NCBI RefSeq assembly: GCF_017792025.1
Contig: NZ_CP046956.1
Span: 744,001 to 808,000 of the forward strand
Length of the DNA stretch: 64,000 bases
DNA from: Sediminibacillus dalangtanensis
GTDB taxonomy: Bacteria > Bacillota > Bacilli > Bacillales > Amphibacillaceae
Reading direction: 5' to 3'
Shown: positions 1 through 64,000 of the stretch, piece by piece
Layout: the number at the start of each line of letters is the position of its first letter
Numbering within the stretch: position 1 is the first letter of the stretch
The notes under the pieces: generated by a model
The model's database searches: none
Told to the model about the DNA's origin: nothing
The model's input: only the letters and a program-made list of their open reading frames with translations
Program-made: the position numbers and the translations under genes

Positions 1-998
1 ATTACCAAGGGGAAGATGAAATCGGCCAACTGACTCAAGCGGTGAACAAGATGAATCAGAGAATCAAGGAGATGGTCGGCCATATAAAGCAAACATCACG
101 CAAAGTTTCAGGGCAAAGTAACTTTTTGCACCGTCATTCCAACGAAGTACAGCAGGCAAGTGAAAATATAGCTTCCACCATGCAGCAATTATCGGCGAGC
201 TCCCAGGAGCAAGCTGGTTTTTCACAGAGTATCCATGGAATTGTCAGTAGTTTTTACCAGGATATTGATCGGGTAGATGCAAAAGGAGCCGAGCTGGCTG
301 ATTCTTCCCGACAAGTTCTATCTGCCACGCAGGCCGGAAGCGAGTCGATGAAAAGTACAACAAGTCAGATGAAAGAAGTCCATGCTATTTTTGAAGGTGC
401 AGTTAAAAAAATGCGCAATTTGGATCAGAGCTCCAAGGAAATCTCTCATTTGGTGGAAGTGATCAAAGGAATTGCTGCACAAACCAATTTGCTTGCGCTT
501 AATGCTTCGATTGAGGCAGCCAGGGCAGGCACTGCCGGAAAAGGCTTTGCCGTTGTCGCCGAAGAAGTTCGGAAGCTCGCAACACAGGTCGAGCTTTCAA
601 TCAGTGAAATCACCAGGATGATTTCTGGAATACAGACGGATACAGCGAAGGTTTCCGCTTCCCTAACGGACGGCTATGAGCAGATCACAGAAGGAAAACA
701 GCAGTCATTGGAGACGGAGACAAGTTTCAACCATATCCGGGGAGAGATGGAAGGGATGGCCGAAGGAATCCAAACCATCTCTCAGACAATCAGACAGCTG
801 AGTTTAAACAGCAAAGACATTAACCAATCGGTCGATAAAATTGCGGCTATCACCAACCAATTTTCAGGTGGTTTTGAGCAAGCCTCTGTTTCGATTCTTG
901 AACAGAAACAAGAAATCAGCGGAGTTTCGGACAGCGCCGCGACTTTGGCGGAATATGCAAGAGAGCTGGATAAGGCAGTCGCCCGCTTTACCATTTGA
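1..998 (+). CDS. Methyl-accepting chemotaxis protein, C-terminal part (5' end outside window)
   Basis: The open frame runs from the first bases of the window (frame beginning at base 3) to a TGA ending at 998, so the first in-window ATG (42) is internal and the true start lies upstream. The first residues ([16 protein letters not shown]) look like the end of a HAMP domain. The rest is a long coiled coil with the conserved chemoreceptor tip, seen as [23 protein letters not shown] followed by [13 protein letters not shown], where CheA and CheW bind. The protein would signal ligand binding to the flagellar motor from the membrane. The ligand-binding and transmembrane parts are not in the window, so the stimulus cannot be inferred. 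Confidence 0.93.
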
Positions 999-1047
999 TC
1001 GAACATGCTGTGAAGCAACAGAACCGTAGCTATGTAAAGTCAGGTGA

Positions 1048-1554
1048 TCAAGCTTTTAGCTGGTTGAGCAATTTTTTGGTGTGCTTGGGTGTTTTTAAAT
1101 GATAGATGGTAATGTCGTTGGTGTTCCTCAGCTTGTCTTTGATGGCTGGGGCTCTTCTTTTTTTGAATCTGGCAACCCATAGAAAAAATTCGAGGTCAAG
1201 TTTTTCCCGGCAATCAACTCCCATGTCGGGACGGGTTTTCCCCTGGTATTGAATCCTTCGTTTGACGATGCCATACAAGCATCTCAAGGTGGAATAATCG
1301 AGAAAAATCACGGTGTCTGCTGCCTGCAGCCGTAATTCCATGGTGGATCCGTAGTTCCCGTCAATGATCCATGCATCCTGTTGAATGATTTCCTGCTGCA
1401 GTTTTTGCAGTTCTTTTTTACTGATTGGCTGCCATCCTGGTTTCCAAAAGTAAGCATCCAAGTGGTAGACGGGCAAGTGGAGAATCTCGCCCAATTGTCT
1501 GGCCAAAGTTGATTTTCCGGCTCCGCCGCTGCCGATAATGGCGATTTTTTTCAA
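1048..1554 (-). CDS. P-loop nucleotide kinase-like protein (FlaR / topology-modulation family)
   Basis: A 168-residue protein opens with a Walker A loop (GSGGAGKST, about residues 8-16), followed by HLDAYFWKPGW and IIDGNYGSTMELRL. These are typical of the small adenylate-kinase-like ATPases annotated as DNA topology modulation protein FlaR. The substrate is not known for the family. The start is TTG at 1554, supported by GGGAGGG about nine bases upstream; no in-frame ATG offers a better start. It converges with the chemoreceptor gene. The topology name is historical, and a small-molecule kinase is equally possible. Confidence 0.75.
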   Translation of the reverse strand: MKKIAIIGSGGAGKSTLARQLGEILHLPVYHLDAYFWKPGWQPISKKELQKLQQEIIQQDAWIIDGNYGSTMELRLQAADTVIFLDYSTLRCLYGIVKRRIQYQGKTRPDMGVDCREKLDLEFFLWVARFKKRRAPAIKDKLRNTNDITIYHLKTPKHTKKLLNQLKA

Positions 1555-1760
1555 GGGTTAATCCCTCCCGATAACCATAGTTTTAAAGCTTAGATGTGGA
1601 TGTTTGTGGGTTCGATGATGAAGAAAAACTGCAAAAATGAATGGGAAATTTTGTTTTGTTTTTCTGGTGACAGATTTTTAATCATACCATTATTTTTAGA
1701 AAAATCAATCACTTTTTAGAAGAAAGCTGAATCGTGGTTCGTTCCGAAGGAAAACCAAAA

Positions 1761-2503
1761 GAGCCTGGGAGAAAAGCATCGTGACCTAATAAAAACCGAA
1801 CGATTCCTAAATTCGTTCGGTTTTTATAGATGAGCAAAAAGCAAACCGTTCTACCCTTCTCATGAAAGTGCAATTTTCCACTCCGGCAAGGTACTTCGCT
1901 TTCCGCGGGCACGGCTTCAGCTAACTTGGCAAAGAATATCGCATTGCCAAGTGGATCTTCAGCTCGCGCTTATCCCGCTGGAGTCTACGCACCTTGCCTC
2001 CGTTGATGGAGAAGTTTTCTCTCTTGGTGTTATATCCGCTTTGCCTATTGCCGTTACGGATAGAAAGCGAAGCTGCGTGGAAACCAGGAGTACTTCTTTA
2101 TCCTTATGCTTTTGTCCTATTTTTAAAGAATAAAGGAATCCCCATGCTGATTTTTCCTTTTCGTCACTGTTTAGATACCTATCAGCCAATAGAAGAATAC
2201 GGTTCATCTTGTCTTTATCGTGTGGAAATCAGAGCACAAAAACGTAGCGAAGGCAAGATACGGAGACTCCAACGGGAACAGCACGAACTGAAAATCCCGC
2301 AAGAAAGCGGTTGGTGCTTTCGGAGGAAATGGAAGCCGTGGCCGTGGAACGTGTAGTATCTTAGTATCTTGCCGTAGCGATTCGAAGCACACATCAAACA
2401 ACAGGATAAAAAGAGAATATACAAATACAAACCGAACGAATTTGATTGGCAGTTAGAATTCGTTCGGTTTGTACTTTAGTGGTCTTGCTTTTGTCCCGAC
2501 CTC
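1761..2503. repeat. Large intergenic repeat, copy A (743 bp, terminal inverted repeats)
   Basis: The segment begins GAGCCTGGGAGAAAAGCATC and ends with the complement of GAGGTCGGGACAAAAGCAAG, so its ends are inverted copies of each other. Inside are two CCGAACGA...TCGTTCGG hairpins (1791-1825 and 2429-2470). Most of the interior matches, in reverse complement, the segment at 25907-26603, including the GGGCACGGCTTC and GCTACGGCAAGAT blocks. Open frames in it do not look like proteins. It fills the gap between dat and the upstream kinase-like gene, and the right-hand hairpin lies just past the dat stop codon. Confidence 0.8.
2429..2470 (-). terminator. Hairpin at the end of dat, within repeat copy A
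   Basis: A 14-bp inverted repeat (AAACCGAACGAATT / AATTCGTTCGGTTT) with a 14-base loop lies about 40 bases past the dat stop codon. It is AT-flanked on both sides, so it could work in either direction. Confidence 0.6.
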
Positions 2504-2508
2504 TTACG

Positions 2509-3378
2509 TTATCTTACTTGTGCGAATATAGATGTAGTCAGACCGGCGTCTTCTTCATACGCCTTTTGCAGTTTTTTCGTAACAGGTCCGGGTTCTCCTG
2601 AGTGAACTTTATTCCCGTTGATTTCCACAATCGGCATGACTTCGGCCGTGCTGCTCGAAAGGAACACTTCGTCTGCTTGTTGCAGGTCATCAATGGAGAA
2701 CGCTTTTTCGATAATAGAGATATCCAATTGTCGAGCGAGCACCTTTACTCTGGAACGGACACAACCGTGCAGAATGTTGTTCGTTTCCGGGTGGGTATGG
2801 ATTTTTCCATCCTTCACGATGTAAACATTGGAGGAACTGCATTCTGTTACCGTCTCATCACGATGGAGGATTGCTTCAAATGCACCTCGCTCTTTTGCCT
2901 CCTGTTTAGCAAGCACATTCGGAAGCAGGTTCAGACTTTTGATGTAACAGTTTTGCCAGCGCACATCCGGCTGGGTGATTGCGGCTACACCGTTGGTCAA
3001 TTTTTCGATCGGTCGTGGCAATTCCTGGACGTAGGCATAAAAGTTGGCCTCCACATCTGGAAAGACATGATCGCGCAATGCCGAACCCCGGGTTGCCTGA
3101 AGATAGACTTTGGCATCTCCTTTTACCTGGTTCACTTTCAGCAAATTATCCAGTAGTTGAAAAAGCTTTTCCTTCGTAAATGGCAATGTCAGTTTGACTG
3201 CTTCTGCCGATCGGAAAAGCCGGTCGACATGTTCGTTCATTAAATAATATTTTCCCTGATAGACACGGATGACTTCATATATACCATCCCCGAACTGAAG
3301 TCCGCGTTCCTGGAACGGGTACATTAATTCGTCTTCGTTCACAAAATTTGTTTGGGACAAAACTTGCGAATAAATCAT
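2509..3378 (-). CDS. dat: D-amino-acid aminotransferase
   Basis: This 289-residue fold-type IV PLP enzyme moves amino groups between D-amino acids and 2-oxo acids, in Bacillus mainly supplying D-glutamate and D-alanine for peptidoglycan. Visible family marks are FQERGLQFGDGIYEVIRVY near residue 22, the PLP lysine in NCYIKSLNLLPN (Lys147), and VTECSSSNVYIVKDG followed by THPETNNILHG. Length matches Bacillus Dat. The ATG start follows AAAGGAGGACTCCTTCC, a strong ribosome site. It is monocistronic here, and its 3' end abuts the large repeat. A branched-chain aminotransferase is less likely given the Dat-like IKSLNLLPNVLAKQEA stretch. Confidence 0.92.
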   Translation of the reverse strand: MIYSQVLSQTNFVNEDELMYPFQERGLQFGDGIYEVIRVYQGKYYLMNEHVDRLFRSAEAVKLTLPFTKEKLFQLLDNLLKVNQVKGDAKVYLQATRGSALRDHVFPDVEANFYAYVQELPRPIEKLTNGVAAITQPDVRWQNCYIKSLNLLPNVLAKQEAKERGAFEAILHRDETVTECSSSNVYIVKDGKIHTHPETNNILHGCVRSRVKVLARQLDISIIEKAFSIDDLQQADEVFLSSSTAEVMPIVEINGNKVHSGEPGPVTKKLQKAYEEDAGLTTSIFAQVR

Positions 3379-3576
3379 GGAAGGAGTCCTCCTTTTTCAA
3401 AGTTAACAGTTATAAAAGAGTATAGCATAGAATAACCTTGTATTATATGATGGAATGGTTGTCGGGCATGAATCACATTACCGTTTTCCATAGCGTCCAT
3501 TTCACAATGTTTGCCAGGTTGCGATCCTTGGTTAAAAGATCAGTAAATTTTTTCGACAAAAAATGATAGTTACCTA

Positions 3577-3605
3577 TTGCAACACCTGAGTCCGGTTGTT
3601 ATAAT
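3577..3605 (+). promoter_or_regulatory. SigA-type promoter for tRNA-Gly
   Basis: TTGCAA (3577-3582) and TATAAT (3600-3605) are separated by exactly 17 bases, about 100 bases upstream of the mature tRNA 5' end. Confidence 0.7.
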
Positions 3606-3702
3606 GATAAACATCACTTCAAGGAAATAACAAATTCGCCGGAACATTTGAGATGCAGGTGCGGATTCAAATAAAGAACGTGGAAAACAATGTAATGAAT
3701 AT

Positions 3703-3776
3703 GCGGGTGTAGTTTAGTGGTAAAACCTCAGCCTTCCAAGCTGATGATGAGGGTTCGATTCCCTTCACCCGCTCCA
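3703..3776 (+). tRNA. tRNA-Gly (anticodon TCC)
   Basis: The sequence folds as a complete cloverleaf. The acceptor arms are GCGGGTG (3703-3709) and CACCCGC (3766-3772). The anticodon loop CTTCCAA (3733-3739) carries TCC at 3735-3737. The T arm contains GGTTCGATTCC, and CCA is encoded at 3774-3776. The UCC anticodon reads GGA and GGG codons. It stands alone with its own promoter. Confidence 0.97.
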
Positions 3777-3791
3777 ATGGACTTATGAGCT

Positions 3792-3834
3792 AACGCAGTG
3801 TTTCGTTTTTAAAGCAACGAGGCATTGCGTTTTT
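3792..3834 (+). terminator. Terminator after tRNA-Gly
   Basis: AACGCAGTG (3792-3800) pairs with CATTGCGTT (3823-3831), with one G-U pair, and runs into a short T tract. The loop is long, so strength is uncertain. Confidence 0.45.
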
Positions 3835-3938
3835 AATTTGGTTAAAATTAACTGGATGTCTCCGAAGATGCTCGCTTGATAGGAAGTCATGGAAGATTGT
3901 ATCCTAGAATTAGTCAGTGTTTAAAAGAGGTGTCAGAG

Positions 3939-5654
3939 ATGAAAGAACTGCAAAGAAAGCTGCAGCAAATTGATGGAAAAAGCTATAAAGGGTATAAAGG
4001 GATTCAAGGACGTTATTCCTTTCATCGTTATGAGCTTGTCATCGATTACGTACAAGGAGATCCGTTTGCTTCTCCTTCGAAGATCCGTTTGATTGTGCCG
4101 GATGCTTATCGAAGGATCAACCCCGACTGGAAAGAGAATCGCCAGCGGAAAATATATAGCGAAGATCGAATTGCAAGAGCGGTCGCCAAGGCAATCAAGG
4201 ATAATACAGTGTACAGTAAAGGATCCGGGAAAAGCGGCTTGATTGCCATCGACAGTCCTGGTCAGGAAATTCTGGAACGCAGTGCTGTTCAGCTTGACCC
4301 TGGTTTTACCACGATCTGCTTATCGATCGGCCTGCCGGCAAATGGCAGGAGGATTAACGGCAGAGAAGCCGAAAAACTGTTTTTTGAAGTGATTCCCGCC
4401 ATTATGGAAAAATCGATTTTTTCCATTTCGGATAAAGAAATTGAAGCGAGTGTTCAGTTAGCCGATCAACATCAGGCAATCAGGCAAAAAATGAAGGAAA
4501 ATGGCTGGATTTCTTTTGTCGCAGATGGGGCAATCCTTCCACGTCAGAGTGGGATCAGCAACCGGCCGATGAAGCAGGCAGTCCCATTTAAAAGTACCGA
4601 CGAAAACAGGGTATCGATCGAGGTGCCTCATCGGAAAGAGCCGCTTACAGGAATGGCGCTCTCAAAAGGGATTGTCCTGATTGTCGGTGGTGGATACCAT
4701 GGGAAAAGCACCCTGCTTCATGCAATCGAACGCGGGGTTTACCATCATATCAAAGGCGACGGGCGAGAATATGTGTTGACCGATCCGACTGCGGTGAAAG
4801 TGCGTGCCGAAGACGGGCGGCAGGTAAGCACGGTCAATATATCGCCTTTTATCAATGATCTCCCGCACCTGGAGGATACAAGCGGGTTCTCCACGGAAAA
4901 TGCCAGCGGAAGTACATCGCAGGCTGCCAATGTAGTGGAAGCATTGGAGGCGGGGGCTGGTTCTGTTCTGATCGATGAGGATACAAGTGCGACCAATTTT
5001 ATGATCCGGGATCAACGGATGCAGGAGCTGGTCGTGAAAGAAAAGGAACCAATCACACCGTTTATTGATAAAATACGGCAAATGCGCGATCAGCTCAATG
5101 TGTCGACAATCCTTGTAATGGGCGGATCGGGTGATTATTTCGATGCTGCCGATCAAGTGATCATGATGGATCGCTATCAGCCTTATAATGTTACGGATAG
5201 AGCCCGTGAAATTGCCGATAAGTATCCTTTTAATCGTCAGCGTCAGGAAAGGGAACCATTTGGAAGTCTGCCGAACCGCCGTTTTTTGCCCGGCAGCTTA
5301 CAAACCAGCCAAGGGAAAAAGCATAAAGTCCAGGCAAAAGGACTGACGACGATTATCATGGGGCGGACCGATATTAATTTACACTATGTCGAACAGTTAG
5401 TTGATGCTTCGCAAACGAGAATGATAGCCGAAATCATCCGCCATCTGGATCAGAAAAAGTGGCTGGCAAACGACCGTTCACTGGCAGAAATGCTGGACGC
5501 AATCGAGGCACAAATAGACCGAAAAGGACTCGCATCCTTCGCACCGTTTCCGGACCAGCATCCCGGCGACCTGGCCAGACCACGCCGGTTCGAAATAGCA
5601 GCCACCCTGAACCGCATACGCACCGCCAAAGTCAAAGACATCAGCAACAGCTAA
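3939..5654 (+). CDS. ABC-class P-loop ATPase of unknown function (ABC_ATPase family, COG3044 type)
   Basis: The reading frame opens at 3876, but MKELQRKL at 3939 is the likely start because AGAGGTG lies just upstream. This gives 571 residues. The Walker A loop is in LIVGGGYHGKSTLLHAIERG near residue 270, and a Walker B-like segment, VLIDEDTSATNFMIRD, follows about 100 residues later with SGSTSQAANVVEALEAG before it. These are marks of the soluble predicted ABC-class ATPases of Bacillus, which lack membrane partners. No transmembrane segments are visible. The biological role is unknown. It sits between a tRNA and queG and appears to be a single-gene unit. Confidence 0.8.
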   Translation: MKELQRKLQQIDGKSYKGYKGIQGRYSFHRYELVIDYVQGDPFASPSKIRLIVPDAYRRINPDWKENRQRKIYSEDRIARAVAKAIKDNTVYSKGSGKSGLIAIDSPGQEILERSAVQLDPGFTTICLSIGLPANGRRINGREAEKLFFEVIPAIMEKSIFSISDKEIEASVQLADQHQAIRQKMKENGWISFVADGAILPRQSGISNRPMKQAVPFKSTDENRVSIEVPHRKEPLTGMALSKGIVLIVGGGYHGKSTLLHAIERGVYHHIKGDGREYVLTDPTAVKVRAEDGRQVSTVNISPFINDLPHLEDTSGFSTENASGSTSQAANVVEALEAGAGSVLIDEDTSATNFMIRDQRMQELVVKEKEPITPFIDKIRQMRDQLNVSTILVMGGSGDYFDAADQVIMMDRYQPYNVTDRAREIADKYPFNRQRQEREPFGSLPNRRFLPGSLQTSQGKKHKVQAKGLTTIIMGRTDINLHYVEQLVDASQTRMIAEIIRHLDQKKWLANDRSLAEMLDAIEAQIDRKGLASFAPFPDQHPGDLARPRRFEIAATLNRIRTAKVKDISNS

Positions 5655-5659
5655 ACTGG

Positions 5660-5820
5660 GATCAGCTAAGCTGGGGTCAAGCTGGGGTCAGTCCCCGAAC
5701 CCACAGAGGGACAGTCCCCGCAATGGATAGAATGCCGAAGTGGCGGGCTTTGGTTATCGAGATTGAGTGTGTTTGGGATTTTTGGGGTCAGTCCCCCGAC
5801 TCGTCGGGGGACTGGCCCCT
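5660..5820. repeat. REP-like GGGGTCAGTCCCC palindromes upstream of queG
   Basis: Tandem GCTGGGGTCA units (about 5670-5695) are followed by GGGACAGTCCCC (5714-5725). A long hairpin then follows, with GGGGTCAGTCCCCCGAC (5784-5800) pairing with GTCGGGGGACTGGCCCC (5803-5819). Related palindromes occur at 19650-19740 and 22448-22498. No transposase for them lies in the window. Confidence 0.75.
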
Positions 5821-5847
5821 TCAGTAAAAGGAAAGGAGGGGATGTGG

Positions 5848-6996
5848 ATGGCCTACGAGGAGTTGAAGCAGGAGATTATAGACTATAGCAAGTCCATTGG
5901 CATCGATAAGGTTAGATTTGCTTCTGTGGACGTATTTACCGAGCTAAAGTCACGGTTGGAGCGACAGCAGGATCTTGGCTATCAGTCAGGCTTTGAAAAG
6001 GGTTCAATCGAGGAACGTACAAATCCTGTCAAGCTGATGCCTGAGGCGCAGTCGATTATTTCGATTGCCCTTGCCTATCCCTCCAGACTGAAGGACGCCC
6101 CGAAGAGCAAGAAAGGGGAGCGGCGCGGTCTGTTCTGCCGTGCGTCCTGGGGAAAAGATTATCATGATATTTTACGGGATAAATTGGAGAAACTGGCAGC
6201 GTTCATTTCGGAGAAGGTTTACGGCTTTAGCTATCGATCGATGGTTGATACCGGAGAGCTCTCAGATCGTGCTGTTGCAGAACGGGCCGGCATCGGGTTC
6301 AGCGGAAAAAACACTACCCTGATCACTCCTGAGTTCGGTTCGTATGTTTATTTAGGAGAGATGATCACCAATGTTCCATTCACACCGGATGAACCAGTCG
6401 AAGACAGCTGTGGGGAATGCACCAAGTGTATCGATGCTTGTCCGACAGGAGCATTGGTCCAAGGCGGCCAATTGAACGCCCAGAAGTGTATCGCCTTTTT
6501 GACGCAGACAAAGGACTTCTTGCCGGATGAATACAGGGGGAAACTAGGAAACCGGATTTATGGCTGTGATACGTGTCAGCTTGTCTGTCCAAAGAATCGC
6601 AAGAAAGATTTTCACTTGCATCCGGAAATGGAGCCAGACCCCGAGGTTGTCAAACCGAAGCTTGTGCCGCTGCTCTCCATGTCCAACCGGGAATTTAAAG
6701 AAAAATTCGGCGATATTGCCGGTTCTTGGCGAGGAAAAAAACCGATTCAACGCAATGCGATCATCGCTCTCGGCCATTATAAGGAAGAAAGTGCCGTAGA
6801 CGAGCTAATCCGGTTGATGAAAGAAGATCCACGACCAGTCATCCGCGGGACTGCGGCCTGGTCATTGGGGAAAATTGGTACGGAAGAGGCTTTCGCAGCT
6901 ATCGAAGCAGCCAAACAAAGAGAAACAGATGAACAAGTGCTAGTGGAAATGGATAAAGGACTCGAGTTCAACGAAACTGCCAGACAGCATGCTTGA
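5848..6996 (+). CDS. queG: Epoxyqueuosine reductase
   Basis: QueG makes the last step of queuosine biosynthesis, reducing epoxyqueuosine in the tRNA wobble position with cobalamin and two iron-sulfur clusters. In this 382-residue protein the first cluster motif is CGECTKCIDACP (Cys188, 191, 194, 198). The second uses Cys214 and CDTCQLVC (Cys240, 243, 247). The catalytic Asp of MVDTG is Asp134. HEAT-like repeats fill the C-terminus (IALGHYKEESAVDELIRLMKE), as in other QueG. ATG 5848 is chosen over 5842 because AAGGAGGG (5833-5840) leaves a normal spacing only for the former. It heads a stretch syntenic with B. subtilis yhbA-yhbB-cspR. Confidence 0.93.
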   Translation: MAYEELKQEIIDYSKSIGIDKVRFASVDVFTELKSRLERQQDLGYQSGFEKGSIEERTNPVKLMPEAQSIISIALAYPSRLKDAPKSKKGERRGLFCRASWGKDYHDILRDKLEKLAAFISEKVYGFSYRSMVDTGELSDRAVAERAGIGFSGKNTTLITPEFGSYVYLGEMITNVPFTPDEPVEDSCGECTKCIDACPTGALVQGGQLNAQKCIAFLTQTKDFLPDEYRGKLGNRIYGCDTCQLVCPKNRKKDFHLHPEMEPDPEVVKPKLVPLLSMSNREFKEKFGDIAGSWRGKKPIQRNAIIALGHYKEESAVDELIRLMKEDPRPVIRGTAAWSLGKIGTEEAFAAIEAAKQRETDEQVLVEMDKGLEFNETARQHA

Positions 6997-7060
6997 TGTG
7001 CAAAAACATACTGCTCCTTGTCTGGTATGTGCTCCGTTTACAAAATATCATATATACCGT

Positions 7061-7096
7061 TCCCGCTTGTCCAACTGGATGGAGCGGGCTTTTTTT
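7061..7096 (+). terminator. Terminator after queG
   Basis: CCCGCT (7062-7067) pairs with AGCGGG (7083-7088), followed by a run of seven T. It separates queG from the amidase-like gene. Confidence 0.6.
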
Positions 7097-7147
7097 GTTC
7101 AGAGAACGTGATTTCCCTCATATAAGTTAATTAGGAGGGATACGCGC

Positions 7148-8011
7148 ATGGATGACAAACAACTATTGACGGCGTATTGGCAGCATCTTCTGGAGCAGAG
7201 AAACGATGGGGAGCCGGAAAATTGGATTGCACGGAAAAAACGTCTGCATGAAGAGCGCGGAAATAAGGTGCCGAGAATCAGAGGGGAAGGAAAACTACTG
7301 CGGAAAAGTCAAGAGCAACAGGATCAATGCAGAATTGAGTATGATTTACTGGCAGTATTCTTTATCAAACAAGGGAATTCTTTTTATCATGAAGAAGAGC
7401 AGCGCCGCCATACTGCTATCATCCAGGCGGGTCGAGTAGCAAGTGATGAGCTGGTTCTTCCTACCAAGACGGCAAAATCGCTTCCGGTCATCGAAGTATT
7501 CGGCAAAGAGGAAGCGCGTTCGCAACGCTTCGACTATGACAGACGGGCTGCAGTCCAATATGCAGAGCGCTGGTGGAACGATTACAACCCCGAGTTTCAA
7601 AAATTTGCCGTGGATTGTACCAGCTATGTATCCCAATGTCTCTATGCCGGCGGAGCACCGATGTGGGGAATGCCCGACAAAGGGCGTGGCTGGTGGTATC
7701 AGGCGGACAGCTGGAGTTACAGCTGGGCTGTTGCCCATTCTTTGCGCTGGTACTTGAGCGGGTCGACACAAGGATTAAAAGGAAAAGAAGTGGAAAGGGC
7801 GAGTGATTTACTTCCTGGTGATGTGATTTGTTATGATTTTCAAGGGGATGGGCGGTGGGATCATAATACGATCGTCGTGTCAAAGGACACAAACGGCGAG
7901 CCGCTTGTCAACGCCCATACCGACAACAGCCGGCATCGCTATTGGGAATACCGGGACTCGATGGCCTGGACGGAAGACTGTCAGTATAAATTTTTCCGGA
8001 TCGGTGAATGA
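7148..8011 (+). CDS. yhbB: Amidase-domain protein, YhbB-like
   Basis: A 287-residue protein whose C-terminal half matches the putative amidase domain (Amidase_6 type). The segment AVDCTSYVSQCLYAGGAPM gives a likely nucleophile Cys157, and GDGRWDHNTIVV gives His239, as in papain-like NlpC/P60-type folds. No signal peptide is visible at the N-terminus, which is charged (KKRLHEERG), so secretion is not supported. The ATG at 7148 follows TTAGGAGGGATACGCGC. The position between queG and trmL is the same as B. subtilis yhbB. A cell-wall or peptide-bond hydrolase is the best guess, and the substrate is unknown. Confidence 0.75.
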   Translation: MDDKQLLTAYWQHLLEQRNDGEPENWIARKKRLHEERGNKVPRIRGEGKLLRKSQEQQDQCRIEYDLLAVFFIKQGNSFYHEEEQRRHTAIIQAGRVASDELVLPTKTAKSLPVIEVFGKEEARSQRFDYDRRAAVQYAERWWNDYNPEFQKFAVDCTSYVSQCLYAGGAPMWGMPDKGRGWWYQADSWSYSWAVAHSLRWYLSGSTQGLKGKEVERASDLLPGDVICYDFQGDGRWDHNTIVVSKDTNGEPLVNAHTDNSRHRYWEYRDSMAWTEDCQYKFFRIGE

Positions 8012-8105
8012 CGTTTGAAGGATTGCATCAATGCCCACAGTGTACACGTAACTCCTGATGATTGTGATATAATAAGCGGGTTACTAACTATTTGGGGTGA
8101 AAAAA

Positions 8106-8579
8106 GTGGCAATACACGTAGTTTTATTTCAGCCAGAAATACCCGCCAATACGGGGAATATTTCACGTACCTGCCTGGCTACTGGTACGACACTTCATCT
8201 GATCAGACCGCTTGGTTTTTCCACCGACGACAGGATGGTACGCAGAGCAGGTTTGGATTATTGGAAGGATGTCACCATCCATTATTATGATTCCTTGGAT
8301 GAACTGTACCAAACGTACCCGGACGGGAATTTTTACTATATTGAAAACTTCGGCACCAAGCATTATACCGACTTTGATTTCAATCAGCCGGATGAAGATT
8401 TGTTTTTCGTGTTCGGCAGGGAAACGAATGGTATTCCGAAAGAGCTGCTTGAGGGAAAAGAGGATAAGTGTTTACGAATTCACATGAATGATATGGTCCG
8501 CTCCCTGAATTTATCCAATACCGCGGCAATCATCGTATATGAAGCGTTGAGGCAACAGGGATTTCCAGGTTTGCATTAA
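8106..8579 (+). CDS. trmL: tRNA (cytidine(34)-2'-O)-methyltransferase
   Basis: TrmL (CspR in B. subtilis) methylates the 2'-OH of the wobble nucleotide in tRNA-Leu isoacceptors. The 157-residue protein shows the SPOUT knot: IPANTGNISRTC near the N-terminus, FFVFGRETNGIPKELL, and LRIHMNDMVRSLNLSNTAAIIVYEALRQ at the end. I choose GTG at 8106 (AIHVVLFQPEIP, the family's usual start) with GGGGTG six bases upstream. GTG 8097 would add three lysine-rich residues and lies on the ribosome site. It is probably its own unit, ended by a strong terminator. Confidence 0.92.
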   Translation: MAIHVVLFQPEIPANTGNISRTCLATGTTLHLIRPLGFSTDDRMVRRAGLDYWKDVTIHYYDSLDELYQTYPDGNFYYIENFGTKHYTDFDFNQPDEDLFFVFGRETNGIPKELLEGKEDKCLRIHMNDMVRSLNLSNTAAIIVYEALRQQGFPGLH

Positions 8580-8594
8580 AGCAATATAAACGTA

Positions 8595-8627
8595 AAAAAC
8601 CAGCCGGATAGACGGCTGGTTTTTGTA
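8595..8627 (+). terminator. Terminator after trmL
   Basis: AAAAACCAGCCG pairs with CGGCTGGTTTTT around a six-base loop: a perfect stem with a T tail. Confidence 0.85.
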
Positions 8628-8867
8628 TTAATCATCCGTTTACATTTCCGTGTGCAACGCGTATAAGAAATTCCCGCTAAGAATAACGGTTCCGTTTCCG
8701 CAGAGAAATGGCTCCCCCTAATAAGCAGCTCAAATCGTAATTATTTTGGAGTTCTTCGCTTAATTATCTTAGAATCATCCTGCGTTTCGTAAGTATTTTA
8801 AAAAAAATCTCAACGAGTGAAACAGTGCGCATCAGATGCTCCGCTATTAAATGATGGAGGGGATTTT

Positions 8868-8945
8868 TTGGATGAAGGATTGTTTTTACTAATCATTGTA
8901 TTTACAACGGTTGTCATTATCGGTAAAAGAAAAAAGAAGAAGTAA
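8868..8945 (+). CDS. Putative 25-residue membrane peptide
   Basis: TTG at 8868 follows GGAGGGG (8857-8863) at a normal distance and opens MDEGLFLLIIVFTTVVIIGKRKKKK, a single hydrophobic helix ending in a lysine-rich tail, then TAA. A possible promoter is TTGGAG (8746-8751) and TAGAAT (8770-8775), 18 bases apart. The gene converges on the small gene at 9201-9299, and the two share the hairpin at 9043-9084. No homolog is recognised. The composition and ribosome site argue for a real product, but a chance frame this short cannot be excluded. Confidence 0.4.
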   Translation: MDEGLFLLIIVFTTVVIIGKRKKKK

Positions 8946-9042
8946 TGGTAAATCGCCTTAGCCCTATTTAAGTATTTCATTGTCCCTTACCAGGCGATTC
9001 TATTTTCATATTATGGATATTTCGCCTAAACCAGACAATAAA

Positions 9043-9084
9043 AAAACAGAACGATTGGTTATCAAAACCAAAGCGTTCTGTTTT
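9043..9084. terminator. Bidirectional terminator between two convergent small genes
   Basis: AAAACAGAACG (9043-9053) pairs perfectly with CGTTCTGTTTT (9074-9084), and the interior ATTGGTT/AACCAAA extends the pairing. T tracts occur on both strands. Confidence 0.75.
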
Positions 9085-9200
9085 GTATTACTTTTCCGCT
9101 ATAACCGATCCCACTCACTCTTCGAAGGGACTTACATTTATTCTTGGTCTCTTTCTATTGGCTGAATATCTTAGCAAACATAAGTTAAGCAGGAAACACC

Positions 9201-9299
9201 TTATCGTTTTGGTGTTTGTTTTGAATCTTTTCCGGCTGTGAAAATGGAAGTAAGGAATACAATGGTTACACCCAAAATCAATGCAATATTCATACTCAT
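9201..9299 (-). CDS. Putative 32-residue membrane peptide
   Basis: ATG at 9299 follows GGAGGACGCCTTCC and opens MSMNIALILGVTIVFLTSIFTAGKDSKQTPKR, one transmembrane helix with a positively charged tail. A good promoter on the same strand lies upstream (TTCACA-17-TATAAT, 9369-9397), giving a leader of about 60 bases. A terminator hairpin lies downstream at 9043-9084. Promoter, ribosome site, frame and terminator together make expression likely. No family is recognised. It is divergent from prkA, the sporulation kinase gene. Confidence 0.55.
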   Translation of the reverse strand: MSMNIALILGVTIVFLTSIFTAGKDSKQTPKR

Positions 9300-9368
9300 G
9301 GAAGGCGTCCTCCTTTATGTTCTGTGCCCCATCAGGCAGTAATTGTTTATGTAGCGTATCTTACCTCT

Positions 9369-9397
9369 ATTATAACGAATTATGAGAAGCTTGTGAA
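9369..9397 (-). promoter_or_regulatory. SigA-type promoter for the 32-residue peptide gene
   Basis: Read on the minus strand, TTCACA (9392-9397) and TATAAT (9369-9374) are 17 bases apart, close to consensus. Confidence 0.6.
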
Positions 9398-9613
9398 CTC
9401 CGAACCGGCAGGTCCCCTCCATGCTTCTGAAAACGGAGGATTTCCTTATCCTCAGGTTACCTGTTGCTATCATTCATGTTCACAAGGGTGTTTACATAGA
9501 TTAAAGTAACCATCTTTTCTTATGGGCACCAAAAAAGGAACAGGAGCAGTGGAAACCTGTACTGAACATACTGCTGGGTAGTTTTTGCTAAATTCTTCAG
9601 GGAGGGCGTAGAG

Positions 9614-11512
9614 ATGGATATATTGAAAAAAATCCAGGATCATAGAGAAGATCAGAAAAAGTTGAAATGGGAAGGGACCTTCGCGGACTATCTGGATCTG
9701 TTAAAGGAACGGCCTTATTTAGCTCAATCTGCCCATTCAAGGGTCTATAACATGATTAAGCATAAGGGAGTCACGGAGCGTGAAGACGGAGTAAAGACAT
9801 ACAGTTTTTTTTCCGATGCGCTATACGGATTGGATGAAGCGCTGGAACGTCTGGTAGAGGAATATTTTCATCCAGCGGCAAGAAGACTCGATGTAAAAAA
9901 GCGGATCTTGCTTTTGATGGGACCTGTAAGTGGAGGGAAATCGACACTGGTTGCCCTGTTGAAGCGGGGGTTGGAGGAGTACACGTTGACCGATGAAGGA
10001 GCTGTTTATGCAATCAAGGGCTGTCCGATGCATGAGGATCCATTGCATTTGATTCCCCCGCATTTACGGTCGGATTTTGAAGAACAGTATGGTGTGAAAA
10101 TTGAGGGGAGCTTGTCTCCGCTGAATACCATGCGCCTTGAAAAGGAATACGATGGGCGAATAGAAGATGTCATGGTGGAGCGGATTTTCTTTTCTGAAGA
10201 TAAACGAACAGGAATCGGTACTTTTAGTCCTTCCGACCCGAAATCACAGGACATAGCAGATTTAACCGGGTCGATAGATTTTTCGACCATTGCTGAGTAC
10301 GGCTCAGAGTCCGATCCGCGCGCTTACCGGTTTGATGGGGAACTCAACAAGGCCAATCGCGGGATCATGGAGTTTCAGGAAATGCTGAAATGTGATGAGA
10401 AGTTCCTATGGCACTTACTTTCTCTCACCCAGGAAGGAAATTTCAAGGCGGGCAGATTCGCCCTTATTTCTGCCGATGAACTAATTGTGGCTCACACGAA
10501 CGAATCCGAATACCGATCATTTATTGCCAATAAAAAGAACGAAGCGCTTCATTCCAGGATGATTGTCATGCCGGTTCCATACAATTTACGGTTGAGTGAA
10601 GAAGAACGGATTTATGAAAAAATGATCAAGGAAAGCGACATAAAAGATGTCCATATCGCACCGCATACACTCCGGGTTGCAGCCATGTTCACGGTCTTAA
10701 GCAGATTGAAAGAGTCCAATCGCGGCAGCATCAGTCTGCTCAAAAAAATGTATCTGTATGACGGTCAGAATGTGGAAGGCTATAGTGATGCCGACGTACT
10801 TGAAATGAAGAAAGAATATGCAGATGAAGGAATGAGCGGGATTGATCCGCGTTATGTCATCAACCGGATATCCTCGACGATCATCAAGAAGGAAATGACC
10901 TCGATCAATGCACTTGATGTCTTGCGTTCACTAAAGGATGGTCTCGACAGCCACGCGTCCATTTCTAAAGATGACAAGGAAAGATATTTGAATTTTATTT
11001 CGATCGCCAGAAAAGAATACGATGAAATCGCCAAAAAAGAAGTGCAGAAGGCATTCGTTTATTCGTATGAAGAGTCGGCACGGACATTGATGGAAAACTA
11101 TCTTGATAATGTCGAAGCCTACTGTAACAAAGCAAAACTACATGATCCGCTGACAGGGGATGAAATGCACCCGGATGAAAAACTGATGCGTTCGATCGAG
11201 GAACAGATCGGTATTTCTGAAAATGCCAAAAAAGCGTTCCGGGAAGAGATTTTGATCCGGATTTCTGCCTATGCCCGTAAAGGGAAAAAGTTCAATTATC
11301 AATCACATGAACGTTTGCGGGAAGCAATTCAGAAAAAACTATTTGCCGATTTAAAAGACGTTGTCAAAATTACGACATCGAGCAAGACACCGGATGAACA
11401 ACAGCTCAAGAAAATCAATGAAGTGGTCGCCACACTGATCGATGAGTACGGCTACAATTCCACTTCGGCGAATGAACTGCTGCGTTACGTCGGCAGCTTG
11501 TTGAACCGATGA
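9614..11512 (+). CDS. prkA: PrkA family AAA+ protein (serine protein kinase / protease-like)
   Basis: PrkA is a conserved cytoplasmic AAA+ protein with a C-terminal kinase-like region. In Bacillus it is made in the mother cell and supports sporulation, and both kinase and ATP-dependent protease activity have been proposed. This 632-residue copy matches the family length (B. subtilis 631). It has Walker A GPVSGGKS at residues 103-110 and the conserved KGCPMHEDPLHLIP just after. The ATG follows AGGGAGGGCG. It occupies the B. subtilis yhb position but is separated from its usual neighbour yhbH by about 8.7 kb holding sucAB and others. I could not identify a convincing SigE promoter. Confidence 0.93.
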   Translation: MDILKKIQDHREDQKKLKWEGTFADYLDLLKERPYLAQSAHSRVYNMIKHKGVTEREDGVKTYSFFSDALYGLDEALERLVEEYFHPAARRLDVKKRILLLMGPVSGGKSTLVALLKRGLEEYTLTDEGAVYAIKGCPMHEDPLHLIPPHLRSDFEEQYGVKIEGSLSPLNTMRLEKEYDGRIEDVMVERIFFSEDKRTGIGTFSPSDPKSQDIADLTGSIDFSTIAEYGSESDPRAYRFDGELNKANRGIMEFQEMLKCDEKFLWHLLSLTQEGNFKAGRFALISADELIVAHTNESEYRSFIANKKNEALHSRMIVMPVPYNLRLSEEERIYEKMIKESDIKDVHIAPHTLRVAAMFTVLSRLKESNRGSISLLKKMYLYDGQNVEGYSDADVLEMKKEYADEGMSGIDPRYVINRISSTIIKKEMTSINALDVLRSLKDGLDSHASISKDDKERYLNFISIARKEYDEIAKKEVQKAFVYSYEESARTLMENYLDNVEAYCNKAKLHDPLTGDEMHPDEKLMRSIEEQIGISENAKKAFREEILIRISAYARKGKKFNYQSHERLREAIQKKLFADLKDVVKITTSSKTPDEQQLKKINEVVATLIDEYGYNSTSANELLRYVGSLLNR

Positions 11513-11537
11513 TTGCATGATTTTTTATTAGAAGGCT

Positions 11538-11583
11538 AAAGCTTGCAGAAAAACCTTTGTCAGGTCTATCTGCAAGCTTTTTT
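11538..11583 (+). terminator. Terminator after prkA
   Basis: AAAGCTTGCAGA (11538-11549) pairs perfectly with TCTGCAAGCTTT (11569-11580), followed by T residues. Confidence 0.85.
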
Positions 11584-12088
11584 GAAAGACAAGAAATATA
11601 CGTTTTAATCAGGACGTTGTCCAGCGCCCCCCTTTTCCAGTGTAAACGTTTCAAGGCATGTAAGGAACGCTTCTTCTTGTCCATTCGAGCACCTGGCAAG
11701 GTGCGGCTCAGTTGCTAAGTGTTGGACATGCATTGCAGCAGTTCAGTTTGTGGTTGTTTTTTACAACAGTACTGCCATAGACAACTTGTACTGTTTATGT
11801 CTATTTCATTAGGCATCTACTTCGCAGAGCAAGTTCTCGTGATGCCCGCTGAATTTCCATAACCGTCTGCTTATAGCCTTGGCTCCGCAATAACGGTGCC
11901 AAGGCTGTTTACATATAATTATTTTATATTTCGATTATTTTGATAGATGGTGTCGGTAGGTTATTGTTTCCTTGTATAAAATAGGGTATATTAGTTGATG
12001 TAGAAAGAGGTCAGTTCTATAATGGTCATTGAATGTTCAGTGACGTCTAATTGATGGAGAAAGTGAACTTCTAATGGGGGTATAAGTC
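11584..12088 (+). other. Long sucA upstream region
   Basis: About 500 bases without a supported gene. It holds a hairpin (AGCCTTGGC 11875-11883 with GCCAAGGCT 11898-11906) and the sucA promoter. The hairpin is not followed by a long T tract and lies about 60 bases before the -35 box, so its role is unclear. Confidence 0.5.
11964..11992 (+). promoter_or_regulatory. SigA-type promoter for sucAB
   Basis: TTGTTT (11964-11969) and TATATT (11987-11992) are 17 bases apart, with a leader of about 90 bases to the sucA start. Confidence 0.6.
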
Positions 12089-14950
12089 GTGACACAGCAA
12101 GAATCTAGTGGAAGATTCTGGGAAAATTTTCATGGTCCAAACATGGGGTACATTGAAGAACAGTACGAATTGTACAAACAAGACCCCTCGACAATCGATA
12201 CATCTCTGAAAGAAATGTTCGATCAGCACGGGGCACCTGAATGGTTGACACAAACAGGGGGATTGCAGCAAACCGATTCAGCGACAACTTCAGCCAGTGA
12301 TATTAAGAAACTAACCTCGACAATGAAACTTGTGGAGGCTATTCGCCGTTATGGACATCTAGAAGCGGACATATATCCTGTCGGAAAAGAGAAGGATCGC
12401 AACTCGGAGTTGGTCAATCCGGCTTATTATAACCTGACGAACGAAGATTTGGAAGCGATTCCTGCGAGTTGGATTTGGGAAGAAGCTCCAGGTAATGTGA
12501 CCAATGCACTTGAAGTAGTCAACTTGTTGAAAAAGAATTATGCGGGTACTACTTCTTTTGAATATGATCATGTGAATAATGATGACGAGCGGAAATGGCT
12601 CCAAGATAAAATCGATACCGGCGCCTTTGCGTTGTCATTGAGTCAAGAAGAAAAAAGGCAGCTGTTGAAGCGGCTGACAGATGTAGAAGGATTTGAAAGT
12701 TTTCTTGCCAAGACCTTTGTCGGGCAAAAACGATTTTCCATCGAAGGCTTGGAAATGATGGTGCCGATGCTGGATAAAGCGGTCAATAACTCCTTCACGG
12801 ATGAGACCGAGGAAATATTGATGGGGATGGCTCACAGGGGCCGTTTAAGCGTGTTGACCCACGTGCTTGGCAAGCCATATGACAAAATATTTTCTGAATT
12901 TCATTATTCATCAGATAAAGAATTGATGCCGTCAGCCGGTTCCAAAGGAATCAATTATGGCTGGACAGGAGATGTGAAGTATCATTTTGGGGCAGTGAAA
13001 AGCTTGGGAGAAGACAAGGTTTCACCGACTAAAATTACCTTGGCCCACAACCCTTCACATCTCGAATTTGTGAATCCGGTTGTGGAAGGCTTTACACGAG
13101 CCGCTCAGGAAGATATTGACCAAGCAGGCGCGCCTGTTCAAAGTCAGGACCGGGCTTTCAGCATTTTGATTCACGGAGATGCTGCTTTCATCGGTGAAGG
13201 CGTCGTAGCTGAAACCTTGAATATGAGCGATTTGCCTGGTTACCGGACAGGCGGCACCCTGCATTTGATCGCTAATAACCTGGTCGGTTTCACTACCGGT
13301 CAGGATCAAGGCAGGTCAACCAGATACGCGAGTGACTTGGCGAAAGGATTTGAAATTCCGATCGTCCATGTCAATGCGGATGATCCGGAGGCGTGTGTGT
13401 CCGCTATGGCGCTGGCATATGAATATCGGCAGACTTTCCATAAAGATTTTCTGATCGATTTAGTCGGCTATCGTCGTTACGGTCATAATGAAATGGACGA
13501 ACCGCGAGCTACACAGCCGCAATTATACAAAGAAATCGATAAACATGACTCGGTTGCTGTCGTTTACGCGAAACGCCTTCAAGAAGAAGGGGTTATCGGC
13601 GATAGCGATTATGAGAAGTTTAAAAAAGAACGGGAGCAGGAGCTTAAGGGTATTTTCGATAATATGATGGAAAACAAAACGGACGAACCAGAACCGAAGC
13701 CGGCTCCAGAGGCGTTGTCCAACGGCCTCGACGACATCAGAACGGCTGTCCCACTTGAGCAGCTCAAGCAGTTGAATGAAGGTCTCCTCAAACGTCCGGA
13801 AGGTTTCCAAGGGTTTAAGAAACTGGAAAAAATCCTTAAAAAACGTGGGGAAGCTTTGGAGGAAGGAAACAAGGCGGATTGGGCAACGGCCGAAACGCTT
13901 GCTTATGCTTCTATTTTGCAAGATGGCGTCTCCATACGCTTGACCGGCCAGGATTCCGAAAGAGGAACCTTCGCCCATCGCCATTTGGTGCTTCATGATG
14001 TGGAAACGGGGGATACCTACTGTCCAATGCATGGATTGGATCAGGCGAAAGCTTCATTTGCCATCCACAACAGTCCGTTGTCCGAAGCGGGAGTGCTAGG
14101 TTTTGAGTATGGATACAGCGTTCAGTCGCCGAATACCCTGGTGCTTTGGGAAGCACAATTCGGTGATTTCGCCAATGCAGGCCAAGTGATTTTTGACCAA
14201 TTTATTGCAGCAGGCCGAGCCAAGTGGGGAGAGAAATCAAACATGGTACTATTGCTCCCGCATGGCTACGAAGGTCAGGGGCCGGAGCATTCCAGTGCCA
14301 GACTTGAACGTTTCTTACAGCTAGCTGCTGAAAACAACTGGATTGTCGCCAACGTGACAACCAGTGCACAGTACTTCCATTTGTTACGCCGCCAGGCAGC
14401 ATTGAGAGGAAAAGATGCGGCTCGTCCGCTTGTGGTGATGACGCCGAAGAGTTTGTTGCGGAATCAGCGTGTGGCTTCTACGGCAGAAGAGTTCAGCGAG
14501 CGGAATTTCGAGAAAATAATTACACAGCCAGGTCTTCCGAAGACGACGAAAAAAGCGAAAAGACTGGTCATCGGCAGTGGCAAAGTGATGGTGGATATCG
14601 CTGAAACGATGAGCCAGAATGAAGAGAAAGTGAAGGATACGCATGTGATCCGGTTGGAGCAAATTTATCCATTCCCGGCAAAAGAATTGGAAAAGGTTCT
14701 GAAGGATTGTCCAAATGTCGAAGAAGTAATCTGGGTTCAGGAAGAGCCTAGAAATATGGGCAGCTGGAACTTTGTCAAAGAACTTTTATACAATCTTCTG
14801 GATGAACATCAACAGTTGCGTTATGTCGGTCGTCCTGATCGGTCATCACCAGCGGTTGGAGAGCCAAACATACACAAAACAGAACAAAAACGAATCGTAC
14901 AGGAAGCCTTAAAGCTGTCTAAAGGAGGAGATTCCAGTGAAGGAAATTAA
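12089..14950 (+). CDS. sucA: 2-oxoglutarate dehydrogenase E1 component
   Basis: SucA (OdhA) is the thiamine-diphosphate E1 subunit that decarboxylates 2-oxoglutarate in the TCA cycle and passes the succinyl group to the lipoyl arm of SucB. The 953-residue length fits B. subtilis OdhA (944). Visible marks are the N-terminal FWENFHGPNMGYIEEQYELYKQDP docking segment, GMAHRGRLSVL near residue 246, HGDAAFIGEGVVAETLNMSDL near 362, and the transketolase-like VLWEAQFGDFANAGQVIFDQF. The start is GTG at 12089 with TGGGGG eight bases upstream. It overlaps sucB by 14 bases. Confidence 0.96.
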   Translation: MTQQESSGRFWENFHGPNMGYIEEQYELYKQDPSTIDTSLKEMFDQHGAPEWLTQTGGLQQTDSATTSASDIKKLTSTMKLVEAIRRYGHLEADIYPVGKEKDRNSELVNPAYYNLTNEDLEAIPASWIWEEAPGNVTNALEVVNLLKKNYAGTTSFEYDHVNNDDERKWLQDKIDTGAFALSLSQEEKRQLLKRLTDVEGFESFLAKTFVGQKRFSIEGLEMMVPMLDKAVNNSFTDETEEILMGMAHRGRLSVLTHVLGKPYDKIFSEFHYSSDKELMPSAGSKGINYGWTGDVKYHFGAVKSLGEDKVSPTKITLAHNPSHLEFVNPVVEGFTRAAQEDIDQAGAPVQSQDRAFSILIHGDAAFIGEGVVAETLNMSDLPGYRTGGTLHLIANNLVGFTTGQDQGRSTRYASDLAKGFEIPIVHVNADDPEACVSAMALAYEYRQTFHKDFLIDLVGYRRYGHNEMDEPRATQPQLYKEIDKHDSVAVVYAKRLQEEGVIGDSDYEKFKKEREQELKGIFDNMMENKTDEPEPKPAPEALSNGLDDIRTAVPLEQLKQLNEGLLKRPEGFQGFKKLEKILKKRGEALEEGNKADWATAETLAYASILQDGVSIRLTGQDSERGTFAHRHLVLHDVETGDTYCPMHGLDQAKASFAIHNSPLSEAGVLGFEYGYSVQSPNTLVLWEAQFGDFANAGQVIFDQFIAAGRAKWGEKSNMVLLLPHGYEGQGPEHSSARLERFLQLAAENNWIVANVTTSAQYFHLLRRQAALRGKDAARPLVVMTPKSLLRNQRVASTAEEFSERNFEKIITQPGLPKTTKKAKRLVIGSGKVMVDIAETMSQNEEKVKDTHVIRLEQIYPFPAKELEKVLKDCPNVEEVIWVQEEPRNMGSWNFVKELLYNLLDEHQQLRYVGRPDRSSPAVGEPNIHKTEQKRIVQEALKLSKGGDSSEGN

Positions 14951-16220
14951 AGTCCCGGAATTAGCAGAATCGATTACAGAAGGTACTATCGCCGAATGGC
15001 TCGTAAAGCAAGGGGATAAAGTAGAAAAGGGCGACCCGGTATTGGAATTGGAAACCGACAAAGTCAACGTCGAAGTAAACGCAGACTATGCAGGTGTCAT
15101 TGTTGAGCTTACAAAAGAAGAGGGCGACGATGTTGAAGTCGGCGACGTCATCGCCAAAGTGGACGAAAATGGGGAAGCCGGCGGTGCCGAAGATAACAGC
15201 CAGGATGAATCTGCAAAAGAGGAAGCTCCTGCAGAGGAAAGCAAACAGGAATCAGCTCCGGAAGAAAAGCCAGCTGCTTCTAGTCAAAAGGAAGAACAGA
15301 CTTCTTCTAGCAGCAAAGACACGGTTGCTTCGCCTGCTGCCCGGAAGCGTGCCCGTGAACTAGGCATTGATCTCAGCGATGTTTACCCGCGGGATCCGCT
15401 GGGCCGGATTCGTCCGGAAGATGTAGACCAGGCAGCAAAAGGCGGTCAAAAGCAAGCGGAAGCGCCAAAACAAGACAAGCAGCAGGCGGCGAAATCTTCC
15501 GAGAAAACGGAATTCGACAAACCGGTAGAGCGGGTGAAAATGAGCCGCCGTCGTCAGACGATCGCGAACCGCTTGGTGGAAGCGCAGCATAACGCTGCCA
15601 TGCTGACAACGTTTAACGAAGTGGATATGACCGCAATCATGAAACTGCGCAGCGAGCGGAAGGATAAATTCTTGGAAAAACACGATGTCAAGCTTGGGTT
15701 TATGTCGTTCTTTACGAAAGCTGTCGTCGGTGCTTTGAAGGAATTCCCGCTGATCAATGCAGAAATCCAAGGCAACGAACTTGTCCTGAAAAAATTCTAT
15801 GATATTGGTATAGCCGTATCGACCGATGACGGACTCGTTGTTCCGGTTGTCCGTGACGCCGACCGTCTCGATTTTGCTGGTGTGGAACGGGAAATCGCAC
15901 ATCTTGGCAAGAAAGCACGGGATAAACAGTTGCAAATGGCTGATTTACAAGGCGGATCGTTCACGATTACAAACGGCGGTATTTTCGGATCGCTGTTATC
16001 GACGCCAATACTAAATGCGCCACAGGTTGGTATTCTCGGAATGCATTCCATCCAGAAACGGCCGATCGTCATGCCGGATGATTCCATCGAAGTACGTCCG
16101 ATGATGTACGTGGCCATGTCTTATGATCATAGAATCGTAGATGGAAAAGATGCCGTGCAATTCCTGGTACGGATAAAACAAATGCTTGAAGATCCATACG
16201 ATTTATTGTTGGAAGGATAA
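14937..16220 (+). CDS. sucB: 2-oxoglutarate dehydrogenase E2 (dihydrolipoamide succinyltransferase)
   Basis: SucB (OdhB) is the core acyltransferase of the 2-oxoglutarate dehydrogenase complex. In 427 residues it shows an N-terminal lipoyl domain with the modified Lys42 in LELETDKVNVEV. A Glu/Ala/Lys/Gln-rich linker (about 80-128) follows, then an E3-binding domain (ASPAARKRARELGIDLSDV). The catalytic domain ends in YDHRIVDGKDA with His398 and Asp402. The GTG start at 14937 lies inside the end of sucA behind AAAGGAGGAGATTCCA, pointing to coupled translation. E3 is not encoded here. Confidence 0.96.
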   Translation: MKEIKVPELAESITEGTIAEWLVKQGDKVEKGDPVLELETDKVNVEVNADYAGVIVELTKEEGDDVEVGDVIAKVDENGEAGGAEDNSQDESAKEEAPAEESKQESAPEEKPAASSQKEEQTSSSSKDTVASPAARKRARELGIDLSDVYPRDPLGRIRPEDVDQAAKGGQKQAEAPKQDKQQAAKSSEKTEFDKPVERVKMSRRRQTIANRLVEAQHNAAMLTTFNEVDMTAIMKLRSERKDKFLEKHDVKLGFMSFFTKAVVGALKEFPLINAEIQGNELVLKKFYDIGIAVSTDDGLVVPVVRDADRLDFAGVEREIAHLGKKARDKQLQMADLQGGSFTITNGGIFGSLLSTPILNAPQVGILGMHSIQKRPIVMPDDSIEVRPMMYVAMSYDHRIVDGKDAVQFLVRIKQMLEDPYDLLLEG

Positions 16221-16260
16221 GAGTAGCCGCGGATCTTGGTACTAAAGGGTTCGGTTGCAC

Positions 16261-16298
16261 AAAAACGCTCAGAAGTGAAAAACTTCTGAGCGTTTTTT
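16261..16298 (+). terminator. Terminator after sucAB
   Basis: AAAAACGCTCAGAAGT pairs with ACTTCTGAGCGTTTTT around a short loop, followed by further T. Confidence 0.88.
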
Positions 16299-16562
16299 CT
16301 ATTCATTCAGACGGAGTATTTACCTTACCGCAACAGCGAATTTTGCAACGAGGATAAGCATAGGGATTAAAACTTTTCACTTTAGTTATCTTGAGGAACG
16401 CTTTAGAACTCGAATTAGAAGTCATCTTGCTAAAATCAGGCGTGGAAACGAAGAAAAAAGACCTTCGTCTAGTGAATGAAGGACGAAAGGAGGTGCGGAA
16501 ACGTTCAGCGAATGAGGAAGACTGCCAAGCTATAAATTTGATCAGACTCCCTCAGTCGTCTG

Positions 16563-18287
16563 TTATTTCACCCACAACTTTCGGAAATCTACCTGGCCAA
16601 ATGATTTAAAGCGGATATCCTGGATCATCGGGTGGAAGATTCTGTTTTTAATAGGATGATGTTGAAAAAGGATCAGATGGTTGTCCTTCAAGTAATCTTC
16701 CATCACATCAATGATTTTTTCCCTTTCCTGATTGGTTGTGGACTGTTTGAATGCTTCCAGCCAGTTGTCGATTTTTTCGAGCTGGTCTGGTGCCATAAAA
16801 CGTCTGAATAACAGGACTTCATTGTAAAAGGCGCCTAAAAAGGATAAGTGATAGTCTGATGTCGAAACTTCCCCCATGAAAACCATATCTGCCGTGTCGT
16901 CGAAAGTAAATGAGTAAAAGTCTTCCAAACTAAAGCTGTTCAACTCTAGCCTAATGCCGTATTGGGAAGCTTGTCGCTGAAACCATGCGGCTTCTTCTTT
17001 TGCTTTCGGAAAATCGAGGCAATACAGCTGCAATGGTTCCCCTTGATAACCGGATAACTGCAGTAATCCTGGCACCTGTTCTATGTCTCTGCTGCGTTGT
17101 CCTGATTTCCACGGAAAAAAGCTGGTGGCTTCCACAGGTATTTCCAGCCCCAAAGCGTGGTGCATTTTATACGGGTCAAGCAAGTGAAACAACGCTGTCC
17201 GGAAATGCGGGTTTTGTACTGCAGTTTGTTTGGTGAAATTGAAAGCGAGAAAGCGAAAGCCGGTTTCCACTTCTTTTTTCTGAATGCCCTCCTCGAATGC
17301 TTCGTCAACACTTATGTTATAGGTGACGGTTTTCACCGTATCCATCGATATCTTCCAAAATTCAATCCGGTCTAAAAAAGGACGCTCGAGAAAGTATTGG
17401 TCAAAGGCTTCCAAAACAATCCGCTTTTTGTTGCGTTCCTTCAGGCGAAACGGCCCCGTGCCAATCCATTGGTGTTCGTCAAAAGGTACATCCTTGGGCA
17501 GGATGGATAGATTGATACTGCTCAAATAGCGAAGAAAAAAGGGATTAGATCTGTTTAACTTAATGGTGATTTGATATCTGTTTGGACAGTTGATTTCCGA
17601 GATATCGCTTACAAGCCAGTAAAACGGTGTGCCGGGTTTAAACCGTTCCAATGTATGCTTGACATCGCCGCTTGTGAAAACGCCTTGATGATGGAAACGT
17701 ACTCCTTTTCGCAAGTAAAAAGTCCAAGTGGTATTGTTTTCATCTACCTGCCAATGATGGGCGAGACGGGGGCGGATTTCATCTCTTTTTCCACTATACG
17801 TGACGAGCGTATCACCGAGTTGCTGGATCATGTGATTTTCAACGGTTATCGAACTGTAAACCGGATCAAGCGTACTTAAATCCCGAGAGATAATCGTGCG
17901 CAGAACGTCCTTCTCCTGCTTCAACTCCTGCATACCGAACATTTTTTGCAGCTGCGGCGAGATAGTTGCAACCCATACTTTGGGTATAGGGAGCTGCAAC
18001 AAGTGGATAAGATCATCCAGTTTATCTTGCTGCATGGATTCTTGAACAAACTGTTCGACCTCTTTTTGAAACGATTGACGGAAGGTTAAACGGGATGGAT
18101 TTCCTCTGCCGATTCCGGGCGTATAGGTTAATTTGTCTTCTTCCTCGAATTTCTTCAGCTTTCGTTTGACATTTTTTCTCGTGCAAAACCAAAGCGTTTC
18201 CAGTTCCTCAAATTTAAAAGTAACCTGTTTATTTTGTTCTTTGCTATATAAATGGGCCCGCAATGTATAATACGATAAATCCTTGAT
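16563..18287 (-). CDS. SgrR-like transcriptional regulator with solute-binding domain
   Basis: The protein (566 residues from TTG 18263, about 574 from 18287) begins with an SgrR-type DNA-binding domain: FEELETLWFCTRKNVKRKLKKFEEE and GIGRGNPSRLTF. A periplasmic-binding-protein-like domain (SBP_bac_5 family) follows, with LAHHWQVDENNTTWTFYLRKGVRFHHQG. Such proteins bind a small molecule directly and regulate nearby genes. The N-terminal homology (LSYYTLRAHLY) continues upstream of the TTG to an ATC at 18287, eight bases after GGAGGTG, and the only in-frame codon before it that matters is a stop. The real start is therefore either this ATC or the poorly placed TTG. The gene is divergent from an MFS transporter, as SgrR-type regulators often are. 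Confidence 0.8.
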   Translation of the reverse strand: MKDLSYYTLRAHLYSKEQNKQVTFKFEELETLWFCTRKNVKRKLKKFEEEDKLTYTPGIGRGNPSRLTFRQSFQKEVEQFVQESMQQDKLDDLIHLLQLPIPKVWVATISPQLQKMFGMQELKQEKDVLRTIISRDLSTLDPVYSSITVENHMIQQLGDTLVTYSGKRDEIRPRLAHHWQVDENNTTWTFYLRKGVRFHHQGVFTSGDVKHTLERFKPGTPFYWLVSDISEINCPNRYQITIKLNRSNPFFLRYLSSINLSILPKDVPFDEHQWIGTGPFRLKERNKKRIVLEAFDQYFLERPFLDRIEFWKISMDTVKTVTYNISVDEAFEEGIQKKEVETGFRFLAFNFTKQTAVQNPHFRTALFHLLDPYKMHHALGLEIPVEATSFFPWKSGQRSRDIEQVPGLLQLSGYQGEPLQLYCLDFPKAKEEAAWFQRQASQYGIRLELNSFSLEDFYSFTFDDTADMVFMGEVSTSDYHLSFLGAFYNEVLLFRRFMAPDQLEKIDNWLEAFKQSTTNQEREKIIDVMEDYLKDNHLILFQHHPIKNRIFHPMIQDIRFKSFGQVDFRKLWVK

Positions 18288-18302
18288 AAGCTACACCTCC
18301 AG

Positions 18303-18356
18303 AAAAGGGGACATTAATAGATTGATTATACCCTTTTTACCCCTTTTAAGAAAAGG
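18303..18356. promoter_or_regulatory. Candidate operator between the SgrR-like and MFS genes
   Basis: AAAAGGGG (18303-18310) and CCCCTTTT (18340-18347) are inverted copies, and CCTTTTAAGAAAAGG (18342-18356) is itself a palindrome. The block lies in the 100-base divergent promoter region, where the regulator would be expected to bind. The assignment is an inference. Confidence 0.4.
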
Positions 18357-18386
18357 CAAAATAGAAAGCAGAAGGAGGGGTACCGC

Positions 18387-19649
18387 ATGTTCAAGTCACT
18401 GCACCCAAATATTCGCGTTCGTATTTATACTTTTTTTCTTAGCCGGATCATCGGTTCGATGATTTTTCCGTTTATGGCGATTTACTTCACCGATAAAATC
18501 AATGCGGCTGCTGCTGGAATGTTATTGTTGATCAATGTGGTCGTTCAGTTTATGGCTGGTTTGTATGGAGGTTTTCTTGCGGATAGGCTCGGCAGAAAAC
18601 GGTTGATGGTTATGGGAGAGACAATGAAACTGTTTGCTTTTATCGGGATGTTACTGGTCAACGCTCCTTGGGGAACATCAGCGATTGCGACCTTTGCCAT
18701 GATGCTTGTCATCAGTGTTGCAACCGGATTTATCAACCCGGCTGCCGAAGCAATGCTGATTGATGTCAGCACAAAAGAAACGAGGGCATTCATGTATTCG
18801 ATCAACTACTGGGCTGTCAACCTTTCGTTGATGCTCGGGCTGATGATAGGCGGATGGTTGTTTAAAACGCATTTCTTCGAATTGTTGATTGGACTGGTGG
18901 GGATGAGCGTCATCACGCTATGGATGACCAGTGTCTTAATCAAGGAGACGTTGCAAACGGAAAAGTCAGCGGCTCCAAAACATTACGGACTGCTTCCGTT
19001 GCTGCGGAGCTATCAGACCGTCATAAAAGATTTACCATTCGTATTGTTCACGCTTGGCGGGATTGCAATTTTGTCGTTGGAATTCCAGCGCAACAACTTT
19101 ATCGCCGTCCGGCTGGAACAGGATATTGTTCCTAGGGCATTTACCTGGATTGAAGGACACGACGTGTTGGTCGACGGTGTTAGATTGCTTAGCCTGCTGA
19201 CGGTGGTCAATACGGTTATGATTGTCCTGTTTACGGCGGTGATTTCCAACTGGATTAAGAATAAACCGGAACAGCCGATTATGTATGCTGGTTTTATCCT
19301 GTTCGGAAGTGGCTATGCGTTCATGGCATTTTCCAACCATATTCCAGGTTTATTCCTGGCTGTTGTGGTGCTTTCCATCGGTGAATTGCTGTACGTGCCG
19401 ACCAGGCAGTCTATGCTCGCTGATATTGTTGATGACAGCAAACGCGGAGCTTATATGGCATTTAACGGGTTTGTCTTCCAAGTCGGAAAAATGTTCGGTG
19501 CACTGGGCATTATCGTCGGAGAAGCAATCGGCGGAATGAGCATGGCTGTATTGTATATCTTATTCATCCTATTCGGAATAGCATTCACTCGTGTCGCCAT
19601 TATCAAGAAATCCATAGCCGTTCCAGCTGGAAGCCGCTTGCATTCCTAA
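18387..19649 (+). CDS. MFS transporter (drug/sugar efflux type)
   Basis: A 420-residue, 12-helix major facilitator. The inter-helix 2-3 motif is GGFLADRLGRKRLMVMGE near residue 61-78, typical of proton-driven efflux pumps. Helices 5-6 contain the usual glycine-rich NYWAVNLSLMLGLMIGGWLF. The family resembles MdtG/MdtH/YttB-type exporters, and the substrate cannot be told. The ATG follows GAAGGAGGGGTACCGC. Its divergent partner is an SgrR-like regulator, recalling the E. coli sgrR-setA pairing of regulator and sugar exporter. That parallel is inference only. Confidence 0.85.
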   Translation: MFKSLHPNIRVRIYTFFLSRIIGSMIFPFMAIYFTDKINAAAAGMLLLINVVVQFMAGLYGGFLADRLGRKRLMVMGETMKLFAFIGMLLVNAPWGTSAIATFAMMLVISVATGFINPAAEAMLIDVSTKETRAFMYSINYWAVNLSLMLGLMIGGWLFKTHFFELLIGLVGMSVITLWMTSVLIKETLQTEKSAAPKHYGLLPLLRSYQTVIKDLPFVLFTLGGIAILSLEFQRNNFIAVRLEQDIVPRAFTWIEGHDVLVDGVRLLSLLTVVNTVMIVLFTAVISNWIKNKPEQPIMYAGFILFGSGYAFMAFSNHIPGLFLAVVVLSIGELLYVPTRQSMLADIVDDSKRGAYMAFNGFVFQVGKMFGALGIIVGEAIGGMSMAVLYILFILFGIAFTRVAIIKKSIAVPAGSRLHS

Positions 19650-19745
19650 CCATGGGGACAGCAAACCGTGGGGACAGTCCCCCAACAAACTGCAGTGTTA
19701 GCGCGACGCAGTGTTACTTGGGTGGGGGCCTGTCCCTGCCACTCC
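19650..19745. repeat. REP-like GGGGACAGTCCCC segment
   Basis: CATGGGGACAG, GTGGGGACAGTCCCCC and TGGGGGCCTGTCCCTGCC occur within 96 bases around CAGTGTTAGCGCGACGCAGTG. They are related to the palindromes near 5784 and 22448. Confidence 0.6.
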
Positions 19746-19813
19746 GTTTTAGAGTAAAATTCGGTATGTCTCATACTATCTGTATATTTTCTGAGAGGTG
19801 AGGGCAGCTGGTT

Positions 19814-20152
19814 ATGAAACCTTTTAGGTCTTTGAAGAAAAAGCTGAAGGAACAAAAGCGGAAACACGAGGCTGTGACGAACATGACTTCTTTACAGGAT
19901 AATATCGCCTATTTTGTGGATGCTTTTCATCACTCCGATGATATAAAGCTGCGGATTTTGGAAGAAAAAGATCTTACAAAGGAAGCAAAAGCAATTACAG
20001 GAAGTGAATTCCGAGGCGCTCGGTATTGGACGAAGACTGCAAGCGTATCACCCAAAGACCTGGAAAAGCTTGATTGGAATAAGGCTTATGCCGACATCGA
20101 AATCAATCCTACCATCACTTTTGAAATTCAATCACACGGAATTACCAACTAA
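19814..20152 (+). CDS. Hypothetical protein (112 residues)
   Basis: I do not recognise this family. The protein is soluble-looking. It has a strongly basic start (FRSLKKKLKEQKRKHE), a mixed alpha/beta middle (IAYFVDAFHHSDDIKLRILEEKD), and an end rich in alternating hydrophobics (YADIEINPTITFEIQSHGITN). No signal peptide, cysteines or known motif is visible. GAGAGGTGAGGG lies a little far upstream of ATG 19814, and the internal ATG before TSLQDN is an alternative. It sits just before yhbH, about 85 bases away, with no terminator visible between them, so it may be co-transcribed and sporulation-linked. Confidence 0.6.
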   Translation: MKPFRSLKKKLKEQKRKHEAVTNMTSLQDNIAYFVDAFHHSDDIKLRILEEKDLTKEAKAITGSEFRGARYWTKTASVSPKDLEKLDWNKAYADIEINPTITFEIQSHGITN

Positions 20153-20236
20153 AGAGACCGTCCAATTATCAAAATCTTTAATCAAATAAACCTGTCTTGC
20201 ATACTATAGAAATAATCAAACAAAGGAGGGTAATAG

Positions 20237-21397
20237 ATGGCTGATTCGAAAAGTTTTGTGATTTCAGAAGAAGATTGGTCCCTCCATAGAAAAGGGTTCG
20301 ATGACCAGAAGCGCCACCAAGACAAAGTCCAGGATGTATTACGTAAAAAGCTGCCCGATTTAATAACGGAAGAGAACATCATTATGTCCCGGGGGAAGGA
20401 TATGGTACGGATTCCGATTCGTTCCCTCGATGAATATAAAATCCGTTACAGCCAGGATAAAAACAAACATGCAGGGCAGGGTGACGGCGACAGCAACGTG
20501 GGGGATGTCGTGGCAAGCGACGGCAGACCACAGAAAGCCGCCGGAAACGACTCGGGTGCCGGTGACCAGGCAGGGCATGACTATTATGAAGCAGAGGTTT
20601 CTTTTGAGGAATTGGAAGAAGCTTTTTTTCATCAATTGGAGCTGCCCAACCTGCAAGAAAAGGAAAAAGACAATATCGTTACCTCTCATTTTGAATTCCG
20701 GGATATCCGGAAAAAGGGGCTGACCGGCAATATCGACAAAAAGCGGTCGATGCTGGAAGCTTACAAACGCAATGCAATGGCCGGCAAATCAGGATTCAAT
20801 CCGATATATCCGGAGGACCTCCGTTATAAAACGTGGGACGATATCGAGAAGCCGGAATCGAAGGCGGTTGTGTTGGCGATGATGGACACGAGTGGATCGA
20901 TGGGATTATTTGAAAAATACGTGGCCAGAAGCTTCTTTTTCTGGATGGCCAAATTTCTGCGTTCCAAGTATGAAACGGTAGACATCGAATTTATCGCCCA
21001 TCACACCGAAGCAAAGGTAGTGGATGAGGAGTCGTTTTTCACTAAAGGGGAAAGCGGAGGGACCATTTGCTCTTCCGCCTATCGAAAGGCATTGGAAGTC
21101 ATCGATTCCAAATATCCACCGGAACAGTATAACATTTATCCTTTCCATTTCTCAGACGGTGATAATTTAACATCGGATAATCGGAGATGTGTGTCGCTTG
21201 TCGAGGAATTAATTGAAAAATCAAGCATGTTCGGTTATGGGGAAGTCAATCAGTACAACCGCCATTCTACTTTAATGCAAGTCTACAATAAAATAGAATC
21301 ACCGAAATTTCGCTATTATATTCTCCGAAAAAAGGCAGACGTATTTTATGCGATGAAACGTTTTTTTAACAACCAGCAAGAAGAAGTTCTTTCTTAG
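20237..21397 (+). CDS. yhbH: Sporulation protein YhbH (UPF0229/DUF444)
   Basis: YhbH belongs to the DUF444 family that co-occurs with PrkA and, in many genomes, SpoVR. In Bacillus it is needed for normal sporulation. The 386-residue protein has an acidic, glycine-rich linker (about 78-112) and a von Willebrand-A-like segment starting at [13 protein letters not shown] with Asp217. A second conserved stretch is [25 protein letters not shown]. The ATG follows CAAAGGAGGGTAATAG. CATACTAT about 25 bases upstream resembles a SigE -10 element, but no good -35 is seen. Unlike in B. subtilis, it is not next to prkA. Confidence 0.92.
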
Positions 21398-21469
21398 AAG
21401 GCTCAAAAAGAATACCTTAAGCAGTTCCGTTTCTATGGAGAAAACACGAAATAGCATCCTGATTAGCAG

Positions 21470-21502
21470 GGCCGAATCGTATATGATTCGGTCTCTTGTT
21501 TT
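21470..21502 (+). terminator. Terminator after yhbH
   Basis: GGCCGAATC (21470-21478) pairs with GATTCGGTC (21485-21493), and TCTTGTTTTTC follows. It lies about 70 bases past the stop codon. Confidence 0.55.
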
Positions 21503-21910
21503 TCTTGAAAATTGTGGGTAATAACCGTTGATTTAGTAAACAGAGCAGCAATCCTACTAACATAATGGCAACAGTGTAATTACTAGTTTTTTTGTAAGCT
21601 GAATTTTTAAGACTAACGGTCCAGAACCAAACATTCCGGGGGAAAGGCGGACAAGTTTTTTTATGGACGAGCATTTTGGACTTGGTGACCACAATTGGCA
21701 GTACTGAGATGACCAAATAAAAATGTTGAAGTGGCTGCCGCTTAAATAGTGAATCACAACGGAAAGTGCCTGGACTGGTATCTTCCGTTTTTGCTGTTCA
21801 ATGAAAAGCTGAAAATAGCAGGTTATTCTAAAAATCGGGATATTTCGCTAAAACCATTTAGCTGGTATGGAATAAATGGTAAAATGGTGGAAAAAAGGAG
21901 GATCATTCTG

Positions 21911-22432
21911 TTGTCGTCATTGCATTTTTTTCTACCACGAATATTTCTACTTATGTCTTTCCTGCTATTTCTGGCAGCATGTCAGCAGTCATCCTCCATT
22001 CCAGAAGGGTTTTATGATTACCAAAAAGAAAAGGCAGAAAGTGCAGCGGCTGAGCTTTCGTTTTCCCCGGATTTACCGGAATACGTGCCGATGGAAGTCG
22101 CTTTCCTGGTGTCAGACCGTTATTATCTGAAAGACAATGAGAACGAGGCACTGGATATCAGTTTCTATACACAGGAAAATGACCTGCTGTCCATCCAATT
22201 TATGAAGGGGGACATCGATACAGGGCTTGTCGAAGCAGAAACAGTCACAATCGACGACCAGCTGGAGGGCAAATATGTCGATAATTCGTTTGCAAAAATA
22301 CTCAGCTGGAAGCGGGATGGCATCACTTACAAAATGTCTTATCGGGAAAATACATTAGGAGTCAGCCAAGAACAAAAAACCGGTGTGTCCAAGCAAGATC
22401 TGGTACAGGTAGCACATTCCTTTCATTCCTGA
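21911..22432 (+). CDS. Putative lipoprotein
   Basis: TTG at 21911 follows AAAGGAGG at nine bases and gives a 173-residue product. It has a hydrophobic signal (FFLPRIFLLMSFLLF) and a lipobox LAAC with Cys24, then a polar Ser/Gln spacer. The mature part has YVPMEVAFLVSDRYY and a beta-rich domain with VTIDDQLEGKYVD. It should be lipid-anchored on the outer face of the membrane. The longer frame from 21749 is not supported by a ribosome site and would put the signal peptide inside. I do not recognise the family. It appears monocistronic, ending at a perfect REP-like hairpin. Confidence 0.65.
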   Translation: MSSLHFFLPRIFLLMSFLLFLAACQQSSSIPEGFYDYQKEKAESAAAELSFSPDLPEYVPMEVAFLVSDRYYLKDNENEALDISFYTQENDLLSIQFMKGDIDTGLVEAETVTIDDQLEGKYVDNSFAKILSWKRDGITYKMSYRENTLGVSQEQKTGVSKQDLVQVAHSFHS

Positions 22433-22447
22433 AAAGAAATTTTTGTT

Positions 22448-22498
22448 TTGGGGGTCAGTCCCTCCCCTCGTTTTGCGAGGGGAGGGACTGACCCCCAA
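22448..22498. repeat. Perfect 23-bp REP-like hairpin after the lipoprotein gene
   Basis: TTGGGGGTCAGTCCCTCCCC plus TCG (22448-22470) pairs exactly with 22476-22498 around TTTTG. It has the same GGGGTCAGTCCC core as the segment at 5784-5819. It could also end transcription, though no T tract follows. Confidence 0.8.
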
Positions 22499-22599
22499 CG
22501 TTGTAACAGGTTAAAGGGTTTTGTCTGGTTATTGAAGGGTTTTTTGGGGAAGTAATAAAACTAAATATCGGCGACTAGAGAAAAATGTCGAAATTTCAC

Positions 22600-22628
22600 T
22601 TGCATGACGTCTGACAAGCTGTTAAAAT
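22600..22628 (+). promoter_or_regulatory. SigA-type promoter for the nucleoside transporter
   Basis: TTGCAT (22600-22605) and TAAAAT (22623-22628) are 17 bases apart. A leader of about 220 bases precedes the start codon. I recognise no riboswitch in it. Confidence 0.55.
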
Positions 22629-22857
22629 CCATAATTGGAAAACAAGGACTGAAAGCATTTTCATTTTAGGTGCATAACTGGAAAAACGTGGTTTGTTTTT
22701 GGGCAGAAACCCTCCTTTCTATTACTGGAAGGGAGTCAAATATCACCGATTTTCCAGGCACCCAGTGGTTTTCATGTCTATCATGATAAGTGGATCAGTA
22801 GCTGCCCGGTAAGGGATGGCAAATGTTCCGCTAAAGACTTTAAGGGAGGCTCATGCC

Positions 22858-24048
22858 GTGGATATTCTTCTTGGTTTGCTGGCAATTGTTATCATCCTCG
22901 GGATTTCATTTTTATTGTCCAATGACCGCAGCAACATAAATTATAAAGGGATAGCAATCATGCTGATCGCACAGTTGATTACCACTTGGTTTATGTTTAA
23001 AACCAAAATTGGTGAGTGGGTGATCACAGGTATTTCCGATGGTTTCAATAAGCTGATTGATTTCGGAATGGAAGGAATCAACTTCGTCGTAGGCGGTTTA
23101 ATGATTGAAGACGGAGGCAGCGTGTTCTTCTTCAATGTGCTGTTGCTGATCGTCTTTTTCTCCACTATTTTGGCGGTACTCACCCATCTGAAGATTTTGC
23201 CGACCATCATCAAGTATTTCGGCGGGTTTTTATCGTATATTACCGGACTGCCCAAGGTGGAATCGTTCAACGCGGTTAATAGTATCTTTTTCGGTCAGTC
23301 GGAGGCATTGATTGCAATTAAATCGCAATTCCATCATCTTAGCGACAATCGGCTTTATATAGTCAGTGCTTCCGCAATGGGATCGGTTTCTGCATCAATC
23401 GTCGGTGCTTATATTCAAATGCTTCCCGCACAATACGTGTTGGTTGCATTGCCGTTGAATATGTTCAGCTCCCTGATTATCGCGTCCATGATTGCACCAG
23501 TGAAAGTGGACAAGCAGGACGACCGGGTCGATATCAAGGAAGTATCAGATTCAAAAAGTATCTTTGAGGCAATGGGGAATGGAGCGCTTGACGGTGGGAG
23601 AATTGCTTTGATTGTGGCTGCCATGCTGATTGCTTTCATTGCTTCGCTGGAACTGGTCAACTGGATTATCCAGGCGATTTTCGCAGGTGTAACCCTCCAG
23701 CAGATTCTTGGCTATATTTTAGCTCCAATTGGATTCTTGATGGGAATTGCACCAGGAGAGCTTATTCAGGCCGGCGGTATCATGGGTACAAAAATCGTTA
23801 CCAATGAATTTGTCGCCATGCTGGAATTACAACCGGTAGTTGACACACTTTCCGAAAAAACGGTCGGTATTGTGACGGTATTCCTGACCAGCTTCGCTAA
23901 CTTTTCTTCAATTGGTATCATCGCAGGTACTGTGCAGGCGATTGATTCGAAAAAAGCCGTTGCCGTTTCAAAATTTGGTCTCAAACTGCTTTTAGGGGCA
24001 ACATTGGGCTCGATTCTTTCAGCAACAATGGCAGGATTGTTCTTGTAA
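22858..24048 (+). CDS. Concentrative nucleoside transporter (NupC/CNT family)
   Basis: A 396-residue polytopic membrane protein of the CNT family, which imports nucleosides with sodium ions or protons. The conserved core is visible as SYITGLPKVESFNAVNSIFFGQSEALIAIK, with ASAMGSVSASIVGAYIQML and a C-terminal SFANFSSIGIIAGTVQAID. I place the start at GTG 22858, eight bases after AAGGGAGG, because family members begin near VDILLGLLAIVIILGISFLLS. ATG 22816 lacks a ribosome site. It stands alone, with its own promoter and terminator. Family paralogs in Bacillus (nupC, nupG, yutK) differ in substrate, so no exact symbol is given. Confidence 0.87.
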   Translation: MDILLGLLAIVIILGISFLLSNDRSNINYKGIAIMLIAQLITTWFMFKTKIGEWVITGISDGFNKLIDFGMEGINFVVGGLMIEDGGSVFFFNVLLLIVFFSTILAVLTHLKILPTIIKYFGGFLSYITGLPKVESFNAVNSIFFGQSEALIAIKSQFHHLSDNRLYIVSASAMGSVSASIVGAYIQMLPAQYVLVALPLNMFSSLIIASMIAPVKVDKQDDRVDIKEVSDSKSIFEAMGNGALDGGRIALIVAAMLIAFIASLELVNWIIQAIFAGVTLQQILGYILAPIGFLMGIAPGELIQAGGIMGTKIVTNEFVAMLELQPVVDTLSEKTVGIVTVFLTSFANFSSIGIIAGTVQAIDSKKAVAVSKFGLKLLLGATLGSILSATMAGLFL

Positions 24049-24077
24049 TTTAATAAGGAAAGGTATCCTTAAGATAC

Positions 24078-24112
24078 CAAGGCTGTCGGGACTGCTCGGC
24101 AGCCTTTTTTAT
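24078..24112 (+). terminator. Terminator after the nucleoside transporter
   Basis: AAGGCTG and CAGCCTT flank a short loop and run into TTTTTT. The preceding AGGTATC/GATACC adds another small hairpin. Confidence 0.75.
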
Positions 24113-24449
24113 TCAGAAATTTATCAATCGGGGGCTGAACACAGATTCCCTTTTTGACTTTATTAGTAATTCCGTATATATCCTGTATAAGAGATACCTT
24201 GTGCTGAACATCTGCTTGCCATTTTAATTTTTCTAACAACACGTATCGCCAGTAGTGGCGGGAGAAGAGTTCTTCTGTAGGATAAGGCGTCCCAGGTTAA
24301 AGCGGATGGAGTAAATGAAATCAACTCTATAAGAAGCAGAGTAAACGACAAAGCAGTTCCCAAAACAGAACAATTAATCATCGGCGACGTTTATATTACA
24401 ATGTAGGTGGAATGAAAAGTAATATCACGACAAAGAAAGGACGTTGTCT
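24113..24449. other. Intergenic region before the aldehyde dehydrogenase
   Basis: About 340 bases. The open frames here are short, lack ribosome sites and do not look like proteins. Promoter-like TATATTACAAT lies near 24390 without a convincing -35. Confidence 0.4.
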
Positions 24450-25880
24450 ATGTCGGAACAATACAAGTTGTATATCAACGGCCAATGGGTAGAGACCGAT
24501 GCAACTCAGGATGTACTCGATAAGTATTCGCAAAACACGTATGCAACCGTGTACAAGGCAGGGGAAAAACAGGTCGGCCAAGCAATTTCCAGCGCAGAGT
24601 CTGCCTTTCAAAACCATTCGTTATCCCCGTATGAACGCTATGAGATATTAAAAAAAGTCAGTGAGTTACTTGCAGAAAATAAAGACGAATTGGCTCAAAC
24701 AATTACCAAAGAAGCAGGAAAACCGCTAAAGCAGGCCCGAACAGAAATCGATCGCAGCTCGCAAACCTTTGAAGTTGCAGCGGAAGAAGCCAAACGAATC
24801 AGCGGTGAGGGAGTACCGGTCGAAGCTGCACCCGGTTCGGAAAACCGGATGGCATTCACCATCCGTGTTCCAGTCGGAGTGGTCGGTGCCATCAGTCCGT
24901 TCAACTTCCCATTGAATTTGGTTTCGCATAAGGTGGCTCCTGCAATAGCGGCAGGCAACGCAGTCGTTTTAAAACCGGCAAGCGCCACACCGATCACCTC
25001 TTTAAAACTTGCTGCGTTGTTTGAGCAAGCAGGGCTCCCAGGCGGTCTGTTCAATGTCATCGTCGGTTCCGGTTCGGTCGTTGGCCAGCAAATGATGGAG
25101 GATAGCCGTATCCAGCTTTACACGTTTACCGGAAGTGCCAGAGTCGGTTTGAAGTTAAAGCAGACAACCGGGTTGAATAAACTCATCCTGGAACTCGGCA
25201 ATAACTCGCCAGTAATTGTCGATAAGGAAGCAGATGTCGAGCAGGCTGCACACAACATCGCACAGAAAGGTTTCGCTTTTGCCGGTCAGGTTTGTATATC
25301 TGTCCAACGGGTGTATGTGCATGAAGAAATCAAAGAATCCTTCCAGGAGAAGTTACTAGATGCTGTCAAATCGTTGAATGTCGGCGATCCTAACGATCCG
25401 GATACCGACGTTGGTCCGATGATCGCTGAATCGGAAGCAGAACGAGCGGAACAGTGGGTGAAAGAGGCAGTTGACAACGGAGCTGAACTATTAACTGGCG
25501 GTGACCGAAACGGACCAGTTTTTCAACCGACCGTCGTCAATAATGTAAAAAAAGACATGAAGGTAGTGTGTGAAGAAATTTTTGCGCCGGTAATTAGTTT
25601 AATCAGTTACAGTAATCTTGATGACTGTATCGACGAAGTAAATGAATCACCTTATGGCTTGCAGGGCGGCATTTTCACACAAAATCTGGATAGAGCATTT
25701 TACGCCGCCAAAAAAGTAGAAGTCGGCGGACTGATGATCAACGACTCTTCCCAGTACCGCGTGGACCTGATGCCATATGGTGGCGTAAAAGACAGTGGAT
25801 CAGGAAAAGAAGGTCCTAAGTATTCGATTGAGGAAATGACCAATGAACGCTTGATTGTATTGAATTTAAAAAACGGTTGA
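24450..25880 (+). CDS. NAD(P)-dependent aldehyde dehydrogenase
   Basis: A 476-residue ALDH-superfamily enzyme oxidising an aldehyde to its acid. Marks in order are the Rossmann segment VGVVGAISPFNFPLNL with NAVVLKPAS, FTGSARVGLKL, the general base Glu248 in LILELGNNSPV, the nucleophile Cys282 in FAGQVCISVQ, and EEIFAPVISL. The form LELGNN, instead of the commoner LELGGN, and the closing MPYGGVKDSGSGKEG fit the lactaldehyde/phosphonoacetaldehyde-like branch. The physiological aldehyde cannot be told. ATG 24450 is preferred over the in-frame TTG six bases earlier. It ends just before repeat copy B. Confidence 0.88.
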   Translation: MSEQYKLYINGQWVETDATQDVLDKYSQNTYATVYKAGEKQVGQAISSAESAFQNHSLSPYERYEILKKVSELLAENKDELAQTITKEAGKPLKQARTEIDRSSQTFEVAAEEAKRISGEGVPVEAAPGSENRMAFTIRVPVGVVGAISPFNFPLNLVSHKVAPAIAAGNAVVLKPASATPITSLKLAALFEQAGLPGGLFNVIVGSGSVVGQQMMEDSRIQLYTFTGSARVGLKLKQTTGLNKLILELGNNSPVIVDKEADVEQAAHNIAQKGFAFAGQVCISVQRVYVHEEIKESFQEKLLDAVKSLNVGDPNDPDTDVGPMIAESEAERAEQWVKEAVDNGAELLTGGDRNGPVFQPTVVNNVKKDMKVVCEEIFAPVISLISYSNLDDCIDEVNESPYGLQGGIFTQNLDRAFYAAKKVEVGGLMINDSSQYRVDLMPYGGVKDSGSGKEGPKYSIEEMTNERLIVLNLKNG

Positions 25881-25906
25881 TTATGCGGGAAAGAAAACGA
25901 GAAAAA

Positions 25907-26603
25907 GAGGCCGGGCCAAAAGCATGGCCACTAAAGAAAAAAACCGAACGAATGCTAACTGTCAATCAAATTTGTTCGGTTTTATTGTATATTTTCTTTT
26001 TATCCTGTTGTTTGATACGTGCTTCGAATCGCTACGGCAAGATATTACGCGTTCCACGGGCACGGCTTCCACTTCCTCCGAAAGCACCATCCGCCTTCTT
26101 GCGGGATTTTCAGCTCGTGCTGTTCCCGTAGGAGTCTCCGTATCTTGCCTTCGCTATGTTTTCGGGCTCTGATTTCCACACGATCAAGACAAGATAAACC
26201 ATATTCTTTTATTGGCTGATAGGTATCTAAACAGGGAAGAAGACGAAAGGCTTGGGTATTCCTTTATTCTTCTCTTCGGAATTGGAATGTGCGCCAACAG
26301 CATAGAAAGGATAAAGAAGTACTCCTGGTTTCCAGGCGGATTCGCTTTCTATCAGTAGCGGCAATAGGCAACACGGAAATTACACCAGAAGAGAAGGTAT
26401 TTCCATTCAACGCAGGTAAGGTACGCAGACTCCAGCGGGATGAGCGCGAGCTGAAGATCCACTTGGCAAAGCGGTATTCTTTGCCAAGTTAGCTGAAGCC
26501 GTGCCCGCGGAAAGAGAAGTATCTTGCCGGAGTGGAAAATTGCACTTTTCATAGGGTAGAACAGTTTGCTGTTTGTTTTGGTCACGATGCTTTTGTCCCA
26601 GCC
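25907..26603. repeat. Large intergenic repeat, copy B (697 bp, inverted relative to copy A)
   Basis: It begins GAGGCCGGGCCAAAAGCATG and ends with GGTCACGATGCTTTTGTCCC followed by AGCC, the inverted counterpart. Over nearly its full length it is the reverse complement of 1761-2503, with small differences. A CCGAAC/GTTCGG hairpin lies at 25938-25983, just downstream of the aldehyde dehydrogenase gene. It separates convergent genes. No transposase frame is seen. Confidence 0.8.
25938..25983 (+). terminator. Terminator hairpin inside repeat copy B
   Basis: AAAACCGAACGAA pairs with TTTGTTCGGTTTT, with one mismatch, and ends in a T tract. It is placed to end aldehyde dehydrogenase transcription. 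Confidence 0.6.
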
Positions 26604-26625
26604 ATTGAACGGGAGAAGACTGTTG

Positions 26626-27984
26626 TTATGCCTCAAGTTGACCAGAAAGCTTGCGTTGCAGAAAAACGAGCCTGCCGTATAAGGTGACGGCTCCTGCGCT
26701 TAAGCCGATGATAATGCCCATCCAGTAGCCGAATGGACCGAAATCAGTGAAATTGGCCAGAAGCCAGCCACTCGGAAGGCCAATAAGCCAGTAGGATATC
26801 AATGCCATAACCAGTGTGATGTTGACATCTTTATAGCCGCGTAGGGCTCCTTGGAGCGGGGCTCCGACAGCGTCGGCAAACTGAAAGAAAATCGCGTAAA
26901 ATATAAACTGCTTCGTCAGGCTGATGACGTCCGGGTTGTCGTTATACAACCGGGCCACGGTGTCATCAAGGGTATATAAAATCAATCCGGCAAAAAAAGA
27001 AATTGCGATGCCGCAGCTGAGACCGATGTACGAATACACTTTAGCGTCATGCATCCTCCTGCCGCCTATTTCAAACCCAACGGCAATCGTTAAGGCCATC
27101 GCAATACTAAGCGGGATCATATATAAATACGATGCAAAGTTGATTGCTGCCTGGTGAGCAGCAATCGTTTCCGTACTATAAACACTCATTAACAGGGTCA
27201 CTGCTGCAAAGATGCTTGTTTCAAAAAAGATGGCAAAACCAATCGGAACGCCGATGCGTAGCTGTTCCCACCAGGCGTGCAGGGAAGGTCTGCGCCAGTT
27301 TTTGAAAACCGTATAAAAGCGGAACGGTTTGTATCGGTAGATAACCCAAACCGCTACAGCGGAGGAAATCCAGTAAGTCAACGACGAGGCGATGCCAGCA
27401 CCGATACCGCCTAATGCAGGCATGCCCAGCCGACCGAAAATGAACATGTAATTAAATAGTATGTTGAGCGGCAACGATATTAAGATAATCACCATTGATG
27501 TTCTTGTGTGACCGAGCGCATCGATGAAACAACGAAGCAGGTTGAATAGAAACAAGGGAATAATCCCGGTTGCCAGTGCTGCCAAATAAAATTTAGCGAC
27601 ATGGGCGACTTCTTCCTCTAAATCCATCCGGTCAAGAATGGGATCGACAACAAAGAAGCCGATGATGGTGACGACTGCAGCCAAACTAATTGATAAATAG
27701 ATGCCCTGCCGGACTATTTCCGGGACTTCCTTTTCTTTTCCGCCTCCGACTAATTGGGAGACGATTGGAGACAAAGCAAGCAAAATTCCGTTGATCCCGG
27801 TAAAAATCGGAACCCATAGGTTAGAGCCAATCGCAACACCCGCCAAGTCCGCGGTGCCAAATTTTCCAGACATGACGGTATCGAAAAAATTCATGGCATA
27901 TAAGCTTAACTGGGTAATTAAAATGGGAATAAGAATAATCAAGAATAACTTGAGTTTTTGTTGTAGTGAATTTGTCCGGTACAT
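26626..27984 (-). CDS. MATE family efflux transporter
   Basis: A 452-residue, 12-helix MATE antiporter that would expel cationic drugs or dyes using sodium or protons. The duplicated MatE halves are visible, the first with AMNFFDTVMSGKFGTADLAGVAIGS and the second with AAHQAAINFASYLYMIPLSIAMALTIAVG. QLVGGGKEKEVPEIVRQG is also typical. The ATG at 27984 follows AAAGGAAGAGCAGT. It converges on the aldehyde dehydrogenase and is divergent from the murG-like gene. The substrate is unknown. Confidence 0.9.
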   Translation of the reverse strand: MYRTNSLQQKLKLFLIILIPILITQLSLYAMNFFDTVMSGKFGTADLAGVAIGSNLWVPIFTGINGILLALSPIVSQLVGGGKEKEVPEIVRQGIYLSISLAAVVTIIGFFVVDPILDRMDLEEEVAHVAKFYLAALATGIIPLFLFNLLRCFIDALGHTRTSMVIILISLPLNILFNYMFIFGRLGMPALGGIGAGIASSLTYWISSAVAVWVIYRYKPFRFYTVFKNWRRPSLHAWWEQLRIGVPIGFAIFFETSIFAAVTLLMSVYSTETIAAHQAAINFASYLYMIPLSIAMALTIAVGFEIGGRRMHDAKVYSYIGLSCGIAISFFAGLILYTLDDTVARLYNDNPDVISLTKQFIFYAIFFQFADAVGAPLQGALRGYKDVNITLVMALISYWLIGLPSGWLLANFTDFGPFGYWMGIIIGLSAGAVTLYGRLVFLQRKLSGQLEA

Positions 27985-28110
27985 ACTGCTCTTCCTTTTT
28001 ACATTAATTTCGATTAGGATAGAGAGGATTATAGCACATTCCCGATGATTATTATACTTAGGGTTCTTATGGATAAAACAATATGTACAGAAAGAGAGAG
28101 GAATTAACAG

Positions 28111-29196
28111 ATGAGTGACAAACGGATATTATTTACGGGCGGCGGTTCCGCCGGCCATGTCATCGTGAACCTTGCAGTCATTCCCCATTTTCAAAAAGAG
28201 GGGTGGAAAATAGATTATATCGGTTCGAAAAACGGTATAGAAAAAGAGCTGATCAGCCGCCTGGACAACGTGGAATACCATGAAATATCGACAGGCAAGC
28301 TGCGTCGATATTTTTCGAAAGAAAATTTTAAAGATCCTTTCAAGGTGCTGAAAGGAGTGCTGCAATCTTACCGGATTATTGGGAAACGCAAACCATCGGT
28401 CATTTTTTCAAAAGGTGGATTTGTCTCCGTACCGGTACTTGCAGCTGCCTGGCTGCGAAAAACACCTGCAGTAATCCATGAGTCGGACTATACACCCGGG
28501 CTTGCCAATAAGCTGGCCATTCCTTTCGCCAAGAAAGTGTTGACCACCTTTCCGGAAACGATCCAACACCTTCCGGAAACAAAAGCGGAATGGATCGGGG
28601 CGGTAGTACGCGATGAGCTGTTCCAGGGCAACAGGGAAAAAGGGCTTGCTATCGCCAATTTAGACAACAGTAAACCTATATTGTTGATTATGGGGGGGAG
28701 TGGCGGCTCCGCCAAAATCAATGGATCAGTCCGAGGCAGTCTGGATGAGTTGCTTGCAGATTATCAAATCATTCATATTTGCGGAAAAAATAACGTGGAC
28801 CCTTCCATCAAAAAAGAGGGGTATTCGCAGTTTGAGTATGTGAATGAAGAACTGAGCGATTTGTTTGCCGCAACCGATTTTGTTTTATCTAGGGCTGGGT
28901 CCAATGCTATCTTTGAGTTCTTGGCTTTGCGAAAACCGATGTTGCTTGTACCGCTTTCTCGGAATGCCAGCCGGGGAGACCAAATTCTAAACGCAAAGTC
29001 CTTTCAAAAACAAGGATATGCCCATATGGTCGAGGAAGAGGAATTGACCGGTGACCGGCTTGTAAAGGAACTGAAGCGACTGAAGGAAGAAAAAATGACC
29101 ATTCTCCGACATATGCGCAATTATGAAAGTCGTGAAGCTAAGCAGCAGGTCATATCAACAATCAAACAAGCAGGCCGCATCGGCAGCCAAAAATAA
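28111..29196 (+). CDS. murG: UDP-GlcNAc: undecaprenyl-PP-MurNAc-pentapeptide GlcNAc transferase (orphan MurG)
   Basis: A 361-residue GT28-family enzyme that would convert lipid I to lipid II on the cytoplasmic membrane face. The N-terminal loop is GGGSAGHVIVN (residues 10-20), where canonical MurG has GGGTGGH. The acceptor-side stretch VIFSKGGFVSVPVLAAAW and the donor site IMGGSGGSAKINGSV and SRAGSNAIFEFLALRKPMLLVPL are present. It is not in a division/cell-wall gene cluster, so it is probably the second, stand-alone MurG found in several bacilli. ATG 28111 follows GAGAGAGGAATTAACAG. A related lipid-linked glycosyltransferase role cannot be excluded. Confidence 0.85.
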   Translation: MSDKRILFTGGGSAGHVIVNLAVIPHFQKEGWKIDYIGSKNGIEKELISRLDNVEYHEISTGKLRRYFSKENFKDPFKVLKGVLQSYRIIGKRKPSVIFSKGGFVSVPVLAAAWLRKTPAVIHESDYTPGLANKLAIPFAKKVLTTFPETIQHLPETKAEWIGAVVRDELFQGNREKGLAIANLDNSKPILLIMGGSGGSAKINGSVRGSLDELLADYQIIHICGKNNVDPSIKKEGYSQFEYVNEELSDLFAATDFVLSRAGSNAIFEFLALRKPMLLVPLSRNASRGDQILNAKSFQKQGYAHMVEEEELTGDRLVKELKRLKEEKMTILRHMRNYESREAKQQVISTIKQAGRIGSQK

Positions 29197-29373
29197 AGAA
29201 GTCGTCGGGAAATCATATACCGCTACATATAAAAGCGTATGGTAGCAGGGCTAGGAGAGAATAAATAGACCACCTTCAAGCATTTGGTTGGCTACGGGAT
29301 GGAAGAAGCGGCGAACAAGGTAGATTTTCTTTAGATGGGCTTCCTCTCATTCTGTTAGTTGAGGTGTAATCCC

Positions 29374-29596
29374 AATCGCTACGGCAAGATACTCCGCTTG
29401 CCACGGGCACGGCTTCAACTTCCTCAGAAAGTGAATATTTGCATCATGCATAAGAGAAGGGTAGAACGGTTTATTTTTTGCCAAGTTCATTCGACAGGTT
29501 AGAGTAAAAAAAGAAAAACCGAGCGAGTTCGAATACATAGCGTTTCGAATCATCGTTCGGTTTTTTCTTTGGCAACGATGCTTTTGCCCCAGCCTC
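29374..29596. repeat. Intergenic repeat, copy C (shortened)
   Basis: It holds AATCGCTACGGCAAGATACT and GGGCACGGCTTCAACTTCCTC from the large-repeat interior and a CCGAGCGA...TCGTTCGG hairpin. It closes with AACGATGCTTTTGCCCCAGC plus CTC, the terminal sequence of the family. It lies between the convergent murG and MMPL genes. Confidence 0.7.
29514..29566. terminator. Terminator hairpin in repeat copy C
   Basis: AAAAACCGAGCGAGTTCGAA pairs, with a bulge, with TTCGAATCATCGTTCGGTTT plus TTT. It could serve both murG and the convergent MMPL gene. Confidence 0.6.
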
Positions 29597-29691
29597 ATTT
29601 GTACGAAGGTTACTGGGAAGCAAGCCACCTTTCGCTTTTTAATTATCCGACTTCAGCACCTGCCTCTGACCAAGTGCTGAAGCTTTTTTCC

Positions 29692-32600
29692 TTATTCTTC
29701 TTGTTTGCGGTGGAATGGCCACCAGTTCCCTTGTTTGAACAGCCGCACCAAAATCGGTATGAACAGCGGCAGCATGATCACGGCGTATAGGAACAATCCT
29801 GTAAGCACTACCGTGGCGATTTGCAGCAGGGATAAGACACCGGCTGGCATCATCGCGCTGAATGTTCCGCCCAGTATTACCGCAGCAGAGATGATAACTG
29901 TTCCCATATTTTTCATGGCCGATAACAGGGCATCCTTGATCGTCATGCTTTTGTTTTCGTTAAAACGATCCATCAGGAAGATGCTGTAGTCGATTCCTAA
30001 TGCAATGAGAATGACAAAAGCAAAGAACGGAACTGCCCAGCTAATGCCTTCATAATCGAGGATGTTGACGAAAATAATTTCGGCAATTCCCATCGACGTA
30101 TAGTAGGTCAGTACAAGCGAACCAATCAGGTAAATCGGCATTACCAAAGAACGCAGCAGGATGACCAGAATAATAAAGATTCCCGCTAGCATAAAGATGA
30201 CGGTACGTGAATAGTCCTGATCGGAAATTTCCTGCAAGTCATGGTTTGTACTGCTTACTCCACCAATGGATGTTTTTGAATCCGTAAAAATCGTTCCTTC
30301 CTTCGCCTCGTCCACAGCATCCTCTAAATCTCCGATAAAGTTAACCGACTCGGTCGAGTATGGATTGTTGCTCAATACCACTTCAAAAGTCGTAATCTTT
30401 TTATCTGTTGACAGATATGGTTCGATACCTTCTTGAAAGTCTTCGTTTTCAATGGCTTCTTCCGGTATGTTGATCGTCGGTTGTTGTTTTGCGGTTGAGA
30501 ATTCGTCCAAATAGCTTTGTACTTCCGTCAGGCCGTCGGATATTTGTACCAATCCGTCCGATCCTTCATGAAGTCCGTCTGCCAGCTCAGAAAGCTGTGC
30601 CTGCATGTCGCTGAAAGCACCCTTCAGTTCTTCCTGGCCGCCGTAAATTTCACTCAACCCTTCCTGCAGGCTCGGTATATTGTTGACGACTTGCTGTTGT
30701 CCGTCAGAAGCCTGGTTCAGCCCCGACTGAAGTTCACCGACAGCATTGCTCAATTGGGAAAGACCGTCAGCCAATTGCTCTTGCCCGTCGATGGTACTGG
30801 TAAACCCTTGATTTGCTTCCTGTAGACCGGCTAGAACTTGACTTTCAAGCGTGTTGTTTAAACCGGATAACCCAGGCTGGTCATCGGTTCCCTGTACGAC
30901 AGCAGCCAACTGGCCTTTTGCTGTTTGGAAATCCGGATCCTGGGCAAGGGCTGGATTGTTTTGTTCAGCAGTGTTCAGGCTTTGCAAGGAGCTGGCAAGT
31001 ACTTGCTCCATTGTTTGGTAGCCTTGCATGAGGGAGTTCAATCCCTGTTCCAATCCTTGATAGCCATTCAGCAGTTCCTGATTCCCATCAATTGTCTGCT
31101 GAAGATTGGCTTGAATTGTTTCCAAGTTGCTTTGAATCTCTCCAGCTCCTTGAGCTCCAGAAGCAATCCCGGATTGAATTTCGGACAATGCCGATTGCAT
31201 CTCGCCAATCCCGTTATTGGCTTGTTGTGTACCATTCATCAGCTCCTCTACTCCGGACTCGGTCTCTTCCAACTGTGGCTGGGATGCCTGAAGCTGATCA
31301 GCCGCATCGGAGAAACCAGACTCAATTTCGTCAATACCGTCGGTGCTTTCACCGATTCCGTCACTAAGCTGATCGGTTTGGCTATCGACCGTGAAATCTT
31401 CGATCACGGCACCGGCAGGGCGTGTTGCACTTCGTACGGAATCGACTCCTTCCAGAGCCGCGATATTCTGGGAAAGCAGCTCGATATCCTGGTAGTCTTC
31501 CGGTGATTCGATTTGTTGATCGGTTTGCAGTACTACGGTGGCAGGCATTGCCTGGCCAGGTCCTACAGAATCTGCAATCCAGTTAAAAGCCTGTACAGAG
31601 CCATAGTCATTGCCGATTTCCTCTAAAGAGTTATAGGATTTTTGTCCGTTGTATGCAATCACACTCGGTACGGTGATGACCAAAATGATCAATAAAGAAA
31701 TAAGCGGCCGTGTCCAGGCGAATGAGCCGACATGTCCCCAAAGTTTACTCTCCTTGTGGGAAACATTTTTATCAAACGGCCAGAACAGCTTCCTGCCAAG
31801 AACGACGAGAAAGAACGGTACAAGTGTGGCCAAAGCAATCAAAACGACTGCGACCCCGACCGCAACAGCGACTGCAGATTGATAGAGTGAGAAGGTTGAA
31901 AAGCCGATTGTCGAGAAACCGATCAAAACAGCTAGACCAGCAAAGAATATCGTTTTCCCTGCCGCTTTGTATGTGGCCATTACTGCTTCTTTGGTGGTTT
32001 CGTGATGCGCCAGTTCTTCTTTAAAGCGACTGATCAGTAAAATACAGTAATCTGTGCCAATTCCAAACATGACGGCGACCATGAAAATTTGCGTAAAGTT
32101 TGAGAGCGGAAAATCGACCGTATCTGCCAGAATCGACACAATTCCCTGAGCGGCCAAATAACTGATTCCAACTGTTAGCAGTGGGATAAAAGGTGCTACC
32201 ACCGACCGGAAAACTAAAAAGAGAATAATCAGGATAATCGCTACGGTGATGTATTCGGTTTTCTTCAGCCCTTCCTGGGAATTGACCATAATATCATCGG
32301 AAATGTATGTTTCTCCAGTCAGGTAATGTTCGACCTCTATGGAGGAGGTTGCCTGATAAATTGCATCCCGGGAATCTTGGACTTCACGATCGGCAAGCGA
32401 TACGTTCATAGGTACCATGATGGTCGTTCCATCTTCCGAAATGACTTGTTCTTCAATCTCTTCGCTATCTTCAAATGACATCACTTCTGAAATCCCCAGT
32501 TCTGATTCACGGTCCTGGAGATTGCTGATGCCATCGGCTATTTCCTGTTTTTGGCTATCGTTGATTCCTTCGTCTTCATGGAAGACAAGGACAGCACTCG

Positions 32601-32796
32601 CCGTGTCTTTGTCCTGGTCATCAGACATTTGTTCCAGCAGTTCGCCCGCTCTCGAAGAGGAGTAACCATCTGGAACTCCAATTTGCCCCTTGTCACGGAC
32701 TAAATCCTGCAGATTTGGAGAAAACACCAATAAACAAATGGCTGCAGCAATCCAAATAACGAAAACTGCCCATCTGAGTTGAATAATTTTTCTCAT
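29692..32796 (-). CDS. MMPL/RND-type exporter (YdgH-like)
   Basis: A 1034-residue membrane protein of the MMPL family. It has the usual two six-helix bundles (about 165-375 and 850-1020), each with a conserved stretch: FGIGTDYCILLISRFKEE in the first and ALGIDYSIFLMDRFNENK in the second. Between them lies a very long outside region (about 440-770) made of helical Gln/Glu/Ser/Gly-rich units such as GMGELQSGLNQASDGQQQ-type repeats. Proteins of this kind export lipids or hydrophobic compounds using the proton gradient. The MarR-type gene directly upstream matches the B. subtilis ydgG-ydgH arrangement, pointing to repressor-controlled drug or stress export. The substrate is unknown. Confidence 0.88.
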   Translation of the reverse strand: MRKIIQLRWAVFVIWIAAAICLLVFSPNLQDLVRDKGQIGVPDGYSSSRAGELLEQMSDDQDKDTASAVLVFHEDEGINDSQKQEIADGISNLQDRESELGISEVMSFEDSEEIEEQVISEDGTTIMVPMNVSLADREVQDSRDAIYQATSSIEVEHYLTGETYISDDIMVNSQEGLKKTEYITVAIILIILFLVFRSVVAPFIPLLTVGISYLAAQGIVSILADTVDFPLSNFTQIFMVAVMFGIGTDYCILLISRFKEELAHHETTKEAVMATYKAAGKTIFFAGLAVLIGFSTIGFSTFSLYQSAVAVAVGVAVVLIALATLVPFFLVVLGRKLFWPFDKNVSHKESKLWGHVGSFAWTRPLISLLIILVITVPSVIAYNGQKSYNSLEEIGNDYGSVQAFNWIADSVGPGQAMPATVVLQTDQQIESPEDYQDIELLSQNIAALEGVDSVRSATRPAGAVIEDFTVDSQTDQLSDGIGESTDGIDEIESGFSDAADQLQASQPQLEETESGVEELMNGTQQANNGIGEMQSALSEIQSGIASGAQGAGEIQSNLETIQANLQQTIDGNQELLNGYQGLEQGLNSLMQGYQTMEQVLASSLQSLNTAEQNNPALAQDPDFQTAKGQLAAVVQGTDDQPGLSGLNNTLESQVLAGLQEANQGFTSTIDGQEQLADGLSQLSNAVGELQSGLNQASDGQQQVVNNIPSLQEGLSEIYGGQEELKGAFSDMQAQLSELADGLHEGSDGLVQISDGLTEVQSYLDEFSTAKQQPTINIPEEAIENEDFQEGIEPYLSTDKKITTFEVVLSNNPYSTESVNFIGDLEDAVDEAKEGTIFTDSKTSIGGVSSTNHDLQEISDQDYSRTVIFMLAGIFIILVILLRSLVMPIYLIGSLVLTYYTSMGIAEIIFVNILDYEGISWAVPFFAFVILIALGIDYSIFLMDRFNENKSMTIKDALLSAMKNMGTVIISAAVILGGTFSAMMPAGVLSLLQIATVVLTGLFLYAVIMLPLFIPILVRLFKQGNWWPFHRKQEE

Positions 32797-32841
32797 GATA
32801 CGATCCCCTTATTAAGTCTATTTTTGCTTGAAGTGCACGCA

Positions 32842-33282
32842 TTATTTTTTTCTGAGAATGTGCACTAGCTTATCCAGCGTCTGGATGAATTGTCCGATTT
32901 CCTCCGATTTAAATTCAGAAAGAATTTCACCAAGGACCTCATACAGCTTTTCCATGCCTTGATTCATGGTACGCACCCCAGAATCGGTTAGCGTTAAGTA
33001 AACAATCCTGCGGTCACTTTCGTCTCTTTCACGATGGATGAAATCGCGTTCAACCAGGCGGTTGACTTGTGCGGTCACCGCACTTTTCCCGATAGAAAAT
33101 TCGTCGGCAATATCCGAACTGGTGCACGGTTGGTTTTTATGCACAAAGCGAAGCGTGCCGAATTGGTCGGAAGTCAATTCTTGATGAACTTGCTCATTCA
33201 TTAATATATTGACCCTGCGATTTACTTCATTCATCGCAGAAGTGTACATATCAATCAAATCATTGAGCTCTTTATCCTGCAC
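32842..33282 (-). CDS. MarR family transcriptional regulator (YdgG-like)
   Basis: A 146-residue winged-helix regulator. The DNA-recognition part is SSDIADEFSIGKSAVTAQVNRLVERDFIHRERDESDRRIVYLTLT, the MarR signature with the wing arginines. The start is GTG 33282, nine bases after AAAGGA; the longer frame to 33336 adds residues unlike the family. It is 45 bases upstream of the MMPL exporter gene on the same strand and probably represses both genes. I saw no clean palindromic operator in the upstream 190 bases. Confidence 0.88.
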   Translation of the reverse strand: MQDKELNDLIDMYTSAMNEVNRRVNILMNEQVHQELTSDQFGTLRFVHKNQPCTSSDIADEFSIGKSAVTAQVNRLVERDFIHRERDESDRRIVYLTLTDSGVRTMNQGMEKLYEVLGEILSEFKSEEIGQFIQTLDKLVHILRKK

Positions 33283-33471
33283 ATTTTCACATCCTTTCAA
33301 AAGGTTTGATAGGTGAATAGTTTGATGACTGAACAATATTTAAACACGGTTTCTTGTAAAAAGCAACTGATTGGCAACAAAATTTATATAACAATAAATC
33401 GACTGCTTGAAGGACAAGCATCAGGTTATTTCGTTATAATATAATAAACTGTAAAAAAATGAGGGAATATC

Positions 33472-33801
33472 ATGAAACTGACAATCTGTCACTATTGCGG
33501 AAAACCAATTGAAAAAAGGGACCAGTTGGTAACAGCCTCCAATTGGCTGCGGGTGCGCCCGTACCATTACGTTTGTTTTGATGAAGTGGAAAAGGAGTCG
33601 TCGACCATTTATAACAGCTGGACACCGTTGAACGGACCAGCTGGGAATATAACGGCGGTAATCATGGCTGTGTTGTCCGGATGGCTGCTGCTGACAGATA
33701 CTTGGGGCCTTGCAGGAAGTTTGATAGGCTTTGTTGCTTTGTACCGTGTCTTGATCCGTTTCGCTGCCCTGATTGGATTTGAAAGAAAAGTACCTGAATA
33801 A
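33472..33801 (+). CDS. Hypothetical membrane protein with CxxC zinc-ribbon-like start
   Basis: A 109-residue protein beginning MKLTICHYCGKPIEKRDQL with a CxxC pair (Cys6, Cys9) and a third cysteine in YHYVCFDE that could help bind metal. Two hydrophobic helices follow (ITAVIMAVLSGWLLLTD and LAGSLIGFVALYRVLIRFAAL). The ATG follows GAGGGAATATC. It is divergent from the MarR gene and ends at a hairpin. I do not recognise the family or function. Confidence 0.65.
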   Translation: MKLTICHYCGKPIEKRDQLVTASNWLRVRPYHYVCFDEVEKESSTIYNSWTPLNGPAGNITAVIMAVLSGWLLLTDTWGLAGSLIGFVALYRVLIRFAALIGFERKVPE

Positions 33802-33826
33802 ATATTAGGTTTAGTGCTGGGGCAAA

Positions 33827-33868
33827 CAGGGTAAAAAAGCAAAGAATGAATTTGTCTTTTTACCCTGA
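33827..33868 (+). terminator. Terminator after the CxxC membrane protein gene
   Basis: CAGGGTAAAAAAG (33827-33839) pairs with CTTTTTACCCTG (33856-33867). The preceding GCTGGGGCAAAC resembles the ends of the large repeat family. Confidence 0.6.
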
Positions 33869-34346
33869 ATTGGCTGAAAAATCGAGCATATCTAACAAAA
33901 ACGCTAAAAACTCCCTTTATTTGCCCGCAACCGACATTCTTCGACACTCTTCGTTAATTAGTACCTTCTAGCCGGTTTGGGTTTTCAATTTGGTTCGGAT
34001 AGAATGGAATATGTTGTCCATTGACGGCATTTTAATTTTATGATTTGGAAGTTTGTGTTGTTTTTAACGACGCCATCTCAACACATTTAAATTCTTCACT
34101 GTCTCCTGAAGAAAGCATGTTCATCCTCCGCATTTTACATTTTCAGAAGATTACAAAAATGTTGTATTACGCTTCAAATGAAGTGCCGGCTTTTATGTTG
34201 TTTTAAGTCATTCTAGCGGGTTTATTTTTACCTGCAGTATTTGTCTGCCCGGAGGGAATGCGCTGTTTAAAAAACCGAACCATAAAATTAACATGCCTTG
34301 ATGTTGCATGAACGAGTAAAAATATAACCAAAAAGGGGTAAAGTTG
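33869..34346. other. Long upstream region of the betaine-type ABC operon
   Basis: About 480 AT-rich bases with no supported gene. TTGATG (about 34292) and AATATA lie 17 bases apart close to the first gene, a weak promoter candidate. No riboswitch is recognised. Confidence 0.4.
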
Positions 34347-35360
34347 ATGAAAAAATTATTATTTTTATTGATGGCAAGTTTACTTGTGTTCTTAGCTGCC
34401 TGCGGTGGCTCTGATAGCTCAGAAAGTAATTCTGGTGGAGAAGGAAGCATTGATACGATCGTGCTTGCCGACGCCGGTTGGGATAGTATTCGGTTCCATA
34501 ATAGTGTAGCGCAAAAAATCATTGAAAACGGCTATGGTTACGACACGGAGGTCACACCCGGATCTACAGCCGCTACACTGCAAGGTCTGCGTGAAGGCGA
34601 TATCAATGCTTACATGGAAATATGGACCGATAATGTGAAAGAGGTCTACGAAGAAGCAATCGATTCTGGCGACATAGAGAAAGTATCGACCAACTTTGAT
34701 GACAATCAACAAGGTCTTTATGTTCCTACCTATGTAATTGAAGGGGATGAGGAAAGAGGCATTGAACCAATGGCACCTGACTTGAAAACAGTAGAAGATC
34801 TGAAAAACTACCCGGATGTGTTCGAAGACCCGGAAGATCCCGGAAGAGGCCGGATTTTGAACGCACCGAGCGGATGGGCAGTAGCCGAACAAATCGATCA
34901 GAAGTTTGAAACATATGGATTGGATGAAACGATGAACAATTTCATGCCAGGTTCTGATGCAGCTATCGTTACATCACTGGCTGATGCTTACGAATCTGGT
35001 GAACCTTGGGTAGGTTATTATTGGTCTCCAACAGCTGTAACGGCAATGTACGACCTTACAAAGCTGGAAGAGCCAGCTTATGACGAAGAAACCTGGAATG
35101 AAACAAGAGGAACCGAGTTTCCGCCAAATGATGTAGTCGTTGGTGTGCATAAAGACCTTCCAGACCAGGCACCTGAAGTGGTCGAGTTTTTGAGTAACTA
35201 TGAAACAAGCAGTGCCTTGACAGAGGAAGCATTGACCTACATGAATGAAAACGATGCATCTGCAGACGAAGCTGCTGAATGGTGGATGAATGAACACGAA
35301 GACCTTTGGACGGAATGGGTACCAGAAGACGTAGCGGAAAAAGTAAAAGAAGCACTTTAA
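34347..35360 (+). CDS. Glycine betaine/proline-type ABC transporter substrate-binding lipoprotein (OpuAC family)
   Basis: A 337-residue extracellular binding lipoprotein. It has a signal peptide MKKLLFLLMASLLVFLAAC with lipobox LAAC (Cys19), an acidic linker, then the OpuAC fold: VLADAGWDSIRFHNSVAQKI, GSTAATLQGLREGDINAYMEIW and WVGYYWSPTAVTAMYDL, with many Trp/Tyr suited to a quaternary ammonium cage. ATG 34347 is preferred to TTG 34344. It leads a three-gene operon, and the order binding protein, permease, ATPase differs from B. subtilis opuA. The very acidic composition fits a salt-tolerant host. The exact ligand (betaine, proline, choline or another) is not certain. Confidence 0.87.
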   Translation: MKKLLFLLMASLLVFLAACGGSDSSESNSGGEGSIDTIVLADAGWDSIRFHNSVAQKIIENGYGYDTEVTPGSTAATLQGLREGDINAYMEIWTDNVKEVYEEAIDSGDIEKVSTNFDDNQQGLYVPTYVIEGDEERGIEPMAPDLKTVEDLKNYPDVFEDPEDPGRGRILNAPSGWAVAEQIDQKFETYGLDETMNNFMPGSDAAIVTSLADAYESGEPWVGYYWSPTAVTAMYDLTKLEEPAYDEETWNETRGTEFPPNDVVVGVHKDLPDQAPEVVEFLSNYETSSALTEEALTYMNENDASADEAAEWWMNEHEDLWTEWVPEDVAEKVKEAL

Positions 35361-35374
35361 GTAGCCCATGTGTA

Positions 35375-35412
35375 AACCGGCTGCTCTCATAAAAGTGGCA
35401 GTCGGTTTCTGT
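35375..35412 (+). terminator. Intercistronic hairpin after the binding-protein gene
   Basis: AAACCGGCTGC (35375-35385) pairs with GCAGTCGGTTT (35399-35409) with one G-U pair, followed by only a short T run. It probably acts as a partial terminator or RNA stabiliser, so more binding protein than membrane parts would be made. Confidence 0.6.
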
Positions 35413-35487
35413 CATTAGCTGGCCGAATCGGTCAGCTACTTTCGGTTTCAAAGACGAGTATTCTATGAAACTAGCACAAAAACAAAT

Positions 35488-35529
35488 AAGGTGAGGTGAA
35501 AAAACTGCTGAAAAGCAGTTGTGCCGATG
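35488..35529 (+). promoter_or_regulatory. Ribosome site separated from start codon by a GAAA hairpin
   Basis: AAGGTGAGGTG (35488-35498) is the only ribosome-site-like sequence before the permease gene, about 28 bases from ATG 35527. Between them AACTGCT (35503-35509), loop GAAA, and AGCAGTT (35514-35520) form a perfect stem. An in-frame stop at 35509 excludes earlier starts. Folding would reduce the effective spacing to about ten bases. Confidence 0.6.
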
Positions 35530-36384
35530 AATGATTTTCCAGATATTCAAAGTCATTTAGGTGACTATGTTTCTGATTTTGTCGATTTCCTGGACACCGC
35601 CCTGTCGGGTTTGTTTGATTTTATCTTTTTTGTATCGTCCCGGACAATCAATGGTATTGAAGCATTCTTAGACTTTTTGCCGTGGTGGGTGTTCCTTGTT
35701 CTTATCTTTTTACTAGGCTGGTATTTTAAATCTCTTTGGTCTGGATTGCTTTATGCTTTCTTTATTTTTTTAATCGGAACCTTCGGATTATGGGAAGAAA
35801 TGATGATGACCATATCGATTGTGCTATCTGCCGTTCTTATTTGTTTGATTATCGGCATTCCCCTGGGTGTCTGGATGGCCTTTAGCAAAGGGTTCTCTAC
35901 GGTTATGCGTCCAATTTTGGATGCGATGCAGACGATGCCGAGTTTCGTTTATCTGATTCCGGCCATCTTTTTCTTTGGTCTTGGTAATGTATCGGCTATT
36001 TTTGCCACATTGATTTACGCACTGCCGCCGGTTATCCGGTTGACGGAACTGGCAATACGAGGAGTGGATCCGGAAGTAGTCGAATCAGCTCAGTCGTTTG
36101 GATCTTCCAGATGGCAAATGTTAACCAAAGTCCAGCTGCCACAGGCCTTGCCGACAATTATGGCCGGGGTCAATCAGACGACGATGATGGCATTAGCCAT
36201 GGTCGTTATCGCCTCGATGGTTGGTGCGCAAGGTTTGGGGGAACAAGTCTTGATTTCGATTAATCGGATCGATATTGCGCTTGGATTTGAAGCTGGTATC
36301 AGTATTGTGTTCCTGGCAATTATTATCGACCGTGTCACCGGCGGCGTAGCCGATCGGTTCCAGAAGCATAGGAGGGCGAAATAA
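35527..36384 (+). CDS. Glycine betaine/proline-type ABC transporter permease
   Basis: A 285-residue inner-membrane permease (OpuAB/ProW type) with about seven helices. The ATPase-contact loop reads IRGVDPEVVESAQSFGSSRWQMLTKVQLPQALPTIMAGVNQTTMMALAMVVIASMVGAQGLGEQ, with the EAA-like motif in its centre. ILDAMQTMPSFVYLIPAIFFFGLG before it is also typical. GTG 35521 is an alternative start two codons earlier. It ends one base into the ATPase gene (TAATG), so the two are translationally coupled. Confidence 0.88.
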   Translation: MNDFPDIQSHLGDYVSDFVDFLDTALSGLFDFIFFVSSRTINGIEAFLDFLPWWVFLVLIFLLGWYFKSLWSGLLYAFFIFLIGTFGLWEEMMMTISIVLSAVLICLIIGIPLGVWMAFSKGFSTVMRPILDAMQTMPSFVYLIPAIFFFGLGNVSAIFATLIYALPPVIRLTELAIRGVDPEVVESAQSFGSSRWQMLTKVQLPQALPTIMAGVNQTTMMALAMVVIASMVGAQGLGEQVLISINRIDIALGFEAGISIVFLAIIIDRVTGGVADRFQKHRRAK

Positions 36385-37595
36385 TGGCGAACAGTAAAGT
36401 GAAAATCGACCACGTTTCCAAGATTTTTGGTTCCAAACCGAAATCGGTAATTCCGCAGGTGAAAAATGGTAAATCGAAAGCGGAAATACTGGAAGAGACA
36501 GGCCATACGGTCGGTGTCTATGACGCTTCGATGGAAATTGAAGAAGGGGAAATTTTCGTGATCATGGGGCTGTCGGGAAGTGGGAAATCAACGTTGATTC
36601 GCTGCTTTAATCTCTTGAATAAACCGACAGATGGTTCGATTTATGTAGATGGAGAAAACATCATCGAATACAACTCATCACAATTGAAAAAATTCCGCCA
36701 GAATAAAATCGCCATGGTTTTTCAGCACTTTGGGTTGTTCGATCATCGTACGGTATTGGAAAATATCGAATATGGACTGGAAATCAGAAATGTTTCTAAG
36801 GAAAAGAGGCAACAAATCGCCAGAGAAAATCTGGAAGTAGTCGGGTTAAAAGGCTATGAAGACAAGTATCCCGATGAGCTTTCCGGCGGTATGCAGCAAC
36901 GTGTCGGACTGGCCAGAGCACTGGCCAATGACCCGGATATCCTGTTGATGGATGAACCGTTCAGTGCTTTGGATCCTTTGATTAGACGGGAAATGCAGCT
37001 TGAACTGCTGGATATACAGGAGCGGCTCAAAAAGACCATTATATTTATCACCCATGATGTCAATGAAGCGTTTAAGCTCGGTGACAGGGTAGCGGTCATG
37101 AAAGACGGGAAAGTCGTCCAAATCGGTACGCCGGAAACGATTTTGGAAAGTCCGGCCAATGATTATATATCTGATTTCATTAAAGATATCGATCGCTCGA
37201 AAATTCTTCAGGCTGAAAATGTCATGATTAAACCGAACGCCCTTGTTTCCTTGAAGGATGGCTTAAAGGTTGCCATTAAAGAGATGGAGGAAAACGGTAT
37301 ATCCAGCGTGTTTGTTGTTGACCGCAGCAGGAGCTTGCAAGGGATTGTTACAATCGATGATGCCATCGAGGGTATCAAGGAAAAGAAAAGCCTGGAAGAC
37401 GTGCTCAGTACGGATGTAACAACCGTCACAAAGGATGAGTATGTCAATGACATCATTCCGAAGGCGCTCGAATCCAAATATCCACTGGCAGTGACGAGCG
37501 GGAACGGCAGGCTGGAAGGTTTCATCCTACGTGTCCATGTATTGTCTGGTCTTGTCGCGGAAGACGTTAATGAAAGCACAGAATATCACGGCTGA
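36384..37595 (+). CDS. Glycine betaine/proline-type ABC transporter ATP-binding protein
   Basis: A 403-residue ATPase of the OpuAA/ProV class. Walker A is GLSGSGKST near residue 61, the signature is LSGGMQQRVGLARALANDPDILLMDEPFSALDPLIR with Walker B in it, and the switch is THDVNEAF. Two CBS domains follow (about 280-395), which in OpuA-type transporters sense ionic strength at the membrane and so gate betaine uptake under osmotic stress. ATG 36384 overlaps the permease stop and follows ATAGGAGGGCGAAATA. It completes a full importer together with the two genes upstream. Confidence 0.9.
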   Translation: MANSKVKIDHVSKIFGSKPKSVIPQVKNGKSKAEILEETGHTVGVYDASMEIEEGEIFVIMGLSGSGKSTLIRCFNLLNKPTDGSIYVDGENIIEYNSSQLKKFRQNKIAMVFQHFGLFDHRTVLENIEYGLEIRNVSKEKRQQIARENLEVVGLKGYEDKYPDELSGGMQQRVGLARALANDPDILLMDEPFSALDPLIRREMQLELLDIQERLKKTIIFITHDVNEAFKLGDRVAVMKDGKVVQIGTPETILESPANDYISDFIKDIDRSKILQAENVMIKPNALVSLKDGLKVAIKEMEENGISSVFVVDRSRSLQGIVTIDDAIEGIKEKKSLEDVLSTDVTTVTKDEYVNDIIPKALESKYPLAVTSGNGRLEGFILRVHVLSGLVAEDVNESTEYHG

Positions 37596-37657
37596 TTACG
37601 TGAAAGAATGATTCAGTTAGTACGGAAGAAATGGTGGCTTGCAGAGAACCTTTAAGG

Positions 37658-38404
37658 TTTTTTGCAACGTCTTTTTATCACAGAATATTTGGGGGATTAA
37701 AGATAAACAAGTAGATGGATGGAGTAGAGGAAAAAGGCAGTGCTTTTAGCGTGCAGCTTTACACAAGACAAAGGCAACAAAAGTGCCCGCTTAGTAAAAA
37801 GCTGTTGTGGAAATCGCCTTCAAAACTGTCAGAAGAAGGGCGATAAAAGGTGGAAAAGCTTCTACAGATCAATCCCCGTTTAAAAGAAGCGTATACTTTA
37901 ACAGGTTGGATGAATGGTTTAAGACAAGTGATGAAAAGACAGCCGGAAAAGGGCTGGAAGAATGTCTGAAATGGATGCATGCTTCAAACATAGAGGCTTT
38001 CGCCGAGTAAACGTTCATGCGTTGGAACAAGAGATTTTACAGTCATTCATGTAACCATTTAATAATGGGTATATCGAGGGAATAAACAATACGATAAAGG
38101 TTTTAAAACGAGATTCCTTTGGAATCAAAGACTTTGAACGATTAAAGCATAAAATTTTATGGCAGCAAGCGTTAAAAGGCTTTATAGAGCGAAATAGTGT
38201 AGCAGAGGAAATAAGCGAGACTCCTGCGGAAAAACGGGCGGCCGAAACCCCACAGTGGGCTTTTCGAGGAGGCTCGGGCGTTCGTCCGCGGAAAGCGAGT
38301 TTATTTCCTCTGCGGTCTGAGTAAAATAGCTATTTTTTGGAATGAGCCTTTCGATAAAGAGAGGGTGGAGTGAAGAATCACACCACCATATTTGAAAGAG
38401 AATC
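37658..38404 (+). mobile_element. Decayed ISL3-family element (copy 1)
   Basis: It aligns base for base in two blocks with the element at 44486-45724. About 37666-37790 matches the transposase start (ATTAAAGATAAACAAGTAGATG and the zinc-finger coding start). From 37798 on it matches the region after AAGCTGTTGTGGAA, so the middle of the transposase is deleted. Unlike copy 2 it keeps the C-terminal coding part, including NGYIEGINNTIKVLKRDSFG and FERLKHKILWQQALKGF, but stop codons and shifts break the frame. The right end (38380-38404) is a degenerate copy of the copy 2 right inverted repeat. The left end is unclear. Confidence 0.8.
38202..38313. repeat. 112-bp inverted-repeat module inside ISL3 copy 1
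   Basis: It is bounded by GCAGAGGAAATAA and its exact inverse TTATTTCCTCTGC, with a GC-rich, hairpin-forming interior (GACTCCTGCGG ... GTCCGCGGAAAGCGAG). An almost identical module of the same length lies at the same place in ISL3 copy 2. Confidence 0.75.
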
Positions 38405-38494
38405 AAAAAAACGACGATTCATGTTCCTTTTCTTCCTTTCCCTGCTTCGATAGAATGAAAGCAGAAGCAGTCTAACATAGGAAGGGGTTAACAA

Positions 38495-39322
38495 ATGGGA
38501 TTGAATACAATGACAAAGTTGCACAACGGTGTGGAAATTCCTTCGGTCGGCCTCGGTGTCTACAAAGTCGAAGAAGGCGAGCAGGTTTATGAATCGGTTA
38601 AATCTGCCTTGGAAATCGGCTATCGCCATATCGACACCGCTTCATTTTATCAAAATGAAGAAGGGGTTGGACGCGCTGTGAAAGACAGCGGGATCCCCCG
38701 GGAGGAAATCTTTATTACCACAAAAGTGTGGAACAACGAGCAAGGTTTCACGGAAACGCTGGAAGCATTTAATCGAAGTCTGACAAAGCTAGGGACAGAT
38801 TATATCGATTTATATCTGATTCATTGGCCAGTACCCGACAAATACAAGGATACATGGCGTGCTTTGGAGAAGGTGTATCGCGACGGCAAAGCTCGTGCGA
38901 TTGGGGTGAGCAACTTTTTGCCGCATCATTTGGACGATCTGCTTCGCGATGCGGAAATCAAACCGATGGTCAATCAGATTGAACACCATCCAAAACTGGC
39001 CCAAATCGAAACGAGAAAGTTCTGCCGTGACCAGGAAATTGCGGTGGAAGCTTGGTCACCGATAGGAAAAGCTGCCTATTTGGAGGAACCAATACTTTGT
39101 GAACTGGCAGAAAAGCATGGGAAAACCGCTGCCCAAATTATTCTCCGCTGGCATTACCAGAATGGGACGGTCATTATTCCGAAGTCTACCCGAGCAAGCA
39201 GACAACGAGAAAACGCAGCTATTTTTGATTTTGAGCTTTCCGGCACGGACATGGAAAGAATAGACGGTTTGGATCAAGACTATCGGCTTGGTGCACATCC
39301 GGATCATTTTAATTATGGATAA
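38495..39322 (+). CDS. Aldo/keto reductase
   Basis: A 275-residue NADPH-dependent (beta/alpha)8-barrel oxidoreductase. The catalytic tetrad is visible as Asp47 and Tyr52 in HIDTASFYQNE, Lys77 in TTKVWN, and His110 in YLIHWPV. Late NADPH-binding residues are IIPKSTRASRQREN. Closest in pattern to Bacillus YtbE/YvgN-type enzymes that reduce methylglyoxal and other carbonyls. ATG 38495 follows GGAAGGGGTTAACAA; ATG 38510 is also possible. It is monocistronic with a bidirectional terminator shared with the germination operon. Confidence 0.9.
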   Translation: MGLNTMTKLHNGVEIPSVGLGVYKVEEGEQVYESVKSALEIGYRHIDTASFYQNEEGVGRAVKDSGIPREEIFITTKVWNNEQGFTETLEAFNRSLTKLGTDYIDLYLIHWPVPDKYKDTWRALEKVYRDGKARAIGVSNFLPHHLDDLLRDAEIKPMVNQIEHHPKLAQIETRKFCRDQEIAVEAWSPIGKAAYLEEPILCELAEKHGKTAAQIILRWHYQNGTVIIPKSTRASRQRENAAIFDFELSGTDMERIDGLDQDYRLGAHPDHFNYG

Positions 39323-39325
39323 ACG

Positions 39326-39357
39326 AAAACAGCGGGGTATCTCTCCCGCTGTTTTTT
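39326..39357. terminator. Bidirectional terminator between aldo/keto reductase and gerC-type gene
   Basis: AAAACAGCGGG pairs perfectly with CCCGCTGTTTT around TATCTCT-type loop bases, with T/A runs on both sides. Confidence 0.8.
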
Positions 39358-40483
39358 AATCAATGATTCCTTGGCGGATAATGTTGACGTTGAGGTTCAG
39401 GTCCAACTTCATTTCCGGCATCAATTTCCGCCATTCTTCCTGGGTGATCGGGTGCTTCGCGTTATATATACTGCCGAAACCAATCGGATCCACGTTCAAT
39501 TCCCGGAATTTATCGAGTAACTGATTGATCTGCCGTTCCATATCCTTTTGGATGACTTTTTCCAATCTTTTCACGACTTCTTCTTTATCCAGTTCTAGCT
39601 GTTCGGAGATTTCCATTATTCTTGCCTGGACCTTAATATCGGACTGGAAGCGCACCTCCTTTTTTGAGACCAATTTTATCGAGTTATGGCTGAGCAGATC
39701 ACTCAGCGAAAGGAACAACGAGTCTTCTTCTCGTTGGTCAGTATCTTTTTGTTGGATACTTTTAAATTCATCAATGGGCAATGAAAGTTCCAGGCGGCCG
39801 GCTTGGTAACGTCCTGACAGCAGTTTAATAAAAAAACCTTCTTCTACAGATATATCTCCCGCATACGTTTCATCACGAAACAGGGCCATCCGTTCAATAC
39901 TCGGCATATGTTCAACTACGCTGATCAGCGGAAGAACCGGATCGTTCCCGATATCATAATATTTATGCATAAAATCCCTTAATGTGGTTCGGAGTAATAT
40001 TTCCTGTTCGACATTGGTATCAATCAACTGGTATAAGTGGGTTCCAATATTGGTTGTGCTTCGCTGAAATACTTCAGACAACACATTTCCTGCTGCACTG
40101 TCAGCAACTGCCAAATACATCGTATCGGTTATTTTGGCATCACGAACGAGTGTATCGAGAATGCTGGCCACTCCCTTCTCAGCCAGCGGTCTGCCCATCA
40201 TTAATACACGAAGCTTTCCTGGAACGAGTTGGAAATTGGATTTGGCATTGGCCTTCTCCCGTGTTCCCTTTAAGGTTTTAGCTTTGGAGGATACGATTTC
40301 ATTGATATTTTTCGCATTGGGATCGAATTGAAAATAGACATAAGTTGCGTTCAATGCCTTGCTGTCCTGACTATCGGAATCTATACCGATTGTGTTGATG
40401 ATTCCGAGCCGTTCAATCGGGTAAGTAGGTGCACACCCGGCGGACAGCAGCAGGCAGAAAAAAACAAAGATTAACCGTTTCAC
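39356..40483 (-). CDS. Ger(x)C family spore germination lipoprotein (GerAC type)
   Basis: The third subunit of a germinant receptor, anchored on the outer face of the spore inner membrane. GTG 40483, nine bases after GGGGAGG, gives 375 residues starting MKRLIFVFFCLLLSAGC, a lipoprotein signal with Cys17. Then comes LGIINTIGIDSDSQD, typical of the family. The C-terminal domain ends with DFKELNV-type VDPIGFGSIYNAKHPITQEEWRKLMPEMKLDLNLNVNI. The start overlaps the gerB-type stop by four bases (GTGA). It closes the gerA-B-C operon. Confidence 0.9.
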   Translation of the reverse strand: MKRLIFVFFCLLLSAGCAPTYPIERLGIINTIGIDSDSQDSKALNATYVYFQFDPNAKNINEIVSSKAKTLKGTREKANAKSNFQLVPGKLRVLMMGRPLAEKGVASILDTLVRDAKITDTMYLAVADSAAGNVLSEVFQRSTTNIGTHLYQLIDTNVEQEILLRTTLRDFMHKYYDIGNDPVLPLISVVEHMPSIERMALFRDETYAGDISVEEGFFIKLLSGRYQAGRLELSLPIDEFKSIQQKDTDQREEDSLFLSLSDLLSHNSIKLVSKKEVRFQSDIKVQARIMEISEQLELDKEEVVKRLEKVIQKDMERQINQLLDKFRELNVDPIGFGSIYNAKHPITQEEWRKLMPEMKLDLNLNVNIIRQGIID

Positions 40484-41601
40484 GTTTTGACACCTCCCCT
40501 TTTGCGTCTCTTCCATTTGCTTTTCATCCAAACGAGTGGCAGGAGTATTAATGGATAGACAAAAGCAACCCAGAAACCGGTTGCTGCCACAGTGTCAATG
40601 ATTTGCAGAATGAAATATTCATGTTTGGTGATGCCAGCACCGATAAGTAACAGTACAGCAACTACATACAGTACTTTGCGCTGTTGAACGTGGTAGAGCC
40701 GCTTGGTTATATAAGTTATTATCCAGGTAAGTAGAATCATATTCGGCAGGATGACCATCATCCATTCGGTGACGACTAGTACATCGAAACGTCCGATAAC
40801 CGAGTATTCCACGATCTTGAATAAGACGAGCACGGGCCATACCTGTTCTGGCAGCTCTCCAGGACTGAAATAGCCGATGCTGATGACGGTCACCAGTAAA
40901 ATAAAAAAAGTAGTAAGCGCCAGTCCTAAATGGGCGGGAAGCTTGGCCTTTTCCTTATTGGAAATAAACGGGTAAATGAAAAACAAGATTTCTATACCAA
41001 GATAGGAATAAGACGTGTGGCGTGCACCACGCAGCAATTCTGAAGGGGATGCTGCCAGCAGCGGTTGAAAATGGGTGATTTCCATATAGGTGACGGATTT
41101 ATATAAAAAGATGAGCAGCCATAAAGACAGAAAGAAGAAAATAAAGGTTATCCCTACGGCAACCCGAAGACCGCTCATCACAGCATAAACAATCAGCAAT
41201 ACCAATACTAGACCTAGTACCCAGGCGCTCATCCTGGGAAAAATAAAGGTTTGTACTACCTGAATATAGTCCATTGTTACGCTTAACAGTACAAAAAAGA
41301 AATAAATAATGTAAATGGTACCGAGCAGCTTGGCGATCCACTTTCCGAATAAATCGGTTTGCACGCCCAAAATATCGGTATTCTCATAATGATTCAAAAT
41401 TGCGAACATCGCTGCCATTACGAGATGGGCAAGCAATCCGGCAATCAGTACGGAAATCCAGGCATCCTGTCTGGCCTCCATGAAAATATAGCGGGGCACT
41501 CCCATGATACCGGAACCGGTCTGAATGCTGTTCATGATAAAAAAAAGATAAAAGGCCTGGATGCGCATTGTCGGCTTGATCGTCAAATTTGTTGTGTTCA
41601 C
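40480..41601 (-). CDS. GerAB/spore permease family germination protein
   Basis: A 373-residue membrane protein with about ten helices of the spore germination permease family (an APC-superfamily branch). It is thought to hold the germinant-binding site of the receptor. Family marks include FYLFFIMNSIQTGSGIMGVPRYIFMEARQDAWIS at the start and YSYLGIEILFFIYPFI in the middle. GTG 41601 follows AGGGGGATAAAAG. It lies 11 bases after the gerA-type gene and overlaps the gerC-type gene, so all three are one operon. The germinant is unknown. Confidence 0.9.
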   Translation of the reverse strand: MNTTNLTIKPTMRIQAFYLFFIMNSIQTGSGIMGVPRYIFMEARQDAWISVLIAGLLAHLVMAAMFAILNHYENTDILGVQTDLFGKWIAKLLGTIYIIYFFFVLLSVTMDYIQVVQTFIFPRMSAWVLGLVLVLLIVYAVMSGLRVAVGITFIFFFLSLWLLIFLYKSVTYMEITHFQPLLAASPSELLRGARHTSYSYLGIEILFFIYPFISNKEKAKLPAHLGLALTTFFILLVTVISIGYFSPGELPEQVWPVLVLFKIVEYSVIGRFDVLVVTEWMMVILPNMILLTWIITYITKRLYHVQQRKVLYVVAVLLLIGAGITKHEYFILQIIDTVAATGFWVAFVYPLILLPLVWMKSKWKRRKRGGVKT

Positions 41602-41612
41602 CTTTTATCCCC

Positions 41613-43121
41613 CTAATCATCAATGTCTTTCATTTTCCTTGCCTTTTTCTTGGGATAGCGGATCATGTCCTGTGGTTTATAAGAGAAGCTGCGCTTTAGG
41701 TTAAAATAATAAGGCAGCCGGTAAAACGTTTTGCTAAAGTCTTTACCAACAAATGGGTACATAGGAAGGAGATATGGCCTGCCCAGGGAAGTGACTTTAA
41801 GCAAGTGGATAATTAAAAAACAAATACTTGCCATAATCCCAATCAACCCTAACAACCCGCTTAATATAATCAAAGGAAAACGGATCACTCTTATCGTCGA
41901 GCCGATTAAGTAGCTGGGCGCGGTAAAGGATGCGAGTGCGCTGATTGCCACTACAATGATCAGGATGTTGCTGGTCAACCCGGCTGCCACTGCGGCCTGG
42001 CCGATCACAATACCGCCAACGATCCCGATGGTTTGCCCCACTTTTGTCGGAAGTCGCGCCCCTGCTTCACGCAGCAGCTCAATTAGCAGTTCCAACAGCA
42101 ATGCTTCAAAGACGGGCGGAAAAGGCACCGCTGCCCTTGAAGATCCAAGCGTTGTCAAAAGAGGAGTCGGAATTACTTCATAATGAAAAGTGATTGCGGC
42201 AACGTATGCCGGTGTCAGCAGGGCTGAAATAATCAAGGCAAAAAATCGTAAAATCCGGATAAAGGAACCAACATTCCAGCGCATGTACACATCTTCGGTG
42301 GATTCAAAAAAACTGAATAAAGATGTCGGTGCAATAATTCCGGTTGGACTTTTGTCGACAAGGACACCCACTCTCCCCTTTGTCAATGAATAGCTGAACC
42401 TGCTTGGCAGCTCTGTTTGATAAAACTGCGGGAAAATTGAGGTGGATGAATCCTCGATATAATAGGTGAGAGGGGTCGCGTCTTCGATTCTATCGACGAC
42501 GAGATCCTGCAGCCGCTGGCGCATTGTTTGGACATCTTCTTTATTCGCTAAACTTTTTAAATACATGAGGCGAATTTCAGTGGGAACCCGTTCGCCAATC
42601 ATTAATTTTTCGGTTACCAAATCTCCAGTGTTCATCCGCCAGCGAATCATGTTGATGTTTGTAGTAAGGGATTCGGTAAAGCCGTCCTGAGGACCAAGAA
42701 CAGTAGACTCTTTGTCTGATTTGTCAACTGAGCGTTTTTCCTGGTCGGGGATAGGATAGGTGATAAGTTCTGATTCATTTTCAATATAGATGCCGACAGA
42801 TCCCTGGACAAGCGCATCGACGATTTCGTTCATTTTTGTTTGTGCCACGTTATTTCCTAAAGGAAGAGCATTGATCAGTTTCTGTGCAGTCCATTGCTTA
42901 TCGCCTTTAAGCAGTGGCGCTAAGATATTATCATTTAATTGTTGTTTTTTGACGATGACGCTGATATAAAAAACGAGCACGCGCTGGCCGCCGGTTTCAA
43001 AATCTTGCATTTGGAAATCGGGATTGTTGTGCATCGCTTCCTGCAATTTTGTCTTTAAATTTTCAATAGAGGAAGGTAGCAGCTCTTTCGATTTGCCCCT
43101 TCGCACCCCACGCTTTTTCAT
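41613..43121 (-). CDS. GerA family spore germination protein (GerAA type)
   Basis: The first subunit of the receptor, a 502-residue protein. A soluble N-terminal half (about 1-270) shows GDLVTEKLMIGERVPTEIRLMYLKSLAN and VGVLVDKSPTGIIAPTSLFSFFESTEDVY. About five helices follow, with the conserved PFPPVFEALLLELLIELLREAGARLPTKVGQTIGIVGGIVIGQAAV. ATG 43121 is preferred to 43127 because GGAGGA directly abuts the latter. The end is basic (KKKARK). The SigG-type promoter upstream fits forespore expression. Confidence 0.93.
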   Translation of the reverse strand: MKKRGVRRGKSKELLPSSIENLKTKLQEAMHNNPDFQMQDFETGGQRVLVFYISVIVKKQQLNDNILAPLLKGDKQWTAQKLINALPLGNNVAQTKMNEIVDALVQGSVGIYIENESELITYPIPDQEKRSVDKSDKESTVLGPQDGFTESLTTNINMIRWRMNTGDLVTEKLMIGERVPTEIRLMYLKSLANKEDVQTMRQRLQDLVVDRIEDATPLTYYIEDSSTSIFPQFYQTELPSRFSYSLTKGRVGVLVDKSPTGIIAPTSLFSFFESTEDVYMRWNVGSFIRILRFFALIISALLTPAYVAAITFHYEVIPTPLLTTLGSSRAAVPFPPVFEALLLELLIELLREAGARLPTKVGQTIGIVGGIVIGQAAVAAGLTSNILIIVVAISALASFTAPSYLIGSTIRVIRFPLIILSGLLGLIGIMASICFLIIHLLKVTSLGRPYLLPMYPFVGKDFSKTFYRLPYYFNLKRSFSYKPQDMIRYPKKKARKMKDIDD

Positions 43122-43150
43122 CACCATTCCTCCACCAAAACGATTATCCC

Positions 43151-43180
43151 TAGTATGCGAAAAAACATTCAGATTATGAA
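43151..43180 (-). promoter_or_regulatory. SigG-type promoter for the gerA-B-C operon
   Basis: On the minus strand TTCATA (43175-43180) and CATACTA (43151-43157) are 17 bases apart. They match the forespore SigG pattern, and the -10 is about 25 bases before the ribosome site. Confidence 0.65.
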
Positions 43181-43319
43181 AGAAAAGCGTCGGACGTCCG
43201 AGAGCAAGGTTAGACAGTAAAGAAAATCCATAGTAGTGGCGTTCAGATTGAACGAAGATAGGGACGTTACTTTTAATAGAGGAGCCACGAATCAGTACTA
43301 GACCAAGGGATCAAAGAAA

Positions 43320-43343
43320 GAAAACTGCCGGAGTGACCGACAG
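43320..43343 (-). terminator. Terminator after the carbonic-anhydrase-like gene
   Basis: Minus strand AACTGTCGG and CCGGCAGTT pair, with one mismatch, around a short loop and continue into TTTCTTTC. Confidence 0.6.
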
Positions 43344-43360
43344 TTCAGAAGATAAGGAAA

Positions 43361-43909
43361 TTAAAAACCATAAACAATGACGTCAAGCTTTCCAGAGTCA
43401 GGGTCAATTATTAATCCATGGACTGGTGTATCTTCGGGTAAAAGGGGATGATTTACTATTGTATTGACGCTTGTTTTCACCATATCCGATATTTCCTGAT
43501 AGCCACGCAGCCATTCAGAAAGGTCTTTGATTTGACTGAAATCTTCAATCGATTCCTCACTAACCCCCTGCAGGCCCATCCTCTCCATAGTGGCCTTGGG
43601 ATCAAAATCCTTCATCCAGCAATCATGATGGCCAATCACGAACACTTCGTCGGCCCTTCGCTCGTACACAGCAATTAGCAAGCTGCGCATCACGCTGTCA
43701 TAAGGATTTGAAACAAAAGCGCCGGCATTTTTAATCATTTCCACATCCCCTTCTTGAAGGTCGAGTGCCTCCCTTAGAAGAGATTCTAATTGCGGTTCCA
43801 TACAAGTTAAAACAACAGCATTCTTGTTAGGATAAAGGGCTGATTTTCTTGGTGATTCGTCCCCTTCTATAAATTTCCGATTATATTCCAGCAAGTTTTC
43901 TAGCAGCAT
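43361..43909 (-). CDS. Beta-carbonic anhydrase-like protein with altered active site
   Basis: A 182-residue protein of the beta-carbonic anhydrase fold, like B. subtilis YtiB. Zinc ligands are present: Cys36 in VVLTCMEPQLE, and His94 and Cys97 in VIGHHDC. In active enzymes the first cysteine is followed by Asp-x-Arg (CxDxR), the dyad that activates the zinc water. Here the segment reads CMEPQ, with Glu38 and Gln40 in those places. Activity is therefore doubtful, or the mechanism altered. ATG 43909 follows AGAAAGGAGACTTTT; the longer frame to 43936 covers the ribosome site. It stands alone, upstream of the germination operon. Confidence 0.8.
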   Translation of the reverse strand: MLLENLLEYNRKFIEGDESPRKSALYPNKNAVVLTCMEPQLESLLREALDLQEGDVEMIKNAGAFVSNPYDSVMRSLLIAVYERRADEVFVIGHHDCWMKDFDPKATMERMGLQGVSEESIEDFSQIKDLSEWLRGYQEISDMVKTSVNTIVNHPLLPEDTPVHGLIIDPDSGKLDVIVYGF

Positions 43910-44205
43910 AAAAGTCTCCTTTCTGTACTCATCCAAAATAACGGTAGATGCGTTTCATTTCAACAAAAAACTCCTACAAAAGTATTGTTTTTTGAAAATT
44001 GGAACGCATATTCTTTCAATGGACTCGTATATGTGTTACATTTGTTTAAATAGTTGAAATCATAACTATTATCCACGTAATTTCCAAAGAATTATTTATG
44101 CACTTCGTTTTTACCTCATTCGTTAAATTTTTTATATAAGCACCCCCTATAAATTCAAAAGGGAGCGAATATATTTATTAAATAAGGGTCCTATGAAAGG
44201 GTGAG

Positions 44206-44421
44206 ATGATGGAAGAGATGACCAGAAGGTGCCGGTTATGTCAGGAACCGATGCCACCATCACCGTTTATGACGTGTCCCGCTTGTTTGGCAGATAGTGA
44301 GAAGGTGAAGACGTACATCCTGAAACATCCGCATGTGACCCCTGAGAAAATTGCTGAAGAAACGGAAGTTCCTTTGGACAAGGTGTCTAATATGGTTAAA
44401 TTAGGTGTAAATTCTAAATAG
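44206..44421 (+). CDS. Small zinc-ribbon / helix-turn-helix protein (YvyF-like)
   Basis: A 71-residue protein with CRLCQEPMPPSPFMTCPACLA, four cysteines in two CxxC pairs that should bind zinc. A short helix-turn-helix-like part follows (VTPEKIAEETEVPLDKVSNMVKLG). The layout recalls YvyF (FlgM-operon flagellar protein) of Bacillus, but there are no flagellar genes here, so it may be a paralog. AAAGGGTGAG lies just before ATG 44206; ATG 44209 and 44218 are alternatives. It ends at a terminator just before the ISL3 insertion. Confidence 0.6.
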   Translation: MMEEMTRRCRLCQEPMPPSPFMTCPACLADSEKVKTYILKHPHVTPEKIAEETEVPLDKVSNMVKLGVNSK

Positions 44422-44429
44422 TAACTCTT

Positions 44430-44462
44430 AAAGTTTGCCATTCCAAGGCAAGCTTTTTTTAC
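44430..44462 (+). terminator. Terminator after the small zinc-ribbon gene
   Basis: AAGTTTGCC and GGCAAGCTT pair with one G-U around ATTCCAA, followed by TTTTT. Confidence 0.75.
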
Positions 44463-44617
44463 TCTACAGGAAATTATAAATTTAAGGCTCTATACTGAAT
44501 GTGGTGGTGTCCCCTGTTGTGATGGGTGTTCCTGCAGTGTGCAAAAAAATACACTCATTTCCTCTCACTTTGTTACCCTAAAGTTGCTGACACCAAAGGA
44601 AAAAGAGAGGGATATGA

Positions 44618-45646
44618 GTGCAACGTCATTTTATCATAGAATTACTGGGGATTAAAGATAAACAAGTAGATGTATGGAATATAGAGGAAGAAGGAAGTGT
44701 CTTAAGAGTAGAGCTTTACACAAGACAAAGGCAACAAAAGTGCCCGTTCTGTAAAGAGAAAACAAAACGCGTACATGGGTATAGAAATCAAGCCATCCAA
44801 GGTCCTGTTTTGTCCAACAAAGCCGTTCGGCTTTCCTTGCGTAAGCGTCGGTACTTATGTACCAGCTGTGGACGCACCTTTTACGAGCGCCTGCAGATGG
44901 TAGAGTTTTATCAACGGTGTACGAGTGCCTTGAAAACACCGGCATTAACCTATACGGCCTTTCATTCTTTTACCACCGCAGCCCGGTTGGCAGGAATGAC
45001 CACCAACCGGTTACTCCGATTGTTTGATCAACAACAGCTAAAAACAAGAAAGGTTCTTCCTCGGGCAATAGCTATTGATGAGTTCAAAGGAGATGCAGGA
45101 GGAGAAAGGTTCCAAACCAATGTGGTGGACGTGGAGAATAGAGAGATTATTGACATCCTTCCCGATCGAAAAGTAGAGACAATCGAAAAGTACTTACGTT
45201 CCTGTGATACCAGTAAAGTGGAAATCGTCGTAATGAATTTATCGAAATCATTTAAGCAGGCAGTCCGCAAGGTACTAGGAGATCCATTAATCATTGCCGA
45301 CCGATTTCATTTCATGCGGCAGATTTATTGGGGATTGGATGAAGTTCGCCGAGAAGTTCAACGAGAGGTAGATAAGCAGACACGTATTCACATGAAGCGA
45401 AGCAAGAAGCTGTTGTGGAAGTCGCCTTCCAAACTGTCAGAAGAAGGGCGACAAAAGGTGGAAAAGCTTCTACAGATCCATCCCCGTTTAAAAGAAGCGT
45501 ATGCATTAGAGCGAAATAGCGTAGCAGAGGAAATAAGCGAGACTCCTGCGGAAAAACGGGCGGCCGAGACCCCGCAGCGGGCTTTGCGAGGAGGCTCGGG
45601 CGTTCGTCCGCGGAAAGCGAGTTTATTTCCTCTGCGGTCTGAGTAA
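44618..45646 (+). pseudogene. ISL3-family transposase, C-terminally deleted
   Basis: From GTG 44618 (behind AGAGAGGGATATGA) the frame reads 342 residues. It has the ISL3 zinc-binding start CPFCKEKTKRVHGYR ... YLCTSCGRTFYERL, a helix-turn-helix, and the DDE core AIDEFKGDAGGERFQTNVVD and PLIIADRFHFMRQIYWGLDEVRREVQ. After RLKEAYAL it jumps straight into the 112-bp repeat module, whose reading (ETPAEKRAAETPQRALRGG) is not transposase. The missing part, with the final catalytic Glu region NGYIEGINN, survives in the remnant at 37658-38404. The product is probably inactive. Confidence 0.85.
45524..45635. repeat. 112-bp inverted-repeat module inside ISL3 copy 2
   Basis: It has the same GCAGAGGAAATAA / TTATTTCCTCTGC ends and length as the module at 38202-38313, and differs at few positions. 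Its interior resembles the ACTCCTGCGG...CCGCGGAAAGCGAG repeats scattered in Bacillaceae genomes. Confidence 0.75.
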
Positions 45647-45785
45647 AATAGCTGTTTTTAGAATGAGCCTTTCGATAAAGAGAGGGTGGAAGAAAGATCA
45701 CACCACCACATTTGACAGAGAACCAAATTTAACTGAAGGAACGTGAAAGCTGCGAGTCGAACTATCAGAAAAATATAACAACAGG

Positions 45786-45814
45786 TTGACACACAATGTT
45801 CACAATTATATAAT
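45786..45814 (+). promoter_or_regulatory. Consensus SigA promoter of the bmr leader
   Basis: TTGACA (45786-45791) and TATAAT (45809-45814) are 17 bases apart, a full match to consensus. It lies about 60 bases right of the ISL3 element. Confidence 0.85.
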
Positions 45815-45850
45815 AAGAAAGCATTAAACGTTGAAAGGAGGTCACAGACC

Positions 45851-45925
45851 ATGAAAAAAGTAATGATTGTGCGTTTCTATAAACTTCATACGCCTGTGGC
45901 CTTCTGGAAGCCTTATGTTGCCTAA
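45851..45925 (+). CDS. 24-residue leader peptide upstream of bmrCD (BmrB-like)
   Basis: ATG 45851 follows GAAAGGAGGTCACAGACC and encodes MKKVMIVRFYKLHTPVAFWK followed by PYVA and a stop. It is the first translated frame after a consensus promoter, and two factor-independent terminators stand between it and bmrC. In B. subtilis bmrCD is preceded by a translated leader, bmrB, through which translation-blocking antibiotics relieve transcription attenuation. The layout here suggests the same logic with a shorter peptide. The GGTCAC in its ribosome site and a second GGTCAC at 45977-45982 can both pair with CGTGAC at 45996-46001, offering exclusive folds. Confidence 0.7.
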   Translation: MKKVMIVRFYKLHTPVAFWKPYVA

Positions 45926-45977
45926 CTACTAGAGGAAATTCTGCACTGGATTTAATGTACATAAGCATATTCACTAG

Positions 45978-46001
45978 GTCACGAATAACCATTTCCGTGA
46001 C
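45978..46001 (+). promoter_or_regulatory. Hairpin preceding the bmr leader terminator
   Basis: GTCACG (45978-45983) pairs with CGTGAC (45996-46001). The 3' arm can alternatively pair with GGTCAC at 45840-45845 in the leader ribosome site, so it may be part of an attenuation switch. That use is inference. Confidence 0.4.
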
Positions 46002-46011
46002 TTATTTTGTT

Positions 46012-46046
46012 AGACACACGTCTGCGGATGTGTGTCTATTTTTTTA
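46012..46046 (+). terminator. First terminator of the bmr leader
   Basis: AGACACACGT (46012-46021) pairs with ATGTGTGTCT (46028-46037), with one G-U, and runs into a long T tract. Confidence 0.85.
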
Positions 46047-46090
46047 CCCAAATTATGGATCTGAGCGAAACCAAGTATAAGAAAAACGAA

Positions 46091-46127
46091 AGCATTCGCC
46101 ATAATCTGGCGATATGCTAAGTTTTTC
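46091..46127 (+). terminator. Second hairpin/terminator of the bmr leader
   Basis: AGCATTCGCCA pairs with TGGCGATATGCT, with one bulge, and is followed by AAGTTTTTC. It is a second barrier before bmrC. Confidence 0.6.
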
Positions 46128-46162
46128 TAACATATACATATCAATTTAGGGAGGGGTTGTTG

Positions 46163-46219
46163 ATGGGTGTGATACAGCGTAAACAGGAAGTAATACAGGA
46201 TTGGAAAGAGAGCGGTTAG
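46163..46219 (+). CDS. Possible second small leader ORF (18 residues)
   Basis: ATG 46163 is preceded by GGGAGGGG and encodes MGVIQRKQEVIQDWKESG, then TAG, 34 bases before bmrC. A strong ribosome site on so short a frame suggests a role in translation coupling or a remnant of a longer leader gene. Support is limited to the ribosome site and position. Confidence 0.35.
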   Translation: MGVIQRKQEVIQDWKESG

Positions 46220-46253
46220 CAAATTTATCGAAGAAAAGAAGCAGGTGACAAGC

Positions 46254-48002
46254 ATGTTTAGTGTATTTTGGAAGTTGGATTGGTTTTTTAAAAAATATTG
46301 GAAAAGGTATAGTTTTGCAATTGTCGCTTTGATTGCTGCGAGTTTAATTGACTTGATTCCACCAAAGCTGGTGGGAATGGCGATTGACGAAATGCAGTTC
46401 CAAACATTTAATTGGGATCGCATGATTGAACTTTTGTTGCTATATAGTTTGATTATCATTTTAAGTTACACCATTTCTTTCTTATGGGACTATAACTTAT
46501 TCGGCGGTGCTGCCATTATGGAGAAACTGATGCGCACCCGTCTGATGAATCATTTTCTGCGGATGACTCCGACCTTTTTCGGAAAGTACCGGACTGGTGA
46601 CTTAATGGCAAGAAGCACCAATGATTTAAAAGCGATATCGATGACGACAGGATTTGGCATCCTTACCCTGGTCGATTCAAGTATATTCATGCTGATGATC
46701 ATTGTGGTGATGGGTTTTACCATCAGCTGGAAGCTGACCATTGCAGCGCTTTTGCCGCTGCCGATCATGGCAGTCGTCATGCAAAAATACGGAAATGTCA
46801 TTCATGACCGTTTTACCAAAGCGCAGCATGCCTTTGGCGAAATGAATAATGAAGTTCTGGAATCCATTCGAGGCGTTCGGGTAATCCGTGCCTTTGTTCA
46901 AGAGGAACAAGATGAGCAGCGGTTTCAGACAATGACTTCCGATGTGTATCAAAAGAATCTGGAAGTAGCGAAAATAGATGCATTGTTCGAGCCTACCATG
47001 AAAATACTTGTCGGTTTATCCTATACGGTTGGATTAGGATATGGGGCCATGTTGGTATTTCAAAATGTTTTGACCATCGGCGAGCTTGTATCGTTCAATG
47101 TCTATTTAGGGATGCTGATTTGGCCAATGTTTGCCGTCGGTGAATTAATCAATGTCATGCAGCGGGGAAATGCCTCGTTGGATCGTGTCAACGAGACGCT
47201 TGGCTATCAGGCGGACGTTCGGAATCCGGTTCAACCATCGAGCACCCGTTCTCCTGAATCGATTGTTTTTGACAAGGTAAGCTTCGCTTATCCGGATAGT
47301 GCACAAGACAGTCTGGAGGCGATTGATTTCAAGGTGGAAAAAGGGCAGACAATTGGGATCGTCGGTAAAACAGGGGCTGGCAAGACGACATTGTTCAAGC
47401 AATTGCTGCGCGAGTATCCTGGTATGCGTGGAGATTTGCGAATTTCGGGAATACCGATCGAGCAACTGAGCTTAGAGGATGTCCGCAGCTGGATCGGATA
47501 TGTGCCTCAAGAGCAAATCCTGTTTTCCAAAACCATTCGGGAAAACATACAATTCGGAAAGCCAGAGGCGACGGATAAGGAAATATTCCGGGTTATGGAA
47601 ACAGCCCAATTCCTGAAAGATATCCAGGCGCTTCCGAAAGGGCTCGATACGACGGTGGGCGAGAGTGGCGTAACGTTATCAGGAGGGCAGAAACAGCGGG
47701 TGTCTTTAGCGAGGGCTTTTATCAAAGATCCACAAATTCTTATCCTGGATGACGCTTTGTCGGCAGTTGACGGCAAAACGGAAGCAAATATTATAGGCCA
47801 CTTAAAACAAGAACGTAAAAATAAAACGACCTTCATCGCTGCCCACCGACTATCGGCAGTGGAACATGCTGATTTGATCATCGTGCTCGATGACGGGAAA
47901 GTAGTAGAGAGAGGAACACACCAACAATTAATGGAGATCCATGGCTGGTATGCAGCACAATTTCAACTGCAGCAGCTTGAAGAACAGGAGGTGATCTCCT
48001 AA
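46254..48002 (+). CDS. bmrC: Heterodimeric multidrug ABC exporter subunit BmrC (YheI)
   Basis: A 582-residue half-transporter with six N-terminal helices and an ATPase domain. It closely follows B. subtilis BmrC from MFSVFWKLDWFF onward; the GTG 46245 start would add three residues. Walker A is GIVGKTGAGKTT near residue 370, the signature LSGGQKQRVSLARA. Walker B is ILILDDALSAVD, with Asp where the catalytic Glu normally stands. This is the degenerate site known for BmrC-type subunits. With BmrD it pumps drugs out across the membrane. Its stop overlaps the bmrD start by one base. Expression is probably controlled by the leader upstream. Confidence 0.92.
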   Translation: MFSVFWKLDWFFKKYWKRYSFAIVALIAASLIDLIPPKLVGMAIDEMQFQTFNWDRMIELLLLYSLIIILSYTISFLWDYNLFGGAAIMEKLMRTRLMNHFLRMTPTFFGKYRTGDLMARSTNDLKAISMTTGFGILTLVDSSIFMLMIIVVMGFTISWKLTIAALLPLPIMAVVMQKYGNVIHDRFTKAQHAFGEMNNEVLESIRGVRVIRAFVQEEQDEQRFQTMTSDVYQKNLEVAKIDALFEPTMKILVGLSYTVGLGYGAMLVFQNVLTIGELVSFNVYLGMLIWPMFAVGELINVMQRGNASLDRVNETLGYQADVRNPVQPSSTRSPESIVFDKVSFAYPDSAQDSLEAIDFKVEKGQTIGIVGKTGAGKTTLFKQLLREYPGMRGDLRISGIPIEQLSLEDVRSWIGYVPQEQILFSKTIRENIQFGKPEATDKEIFRVMETAQFLKDIQALPKGLDTTVGESGVTLSGGQKQRVSLARAFIKDPQILILDDALSAVDGKTEANIIGHLKQERKNKTTFIAAHRLSAVEHADLIIVLDDGKVVERGTHQQLMEIHGWYAAQFQLQQLEEQEVIS

Positions 48003-50035
48003 TGAAGAAGACAACGACAGAAGTGAAATTATTTCAATACGCGATGAAATTTAAGAAAACCATCATTCTAGGTCTTATTTGTCTAGTTGTCGCGGTAGCG
48101 CTTGAACTGGCAGGTCCGTTTATCGCGAAGCGTGTCATTGATGAGCATATAACCGGGATTGAAACAACGTGGCATCAAGTGGATGATCGGAATGATAAGT
48201 ACACAGTTTCGTTTGGCGGAGATTACTACAAGCGCGAAGACCGCATGAAACAAGGGGAAGTATCCTTGGGGACAGTCAGTTTGATGCAGGTGGGCAGGTC
48301 TTACTATCTTACGGATAAAGAAGTTAGCCAAACTGGAACGCGGAGTGTCGAGGATGGTACTGTCACAGTAGTGTCTCCAGCAGGGACCGAAAAAGCAGAA
48401 GTGCAAAAGCTGAGTGTTACAGATTTGTACAGTTTTTTCAAACCAGAACAGTCGCCGATTGTGTGGCTTTTGAGTTTGTATGTGCTGTTGCTGTTGATTG
48501 CAGCAATCTTTCAATTTGGAAAAACCTACTTGCTGCAAAAAGCTTCCAACCGGGTAGTGGAAAAGATGCGCAATGATATCTTCAAGCATACACAAGAGGT
48601 GTCGATTCAGTACTATGTCAATCAGCCAGCCGGAAAAGTTGTGGCCAGGGTGACCAATGATACGGAAGCAATCAGGGATTTGTATGAACGGGTGCTGTCC
48701 GTATTTGTCACAAGCATCATTTACATGGCGGGAATATATATCGCATTATTCCTGCTGGACTTTCGTCTTGCCGCACTTTGTTTAATCCTGTTGCCGATCA
48801 TTTATCTATGGATGAAAGTGTATAAGCATTTTGGAACAAAGTATAACAAGGTGGTTCGATCGACGGTTAGTGATATCAACGGAAATATTAACGAATCGAT
48901 TCATGGCATGCCCATTATCCAAGCATTTCAAAGAGAAGAACAGGCGAGCAAAGAATTCGAACAGATGAATGAACGACACTTTGTGTACCAACGTAAGCTT
49001 GTAAAGCTTAGTGCGTTAACTTCGCACAATCTGGTCAATGTGTTGCGGAACCTCGCGTTCGTTGCATTCATATGGTATTTCGGCTCTTCCTCTATTGGTC
49101 CTGAAAGTATCATTACAGCTGGCGTTTTGTATGCGTTTGTCGATTACTTAACACGGCTTTTTAATCCGGTAAATGACATCGTCAATCAACTCCCATTATT
49201 AGAGCAGGCGAGGGTGGCGGCGTCAAGAGTTTTTGAATTGATGGACCAGCAGGGAGAGAAAGTCGAAACTGCATCCATTGCAAAATATAAAGGGCATGTC
49301 CAGTTTCAGTCAGTCTGGTTTGCTTATGACGAGAAAGAGTATGTCTTGAAAAATATTGATTTGGACATTCGGCCGGGAGAAACAGCAGCTTTTGTGGGAC
49401 ATACCGGATCCGGCAAAAGCTCAATCATGAATTTGCTGTTCCGGTTCTATGATCCGCAGGAAGGAAACATTTTGATTGATGGCAAGGAGATTGTTGGTTT
49501 GTCGAGACAACAAGTAAGAAGCCATATGGGAATCGTATTGCAGGATCCGTTTCTTTTCACGGGCACCATTTTGTCGAATGTAACCATGAATGATCCAACT
49601 ATTTCCCGGGAAATGGCGATAGATGCATTAAAGGCGGTTGGTGCTGACCGGTTCATCGAGCGACTGCCAGGTCAGTATGAAGAGCCCGTTAAAGAAGGCG
49701 GAAATACATTCTCCATGGGAGAACGGCAGCTGATTTCCTTTGCACGCGCTCTGGCATTCGATCCTTCCATTCTGATTCTTGATGAGGCTACGGCCAATAT
49801 CGATACAGAAACGGAAAACGTTATTCAAGAAGCATTGAATGTACTGAAAAAGGGACGTACGACCTTGATTATCGCCCACCGACTCTCAACAATCCAGCAG
49901 GCGGATAACATCTTTGTTCTGGAGCATGGTACAATCAAAGAACAAGGCAATCACCAAAGTTTGCTGGAGCAGGCCGGCCTCTATTATCAAATGTATCAGA
50001 TGCAGCAGGGCAGGCTGAAGGAGCAGGTCATTTAA
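48002..50035 (+). CDS. bmrD: Heterodimeric multidrug ABC exporter subunit BmrD (YheH)
   Basis: A 677-residue half-transporter (B. subtilis BmrD 673). It has the characteristic large extracellular insertion between the first two helices (about 45-150, rich in charged residues such as DDRNDKYTVSFGGDYYKRED). Walker A is GHTGSGKSS, the catalytic Glu is present in ILILDEATANID, and the signature is the degenerate FSMGERQLISFARA. The normal catalytic Glu here and the Asp in BmrC, with the altered signature, leave one good and one degenerate ATP site, as expected of the BmrCD heterodimer. Start and bmrC stop overlap (TAATG). Confidence 0.92.
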   Translation: MKKTTTEVKLFQYAMKFKKTIILGLICLVVAVALELAGPFIAKRVIDEHITGIETTWHQVDDRNDKYTVSFGGDYYKREDRMKQGEVSLGTVSLMQVGRSYYLTDKEVSQTGTRSVEDGTVTVVSPAGTEKAEVQKLSVTDLYSFFKPEQSPIVWLLSLYVLLLLIAAIFQFGKTYLLQKASNRVVEKMRNDIFKHTQEVSIQYYVNQPAGKVVARVTNDTEAIRDLYERVLSVFVTSIIYMAGIYIALFLLDFRLAALCLILLPIIYLWMKVYKHFGTKYNKVVRSTVSDINGNINESIHGMPIIQAFQREEQASKEFEQMNERHFVYQRKLVKLSALTSHNLVNVLRNLAFVAFIWYFGSSSIGPESIITAGVLYAFVDYLTRLFNPVNDIVNQLPLLEQARVAASRVFELMDQQGEKVETASIAKYKGHVQFQSVWFAYDEKEYVLKNIDLDIRPGETAAFVGHTGSGKSSIMNLLFRFYDPQEGNILIDGKEIVGLSRQQVRSHMGIVLQDPFLFTGTILSNVTMNDPTISREMAIDALKAVGADRFIERLPGQYEEPVKEGGNTFSMGERQLISFARALAFDPSILILDEATANIDTETENVIQEALNVLKKGRTTLIIAHRLSTIQQADNIFVLEHGTIKEQGNHQSLLEQAGLYYQMYQMQQGRLKEQVI

Positions 50036-50063
50036 GTAAGACGCGAAAGCGTGGGGTGTGTAA

Positions 50064-50873
50064 ATGGCGAATTCAGATGACCGCAAACAGGATATCATCG
50101 ATAAAGATTTGTATGAAGAAATCCCGGAGGAAGAGCTGTTGGAAATCCTCCAACAAGAAAAACGGAAGTCTCGTGAGAAAGAACGGGAAGAACGTGACAG
50201 ACCAAAACGCCCTTTTCCGAAATGGGCGTTTTGGTTGATTGCCGCTGCAATGATGTTCAATGTCATCGCTTTGCTGCCAAACACGTTCTCGATACCTGCT
50301 ATCAACTTTTTGATCACCTCTTCCAAACTGTCGGCGAACGAAGAAATAAGCAGCTATAAACCCGCCGTCGTGGTTATCGAAGCAGGAAATAGTCGGGGCA
50401 CGGGCTTTTCCATCACAGCAGATGGAAAGATTTTGACCAATCAACATGTAATCGAAGGAGAGAGACGGATTTTGGCTGCTTATCCGGATGAAGGATTATT
50501 TAAAGCGGAAGTTATTGCTTCTTATCCTGACATCGATTTAGCTGTACTCCAGGTAGAAGGTGAAGGTTTACCGCACTTGGAATTAGCTGAAAGCAGCCGT
50601 TTTACCGAAGAAGAACACTTTTACTTTATAGGGAATCCATTGCGGTTTCAGGGGATTGCCAATGAAGGTGAAATTATTGGTTATACGCAGCTGCGGGATT
50701 GGGAAGAGCGGGTGCTGATGCTAAAAGCGCCTGTTTATCGGGGCAATAGCGGAAGTCCGGTTATCAATGAAGCTGGAAAAGTAATCGGTGTGGTGTTTGC
50801 TACGCTTGATCATGAAGAACACGGAAAAGTCGGCCTTGCCGTTCCGATTGAATATTATTATGAAAAACAATAA
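50064..50873 (+). CDS. Membrane-anchored trypsin-like serine protease (HtrA-like, no PDZ)
   Basis: A 269-residue protein with a charged cytoplasmic start (about 1-52), one transmembrane helix (54-72) and an outside protease domain. The catalytic triad is visible: His128 in LTNQHVIEG, Asp158 in PDIDLAVLQ, and Ser229 in RGNSGSPVINE. No PDZ domain follows, so it is shorter than HtrA/HtrB. It would cut misfolded or regulatory proteins at the outer membrane face. ATG 50064 follows GTGGGGTGTGTAA. It is 28 bases after bmrD and may be read through from it. Confidence 0.82.
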   Translation: MANSDDRKQDIIDKDLYEEIPEEELLEILQQEKRKSREKEREERDRPKRPFPKWAFWLIAAAMMFNVIALLPNTFSIPAINFLITSSKLSANEEISSYKPAVVVIEAGNSRGTGFSITADGKILTNQHVIEGERRILAAYPDEGLFKAEVIASYPDIDLAVLQVEGEGLPHLELAESSRFTEEEHFYFIGNPLRFQGIANEGEIIGYTQLRDWEERVLMLKAPVYRGNSGSPVINEAGKVIGVVFATLDHEEHGKVGLAVPIEYYYEKQ

Positions 50874-50881
50874 ATGCAGCC

Positions 50882-50916
50882 ACCCGCAGGAGTAGAAATT
50901 ATCCTGCGGGTTTTTC
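50882..50916 (+). terminator. Terminator after the trypsin-like protease gene
   Basis: ACCCGCAGGA (50882-50891) pairs exactly with TCCTGCGGGT (50902-50911), then TTTT. Confidence 0.88.
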
Positions 50917-51191
50917 TGTGTGGCACTGTACCCATGCTCTGGATTCAGAACAGTGTAACGTAGTAGGGGAAAGCACTCATCAAACAACAGAATGAAAGAA
51001 GGTTTTTACTGATTTTTCATTGCACACCCGAATGCATAAAGAAGTGCTTTAAACTCCTGAGCTTCCTTTCGTTCTAATTTTGCAGAGGAGAAAGCCTGTT
51101 GAATGAATAGAAAGTGTGAAGGGCGGCTCATCTCAACAAAAGTTGTCCTATCCAAGTTTGATTTGCTCCTTTTCGCCAGCATGTCTGCTGC

Positions 51192-51217
51192 GTTTTACGG
51201 ACGTAAGACAAGGGTAT
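51192..51217 (+). promoter_or_regulatory. SigB-type general-stress promoter
   Basis: GTTTTA (51192-51197) and GGGTAT (51212-51217) are 14 bases apart, matching the SigB pattern (GTTTAA, 12-14 bases, GGGTAT). The ribosome site AAAGGAGGA of the PRC-barrel gene begins about 12 bases on. Confidence 0.7.
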
Positions 51218-51242
51218 TTGAAAAGAAAAAGGAGGAATGACA

Positions 51243-52016
51243 ATGCTTTACTATGTATCCTCATTGTACGACTATCAATTAAAGGCAAGTGATGGTGAAC
51301 TGGGTAAAGTAAAAGAACTATACTTTGATGATAAGCAATGGGTTCTCCGTTATTTTGGAGTGGATACTAGAAAATGGCTCCCGGGCAAAAAAGTGCTCTT
51401 GTCTCCAAGGTCTTTCCAAGCAATTGATGACGAGAACCAGGCAATCGAGCTGTCCAGCGATAAAGAAACGGTAAGGAACAGTCCTTCACTTGATGAGAGT
51501 TCGCCGTTGTCCAGAGAGTATGAAATGACGCTTACCCGATATTATGGCTGGGCACCATACTGGACCGGCGGACTGCTTTGGGGCCGGCAGGATGTACCAT
51601 TAGTTGGAGCTGTTACCAATTCCGATCAGGCTGAGAGTTTATCAGAGAACCGAGAAGAAACCCTGGCAGAAGAATTGACACATAATTTACGGGAAATGGA
51701 CGACCTGACGGATAAATTTACTGTTCATGCTTCGGATGGGAAAATCGGAACAATTGATGATGTTTTACTGGATGGAGAAAACTGGAAATTACGCTATCTA
51801 GTCGTAAAAAACGGTCAAGACTTCTCTTGGAAATATTCATTGCTCTCTCCTGACTGGACGCAGTCAGTAGACTGGGTCGACTACAACCTGTACCTTGATG
51901 TTACACAGGAAACGGTGAAAAATGGTCCGGGAATTTCGGATAAACAGCAAATAACCAGAGAAACTGAACAAGAGTTGCACACAGCTTATGGTAAAAAAAC
52001 CTACTGGACCTATTAA
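51243..52016 (+). CDS. Tandem PRC-barrel domain protein
   Basis: A 257-residue soluble protein with two PRC-barrel-like domains. The first is LYDYQLKASDGELGKVKELYFDDKQWVLRYFGVDT near the start, and the second is KFTVHASDGKIGTIDDVLLDGENWKLRYLVVKN near residue 155. Each is followed by a segment with LLSPRSFQ or LLSPDW. An aromatic stretch (YYGWAPYWTGGLLWGRQ) joins them. The molecular role of such proteins is unknown. ATG 51243 is preferred over 51237, which touches the ribosome site. The SigB-type promoter makes it a likely general-stress protein. Confidence 0.8.
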   Translation: MLYYVSSLYDYQLKASDGELGKVKELYFDDKQWVLRYFGVDTRKWLPGKKVLLSPRSFQAIDDENQAIELSSDKETVRNSPSLDESSPLSREYEMTLTRYYGWAPYWTGGLLWGRQDVPLVGAVTNSDQAESLSENREETLAEELTHNLREMDDLTDKFTVHASDGKIGTIDDVLLDGENWKLRYLVVKNGQDFSWKYSLLSPDWTQSVDWVDYNLYLDVTQETVKNGPGISDKQQITRETEQELHTAYGKKTYWTY

Positions 52017-52037
52017 ACATCCCATTGAAATTGGCAA

Positions 52038-52078
52038 CGCACCCCCAATCACCATGATCGGGGGTGCGAATTTTTATA
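52038..52078 (+). terminator. Terminator after the PRC-barrel gene
   Basis: CGCACCCCCAATC pairs with GATCGGGGGTGCG, with one mismatch, around ACCAT, followed by a T-rich tail. Confidence 0.85.
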
Positions 52079-52313
52079 TTTAGCTAAAAAAATCTCGAAG
52101 TGAAGATTGTAATAATAATCGTTTTAACTACAGTATGTTCTCCAGCTCTTCCACGAATTTTGTAACTTCATGACAGCTTTTTAAACAAAATGTAATCTTC
52201 CTGTGATAGCTTCCTGTATTCTGTTTCGGTATCATTAGTCATATTAAAGAATAATGGAGATTATCATGCAGAATAAAAATAAACGAACAATACAACACAG
52301 CATATTAAAAAAA

Positions 52314-52342
52314 ACACCCAGAAAAAAACTGCGATATTCGAA
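52314..52342 (+). promoter_or_regulatory. Possible SigI-dependent promoter of sigI-rsgI
   Basis: ACACCC (52314-52319) and CGAA (52339-52342) resemble the ACCCCC ... CGAA elements of SigI promoters, suggesting autoregulation. The spacing of 19 bases and the imperfect first element leave doubt. Confidence 0.4.
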
Positions 52343-52369
52343 ATTTTTAAAGGCTGGAGGTGATGAGGG

Positions 52370-53104
52370 TTGATCACTCATCGCTCTGCTACGGATGATA
52401 AGCAGCGTTTAGAAGATTTAATTGAAATGGTGCAGGCCGGAAACGAGGAAGTGCAAAACAGGCTGCTAAAAGCGTATCAACCTTTTGTCGCCAAAAGTGT
52501 TTCTGATGTATGTAAACGATATATAGATCCTCAAATAGATGACGAGTTTAGCGTTGGGCTGTTGGCATTCAACGAAGCAATGCTTTCTTACTCGGCGGAT
52601 AAAGGCAGCTCGTTTCTGTCGTTTGCCCGATTGGTCGTGAAGCGTCGTGTCATCGATTATATCAGGCAGGAACAAACCAAGACTGCTGCTGCATCCATTG
52701 ACGAGCCATTAGAGGATGCCCAACTGGAAAATCCTTCTGAGGTAAATGCAGCAAAAGCAATTTACCAGGATCAGGTAGACAGCTGGTATCGAAGAGAAGA
52801 AATCAGAGATTTGCAAGATAAGCTCAAAGAATATAAATTGTCCTTTGAGGAGCTTACGGTTATTTCGCCGAAGCATCGTGATGCACGAGAATCCGCCATC
52901 CGGGTGGCCAGAGTGCTTTATGAAAATGAATTTCTGAGAAGCTATGTCCTAAAGAAGAGAAAAATTCCGATTAAAAATCTGGTTAACTATGTGGATGTCA
53001 GCAAAAAAACATTAGAGAGAAACAGAAAATTCATTTTGGCCATTTTTATTATTCTCAGTGGGGATTATATTTATTTAAAAGATTATCTAAAGGGGTTGGG
53101 TTAG
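52370..53104 (+). CDS. sigI: RNA polymerase sigma factor SigI
   Basis: A 244-residue SigI-type factor, which in B. subtilis responds to heat and cell-envelope stress under control of the membrane anti-sigma RsgI. The region-2 like part reads LLKAYQPFVAKSVSDVCKRYIDPQIDDEFSVGLLAFNEAMLSYSADKGSSFLSFARLVVKRRVIDYIRQ. The unusual C-terminal region ends PIKNLVNYVDVSKKTLERNRKFILAIFIILSGDYIYLKDYLKG. The start is TTG 52370 after GGAGGTGATGAGGG. Its stop overlaps the rsgI start. Confidence 0.93.
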   Translation: MITHRSATDDKQRLEDLIEMVQAGNEEVQNRLLKAYQPFVAKSVSDVCKRYIDPQIDDEFSVGLLAFNEAMLSYSADKGSSFLSFARLVVKRRVIDYIRQEQTKTAAASIDEPLEDAQLENPSEVNAAKAIYQDQVDSWYRREEIRDLQDKLKEYKLSFEELTVISPKHRDARESAIRVARVLYENEFLRSYVLKKRKIPIKNLVNYVDVSKKTLERNRKFILAIFIILSGDYIYLKDYLKGLG

Positions 53105-54339
53105 TGAAAAGAGGAATCATCATGGAGCGGCATCGCCATTACATAGTTGTGATGGATAAGTATGGTGTATTCCACAAAGCCGAACCTGTTGCTTCCGCAG
53201 AGGTCGGCGCAGAGGTGGAATTTAAACCGATTCAGAACGGTCGCTTCCATCGCTTTTTGTTAACTGGGAAGTCAGTGAACAAGCGTACGAAAATCGCTGT
53301 TATGACGGTCCTGGTTATGCTGATCACCTTTCCGCTTTACGCGTGGTACAACGGTGGCAAAGTGTATGCGTATGTCAATGTTGATATCAATCCGAGTGTA
53401 GAAATGGAAGTAGATGAAGCGATGAAGGTGAAAAGCATCAGACCGTTGAACGATGATGCTGAGCAAATACTAGTCGAGTTAGGTCCATCCTGGAAAAATA
53501 AAACAGTAGAAGAGGTGACTTCTCTTCTGATTGAGCAGGGAAAGAAAGACCAGCTTATCGATGGGGAAAACGTCGTGATTATTGGGGTCAGTTACTTAGA
53601 TGGCCGGGAAAAAGAAAAATATATTACCGATACATTGGATGAATATTTTAATCGGCATCCACAAGAGGAACTTAGTGTTGCAACATTCGAAGTACCCGAG
53701 AAAATCCGTGAAGCTGCAAGATCTGAGAGTAAATCCATGAATGAATTGTTCGCTGAAGAGGTCGATAAACAGGTCGAATCCGATACGGAAGCATTGCAAA
53801 TCGATGATCAGGAAAAAGAACTTATACAATCTTATTATCATAAAGATGATCACGTGGAAGATAAAGCTGACGACAGGGATTCCGGTGATACCGTAACAGA
53901 ACAGACTGACAGTAGGTCCGAATCATCTAATGACTTGAAAAACAGCCAAAGCGATACAGTCAAACAAACAGTGGCTTCCCAGGAAAATCGTGAGGATTCA
54001 ACAGGGAAAACGGATGCCGAAAAAAAGGTAGATACCAAAGAACAGACAGAAAAAAAGCACTCCAATCCTGTTGATGATGCAAAGAAAACAAAGAAACAGG
54101 AAACAAACCAGCAAAAAGAATCGAGTCCAAAACACGATATGGAAAGCAAAAGCAATCAGGAACATTCCATGAAACACGTCCAGCCCGAAAAATCGAACAA
54201 GAAAAAAAACAAACAAGCAAACAGAAAAAAACAAAGACACCACCAGCAAAAGAACCGGGATACTGACAACCACTCACGTGGACACGGTAATAGAAGTAAA
54301 ATGGACAAGCACGATAACCCTTCCCATAGCCATCATTAA
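53104..54339 (+). CDS. rsgI: Anti-sigma-I factor RsgI
   Basis: A 411-residue single-pass membrane protein. The cytoplasmic RsgI_N domain (about 1-60, MKRGIIMERHRHYIVVMDKYG) would hold SigI. A helix follows (about 64-80, TKIAVMTVLVMLITFPLYAW), then the conserved extracellular DINPSVEMEVDEAMKVKSIRPLNDDAEQIL domain. From about 245 to the end the protein is a low-complexity, Lys/Asp/Ser/Gln/His-rich tail with no carbohydrate-binding domain, likely disordered and perhaps wall-associated. The GTG at 53104 overlaps the sigI stop (TAGTG) and gives the usual N-terminus. Confidence 0.92.
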   Translation: MKRGIIMERHRHYIVVMDKYGVFHKAEPVASAEVGAEVEFKPIQNGRFHRFLLTGKSVNKRTKIAVMTVLVMLITFPLYAWYNGGKVYAYVNVDINPSVEMEVDEAMKVKSIRPLNDDAEQILVELGPSWKNKTVEEVTSLLIEQGKKDQLIDGENVVIIGVSYLDGREKEKYITDTLDEYFNRHPQEELSVATFEVPEKIREAARSESKSMNELFAEEVDKQVESDTEALQIDDQEKELIQSYYHKDDHVEDKADDRDSGDTVTEQTDSRSESSNDLKNSQSDTVKQTVASQENREDSTGKTDAEKKVDTKEQTEKKHSNPVDDAKKTKKQETNQQKESSPKHDMESKSNQEHSMKHVQPEKSNKKKNKQANRKKQRHHQQKNRDTDNHSRGHGNRSKMDKHDNPSHSHH

Positions 54340-54346
54340 AGAAAAG

Positions 54347-54378
54347 CTCTTTTCCATCAATCGGAAAGGGGTTTTTTT
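54347..54378 (+). terminator. Terminator after sigI-rsgI
   Basis: CTCTTTTCC pairs with GGAAAGGGG-type bases around ATCAATC and is followed by TTTTTTT. Confidence 0.75.
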
Positions 54379-54442
54379 GCGAGGCAAGAAAGATGAAGGA
54401 GGCTTGTTGGGATTGTACATTGAGCAGCCGTTTGGTTTTTAG

Positions 54443-54471
54443 TTGGTGATCTATACTTAATCCATTACAAT
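54443..54471 (+). promoter_or_regulatory. Possible promoter of the Gfo/Idh/MocA gene
   Basis: TTGGTG (54443-54448) and TACAAT (54466-54471) are 17 bases apart. The -35 is weak. Confidence 0.4.
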
Positions 54472-54505
54472 AAATGTATACAAATGCGGAGAGGGAGCTG
54501 CAAAA

Positions 54506-55438
54506 ATGGAGTCAAGAAAACCGAGAATAGGTATTGTCGGGCTAGGAAATATTGCACAAAAAGCCTACCTGCCTATCTTAATGAAGGAAACGGACTGGCA
54601 ATTAGCGGGGGCCTATTCACCCAACCAAGCGAAACGGGAGAAGCTGTGCAAAAATTTTCGGATAAACAGCATCAACAGTCTGGCAGCGCTGTCTTCCAAA
54701 AGTGACGCTGTATTTGTTCATACATCCACAGAAACGCACTATGAGGTCGTTTCCTATTTGCTTGGACAAGGAAAAGACGTATATGTCGATAAACCATTGG
54801 CGGCCAGCCTAGATCAAGCAGTTCGGCTCGCAGAATTAAGTGAAGAGACTGGCAGAAAACTGATGGTCGGTTTTAACCGTCGATTCGCACCGTTGTATAG
54901 GAAAGCGAGAGAAATGTCAGTGGGATTCGATTGGGTGCAAATGGAAAAACACCGGACGGACAGTATCGGACCGGATTCATTTGCTTTCACGATGCTTGAC
55001 GATTATTTGCACATAATCGATACCATCCGCTGGTTGGCGGATCAAAGTGAATTGAAAGTCACGGATTTGTTTACAAGGGAAAACGAGACCGGGCAAATGT
55101 TGCTTGCCAAACATTCTTTTCAAACGAACGGGCAACACTTCACCACGGCGATGCATCGGCGTGCCGGAACAAATCTGGAGAAGCTGGAAATAGTGAATGA
55201 ACAATCGATAATCCGGGTAAATAATTTAAATACACTGCAGGTGGAAGCAGAAGGCTGTGTAACAGAAAGTTCTTCTGCTTCATGGGAAGAACTGTTGACG
55301 ACTAAAGGGTTTACCGGAGCAGTGTCCCATTTTATTTCAGCGATCAAGAATGATAAAACCCCTGATGTGGATGGTTGGGATGCTGTGAAATCCCAACAGC
55401 TGCTTGATAAATTAATCGACAGGCATCAGCGAAAGTAA
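54506..55438 (+). CDS. Gfo/Idh/MocA family oxidoreductase
   Basis: A 310-residue NAD(P)-dependent dehydrogenase-like protein. The Rossmann part starts RIGIVGLGNIAQKAYLPIL, followed by VFVHTSTETHYEVVSYLLGQGKDVYVDKPLAASLDQAVRLAELSE with the conserved Asp-Lys-Pro of the family and GFNRRFAPLYRKAREM. Members oxidise sugars or inositols or act as reductases, and the substrate is unknown. ATG 54506 follows GGAGAGGGAGCTGCAAAA. It is followed after 45 bases by yhcX and may be co-transcribed. Confidence 0.87.
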   Translation: MESRKPRIGIVGLGNIAQKAYLPILMKETDWQLAGAYSPNQAKREKLCKNFRINSINSLAALSSKSDAVFVHTSTETHYEVVSYLLGQGKDVYVDKPLAASLDQAVRLAELSEETGRKLMVGFNRRFAPLYRKAREMSVGFDWVQMEKHRTDSIGPDSFAFTMLDDYLHIIDTIRWLADQSELKVTDLFTRENETGQMLLAKHSFQTNGQHFTTAMHRRAGTNLEKLEIVNEQSIIRVNNLNTLQVEAEGCVTESSSASWEELLTTKGFTGAVSHFISAIKNDKTPDVDGWDAVKSQQLLDKLIDRHQRK

Positions 55439-55483
55439 TCCATCGTAACAAATGGCATCAAAGATAGAAAGGGTTCGATTTAT

Positions 55484-57052
55484 ATGTCCAAACTGGACTT
55501 GAAGCAATTTGAGAAAAAGCTAATCGTACGAACCATAAAGGAAGAAGATATTCCGCAAATTCTAAAGCTGCAGAAGTCCTGTTTCCCGCATATGGATCCG
55601 TGGAAACCAGAGCATCTACAAAGCCACTTGGAACATTTTCCAGAAGGCCAGTTTTGTGTGGAATTGGATGGGGATATCATCGGAAGCTGTTCTAGTTTGA
55701 TTATCAACTTCGATGAATATGATGACAAACATACCTGGGATGACATTACCGACGAGGGCTATATAACCAACCACGATCCAGAAGGGTACAATCTATATGG
55801 CATCGAGGTAATGGTTGATCCTGAATACCAAGGAATGAAAATCGGCAAACGCTTGTATGAAGCACGAAAAGAACTGGCCAGAGAATTAAACTTAAAAAGT
55901 ATTATTATCGGTGGTCGGATTCCGAATTACCATAAGTACCAGGATCAATTGACACCGAGACAATATGTCGAGGAAGTGATCGAGAAAAAGATTTACGATC
56001 CGGTTTTGACGTTCCAAATCATGAATGGATTTACCATTATGCGCATCAATCCAGGCTATTTGCCTGACGACGTGCAGTCAGCAAAGTATGCGACACTGAT
56101 GGAATGGAACAACATCGATTACCGTGCGAAATCAAAACGGCATTTTAAGACGGCCTATCCGGTGCGGATTACGGTGATTCAGTACATGATGAAAAATATT
56201 GAGTCCTTTGAAGAATTTGCCCGGCAAGCAGAGTATTATGTGGACGTGGCTTACGACTTTGGATCTGACTTTGCTGTCTTCCCTGAAATTTTCACGACCC
56301 AACTGATGTCGTTTCTGGAGGAAAAAGTTCCATCAAAGGCAGTACGCCGCTTGACCGAATATACAGAAGAGTACATCGAGTTATTTACTTACTTGGCGAT
56401 GAAATACAACATTAATATCGTCGGAGGCTCTCATTTTGTGGAAGAGGATGATCATATTTATAACATCGCTTACCTTTTCCGCAGGGATGGTACCATTGAA
56501 AAACAGTACAAAATTCATGTCACGCCGAATGAAAGGAAGTGGTGGGGGATACAGCCAGGCGATGCCGTCAAGGTGTTCGACACGGACTGCGGCAAAATCG
56601 CCATCCAAGTTTGTTATGATATCCAATTCCCTGAACTGACAAGATATGCGGTTGACCAGGGAGCAAACATTATCTTCGTGCCGTTCTGTACCGATGACAG
56701 GCAAGGTTATCTTCGTGTCAGATATTGTGCGCAGGCCCGTGCTGTTGAAAATCAAGTATATACGGTGATTGCCGGAACAGTAGGCAATTTGACGCAAGTC
56801 GAAAACATGGACATTCAGTATGCACAATCGGGTATTTTTACTCCATCAGATTTTGAATTTGCCCGGGACGGGATTATTGGTGAATGCCACCCTAACATCG
56901 AAACCGTCGTGGTCGGGGACGTGGACTTGGAAATCTTGCGCAGACAGCGTAAATCAGGCACGGTCCGGCAGTTGCGCGATCGAAGACGCGATTTGTTCGA
57001 AATCAATTATAAAAAATTAAATACGGGAGAAAACGATCAGAAGAAGGGATGA
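55484..57052 (+). CDS. yhcX: Fused GNAT acetyltransferase and carbon-nitrogen hydrolase (YhcX-like)
   Basis: A 522-residue two-domain protein like B. subtilis YhcX. The N-terminal GNAT part (about 12-200) has the acetyl-CoA loop in YGIEVMVDPEYQGMKIGKRLYEARKEL. The C-terminal nitrilase-like part (about 225-500) has the Glu-Lys-Cys triad: Glu268 in FPEIFTTQ, Lys343 in YKIHVTPNE, and Cys377 in IQVCYDIQFPEL. It would hydrolyse a C-N bond in an amide or nitrile and acetylate an amine, but no substrate is established. ATG 55484 follows AGAAAGGGTTCGATTTAT. Confidence 0.9.
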   Translation: MSKLDLKQFEKKLIVRTIKEEDIPQILKLQKSCFPHMDPWKPEHLQSHLEHFPEGQFCVELDGDIIGSCSSLIINFDEYDDKHTWDDITDEGYITNHDPEGYNLYGIEVMVDPEYQGMKIGKRLYEARKELARELNLKSIIIGGRIPNYHKYQDQLTPRQYVEEVIEKKIYDPVLTFQIMNGFTIMRINPGYLPDDVQSAKYATLMEWNNIDYRAKSKRHFKTAYPVRITVIQYMMKNIESFEEFARQAEYYVDVAYDFGSDFAVFPEIFTTQLMSFLEEKVPSKAVRRLTEYTEEYIELFTYLAMKYNINIVGGSHFVEEDDHIYNIAYLFRRDGTIEKQYKIHVTPNERKWWGIQPGDAVKVFDTDCGKIAIQVCYDIQFPELTRYAVDQGANIIFVPFCTDDRQGYLRVRYCAQARAVENQVYTVIAGTVGNLTQVENMDIQYAQSGIFTPSDFEFARDGIIGECHPNIETVVVGDVDLEILRRQRKSGTVRQLRDRRRDLFEINYKKLNTGENDQKKG

Positions 57053-57058
57053 TCAATC

Positions 57059-57784
57059 ATGCTCAAGGGACAAGTGGCAATTGTAACGGGGGCATCCCGC
57101 GGCATTGGCAAAGCGATTGCCCGTGAGCTTGCCAAAAATGGAGCAAAGCTAACGATTACAGGAAGTTCAGACGAAGTTCACCGTACCAAGCGGGAATTGG
57201 AGGATGAGGGCTGTCAGGACATTTTATCTTTTCGTGCCGATGTAACCAAAGAGATAGAGGTCGATCAGGTAGTACAATCCACCAGGACGTCGTTAGGCTC
57301 GGTTGATATCCTTGTGAACAATGCTGGAGTGGGGGTATCGAAAAAAGTAGAGGACATAACGGTTGAAGAATGGAGAAAAACGTTCGAAGTCAATGTCCAA
57401 GGGGTATTCCTGTTTACGAAAGCAGTAATCCCGATAATGAAGCAACAGCAGTCGGGTACGATTATTACCGTTTCCTCGGATGTAGCCCGCTATTCACTTG
57501 CAGATAAAGGTTCCTTATATACAGCAACCAAGTATGCCGTTCAAGGATTTATTGGTTCGGTTGCTCAGGAGTTGCAACAAGACGGTATCCGGGTCAGCAC
57601 CATAAATCCGGGGCTCGTCGATACCAATTTAGCAGACACCAAAAAAGACGAAACCAGTAAAAAGGATTGGCTGAAAGCGGAAGAAGTAGCTGAGGCAGTA
57701 CGATACATGGCGGAAGCCCCTAAACATATGGTAATCGACGAGATGTATTTACATCCACTCTGTCAAGAATACCCGCGTACATGA
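57059..57784 (+). CDS. Short-chain dehydrogenase/reductase (FabG-like)
   Basis: A 241-residue classical SDR. The cofactor loop TGASRGIG is at residues 10-17 and NNAG at 87-90. Active-site Ser140, Tyr154 and Lys158 are in IITVSS and YTATKYAVQG. It resembles 3-oxoacyl-ACP reductases, but it is not in a fatty-acid cluster, so the substrate is open. ATG 57059 follows AGAAGGGATGATCAATC and is six bases after yhcX, so both form one operon. The 3' end runs into repeat copy D. Confidence 0.87.
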   Translation: MLKGQVAIVTGASRGIGKAIARELAKNGAKLTITGSSDEVHRTKRELEDEGCQDILSFRADVTKEIEVDQVVQSTRTSLGSVDILVNNAGVGVSKKVEDITVEEWRKTFEVNVQGVFLFTKAVIPIMKQQQSGTIITVSSDVARYSLADKGSLYTATKYAVQGFIGSVAQELQQDGIRVSTINPGLVDTNLADTKKDETSKKDWLKAEEVAEAVRYMAEAPKHMVIDEMYLHPLCQEYPRT

Positions 57785-57786
57785 AA

Positions 57787-57870
57787 GAGGCTAGGATAAA
57801 AGCATAGTGACCAAATAAAAACCGAACGATTCCCTTTCGAAATCGTTCGGTTTTAGTCTTTGGCCGCCCA
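57787..57870. repeat. Intergenic repeat, copy D (short form)
   Basis: It holds only the end and hairpin of the family: GAGGCTAGGATAAAAGCATA, then AAAACCGAACGAT ... ATCGTTCGGTTTT. It sits between the convergent SDR and yhdB-like genes. Confidence 0.65.
57817..57854. terminator. Terminator hairpin in repeat copy D
   Basis: AAAACCGAACGATT pairs exactly with AATCGTTCGGTTTT around CCCTTTCGA-type loop bases. It serves the SDR and perhaps the convergent yhdB-like gene. Confidence 0.75.
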
Positions 57871-57879
57871 AGCTTGTTT

Positions 57880-58116
57880 TTACAATTCGATTTCGATCGC
57901 CGGTGTGTGGGCCATGGCATGATCGATATAGTGAAGAAGATTTTCATGGGAATCGATGACGGTTTGTTCGCTTCGTGTATAGTGAAAGGCATGTAAGAAC
58001 GTTTCGATTTTTTTGGCTAAAAAATCGTCCTGGGTCCGCACCATCAATACAAGCAAGTCATCCCATTGTCCCCAAAGTGTATAATACAATGCTTTGTCAT
58101 AGTCAGGTATCACCAT
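57880..58116 (-). CDS. yhdB: YhdB-like small protein
   Basis: A 78-residue protein without signal or membrane helix, reading VIPDYDKALYYTLWGQWDDLLVLMVRTQDDFLAKKIETFLHAFHYT, which resembles the YhdB-like family of bacilli. B. subtilis yhdB also lies near yhcX. Its function is unknown. ATG 58116 is preferred to 58122 because AAAGAGGG directly abuts the latter. The assignment is by remembered family pattern, so certainty is moderate. Confidence 0.6.
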   Translation of the reverse strand: MVIPDYDKALYYTLWGQWDDLLVLMVRTQDDFLAKKIETFLHAFHYTRSEQTVIDSHENLLHYIDHAMAHTPAIEIEL

Positions 58117-58272
58117 TTTCATCCCTCTTTCTGAAGGGTTGTTTTTAGTTTTGCCTCAGACTTTCAAAACAATTTACGTGCGTTTATGGAGAGGATGGAA
58201 ATTGTTTACGGAAGGACGGCAATTAAAGGTACAAGTTGATTGTTTTTACCAACGATTGGTGTTTTGTAGAAG

Positions 58273-58302
58273 CGAATAAACCTCCATTCTTGAACCATAC
58301 TA
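58273..58302 (+). promoter_or_regulatory. SigG-type promoter of the YhcN-like gene
   Basis: CGAATA (58273-58278) and CATACTA (58296-58302) are 17 bases apart, matching forespore SigG promoters. The ribosome site GAAGGAGGA begins about 16 bases on. Confidence 0.65.
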
Positions 58303-58333
58303 GCATTAAACCTGATAGAAGGAGGAATACACC

Positions 58334-59062
58334 ATGAAATGGAAAGCAATAGGTGTCACGTTATTAGGTACCGCAATGCTAATGGGCTGCCAAAACAATG
58401 ATGGCAACCAAACTGGCCAAGGTACCGATGATAACGGGGTACAGCAGACTCGATTCAACAACACAACAGATTATCCGAACCAGGGCAACAGACCTGGAGA
58501 CGATGACTGGATGGACAATCGTAACATGGCAAACAACGGAGAAAATGCCGATAACCAAGGCAATCAAAATGGAAACAACGACCAGTATGAGGTAGATGAG
58601 CAGCTGGGAGACCGGATTGCCGAACAAGTCGATGACATCGACCGCGCCTATGTGCTGACTACCGGTAACAATGTTTATGTAGCTGCCGAATTGAACAAGG
58701 GAACGAACGGAAACAATGGTAACGGCGGCAATAATAATGATACCGGCGGCAACAATAATGGAGACGATGGCAATAATGCCAATTTCGGTAACAACGGGAA
58801 TAATGGCAACAACAATGGCACGAACGGAAATAATGGAAACAACGGTGGTGACAATCAAGTCAGCAACAGAATCAAAGAAGAGGTTTCCAAAGTGGTGAAA
58901 GAAGCTGATGACAATGTGGAAAATGTTTATGTTTCCACGAACCCGGATTTCGTTAATCTGACCAATAACTATGCTCAGGACGTCCAAAACGGCGAGCCAG
59001 TAGAAGGATTTTTTGAACAGTTCGGTGAAATGACCCAGCGTCTTTTCCCGCAAAACCGATAG
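58334..59062 (+). CDS. YhcN/YlaJ family sporulation lipoprotein with Asn/Gly-rich insert
   Basis: A 242-residue lipoprotein with signal MKWKAIGVTLLGTAMLMGC (lipobox LMGC, Cys19). The conserved YhcN/YlaJ domain begins LGDRIAEQVDDIDRAYVLTTGNNVYVAAEL (about 92-121) and resumes at VSNRIKEEVSKVVKEADDNVENVYVSTNPDFVNLTNNYAQDV (about 177 on). Between the two, about 54 residues are almost only Asn, Gly, Asp and Thr. A second Asn/Gly/Gln-rich segment precedes the domain. The family is found in the spore inner membrane and linked to germination. The SigG-type promoter fits. Confidence 0.85.
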   Translation: MKWKAIGVTLLGTAMLMGCQNNDGNQTGQGTDDNGVQQTRFNNTTDYPNQGNRPGDDDWMDNRNMANNGENADNQGNQNGNNDQYEVDEQLGDRIAEQVDDIDRAYVLTTGNNVYVAAELNKGTNGNNGNGGNNNDTGGNNNGDDGNNANFGNNGNNGNNNGTNGNNGNNGGDNQVSNRIKEEVSKVVKEADDNVENVYVSTNPDFVNLTNNYAQDVQNGEPVEGFFEQFGEMTQRLFPQNR

Positions 59063-59084
59063 GGATTTTTTTTTGCTATGTGAA

Positions 59085-59125
59085 CAAAGCGGCTGACCAT
59101 TTCAAATGGCCAGCCGTTTTTTATT
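59085..59125 (+). terminator. Terminator after the YhcN-like gene
   Basis: CGGCTGACCATTT pairs with AAATGGCCAGCCG, with one mismatch, and TTTTTTATT follows. Confidence 0.8.
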
Positions 59126-59130
59126 GTAAG

Positions 59131-59360
59131 AGGAAATGACTGTGTGTGGATCATTATTGGCTGAACCAGCCACGTCCAGATCCAACGCCTAGCCCCTCGA
59201 GGTCTTAAGCCCACCCTCTGTGTGACAAAAGAGCGCCACTTCGAAGCTTTGCTTAAGCTTGTCGGAGGCCGAAACGTTGTGGGTCATGAAGGCGTTACCA
59301 CAGGCCGTGGAGGCTTTAGCCTGTACTCCTATAAACAGGCGTTTGCGCTTTTGTCCTTGT
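59131..59360. repeat. Tandem Bacillaceae-type intergenic repeat, unit 1
   Basis: It contains GGATCATTATTGGCTGAACC, CGCCTAGCCCCTCGAGGTCT, then CTTAAGCCC ... GCTTAAGCTTGTCGG and a closing GCGCTTTTG. Compared with unit 2 it has about 70 extra bases (about 59266-59336) between GTCGG and the closing part, and its central stem is less perfect. Confidence 0.75.
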
Positions 59361-59361
59361 A

Positions 59362-59537
59362 TAGGAAATGATAAATTTAACTGTCTGTGGATAATTATTG
59401 GCTGAAACAGCCACGTCCAACTCCAGCGCCTACCCCCTCGAGGTCTTAAGCCCAGCCTCGGTGTGGCAAAAAGCGCCACGCCGAGGCTGTTCTTAAGCTT
59501 GTCGGGGGTGAGCAAGGCGCTTGCGCTTTTGTTCTTG
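59362..59537. repeat. Tandem Bacillaceae-type intergenic repeat, unit 2
   Basis: It has the same blocks as unit 1. The centre forms a long hairpin, CAGCCTCGGTGTGGC pairing with GCCACGCCGAGGCTG across AAAAAGC, flanked by CTTAAG on both sides. It ends GGCGCTTGCGCTTTTG. No gene is present between 59123 and 59770. Confidence 0.8.
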
Positions 59538-59676
59538 AAAATAGTAAATATGGCCAGGACCCTTTTCCTCTTCATCCAAGAATTTAGTGGTTAAATCGCT
59601 GTTCCTATCGATCGTCCATGAATGAACATCGAAGCAGCAAAAGTCAGCAGTCTGCATTATCAATAACTCCGCTTAA

Positions 59677-59705
59677 TTGATAAAGCCCATTTAATATGTT
59701 ATATT
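59677..59705 (+). promoter_or_regulatory. SigA-type promoter of the yrrT-luxS-mccA-mccB operon
   Basis: TTGATA (59677-59682) and TATATT (59700-59705) are 17 bases apart, about 65 bases before yrrT. The AT-rich TACCGATAATCCCAATAAAA just after it could hold an operator such as a CymR site, which is a guess. Confidence 0.6.
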
Positions 59706-59771
59706 ATTACCGATAATCCCAATAAAACATAGTGTATTAGTATGAATTTAAAAATGGGAGTTGAAAAATGA

Positions 59772-60410
59772 ATGGGCCGTGAATTTATCGATTTATTTAA
59801 TGAGTGGGCTGGTTCTTATGATGAAACCGTAACAGGTCATGATCCTCAGTATCGTGCTGTATTTGATAAATATGATACAATACTTGAAGAAGTCACTAAT
59901 AATTCCCGGGGGAACGTTTTGGAATTTGGTGTAGGCACAGGCAATCTTTCCAAAAAGCTGATGGACGCAGGCCACAAAGTAATCGGCGTTGAACCTTCCG
60001 CGGCAATGCGGGAAGCCACTGCTAAAAAATTTCCTGATTTTCAAGTAGAAGATGGAGATTTTCTTACCTATCCGCAACCGGAAACCCCGATTTCGACTAT
60101 TGTAAGTACGTATGCCTTTCATCATTTGACTGATGAAGAAAAAGGCCGTGCGATTAAAGGGTTCAGTGAACTGCTTCCTGCGGGAGGAAAAATCGTATTT
60201 GCCGATACTGCTTATCAAGACGAGGAAACAAAACAGCAGATCCACCAGCAGGCAAAACAGAACGGGTATAATGACTTATTATATGATTTAACGACCGAAT
60301 ATTACCCGATGCTTGATGTACTGCAATCATTGTTTGAAGACAACGGCTTTTATGTTACGTTTAAACAAATGAATCAATTTGTTTGGCTTATGATTGCCGA
60401 GAAGCAGTAA
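59772..60410 (+). CDS. yrrT: Class I SAM-dependent methyltransferase, YrrT-like
   Basis: A 212-residue methyltransferase. Motif I is VLEFGVGTGNLSKKLMDAGHKVIGVEPSAAMREATAKKF (about 42-80), with the acidic Glu of motif II, and motif IV is STIVSTYAFHHLTDEEKG. In B. subtilis yrrT leads the operon that converts methionine-derived homocysteine to cysteine, and the gene heads the same kind of cluster here. Its methyl acceptor is unknown. ATG 59772 has GGGAG a little far (11 bases) upstream; no better in-frame start is seen. Confidence 0.85.
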   Translation: MGREFIDLFNEWAGSYDETVTGHDPQYRAVFDKYDTILEEVTNNSRGNVLEFGVGTGNLSKKLMDAGHKVIGVEPSAAMREATAKKFPDFQVEDGDFLTYPQPETPISTIVSTYAFHHLTDEEKGRAIKGFSELLPAGGKIVFADTAYQDEETKQQIHQQAKQNGYNDLLYDLTTEYYPMLDVLQSLFEDNGFYVTFKQMNQFVWLMIAEKQ

Positions 60411-60434
60411 CACTAACAAAGGAGTGGAGAAATA

Positions 60435-60902
60435 ATGCCAGAAAAAATGAACGTGGAAAGTTTCAACCTTGACCATACGAAAGTAAAAGCACCTTATGTC
60501 CGCCTGGTTGGAGTAACTACCGGTCAAAGCGGTGATAAAGTTTATAAATATGATATTCGATTTTGCCAGCCGAATAAGGCTCACATGGAAATGCCGGGAT
60601 TACACTCTATCGAGCATTTGATGGCTGAAAACATCCGCAACCATATCGATAACGTGCTTGATATTGGACCGATGGGCTGTCAGACAGGCTTTTATCTAGC
60701 GATTCTTAATAATGACAGTTATGAAGACGTGCTGGATGCATTGGAAAAGACACTGCAGGATGTATTGGAAGCTACCGAAGTGCCTGCTTGCAACGAGGTG
60801 CAGTGCGGATGGGCTGCTAACCACAGCTTAGAAGGAGCCAAAAAAATTGCTGCTGACATGCTGGAAAAGAAAGACGAATGGCAGCAAGTTTTTGCAGAAT
60901 AA
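60435..60902 (+). CDS. luxS: S-ribosylhomocysteine lyase
   Basis: LuxS cleaves S-ribosylhomocysteine to homocysteine and 4,5-dihydroxypentane-2,3-dione, the precursor of the AI-2 signal. The 155-residue protein shows the zinc ligands His57 and His61 in [15 protein letters not shown] and Cys124 in VQCGWA. It also shows the catalytic Cys82 in [10 protein letters not shown] and Glu60. ATG 60435 follows AAAGGAGTGGAGAAATA. It sits between yrrT and mccA, where B. subtilis has mtnN, so homocysteine made here can pass directly to the two following enzymes. Confidence 0.96.
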
Positions 60903-60914
60903 GGGGGTAGCTGA

Positions 60915-61838
60915 ATGACTCGTTATCGAAATGTACAAGAGTTGATCGGCAATACCCCACTAGTCGAATTGACCAAGTTCCCCCTTCCTGAGGGGGTTCG
61001 TTTTTTTGCGAAATTGGAGTTTTATAACCCTGGCGGCAGTATTAAGGATCGATTAGGTCAGGAGCTGATCAATGATGCGCTCCAAAGTGGCAAAATATCA
61101 GAAGGCGGAACCATCATCGAGCCGACTGCCGGCAATACCGGAATTGGATTGGCGCTAGCTGCAATTGATAAAAATGTTTCTGTTACCTTTTGCGTACCGG
61201 AACAATTCAGCACGGAAAAACAGGAGCTTATGAAGGCTTTGGGAGCCACTATCGTTCATACCCCTACTGAAAAAGGAATGCGGGGGGCAATAGCCAAGGC
61301 GGAGCAGCTTGTCAGGGAGACTCCGAACAGTTATTCACCGCAACAATTTTCCAATGATGCTAATCCCGCTACTTATTACAAGACACTTGGACCGGAAATC
61401 TGGCGTGATCTGGATGGCAAAGTCGATGTATTTGTAGCCGGTGCTGGTACTGGTGGTACATTTATGGGCACTGCCCGTTATTTAAAAGAACAGAATCCAG
61501 ACGTAAAAACCGCCATCGTTGAGCCGGAAGGATCGGTGATTGCTGGGGGAAAATCCGGACCGCATAAAACAGAAGGTATCGGCATGGAGTTTCTTCCAGA
61601 TTATATGGAACGTTCTTATTTTGATGCCATCCATACTATACCGGATGAAGTCGCTTTCGACTATGTTAAAAAGCTGGCAGCGATGGAAGGTCTGTTGGTG
61701 GGAAGTTCTTCCGGAGCAGCCTGCTATGCCGGCTTACAAGAAGCCATGCAGGCGGAGCCGGGTACGAACATTGTCACGATCTTTCCTGACAGCAGTGAAC
61801 GATATTTGAGTAAACGCATCTATCAAGGAGGAGTATAA
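60915..61838 (+). CDS. mccA: Cystathionine beta-synthase (O-acetylserine-dependent)
   Basis: A 307-residue PLP enzyme of the cysteine-synthase family with the cofactor Lys44 in NPGGSIKDRLG and the phosphate-binding GAGTGGTFMG loop. The substrate loop PTAGNTGIGLA is also present. In this operon context it fits MccA (YrhA), which joins homocysteine and O-acetylserine to cystathionine in reverse transsulfuration. A plain CysK role is possible but less likely given mccB next door. ATG 60915 follows AAGGGGGTAGCTGA. Its stop overlaps the mccB start (TAATG). Confidence 0.92.
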   Translation: MTRYRNVQELIGNTPLVELTKFPLPEGVRFFAKLEFYNPGGSIKDRLGQELINDALQSGKISEGGTIIEPTAGNTGIGLALAAIDKNVSVTFCVPEQFSTEKQELMKALGATIVHTPTEKGMRGAIAKAEQLVRETPNSYSPQQFSNDANPATYYKTLGPEIWRDLDGKVDVFVAGAGTGGTFMGTARYLKEQNPDVKTAIVEPEGSVIAGGKSGPHKTEGIGMEFLPDYMERSYFDAIHTIPDEVAFDYVKKLAAMEGLLVGSSSGAACYAGLQEAMQAEPGTNIVTIFPDSSERYLSKRIYQGGV

Positions 61839-62971
61839 TGAAATCCAAAACGAAAGTTATCCATGCAGGCATTACAGGAGATGAAAAAACCGGCGCTGTT
61901 TCCGTGCCGATATATCAGGTAAGCACGTATGCCCAAGAGGCAGCTGGAAAACACACTGGATATGAGTATTCTCGTACAGGTAACCCGACACGGCATGCTT
62001 TGGAAACAACGATATCCGAGCTGGAAAACGGGAAAGCTGGTTTTGCCTTCGGTTCCGGTATGGCAGCAATTACTTCTGTCATGATGCTATTGAACAGCGG
62101 AGACCACATTGTCATGACCGATGATGTGTACGGTGGAACGTATCGTCTAATGACCGGTGTATTGAACCGCTTTGAACTCGATCATTCTTTTGTCGATACC
62201 AGTGATCCGGAAAAAGTCAAAGCAGCTATCCAATCGAATACAAAAGCGCTTTACATCGAGACGCCGACCAATCCACTGTTGAAAATCACAGACTTGAAAA
62301 AAATGGCTGAAATCGCTAAGGAAAACGACCTTTTGTTGATCGTCGACAATACTTTTGCCACTTCTTACTGGCAGCAGCCGATTGATTTAGGAGCGGATAT
62401 TGTGCTCCACAGTGCAACCAAGTATGTCGGCGGCCACAGTGACGTCGTAGCTGGTTTGGTTGTCGTCAATTCCGATAAGTTGGCGGAAGAGCTCCACTAC
62501 ATCCAAAATTCTGTCGGCGGGGTACTTGGACCACAGGATTCCTGGTTGTTGATGCGTGGAATCAAGACGCTGGGACTCCGAATGGAAGCAGCAGAAAAGA
62601 ACTCCCAACAGTTGGTGGAATTTCTGCAAAACCATCCACAGGTCAACACTATTTATTATCCCGGACTTCCGGACCATAAGGGACATGATATTGCCAAACA
62701 ACAGGCAGATGGTTTTGGTGCCATGATTTCTTTTGACGTGGGCAGTTCTGAACAGGCGGACCAGGTGTTGTCTAAAGTAAAATACTTTACGATTGCTGAA
62801 AGCCTTGGCGCTGTTGAAAGCCTGATTTCAGTACCGGCGAAAATGACGCATGCATCGATTCCAAGAGAACGTCGCCTTGAACTTGGTATCACGGACGGAT
62901 TGATCCGGATTTCTGTCGGGATTGAAGACAGCGAAGATTTGATCAATGATTTGAAACAGGCAATGGAGTAA
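61838..62971 (+). CDS. mccB: Cystathionine gamma-lyase
   Basis: A 377-residue Cys/Met-metabolism PLP enzyme with the cofactor Lys195 in LHSATKYVGGHSDVVAG, the family's YEYSRTGNPTRHALE and ESLGAVESLISVPAKMTH. In sequence and place it matches MccB (YrhB), which splits cystathionine into cysteine, 2-oxobutanoate and ammonia and can also act on homocysteine. Start ATG 61838 lies behind AAGGAGGAGT and overlaps the mccA stop. It ends the yrrT-luxS-mccA-mccB operon, and the hairpin of repeat copy E about 105 bases on probably terminates it. Confidence 0.93.
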   Translation: MKSKTKVIHAGITGDEKTGAVSVPIYQVSTYAQEAAGKHTGYEYSRTGNPTRHALETTISELENGKAGFAFGSGMAAITSVMMLLNSGDHIVMTDDVYGGTYRLMTGVLNRFELDHSFVDTSDPEKVKAAIQSNTKALYIETPTNPLLKITDLKKMAEIAKENDLLLIVDNTFATSYWQQPIDLGADIVLHSATKYVGGHSDVVAGLVVVNSDKLAEELHYIQNSVGGVLGPQDSWLLMRGIKTLGLRMEAAEKNSQQLVEFLQNHPQVNTIYYPGLPDHKGHDIAKQQADGFGAMISFDVGSSEQADQVLSKVKYFTIAESLGAVESLISVPAKMTHASIPRERRLELGITDGLIRISVGIEDSEDLINDLKQAME

Positions 62972-63046
62972 TAAAGACGCCAGCATCCAATCACAGTTCT
63001 GGTGAGAGGATGTTGGAAAAAACCGATGTTAATCGATTATCAAAAA

Positions 63047-63400
63047 GTGGCCGGGACAAAAACATGGCCACCAAAGCAAAAACCGAGCGAATTCAAAATG
63101 CTGATTGAATTCGCTCGGTTTTTTTGTAAGGTTAGACTTCCTTTTATCCTGTTGTTTGATGCGTGCTTCGAATCGCTACGGCAAGATACTACGCGTTCCA
63201 CGGGCACGGCTTCAATTTCCTCCGAAAGCACCAACCGCTTTCTTGCGAGATTTTCAGCTCGTGCTGTTCCCGTTGGAGTCTCCGTATCGACCGAAAGGGT
63301 ATTTTCGGTAAACTCTTTAGGGAAGCAACTGTTTGTAAAGGGCATCATATCGAAAAAAGGGTAGAAATAGGGAATTTTCTGGTTCTTTCTCCAGGCTGGG
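63047..63400. repeat. Intergenic repeat, copy E
   Basis: It starts GTGGCCGGGACAAAAACATG, then the hairpin below. The large-repeat interior follows in the same orientation as copy B (TTTTATCCTGTTGTTTGATG, GAATCGCTACGGCAAGATAC, GGGCACGGCTTC, GAGTCTCCGTATC). The right end is broken: CCAGGCTGGGAC occurs in direct instead of inverted orientation. Confidence 0.75.
63078..63126 (+). terminator. Terminator hairpin in repeat copy E
   Basis: AAAAACCGAGCGAATTCA (63078-63095) pairs exactly with TGAATTCGCTCGGTTTTT (63106-63123), then more T. It is in place to end the mccAB operon. Confidence 0.85.
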
Positions 63401-63472
63401 ACGGCTCTTTTCTATTCCCATTTGAATTGTGCTAAAATAAAATTAGTAATGAAGCAAAGGATGTGGACCAGT

Positions 63473-64000
63473 ATGTCAGAAAAAGTGTTAGCTTATTTAC
63501 AAGATAACCGGGAACGCTTATTGGAAAAGTTAAACGAGTTCCTATCCATTCCAAGTATAAGCACGGACAGTGTACATAAACCGGATGTGGCAGCGGCAGC
63601 TGATTTTGTATCCAATTATTTAACCGAGATCGGTTTTACGACTGTAGAGGTACAAGAAACAAAAGGACATCCACTTGTCTATGGCGAATGGAGCGGTGCA
63701 GGAGAAGATGCTCCGACTGCTTTGTTGTATGGTCATTATGATGTCCAGCCTGCAGATCCGCTGGAACTGTGGGAGAGTGAACCTTTCAAACCGGAAGTGC
63801 GCGATGGCAGACTTTATGCACGCGGAGCTAGTGATGACAAAGGCCAAGTTTTCATGCATCTTGCTGTGTTTGAAGCTTACATGAAAACGGAAGGCTCCAT
63901 GCCTGTCAATATCAAAGTATGTATTGAAGGGGAGGAAGAAATCGGCAGCGAAAACCTCTATCAAGTACTGGAGGACAAAAAAGAGCAGTTTTCTGCAGAC
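63473..64000 (+). CDS. M20 family dipeptidase, N-terminal part (3' end outside window)
   Basis: The frame opens at ATG 63473 and runs 176 codons to the window edge without a stop. It reads LQDNRERLLEKLNEFLSIPSISTD near the start. The metal-binding marks of M20 peptidases are then seen: LLYGHYDVQP (His and Asp), YARGASDDKGQ (bridging Asp) and CIEGEEEIGSEN (catalytic and metal Glu pair). Such zinc or manganese enzymes cleave dipeptides in the cytoplasm. AAAGGA lies 11 bases upstream of the ATG. The lid domain and C-terminus lie outside. Confidence 0.9.
   Translation, partial: MSEKVLAYLQDNRERLLEKLNEFLSIPSISTDSVHKPDVAAAADFVSNYLTEIGFTTVEVQETKGHPLVYGEWSGAGEDAPTALLYGHYDVQPADPLELWESEPFKPEVRDGRLYARGASDDKGQVFMHLAVFEAYMKTEGSMPVNIKVCIEGEEEIGSENLYQVLEDKKEQFSAD

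Follow-up and report, generated by a model that had tools for sequence, protein, structure and literature searches.

The bmrC and bmrD genes of Sediminibacillus dalangtanensis are preceded by a genuine leader which, as far as sequence comparison can tell, is conserved and has a more elaborate structure than the earlier description gave it. It is probably a transcription attenuator of bmrCD built on a leader ORF, and likely operates as a relay tripped by a ribosome. We infer that the ribosome serves as the sensor and is arrested early by antibiotics, and that two pairings formed in order (B:C and D:E, defined below) lead to read-through. The window, by which we mean the whole stretch of 64,000 nucleotides analysed, lies in a genome consisting of a single contig of 4.1 Mb. 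Both genes are on the forward strand and encode ABC transporter subunits, with YheI as the best solved relative of bmrC (46254..48002; E 2.6e-244) and YheH as that of bmrD (48002..50035; E 6.6e-234), the two being chains of structure entries 8t1p and 7m33; by this match BmrC and BmrD are orthologous to the pair of the Bacillus subtilis bmrBCD system. The closest named relatives of bmrC are those of Sediminibacillus halophilus (96%), S. terrae (94%) and Virgibacillus senegalensis (89%), followed by S. albus (81%) and S. massiliensis (80%). An earlier sequence-only reading had proposed a leader-ORF attenuator ahead of these orthologues with GGTCAC elements in competing folds, and our comparisons lend support to that predicted arrangement.

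All elements of the leader lie on the forward strand. The perfect SigA-type promoter described earlier is present (-35 TTGACA, 17-base spacer, -10 TATAAT; 45786..45814; 12/12 match) and is kept in the genus relatives, the number of promoter-like sites in itself being no higher than in shuffles (2 found vs 2.1). It is followed by the ribosome-binding site AAAGGAGG (45834-45841; with context AAAGGAGGTCACAG) and, as also reported, by a leader ORF of 24 codons plus stop (MKKVMIVRFYKLHTPVAFWKPYVA; 45851..45925, ATG at 45851), whose peptide is not conserved in relatives. What that reading missed is that the leader ribosome-binding site with its flank (element A, AAGGAGGTCACAGA, 45835..45848) is complementary to the leader's own codons 15-19 (element B, CCTGTGGCCTTCTG, 45893..45906), giving an A:B pairing of -20.8 kcal/mol. 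B is complementary to element C as well (TAGGTCACG, 45975..45983), the 5' arm of terminator 1, so that in the window B can form 12 pairs with the ribosome-binding site and 8 with the GGTCAC at 45977. Element D (TCCGTGACTTA, 45994..46004) comprises the 3' arm of terminator 1 and two loop bases and runs into TTTTGTT. The C:D hairpin (arms TAGGTCACG and CGTGACTTA), which starts 49 nt past the leader stop, had been noticed as a 6-bp hairpin; its stem in fact has nine pairs (45975-46004). Since it leads into at least five T in all five genus relatives aligned, we read it as the first terminator, with its T run interrupted in the window.

Terminator 2 begins six bases past the C:D hairpin and is the strong terminator recognised before (46011-46038, 12 pairs, plus seven T); it is the sole terminator-like site within 45500-46500 (shuffles 0.7). 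The end of its 5' arm, its loop and the first bases of its 3' arm make up element E (GTCTGCGGA, 46020..46028), which is complementary to D (UCCGUGAC with GUC-U-GCGGA, 8 pairs, one bulge), and its 3' arm (46027-46038) and T run make up element F (46027..46045). GGTCAC is indeed present both at 45977 and within the leader ribosome-binding site, and CGTGAC at 45996-46001. The ribosome-binding-site GGTCAC could pair with that CGTGAC (A:D), but B is the better match for A as well as the closer one, and A:D was set aside. In sequence A resembles C and E, and B resembles D. One RNA can therefore be drawn with two alternative pairing sets, either A:B, C:D and E:F or, slipped by one register, B:C and D:E. 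The leader thus combines a short ORF with a ribosome-binding site between promoter and gene, an intrinsic terminator ahead of the gene and, in the predicted B:C and D:E, a conserved mutually exclusive antiterminator pairing, all features by which leader-peptide attenuators are recognised. The whole 435-nt leader is only modestly more stable than its shuffles (z -1.85; 7/100 shuffles fold as well), and the case consequently rests on comparison between genomes.

For this comparison we collected the DNA 5' of BmrC orthologues from the order and from class Bacilli (150 loci); in the class sample 119 genomes had a BmrC match, and upstream DNA was taken from 80. Repeats were removed (L001-L003 and L009, the same loci as L017, L019, L020 and L018), as were, before A:B was counted, non-orthologues (L010-L015) and duplicates (L068, L079, L145, L150, L152, L166). 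A candidate leader ORF was present in 135/150 loci and lacking in 15. Dinucleotide shuffles (200 per locus) were sent through the same ORF choice as the real locus. Across Bacilli, A:B was better than at least 190 of 200 shuffles in 105 of these 135 loci, where 7.4 would be expected, and better than at least 198 of 200 in 72; the remaining 30/135 failed the test.

Further measures were taken on the 84 non-redundant passing loci. First, among those long enough, 46/49 leaders had z < -2 vs 1 control bmrC start, the leaders having been pre-selected for passing the A:B test and the control not. Second, pairing was complete over the six positions that begin with the last base of the ribosome-binding site in 48/84 passing loci (shuffles 16.6) and in 65/134 when all loci were counted (shuffles 28.3). 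When leaders were swapped between loci, the own leader fell within the best 5% in only 40/84, because ribosome-binding sites resemble each other. Pair tables contain up to four Watson-Crick types per position; as they come from a program that maximises pairing, we place weight on the energy tests.

The sequence-only reading placed the signal in the leader peptide, with a drug-bound ribosome arresting at a peptide motif and thereby freeing a GGTCAC. MKKV starts are common to the leader peptides of the genus, which speaks for such stalling, yet the peptides do not align past close relatives and contain no conserved arrest motif of the ermC kind. The base of B facing the last ribosome-binding-site base, moreover, falls in frames 1, 2 and 0 in 35, 26 and 23 of 84 loci (23, 3 and 4 of 30 in the family subset), and V. 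senegalensis retains the B bases CTGTGGCCTTCTGGAA in a shifted reading frame. Peptide conservation was accordingly dropped as the signal. The distance from B to the start codon is 48-68 nt in 80% of loci (n=84), and given the size of the ribosome footprint, B at this distance would be free ahead of a ribosome in the first codons. Differing peptides and a B element read in all three frames make a generic early ribosome arrest likelier than a special arrest peptide, and if B works through its RNA rather than through the peptide it encodes, induction should follow from any drug that keeps ribosomes within the first codons, no special arrest motif being needed. Such generic arrest fits the inducers lincomycin, erythromycin and chloramphenicol described for B. 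subtilis (PMC4191407). Peptide-directed stalling is known in other leaders, for example through the RYR motif of B. subtilis tlrB (PMC6851288), and for the present leader we hold it to be distinctly unlikely. Separately, TTYATW occurs just 5' of B (here ~45882-45887) in 36/84 leaders when the interval +20 to +75 is considered (shuffles: mean 11, maximum 17). It is read in different frames among leaders, and may serve either as a pause signal or as a pairing partner of the start codon.

The antiterminator pairings were examined by comparing own with swapped partners in the 31 loci, out of 38 taken up, in which both terminators were assigned; L029, L035, L037, L038, L042, L043 and L050 lacked an assigned pair and were excluded (L037 and L043 had no leader call), and terminator borders were set by hand, several being trimmed. 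With phylogeny ignored, own partners paired better than swapped ones both for B:C (-14.58 vs -13.37 kcal/mol; P 0.0026) and for D:E (-10.89 vs -8.86 kcal/mol; P 2.5e-5). L005, L031, L036, L040 and L059 are marked cases of D:E; the window is not a marked case, as 27/30 swaps are no worse than its own B:C and 8/30 no worse than its own D:E. The D:E result was repeated in separate loci found by pattern search, where own partners were better in 12/15 (P 0.006, phylogeny ignored); these came from 20 loci, four already used being left out and L177 lost for lack of terminator 2. In addition, the D bases just before GTG vary together with E, position -1 being C-G in 15, T-A in 14 and T-G in 2 of the 31 loci as paired by a pairing-maximising program. 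The pattern GGAGGTYAY-GTGRCC-GGTCAC occurs once each in 31/120 family genomes, against one match for a reversed control, and bmrC lies downstream in all 20 of the 31 matches that were fetched; with a B-C gap of 75 where at most 68 was allowed, the leader of the window itself escapes the pattern. These comparisons show the predicted B:C and D:E to be conserved mostly in the window's family and the predicted A:B class-wide. The B:C result bears on the reading that A:B merely limits repeated translation of the leader, the terminators being fixed and no drug response existing. While the imperfect T run of terminator 1 in the window would suit it, B:C favours own partners and the orthologous B. subtilis operon is drug-induced via an attenuator (PMC4191407), so that we regard this reading as highly improbable.

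How the relay might operate can be outlined as follows. As long as the leader start is free of a held ribosome, the RNA would fold into A:B, C:D (terminator 1) and E:F (terminator 2), which would bring transcription to an end. If instead a ribosome is arrested over the leader ribosome-binding site or within the first few codons, it would occupy A; B would then be available to C, and D to E, so that neither terminator could form. A ribosome that translates freely would pass over B and depart, upon which A:B would close and termination follow. Antibiotics that slow protein synthesis would in this way leave a stuck ribosome that trips the chain of hairpins, and the pump would be made.

We modelled these states by partition-function folding of the RNA to the end of E with the ribosome footprint held unpaired. 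In the window, A:B (0.99) and C:D (0.95) prevail without a ribosome and D:E is absent (0.00). A ribosome at codon 5 gives B:C 0.57, C:D 0.37 and D:E 0.40, and one over B restores C:D (0.94; D:E 0.00). The gain is small at codon 1 (C:D 0.55, D:E 0.25) and at codon 3 (D:E 0.14). Defining a switch as D:E of at least 0.3 with an early ribosome and at most 0.15 without a ribosome or with one on B, 17/31 loci switch; D:E stays below 0.1 in 6/31, and reaches at least 0.4 even without a ribosome in five (L005, L025, L027, L030, L031). When F has been fully made and the ribosome sits at codon 5, E:F reaches at least 0.87 in 12 of the 14 loci computed, L005 and L031 keeping D:E. As the finished terminator 2 wins at equilibrium, D:E would have to act kinetically, with B:C and D:E formed in the order of transcription, and this ordered formation, which the model requires, is its weakest step.

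The same folding results leave room for an attenuator of three hairpins that ends at terminator 1, in which A:B, B:C and C:D are genuine pairings, terminator 2 serves as a back-stop capping expression, and the fit of D to E arises incidentally from the relatedness of the hairpin sequences. The dominance of E:F at equilibrium in 12/14 loci and the absence of D:E from the model in 6/31 are what it would predict. It does not account for the preference of D:E for own partners (P 2.5e-5 in 31 loci; 12/15 in the further loci) or for the joint variation of the D bases before GTG with E (n=31; pairing-maximising program), and a strong, fixed terminator 2 would cancel the release of terminator 1. We consider this alternative unlikely, though a more serious contender than the others, and prefer the relay through both terminators.

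In B. subtilis the 50S-binding drugs lincomycin, erythromycin and chloramphenicol induce the bmrBCD operon (Reilman et al. 2014), kanamycin and gentamycin do not, and induction requires leader translation (PMC4191407). The published bmrB leader frame has 53 codons, starts with GTG and encloses the terminator; in the available part of that paper, the folds begin at nucleotide 60, there is one terminator and the ribosome-binding site has no role (PMC4191407). In one genome of our sample, BmrC agrees with the solved YheI chain at all of 574 residues and a 53-codon GTG frame lies at -281, as published for bmrB; this genome was therefore taken as B. subtilis. On closer inspection, a 23-codon ATG ORF (MPRNLRVYQTVSYWRGKPFVLFS) behind GGAAGGAGGG overlaps the annotated GTG bmrB in another frame, and its A:B pairing reaches -20.8 kcal/mol (0/100 shuffles as good). 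B:C (-19.0 kcal/mol) and D:E (-12.4 kcal/mol) can be drawn there, and singly are no better than shuffles (B:C is matched by 31/100 and D:E by 15/100). Among 17 close relatives, chosen from 43 matching Bacillus genomes for a BmrC at least ~80% identical to that of B. subtilis, the ATG leader was found in all 17, the search having required an ATG and a ribosome-binding site. At the fixed +16 offset, which ignores indels, the annotated GTG position is a start codon in 11/17 and opens a frame of at least 50 codons in only 8/17, and a conserved Bacillus leader of the published GTG type is thus unsupported.

We propose that the 23-codon ATG frame is the sensor in B. subtilis. The chromosomal BmrB-GFP fusion gave no detectable fluorescence and the plasmid version was fluorescent, which shows the annotated frame to be translatable when overexpressed; the bmrB start-codon mutant also altered four 5'-UTR bases (PMC4191407). 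These published fusion and mutant data do not separate the GTG from the ATG frame. The window shares with B. subtilis the orthologous transporter, a leader ORF, alternative hairpins and a terminator, and the same A:B pairing is found at the bmrBCD locus. It differs from the published bmrB in that the leader is a 24-codon ATG frame with two terminators, both after its stop (PMC4191407), and holds no 53-codon GTG leader frame enclosing a terminator. The earlier description of the window's leader as a shorter relative of bmrB thus does not hold, as in place it matches the 23-codon ATG frame overlapping bmrB. A wider generalisation is a register-slip (domino) attenuator ancient in Bacilli, made of the alternating quasi-repeats A-F, in which a ribosome on the leader ribosome-binding site, regardless of the peptide, would shift each of three hairpins to the next partner, opening two terminators in tandem, with B. 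subtilis using the same principle from its unannotated 23-codon frame and not from annotated bmrB; our belief in this generalisation is evenly balanced.

The relay would depart from leader-peptide attenuators in two respects, the ribosome-binding site being the first pairing element and one event being passed to two terminators. If true, one leader would sense several ribosome drugs without an arrest peptide, a relay handing one ribosome event to two terminators would be added to the known mechanisms, and B. subtilis bmrCD would gain a different sensor ORF and a link from ribosome to anti-terminator. In the E. coli trp attenuator, region 1 lies in the leader codons and not in the ribosome-binding site. 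Trp codons fix the stall there and one terminator is used, unlike in the window; mutually exclusive 1:2, 2:3 and 3:4 pairing set by ribosome position is common to both (summarised in PMC4191407). The vmlR attenuator of B. subtilis shares uORF stalling, an anti-antiterminator, an antiterminator and a terminator, and differs in its three-codon uORF within the anti-antiterminator stem, its single terminator and a single-stranded ribosome-binding site 5' of that stem (PMC9226507). The tlrB/yxjB leader of B. subtilis likewise combines an antibiotic-stalled leader with terminator read-through, and differs in having nine codons, an RYR arrest motif and additional translation control, with no antiterminator found according to the available part of PMC6851288. 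The best Rfam matches of the window lie far under the gathering score (ncr1241, 21 vs 60 bits), and L137, L005, L040 and L127 match no family. In the open-licence literature, where absence is not proven by such a search, we found no other paper on the bmrCD leader by title or abstract opening, others mentioning bmrCD, and none combining tandem terminators, a leader peptide and an antiterminator.

Between terminator 2 and bmrC, the second hairpin with a T tract reported earlier is present (about 46080..46127, + strand), and a place in the core of the leader had to be rejected, as it occurs in one to three copies in 4/6 genus loci (one in the window, two in S. halophilus, three in S. terrae, two in V. 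senegalensis) and in none in S. albus and S. massiliensis. It has no second match in its own genome. The relay does not explain it, and read-through to bmrC would have to pass it. The 18-codon frame before bmrC was likewise correctly described (MGVIQRKQEVIQDWKESG behind GGGAGGGG; 46163..46219, + strand), and a similar frame precedes bmrC in relatives. A small ORF ending in [G/S/D/N]G-stop 12-60 nt before bmrC is present in 72/150 loci (0 to 3 in ten shuffled runs), most with the endings EGG (37) or ESG (21), and perhaps serves translational coupling or a second layer of control.

Several observations concern the neighbourhood of the leader. An ISL3-family transposase ORF (44618-45646) lies just 5' of the promoter, its Pfam match stopping at 154 of 240, and a 131-bp repeat with 20 matches in its own genome (45515-45645) fills the end of this ORF. 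The 71-residue gene at 44206-44421 has no Pfam match, and its relatives lie directly 5' of the leader in several loci (e.g. L004, L007, L026, L027). Lastly, in L021, L022 and L023 an ORF of 44-48 codons precedes bmrC, flanked on either side by a copy of the second small ORF; it starts like BmrC (MFS.FRK.DWFF..RYTFV), has a shared type of tail (..PLIDQMVFI.S..) and is possibly a small BmrC-derived protein.
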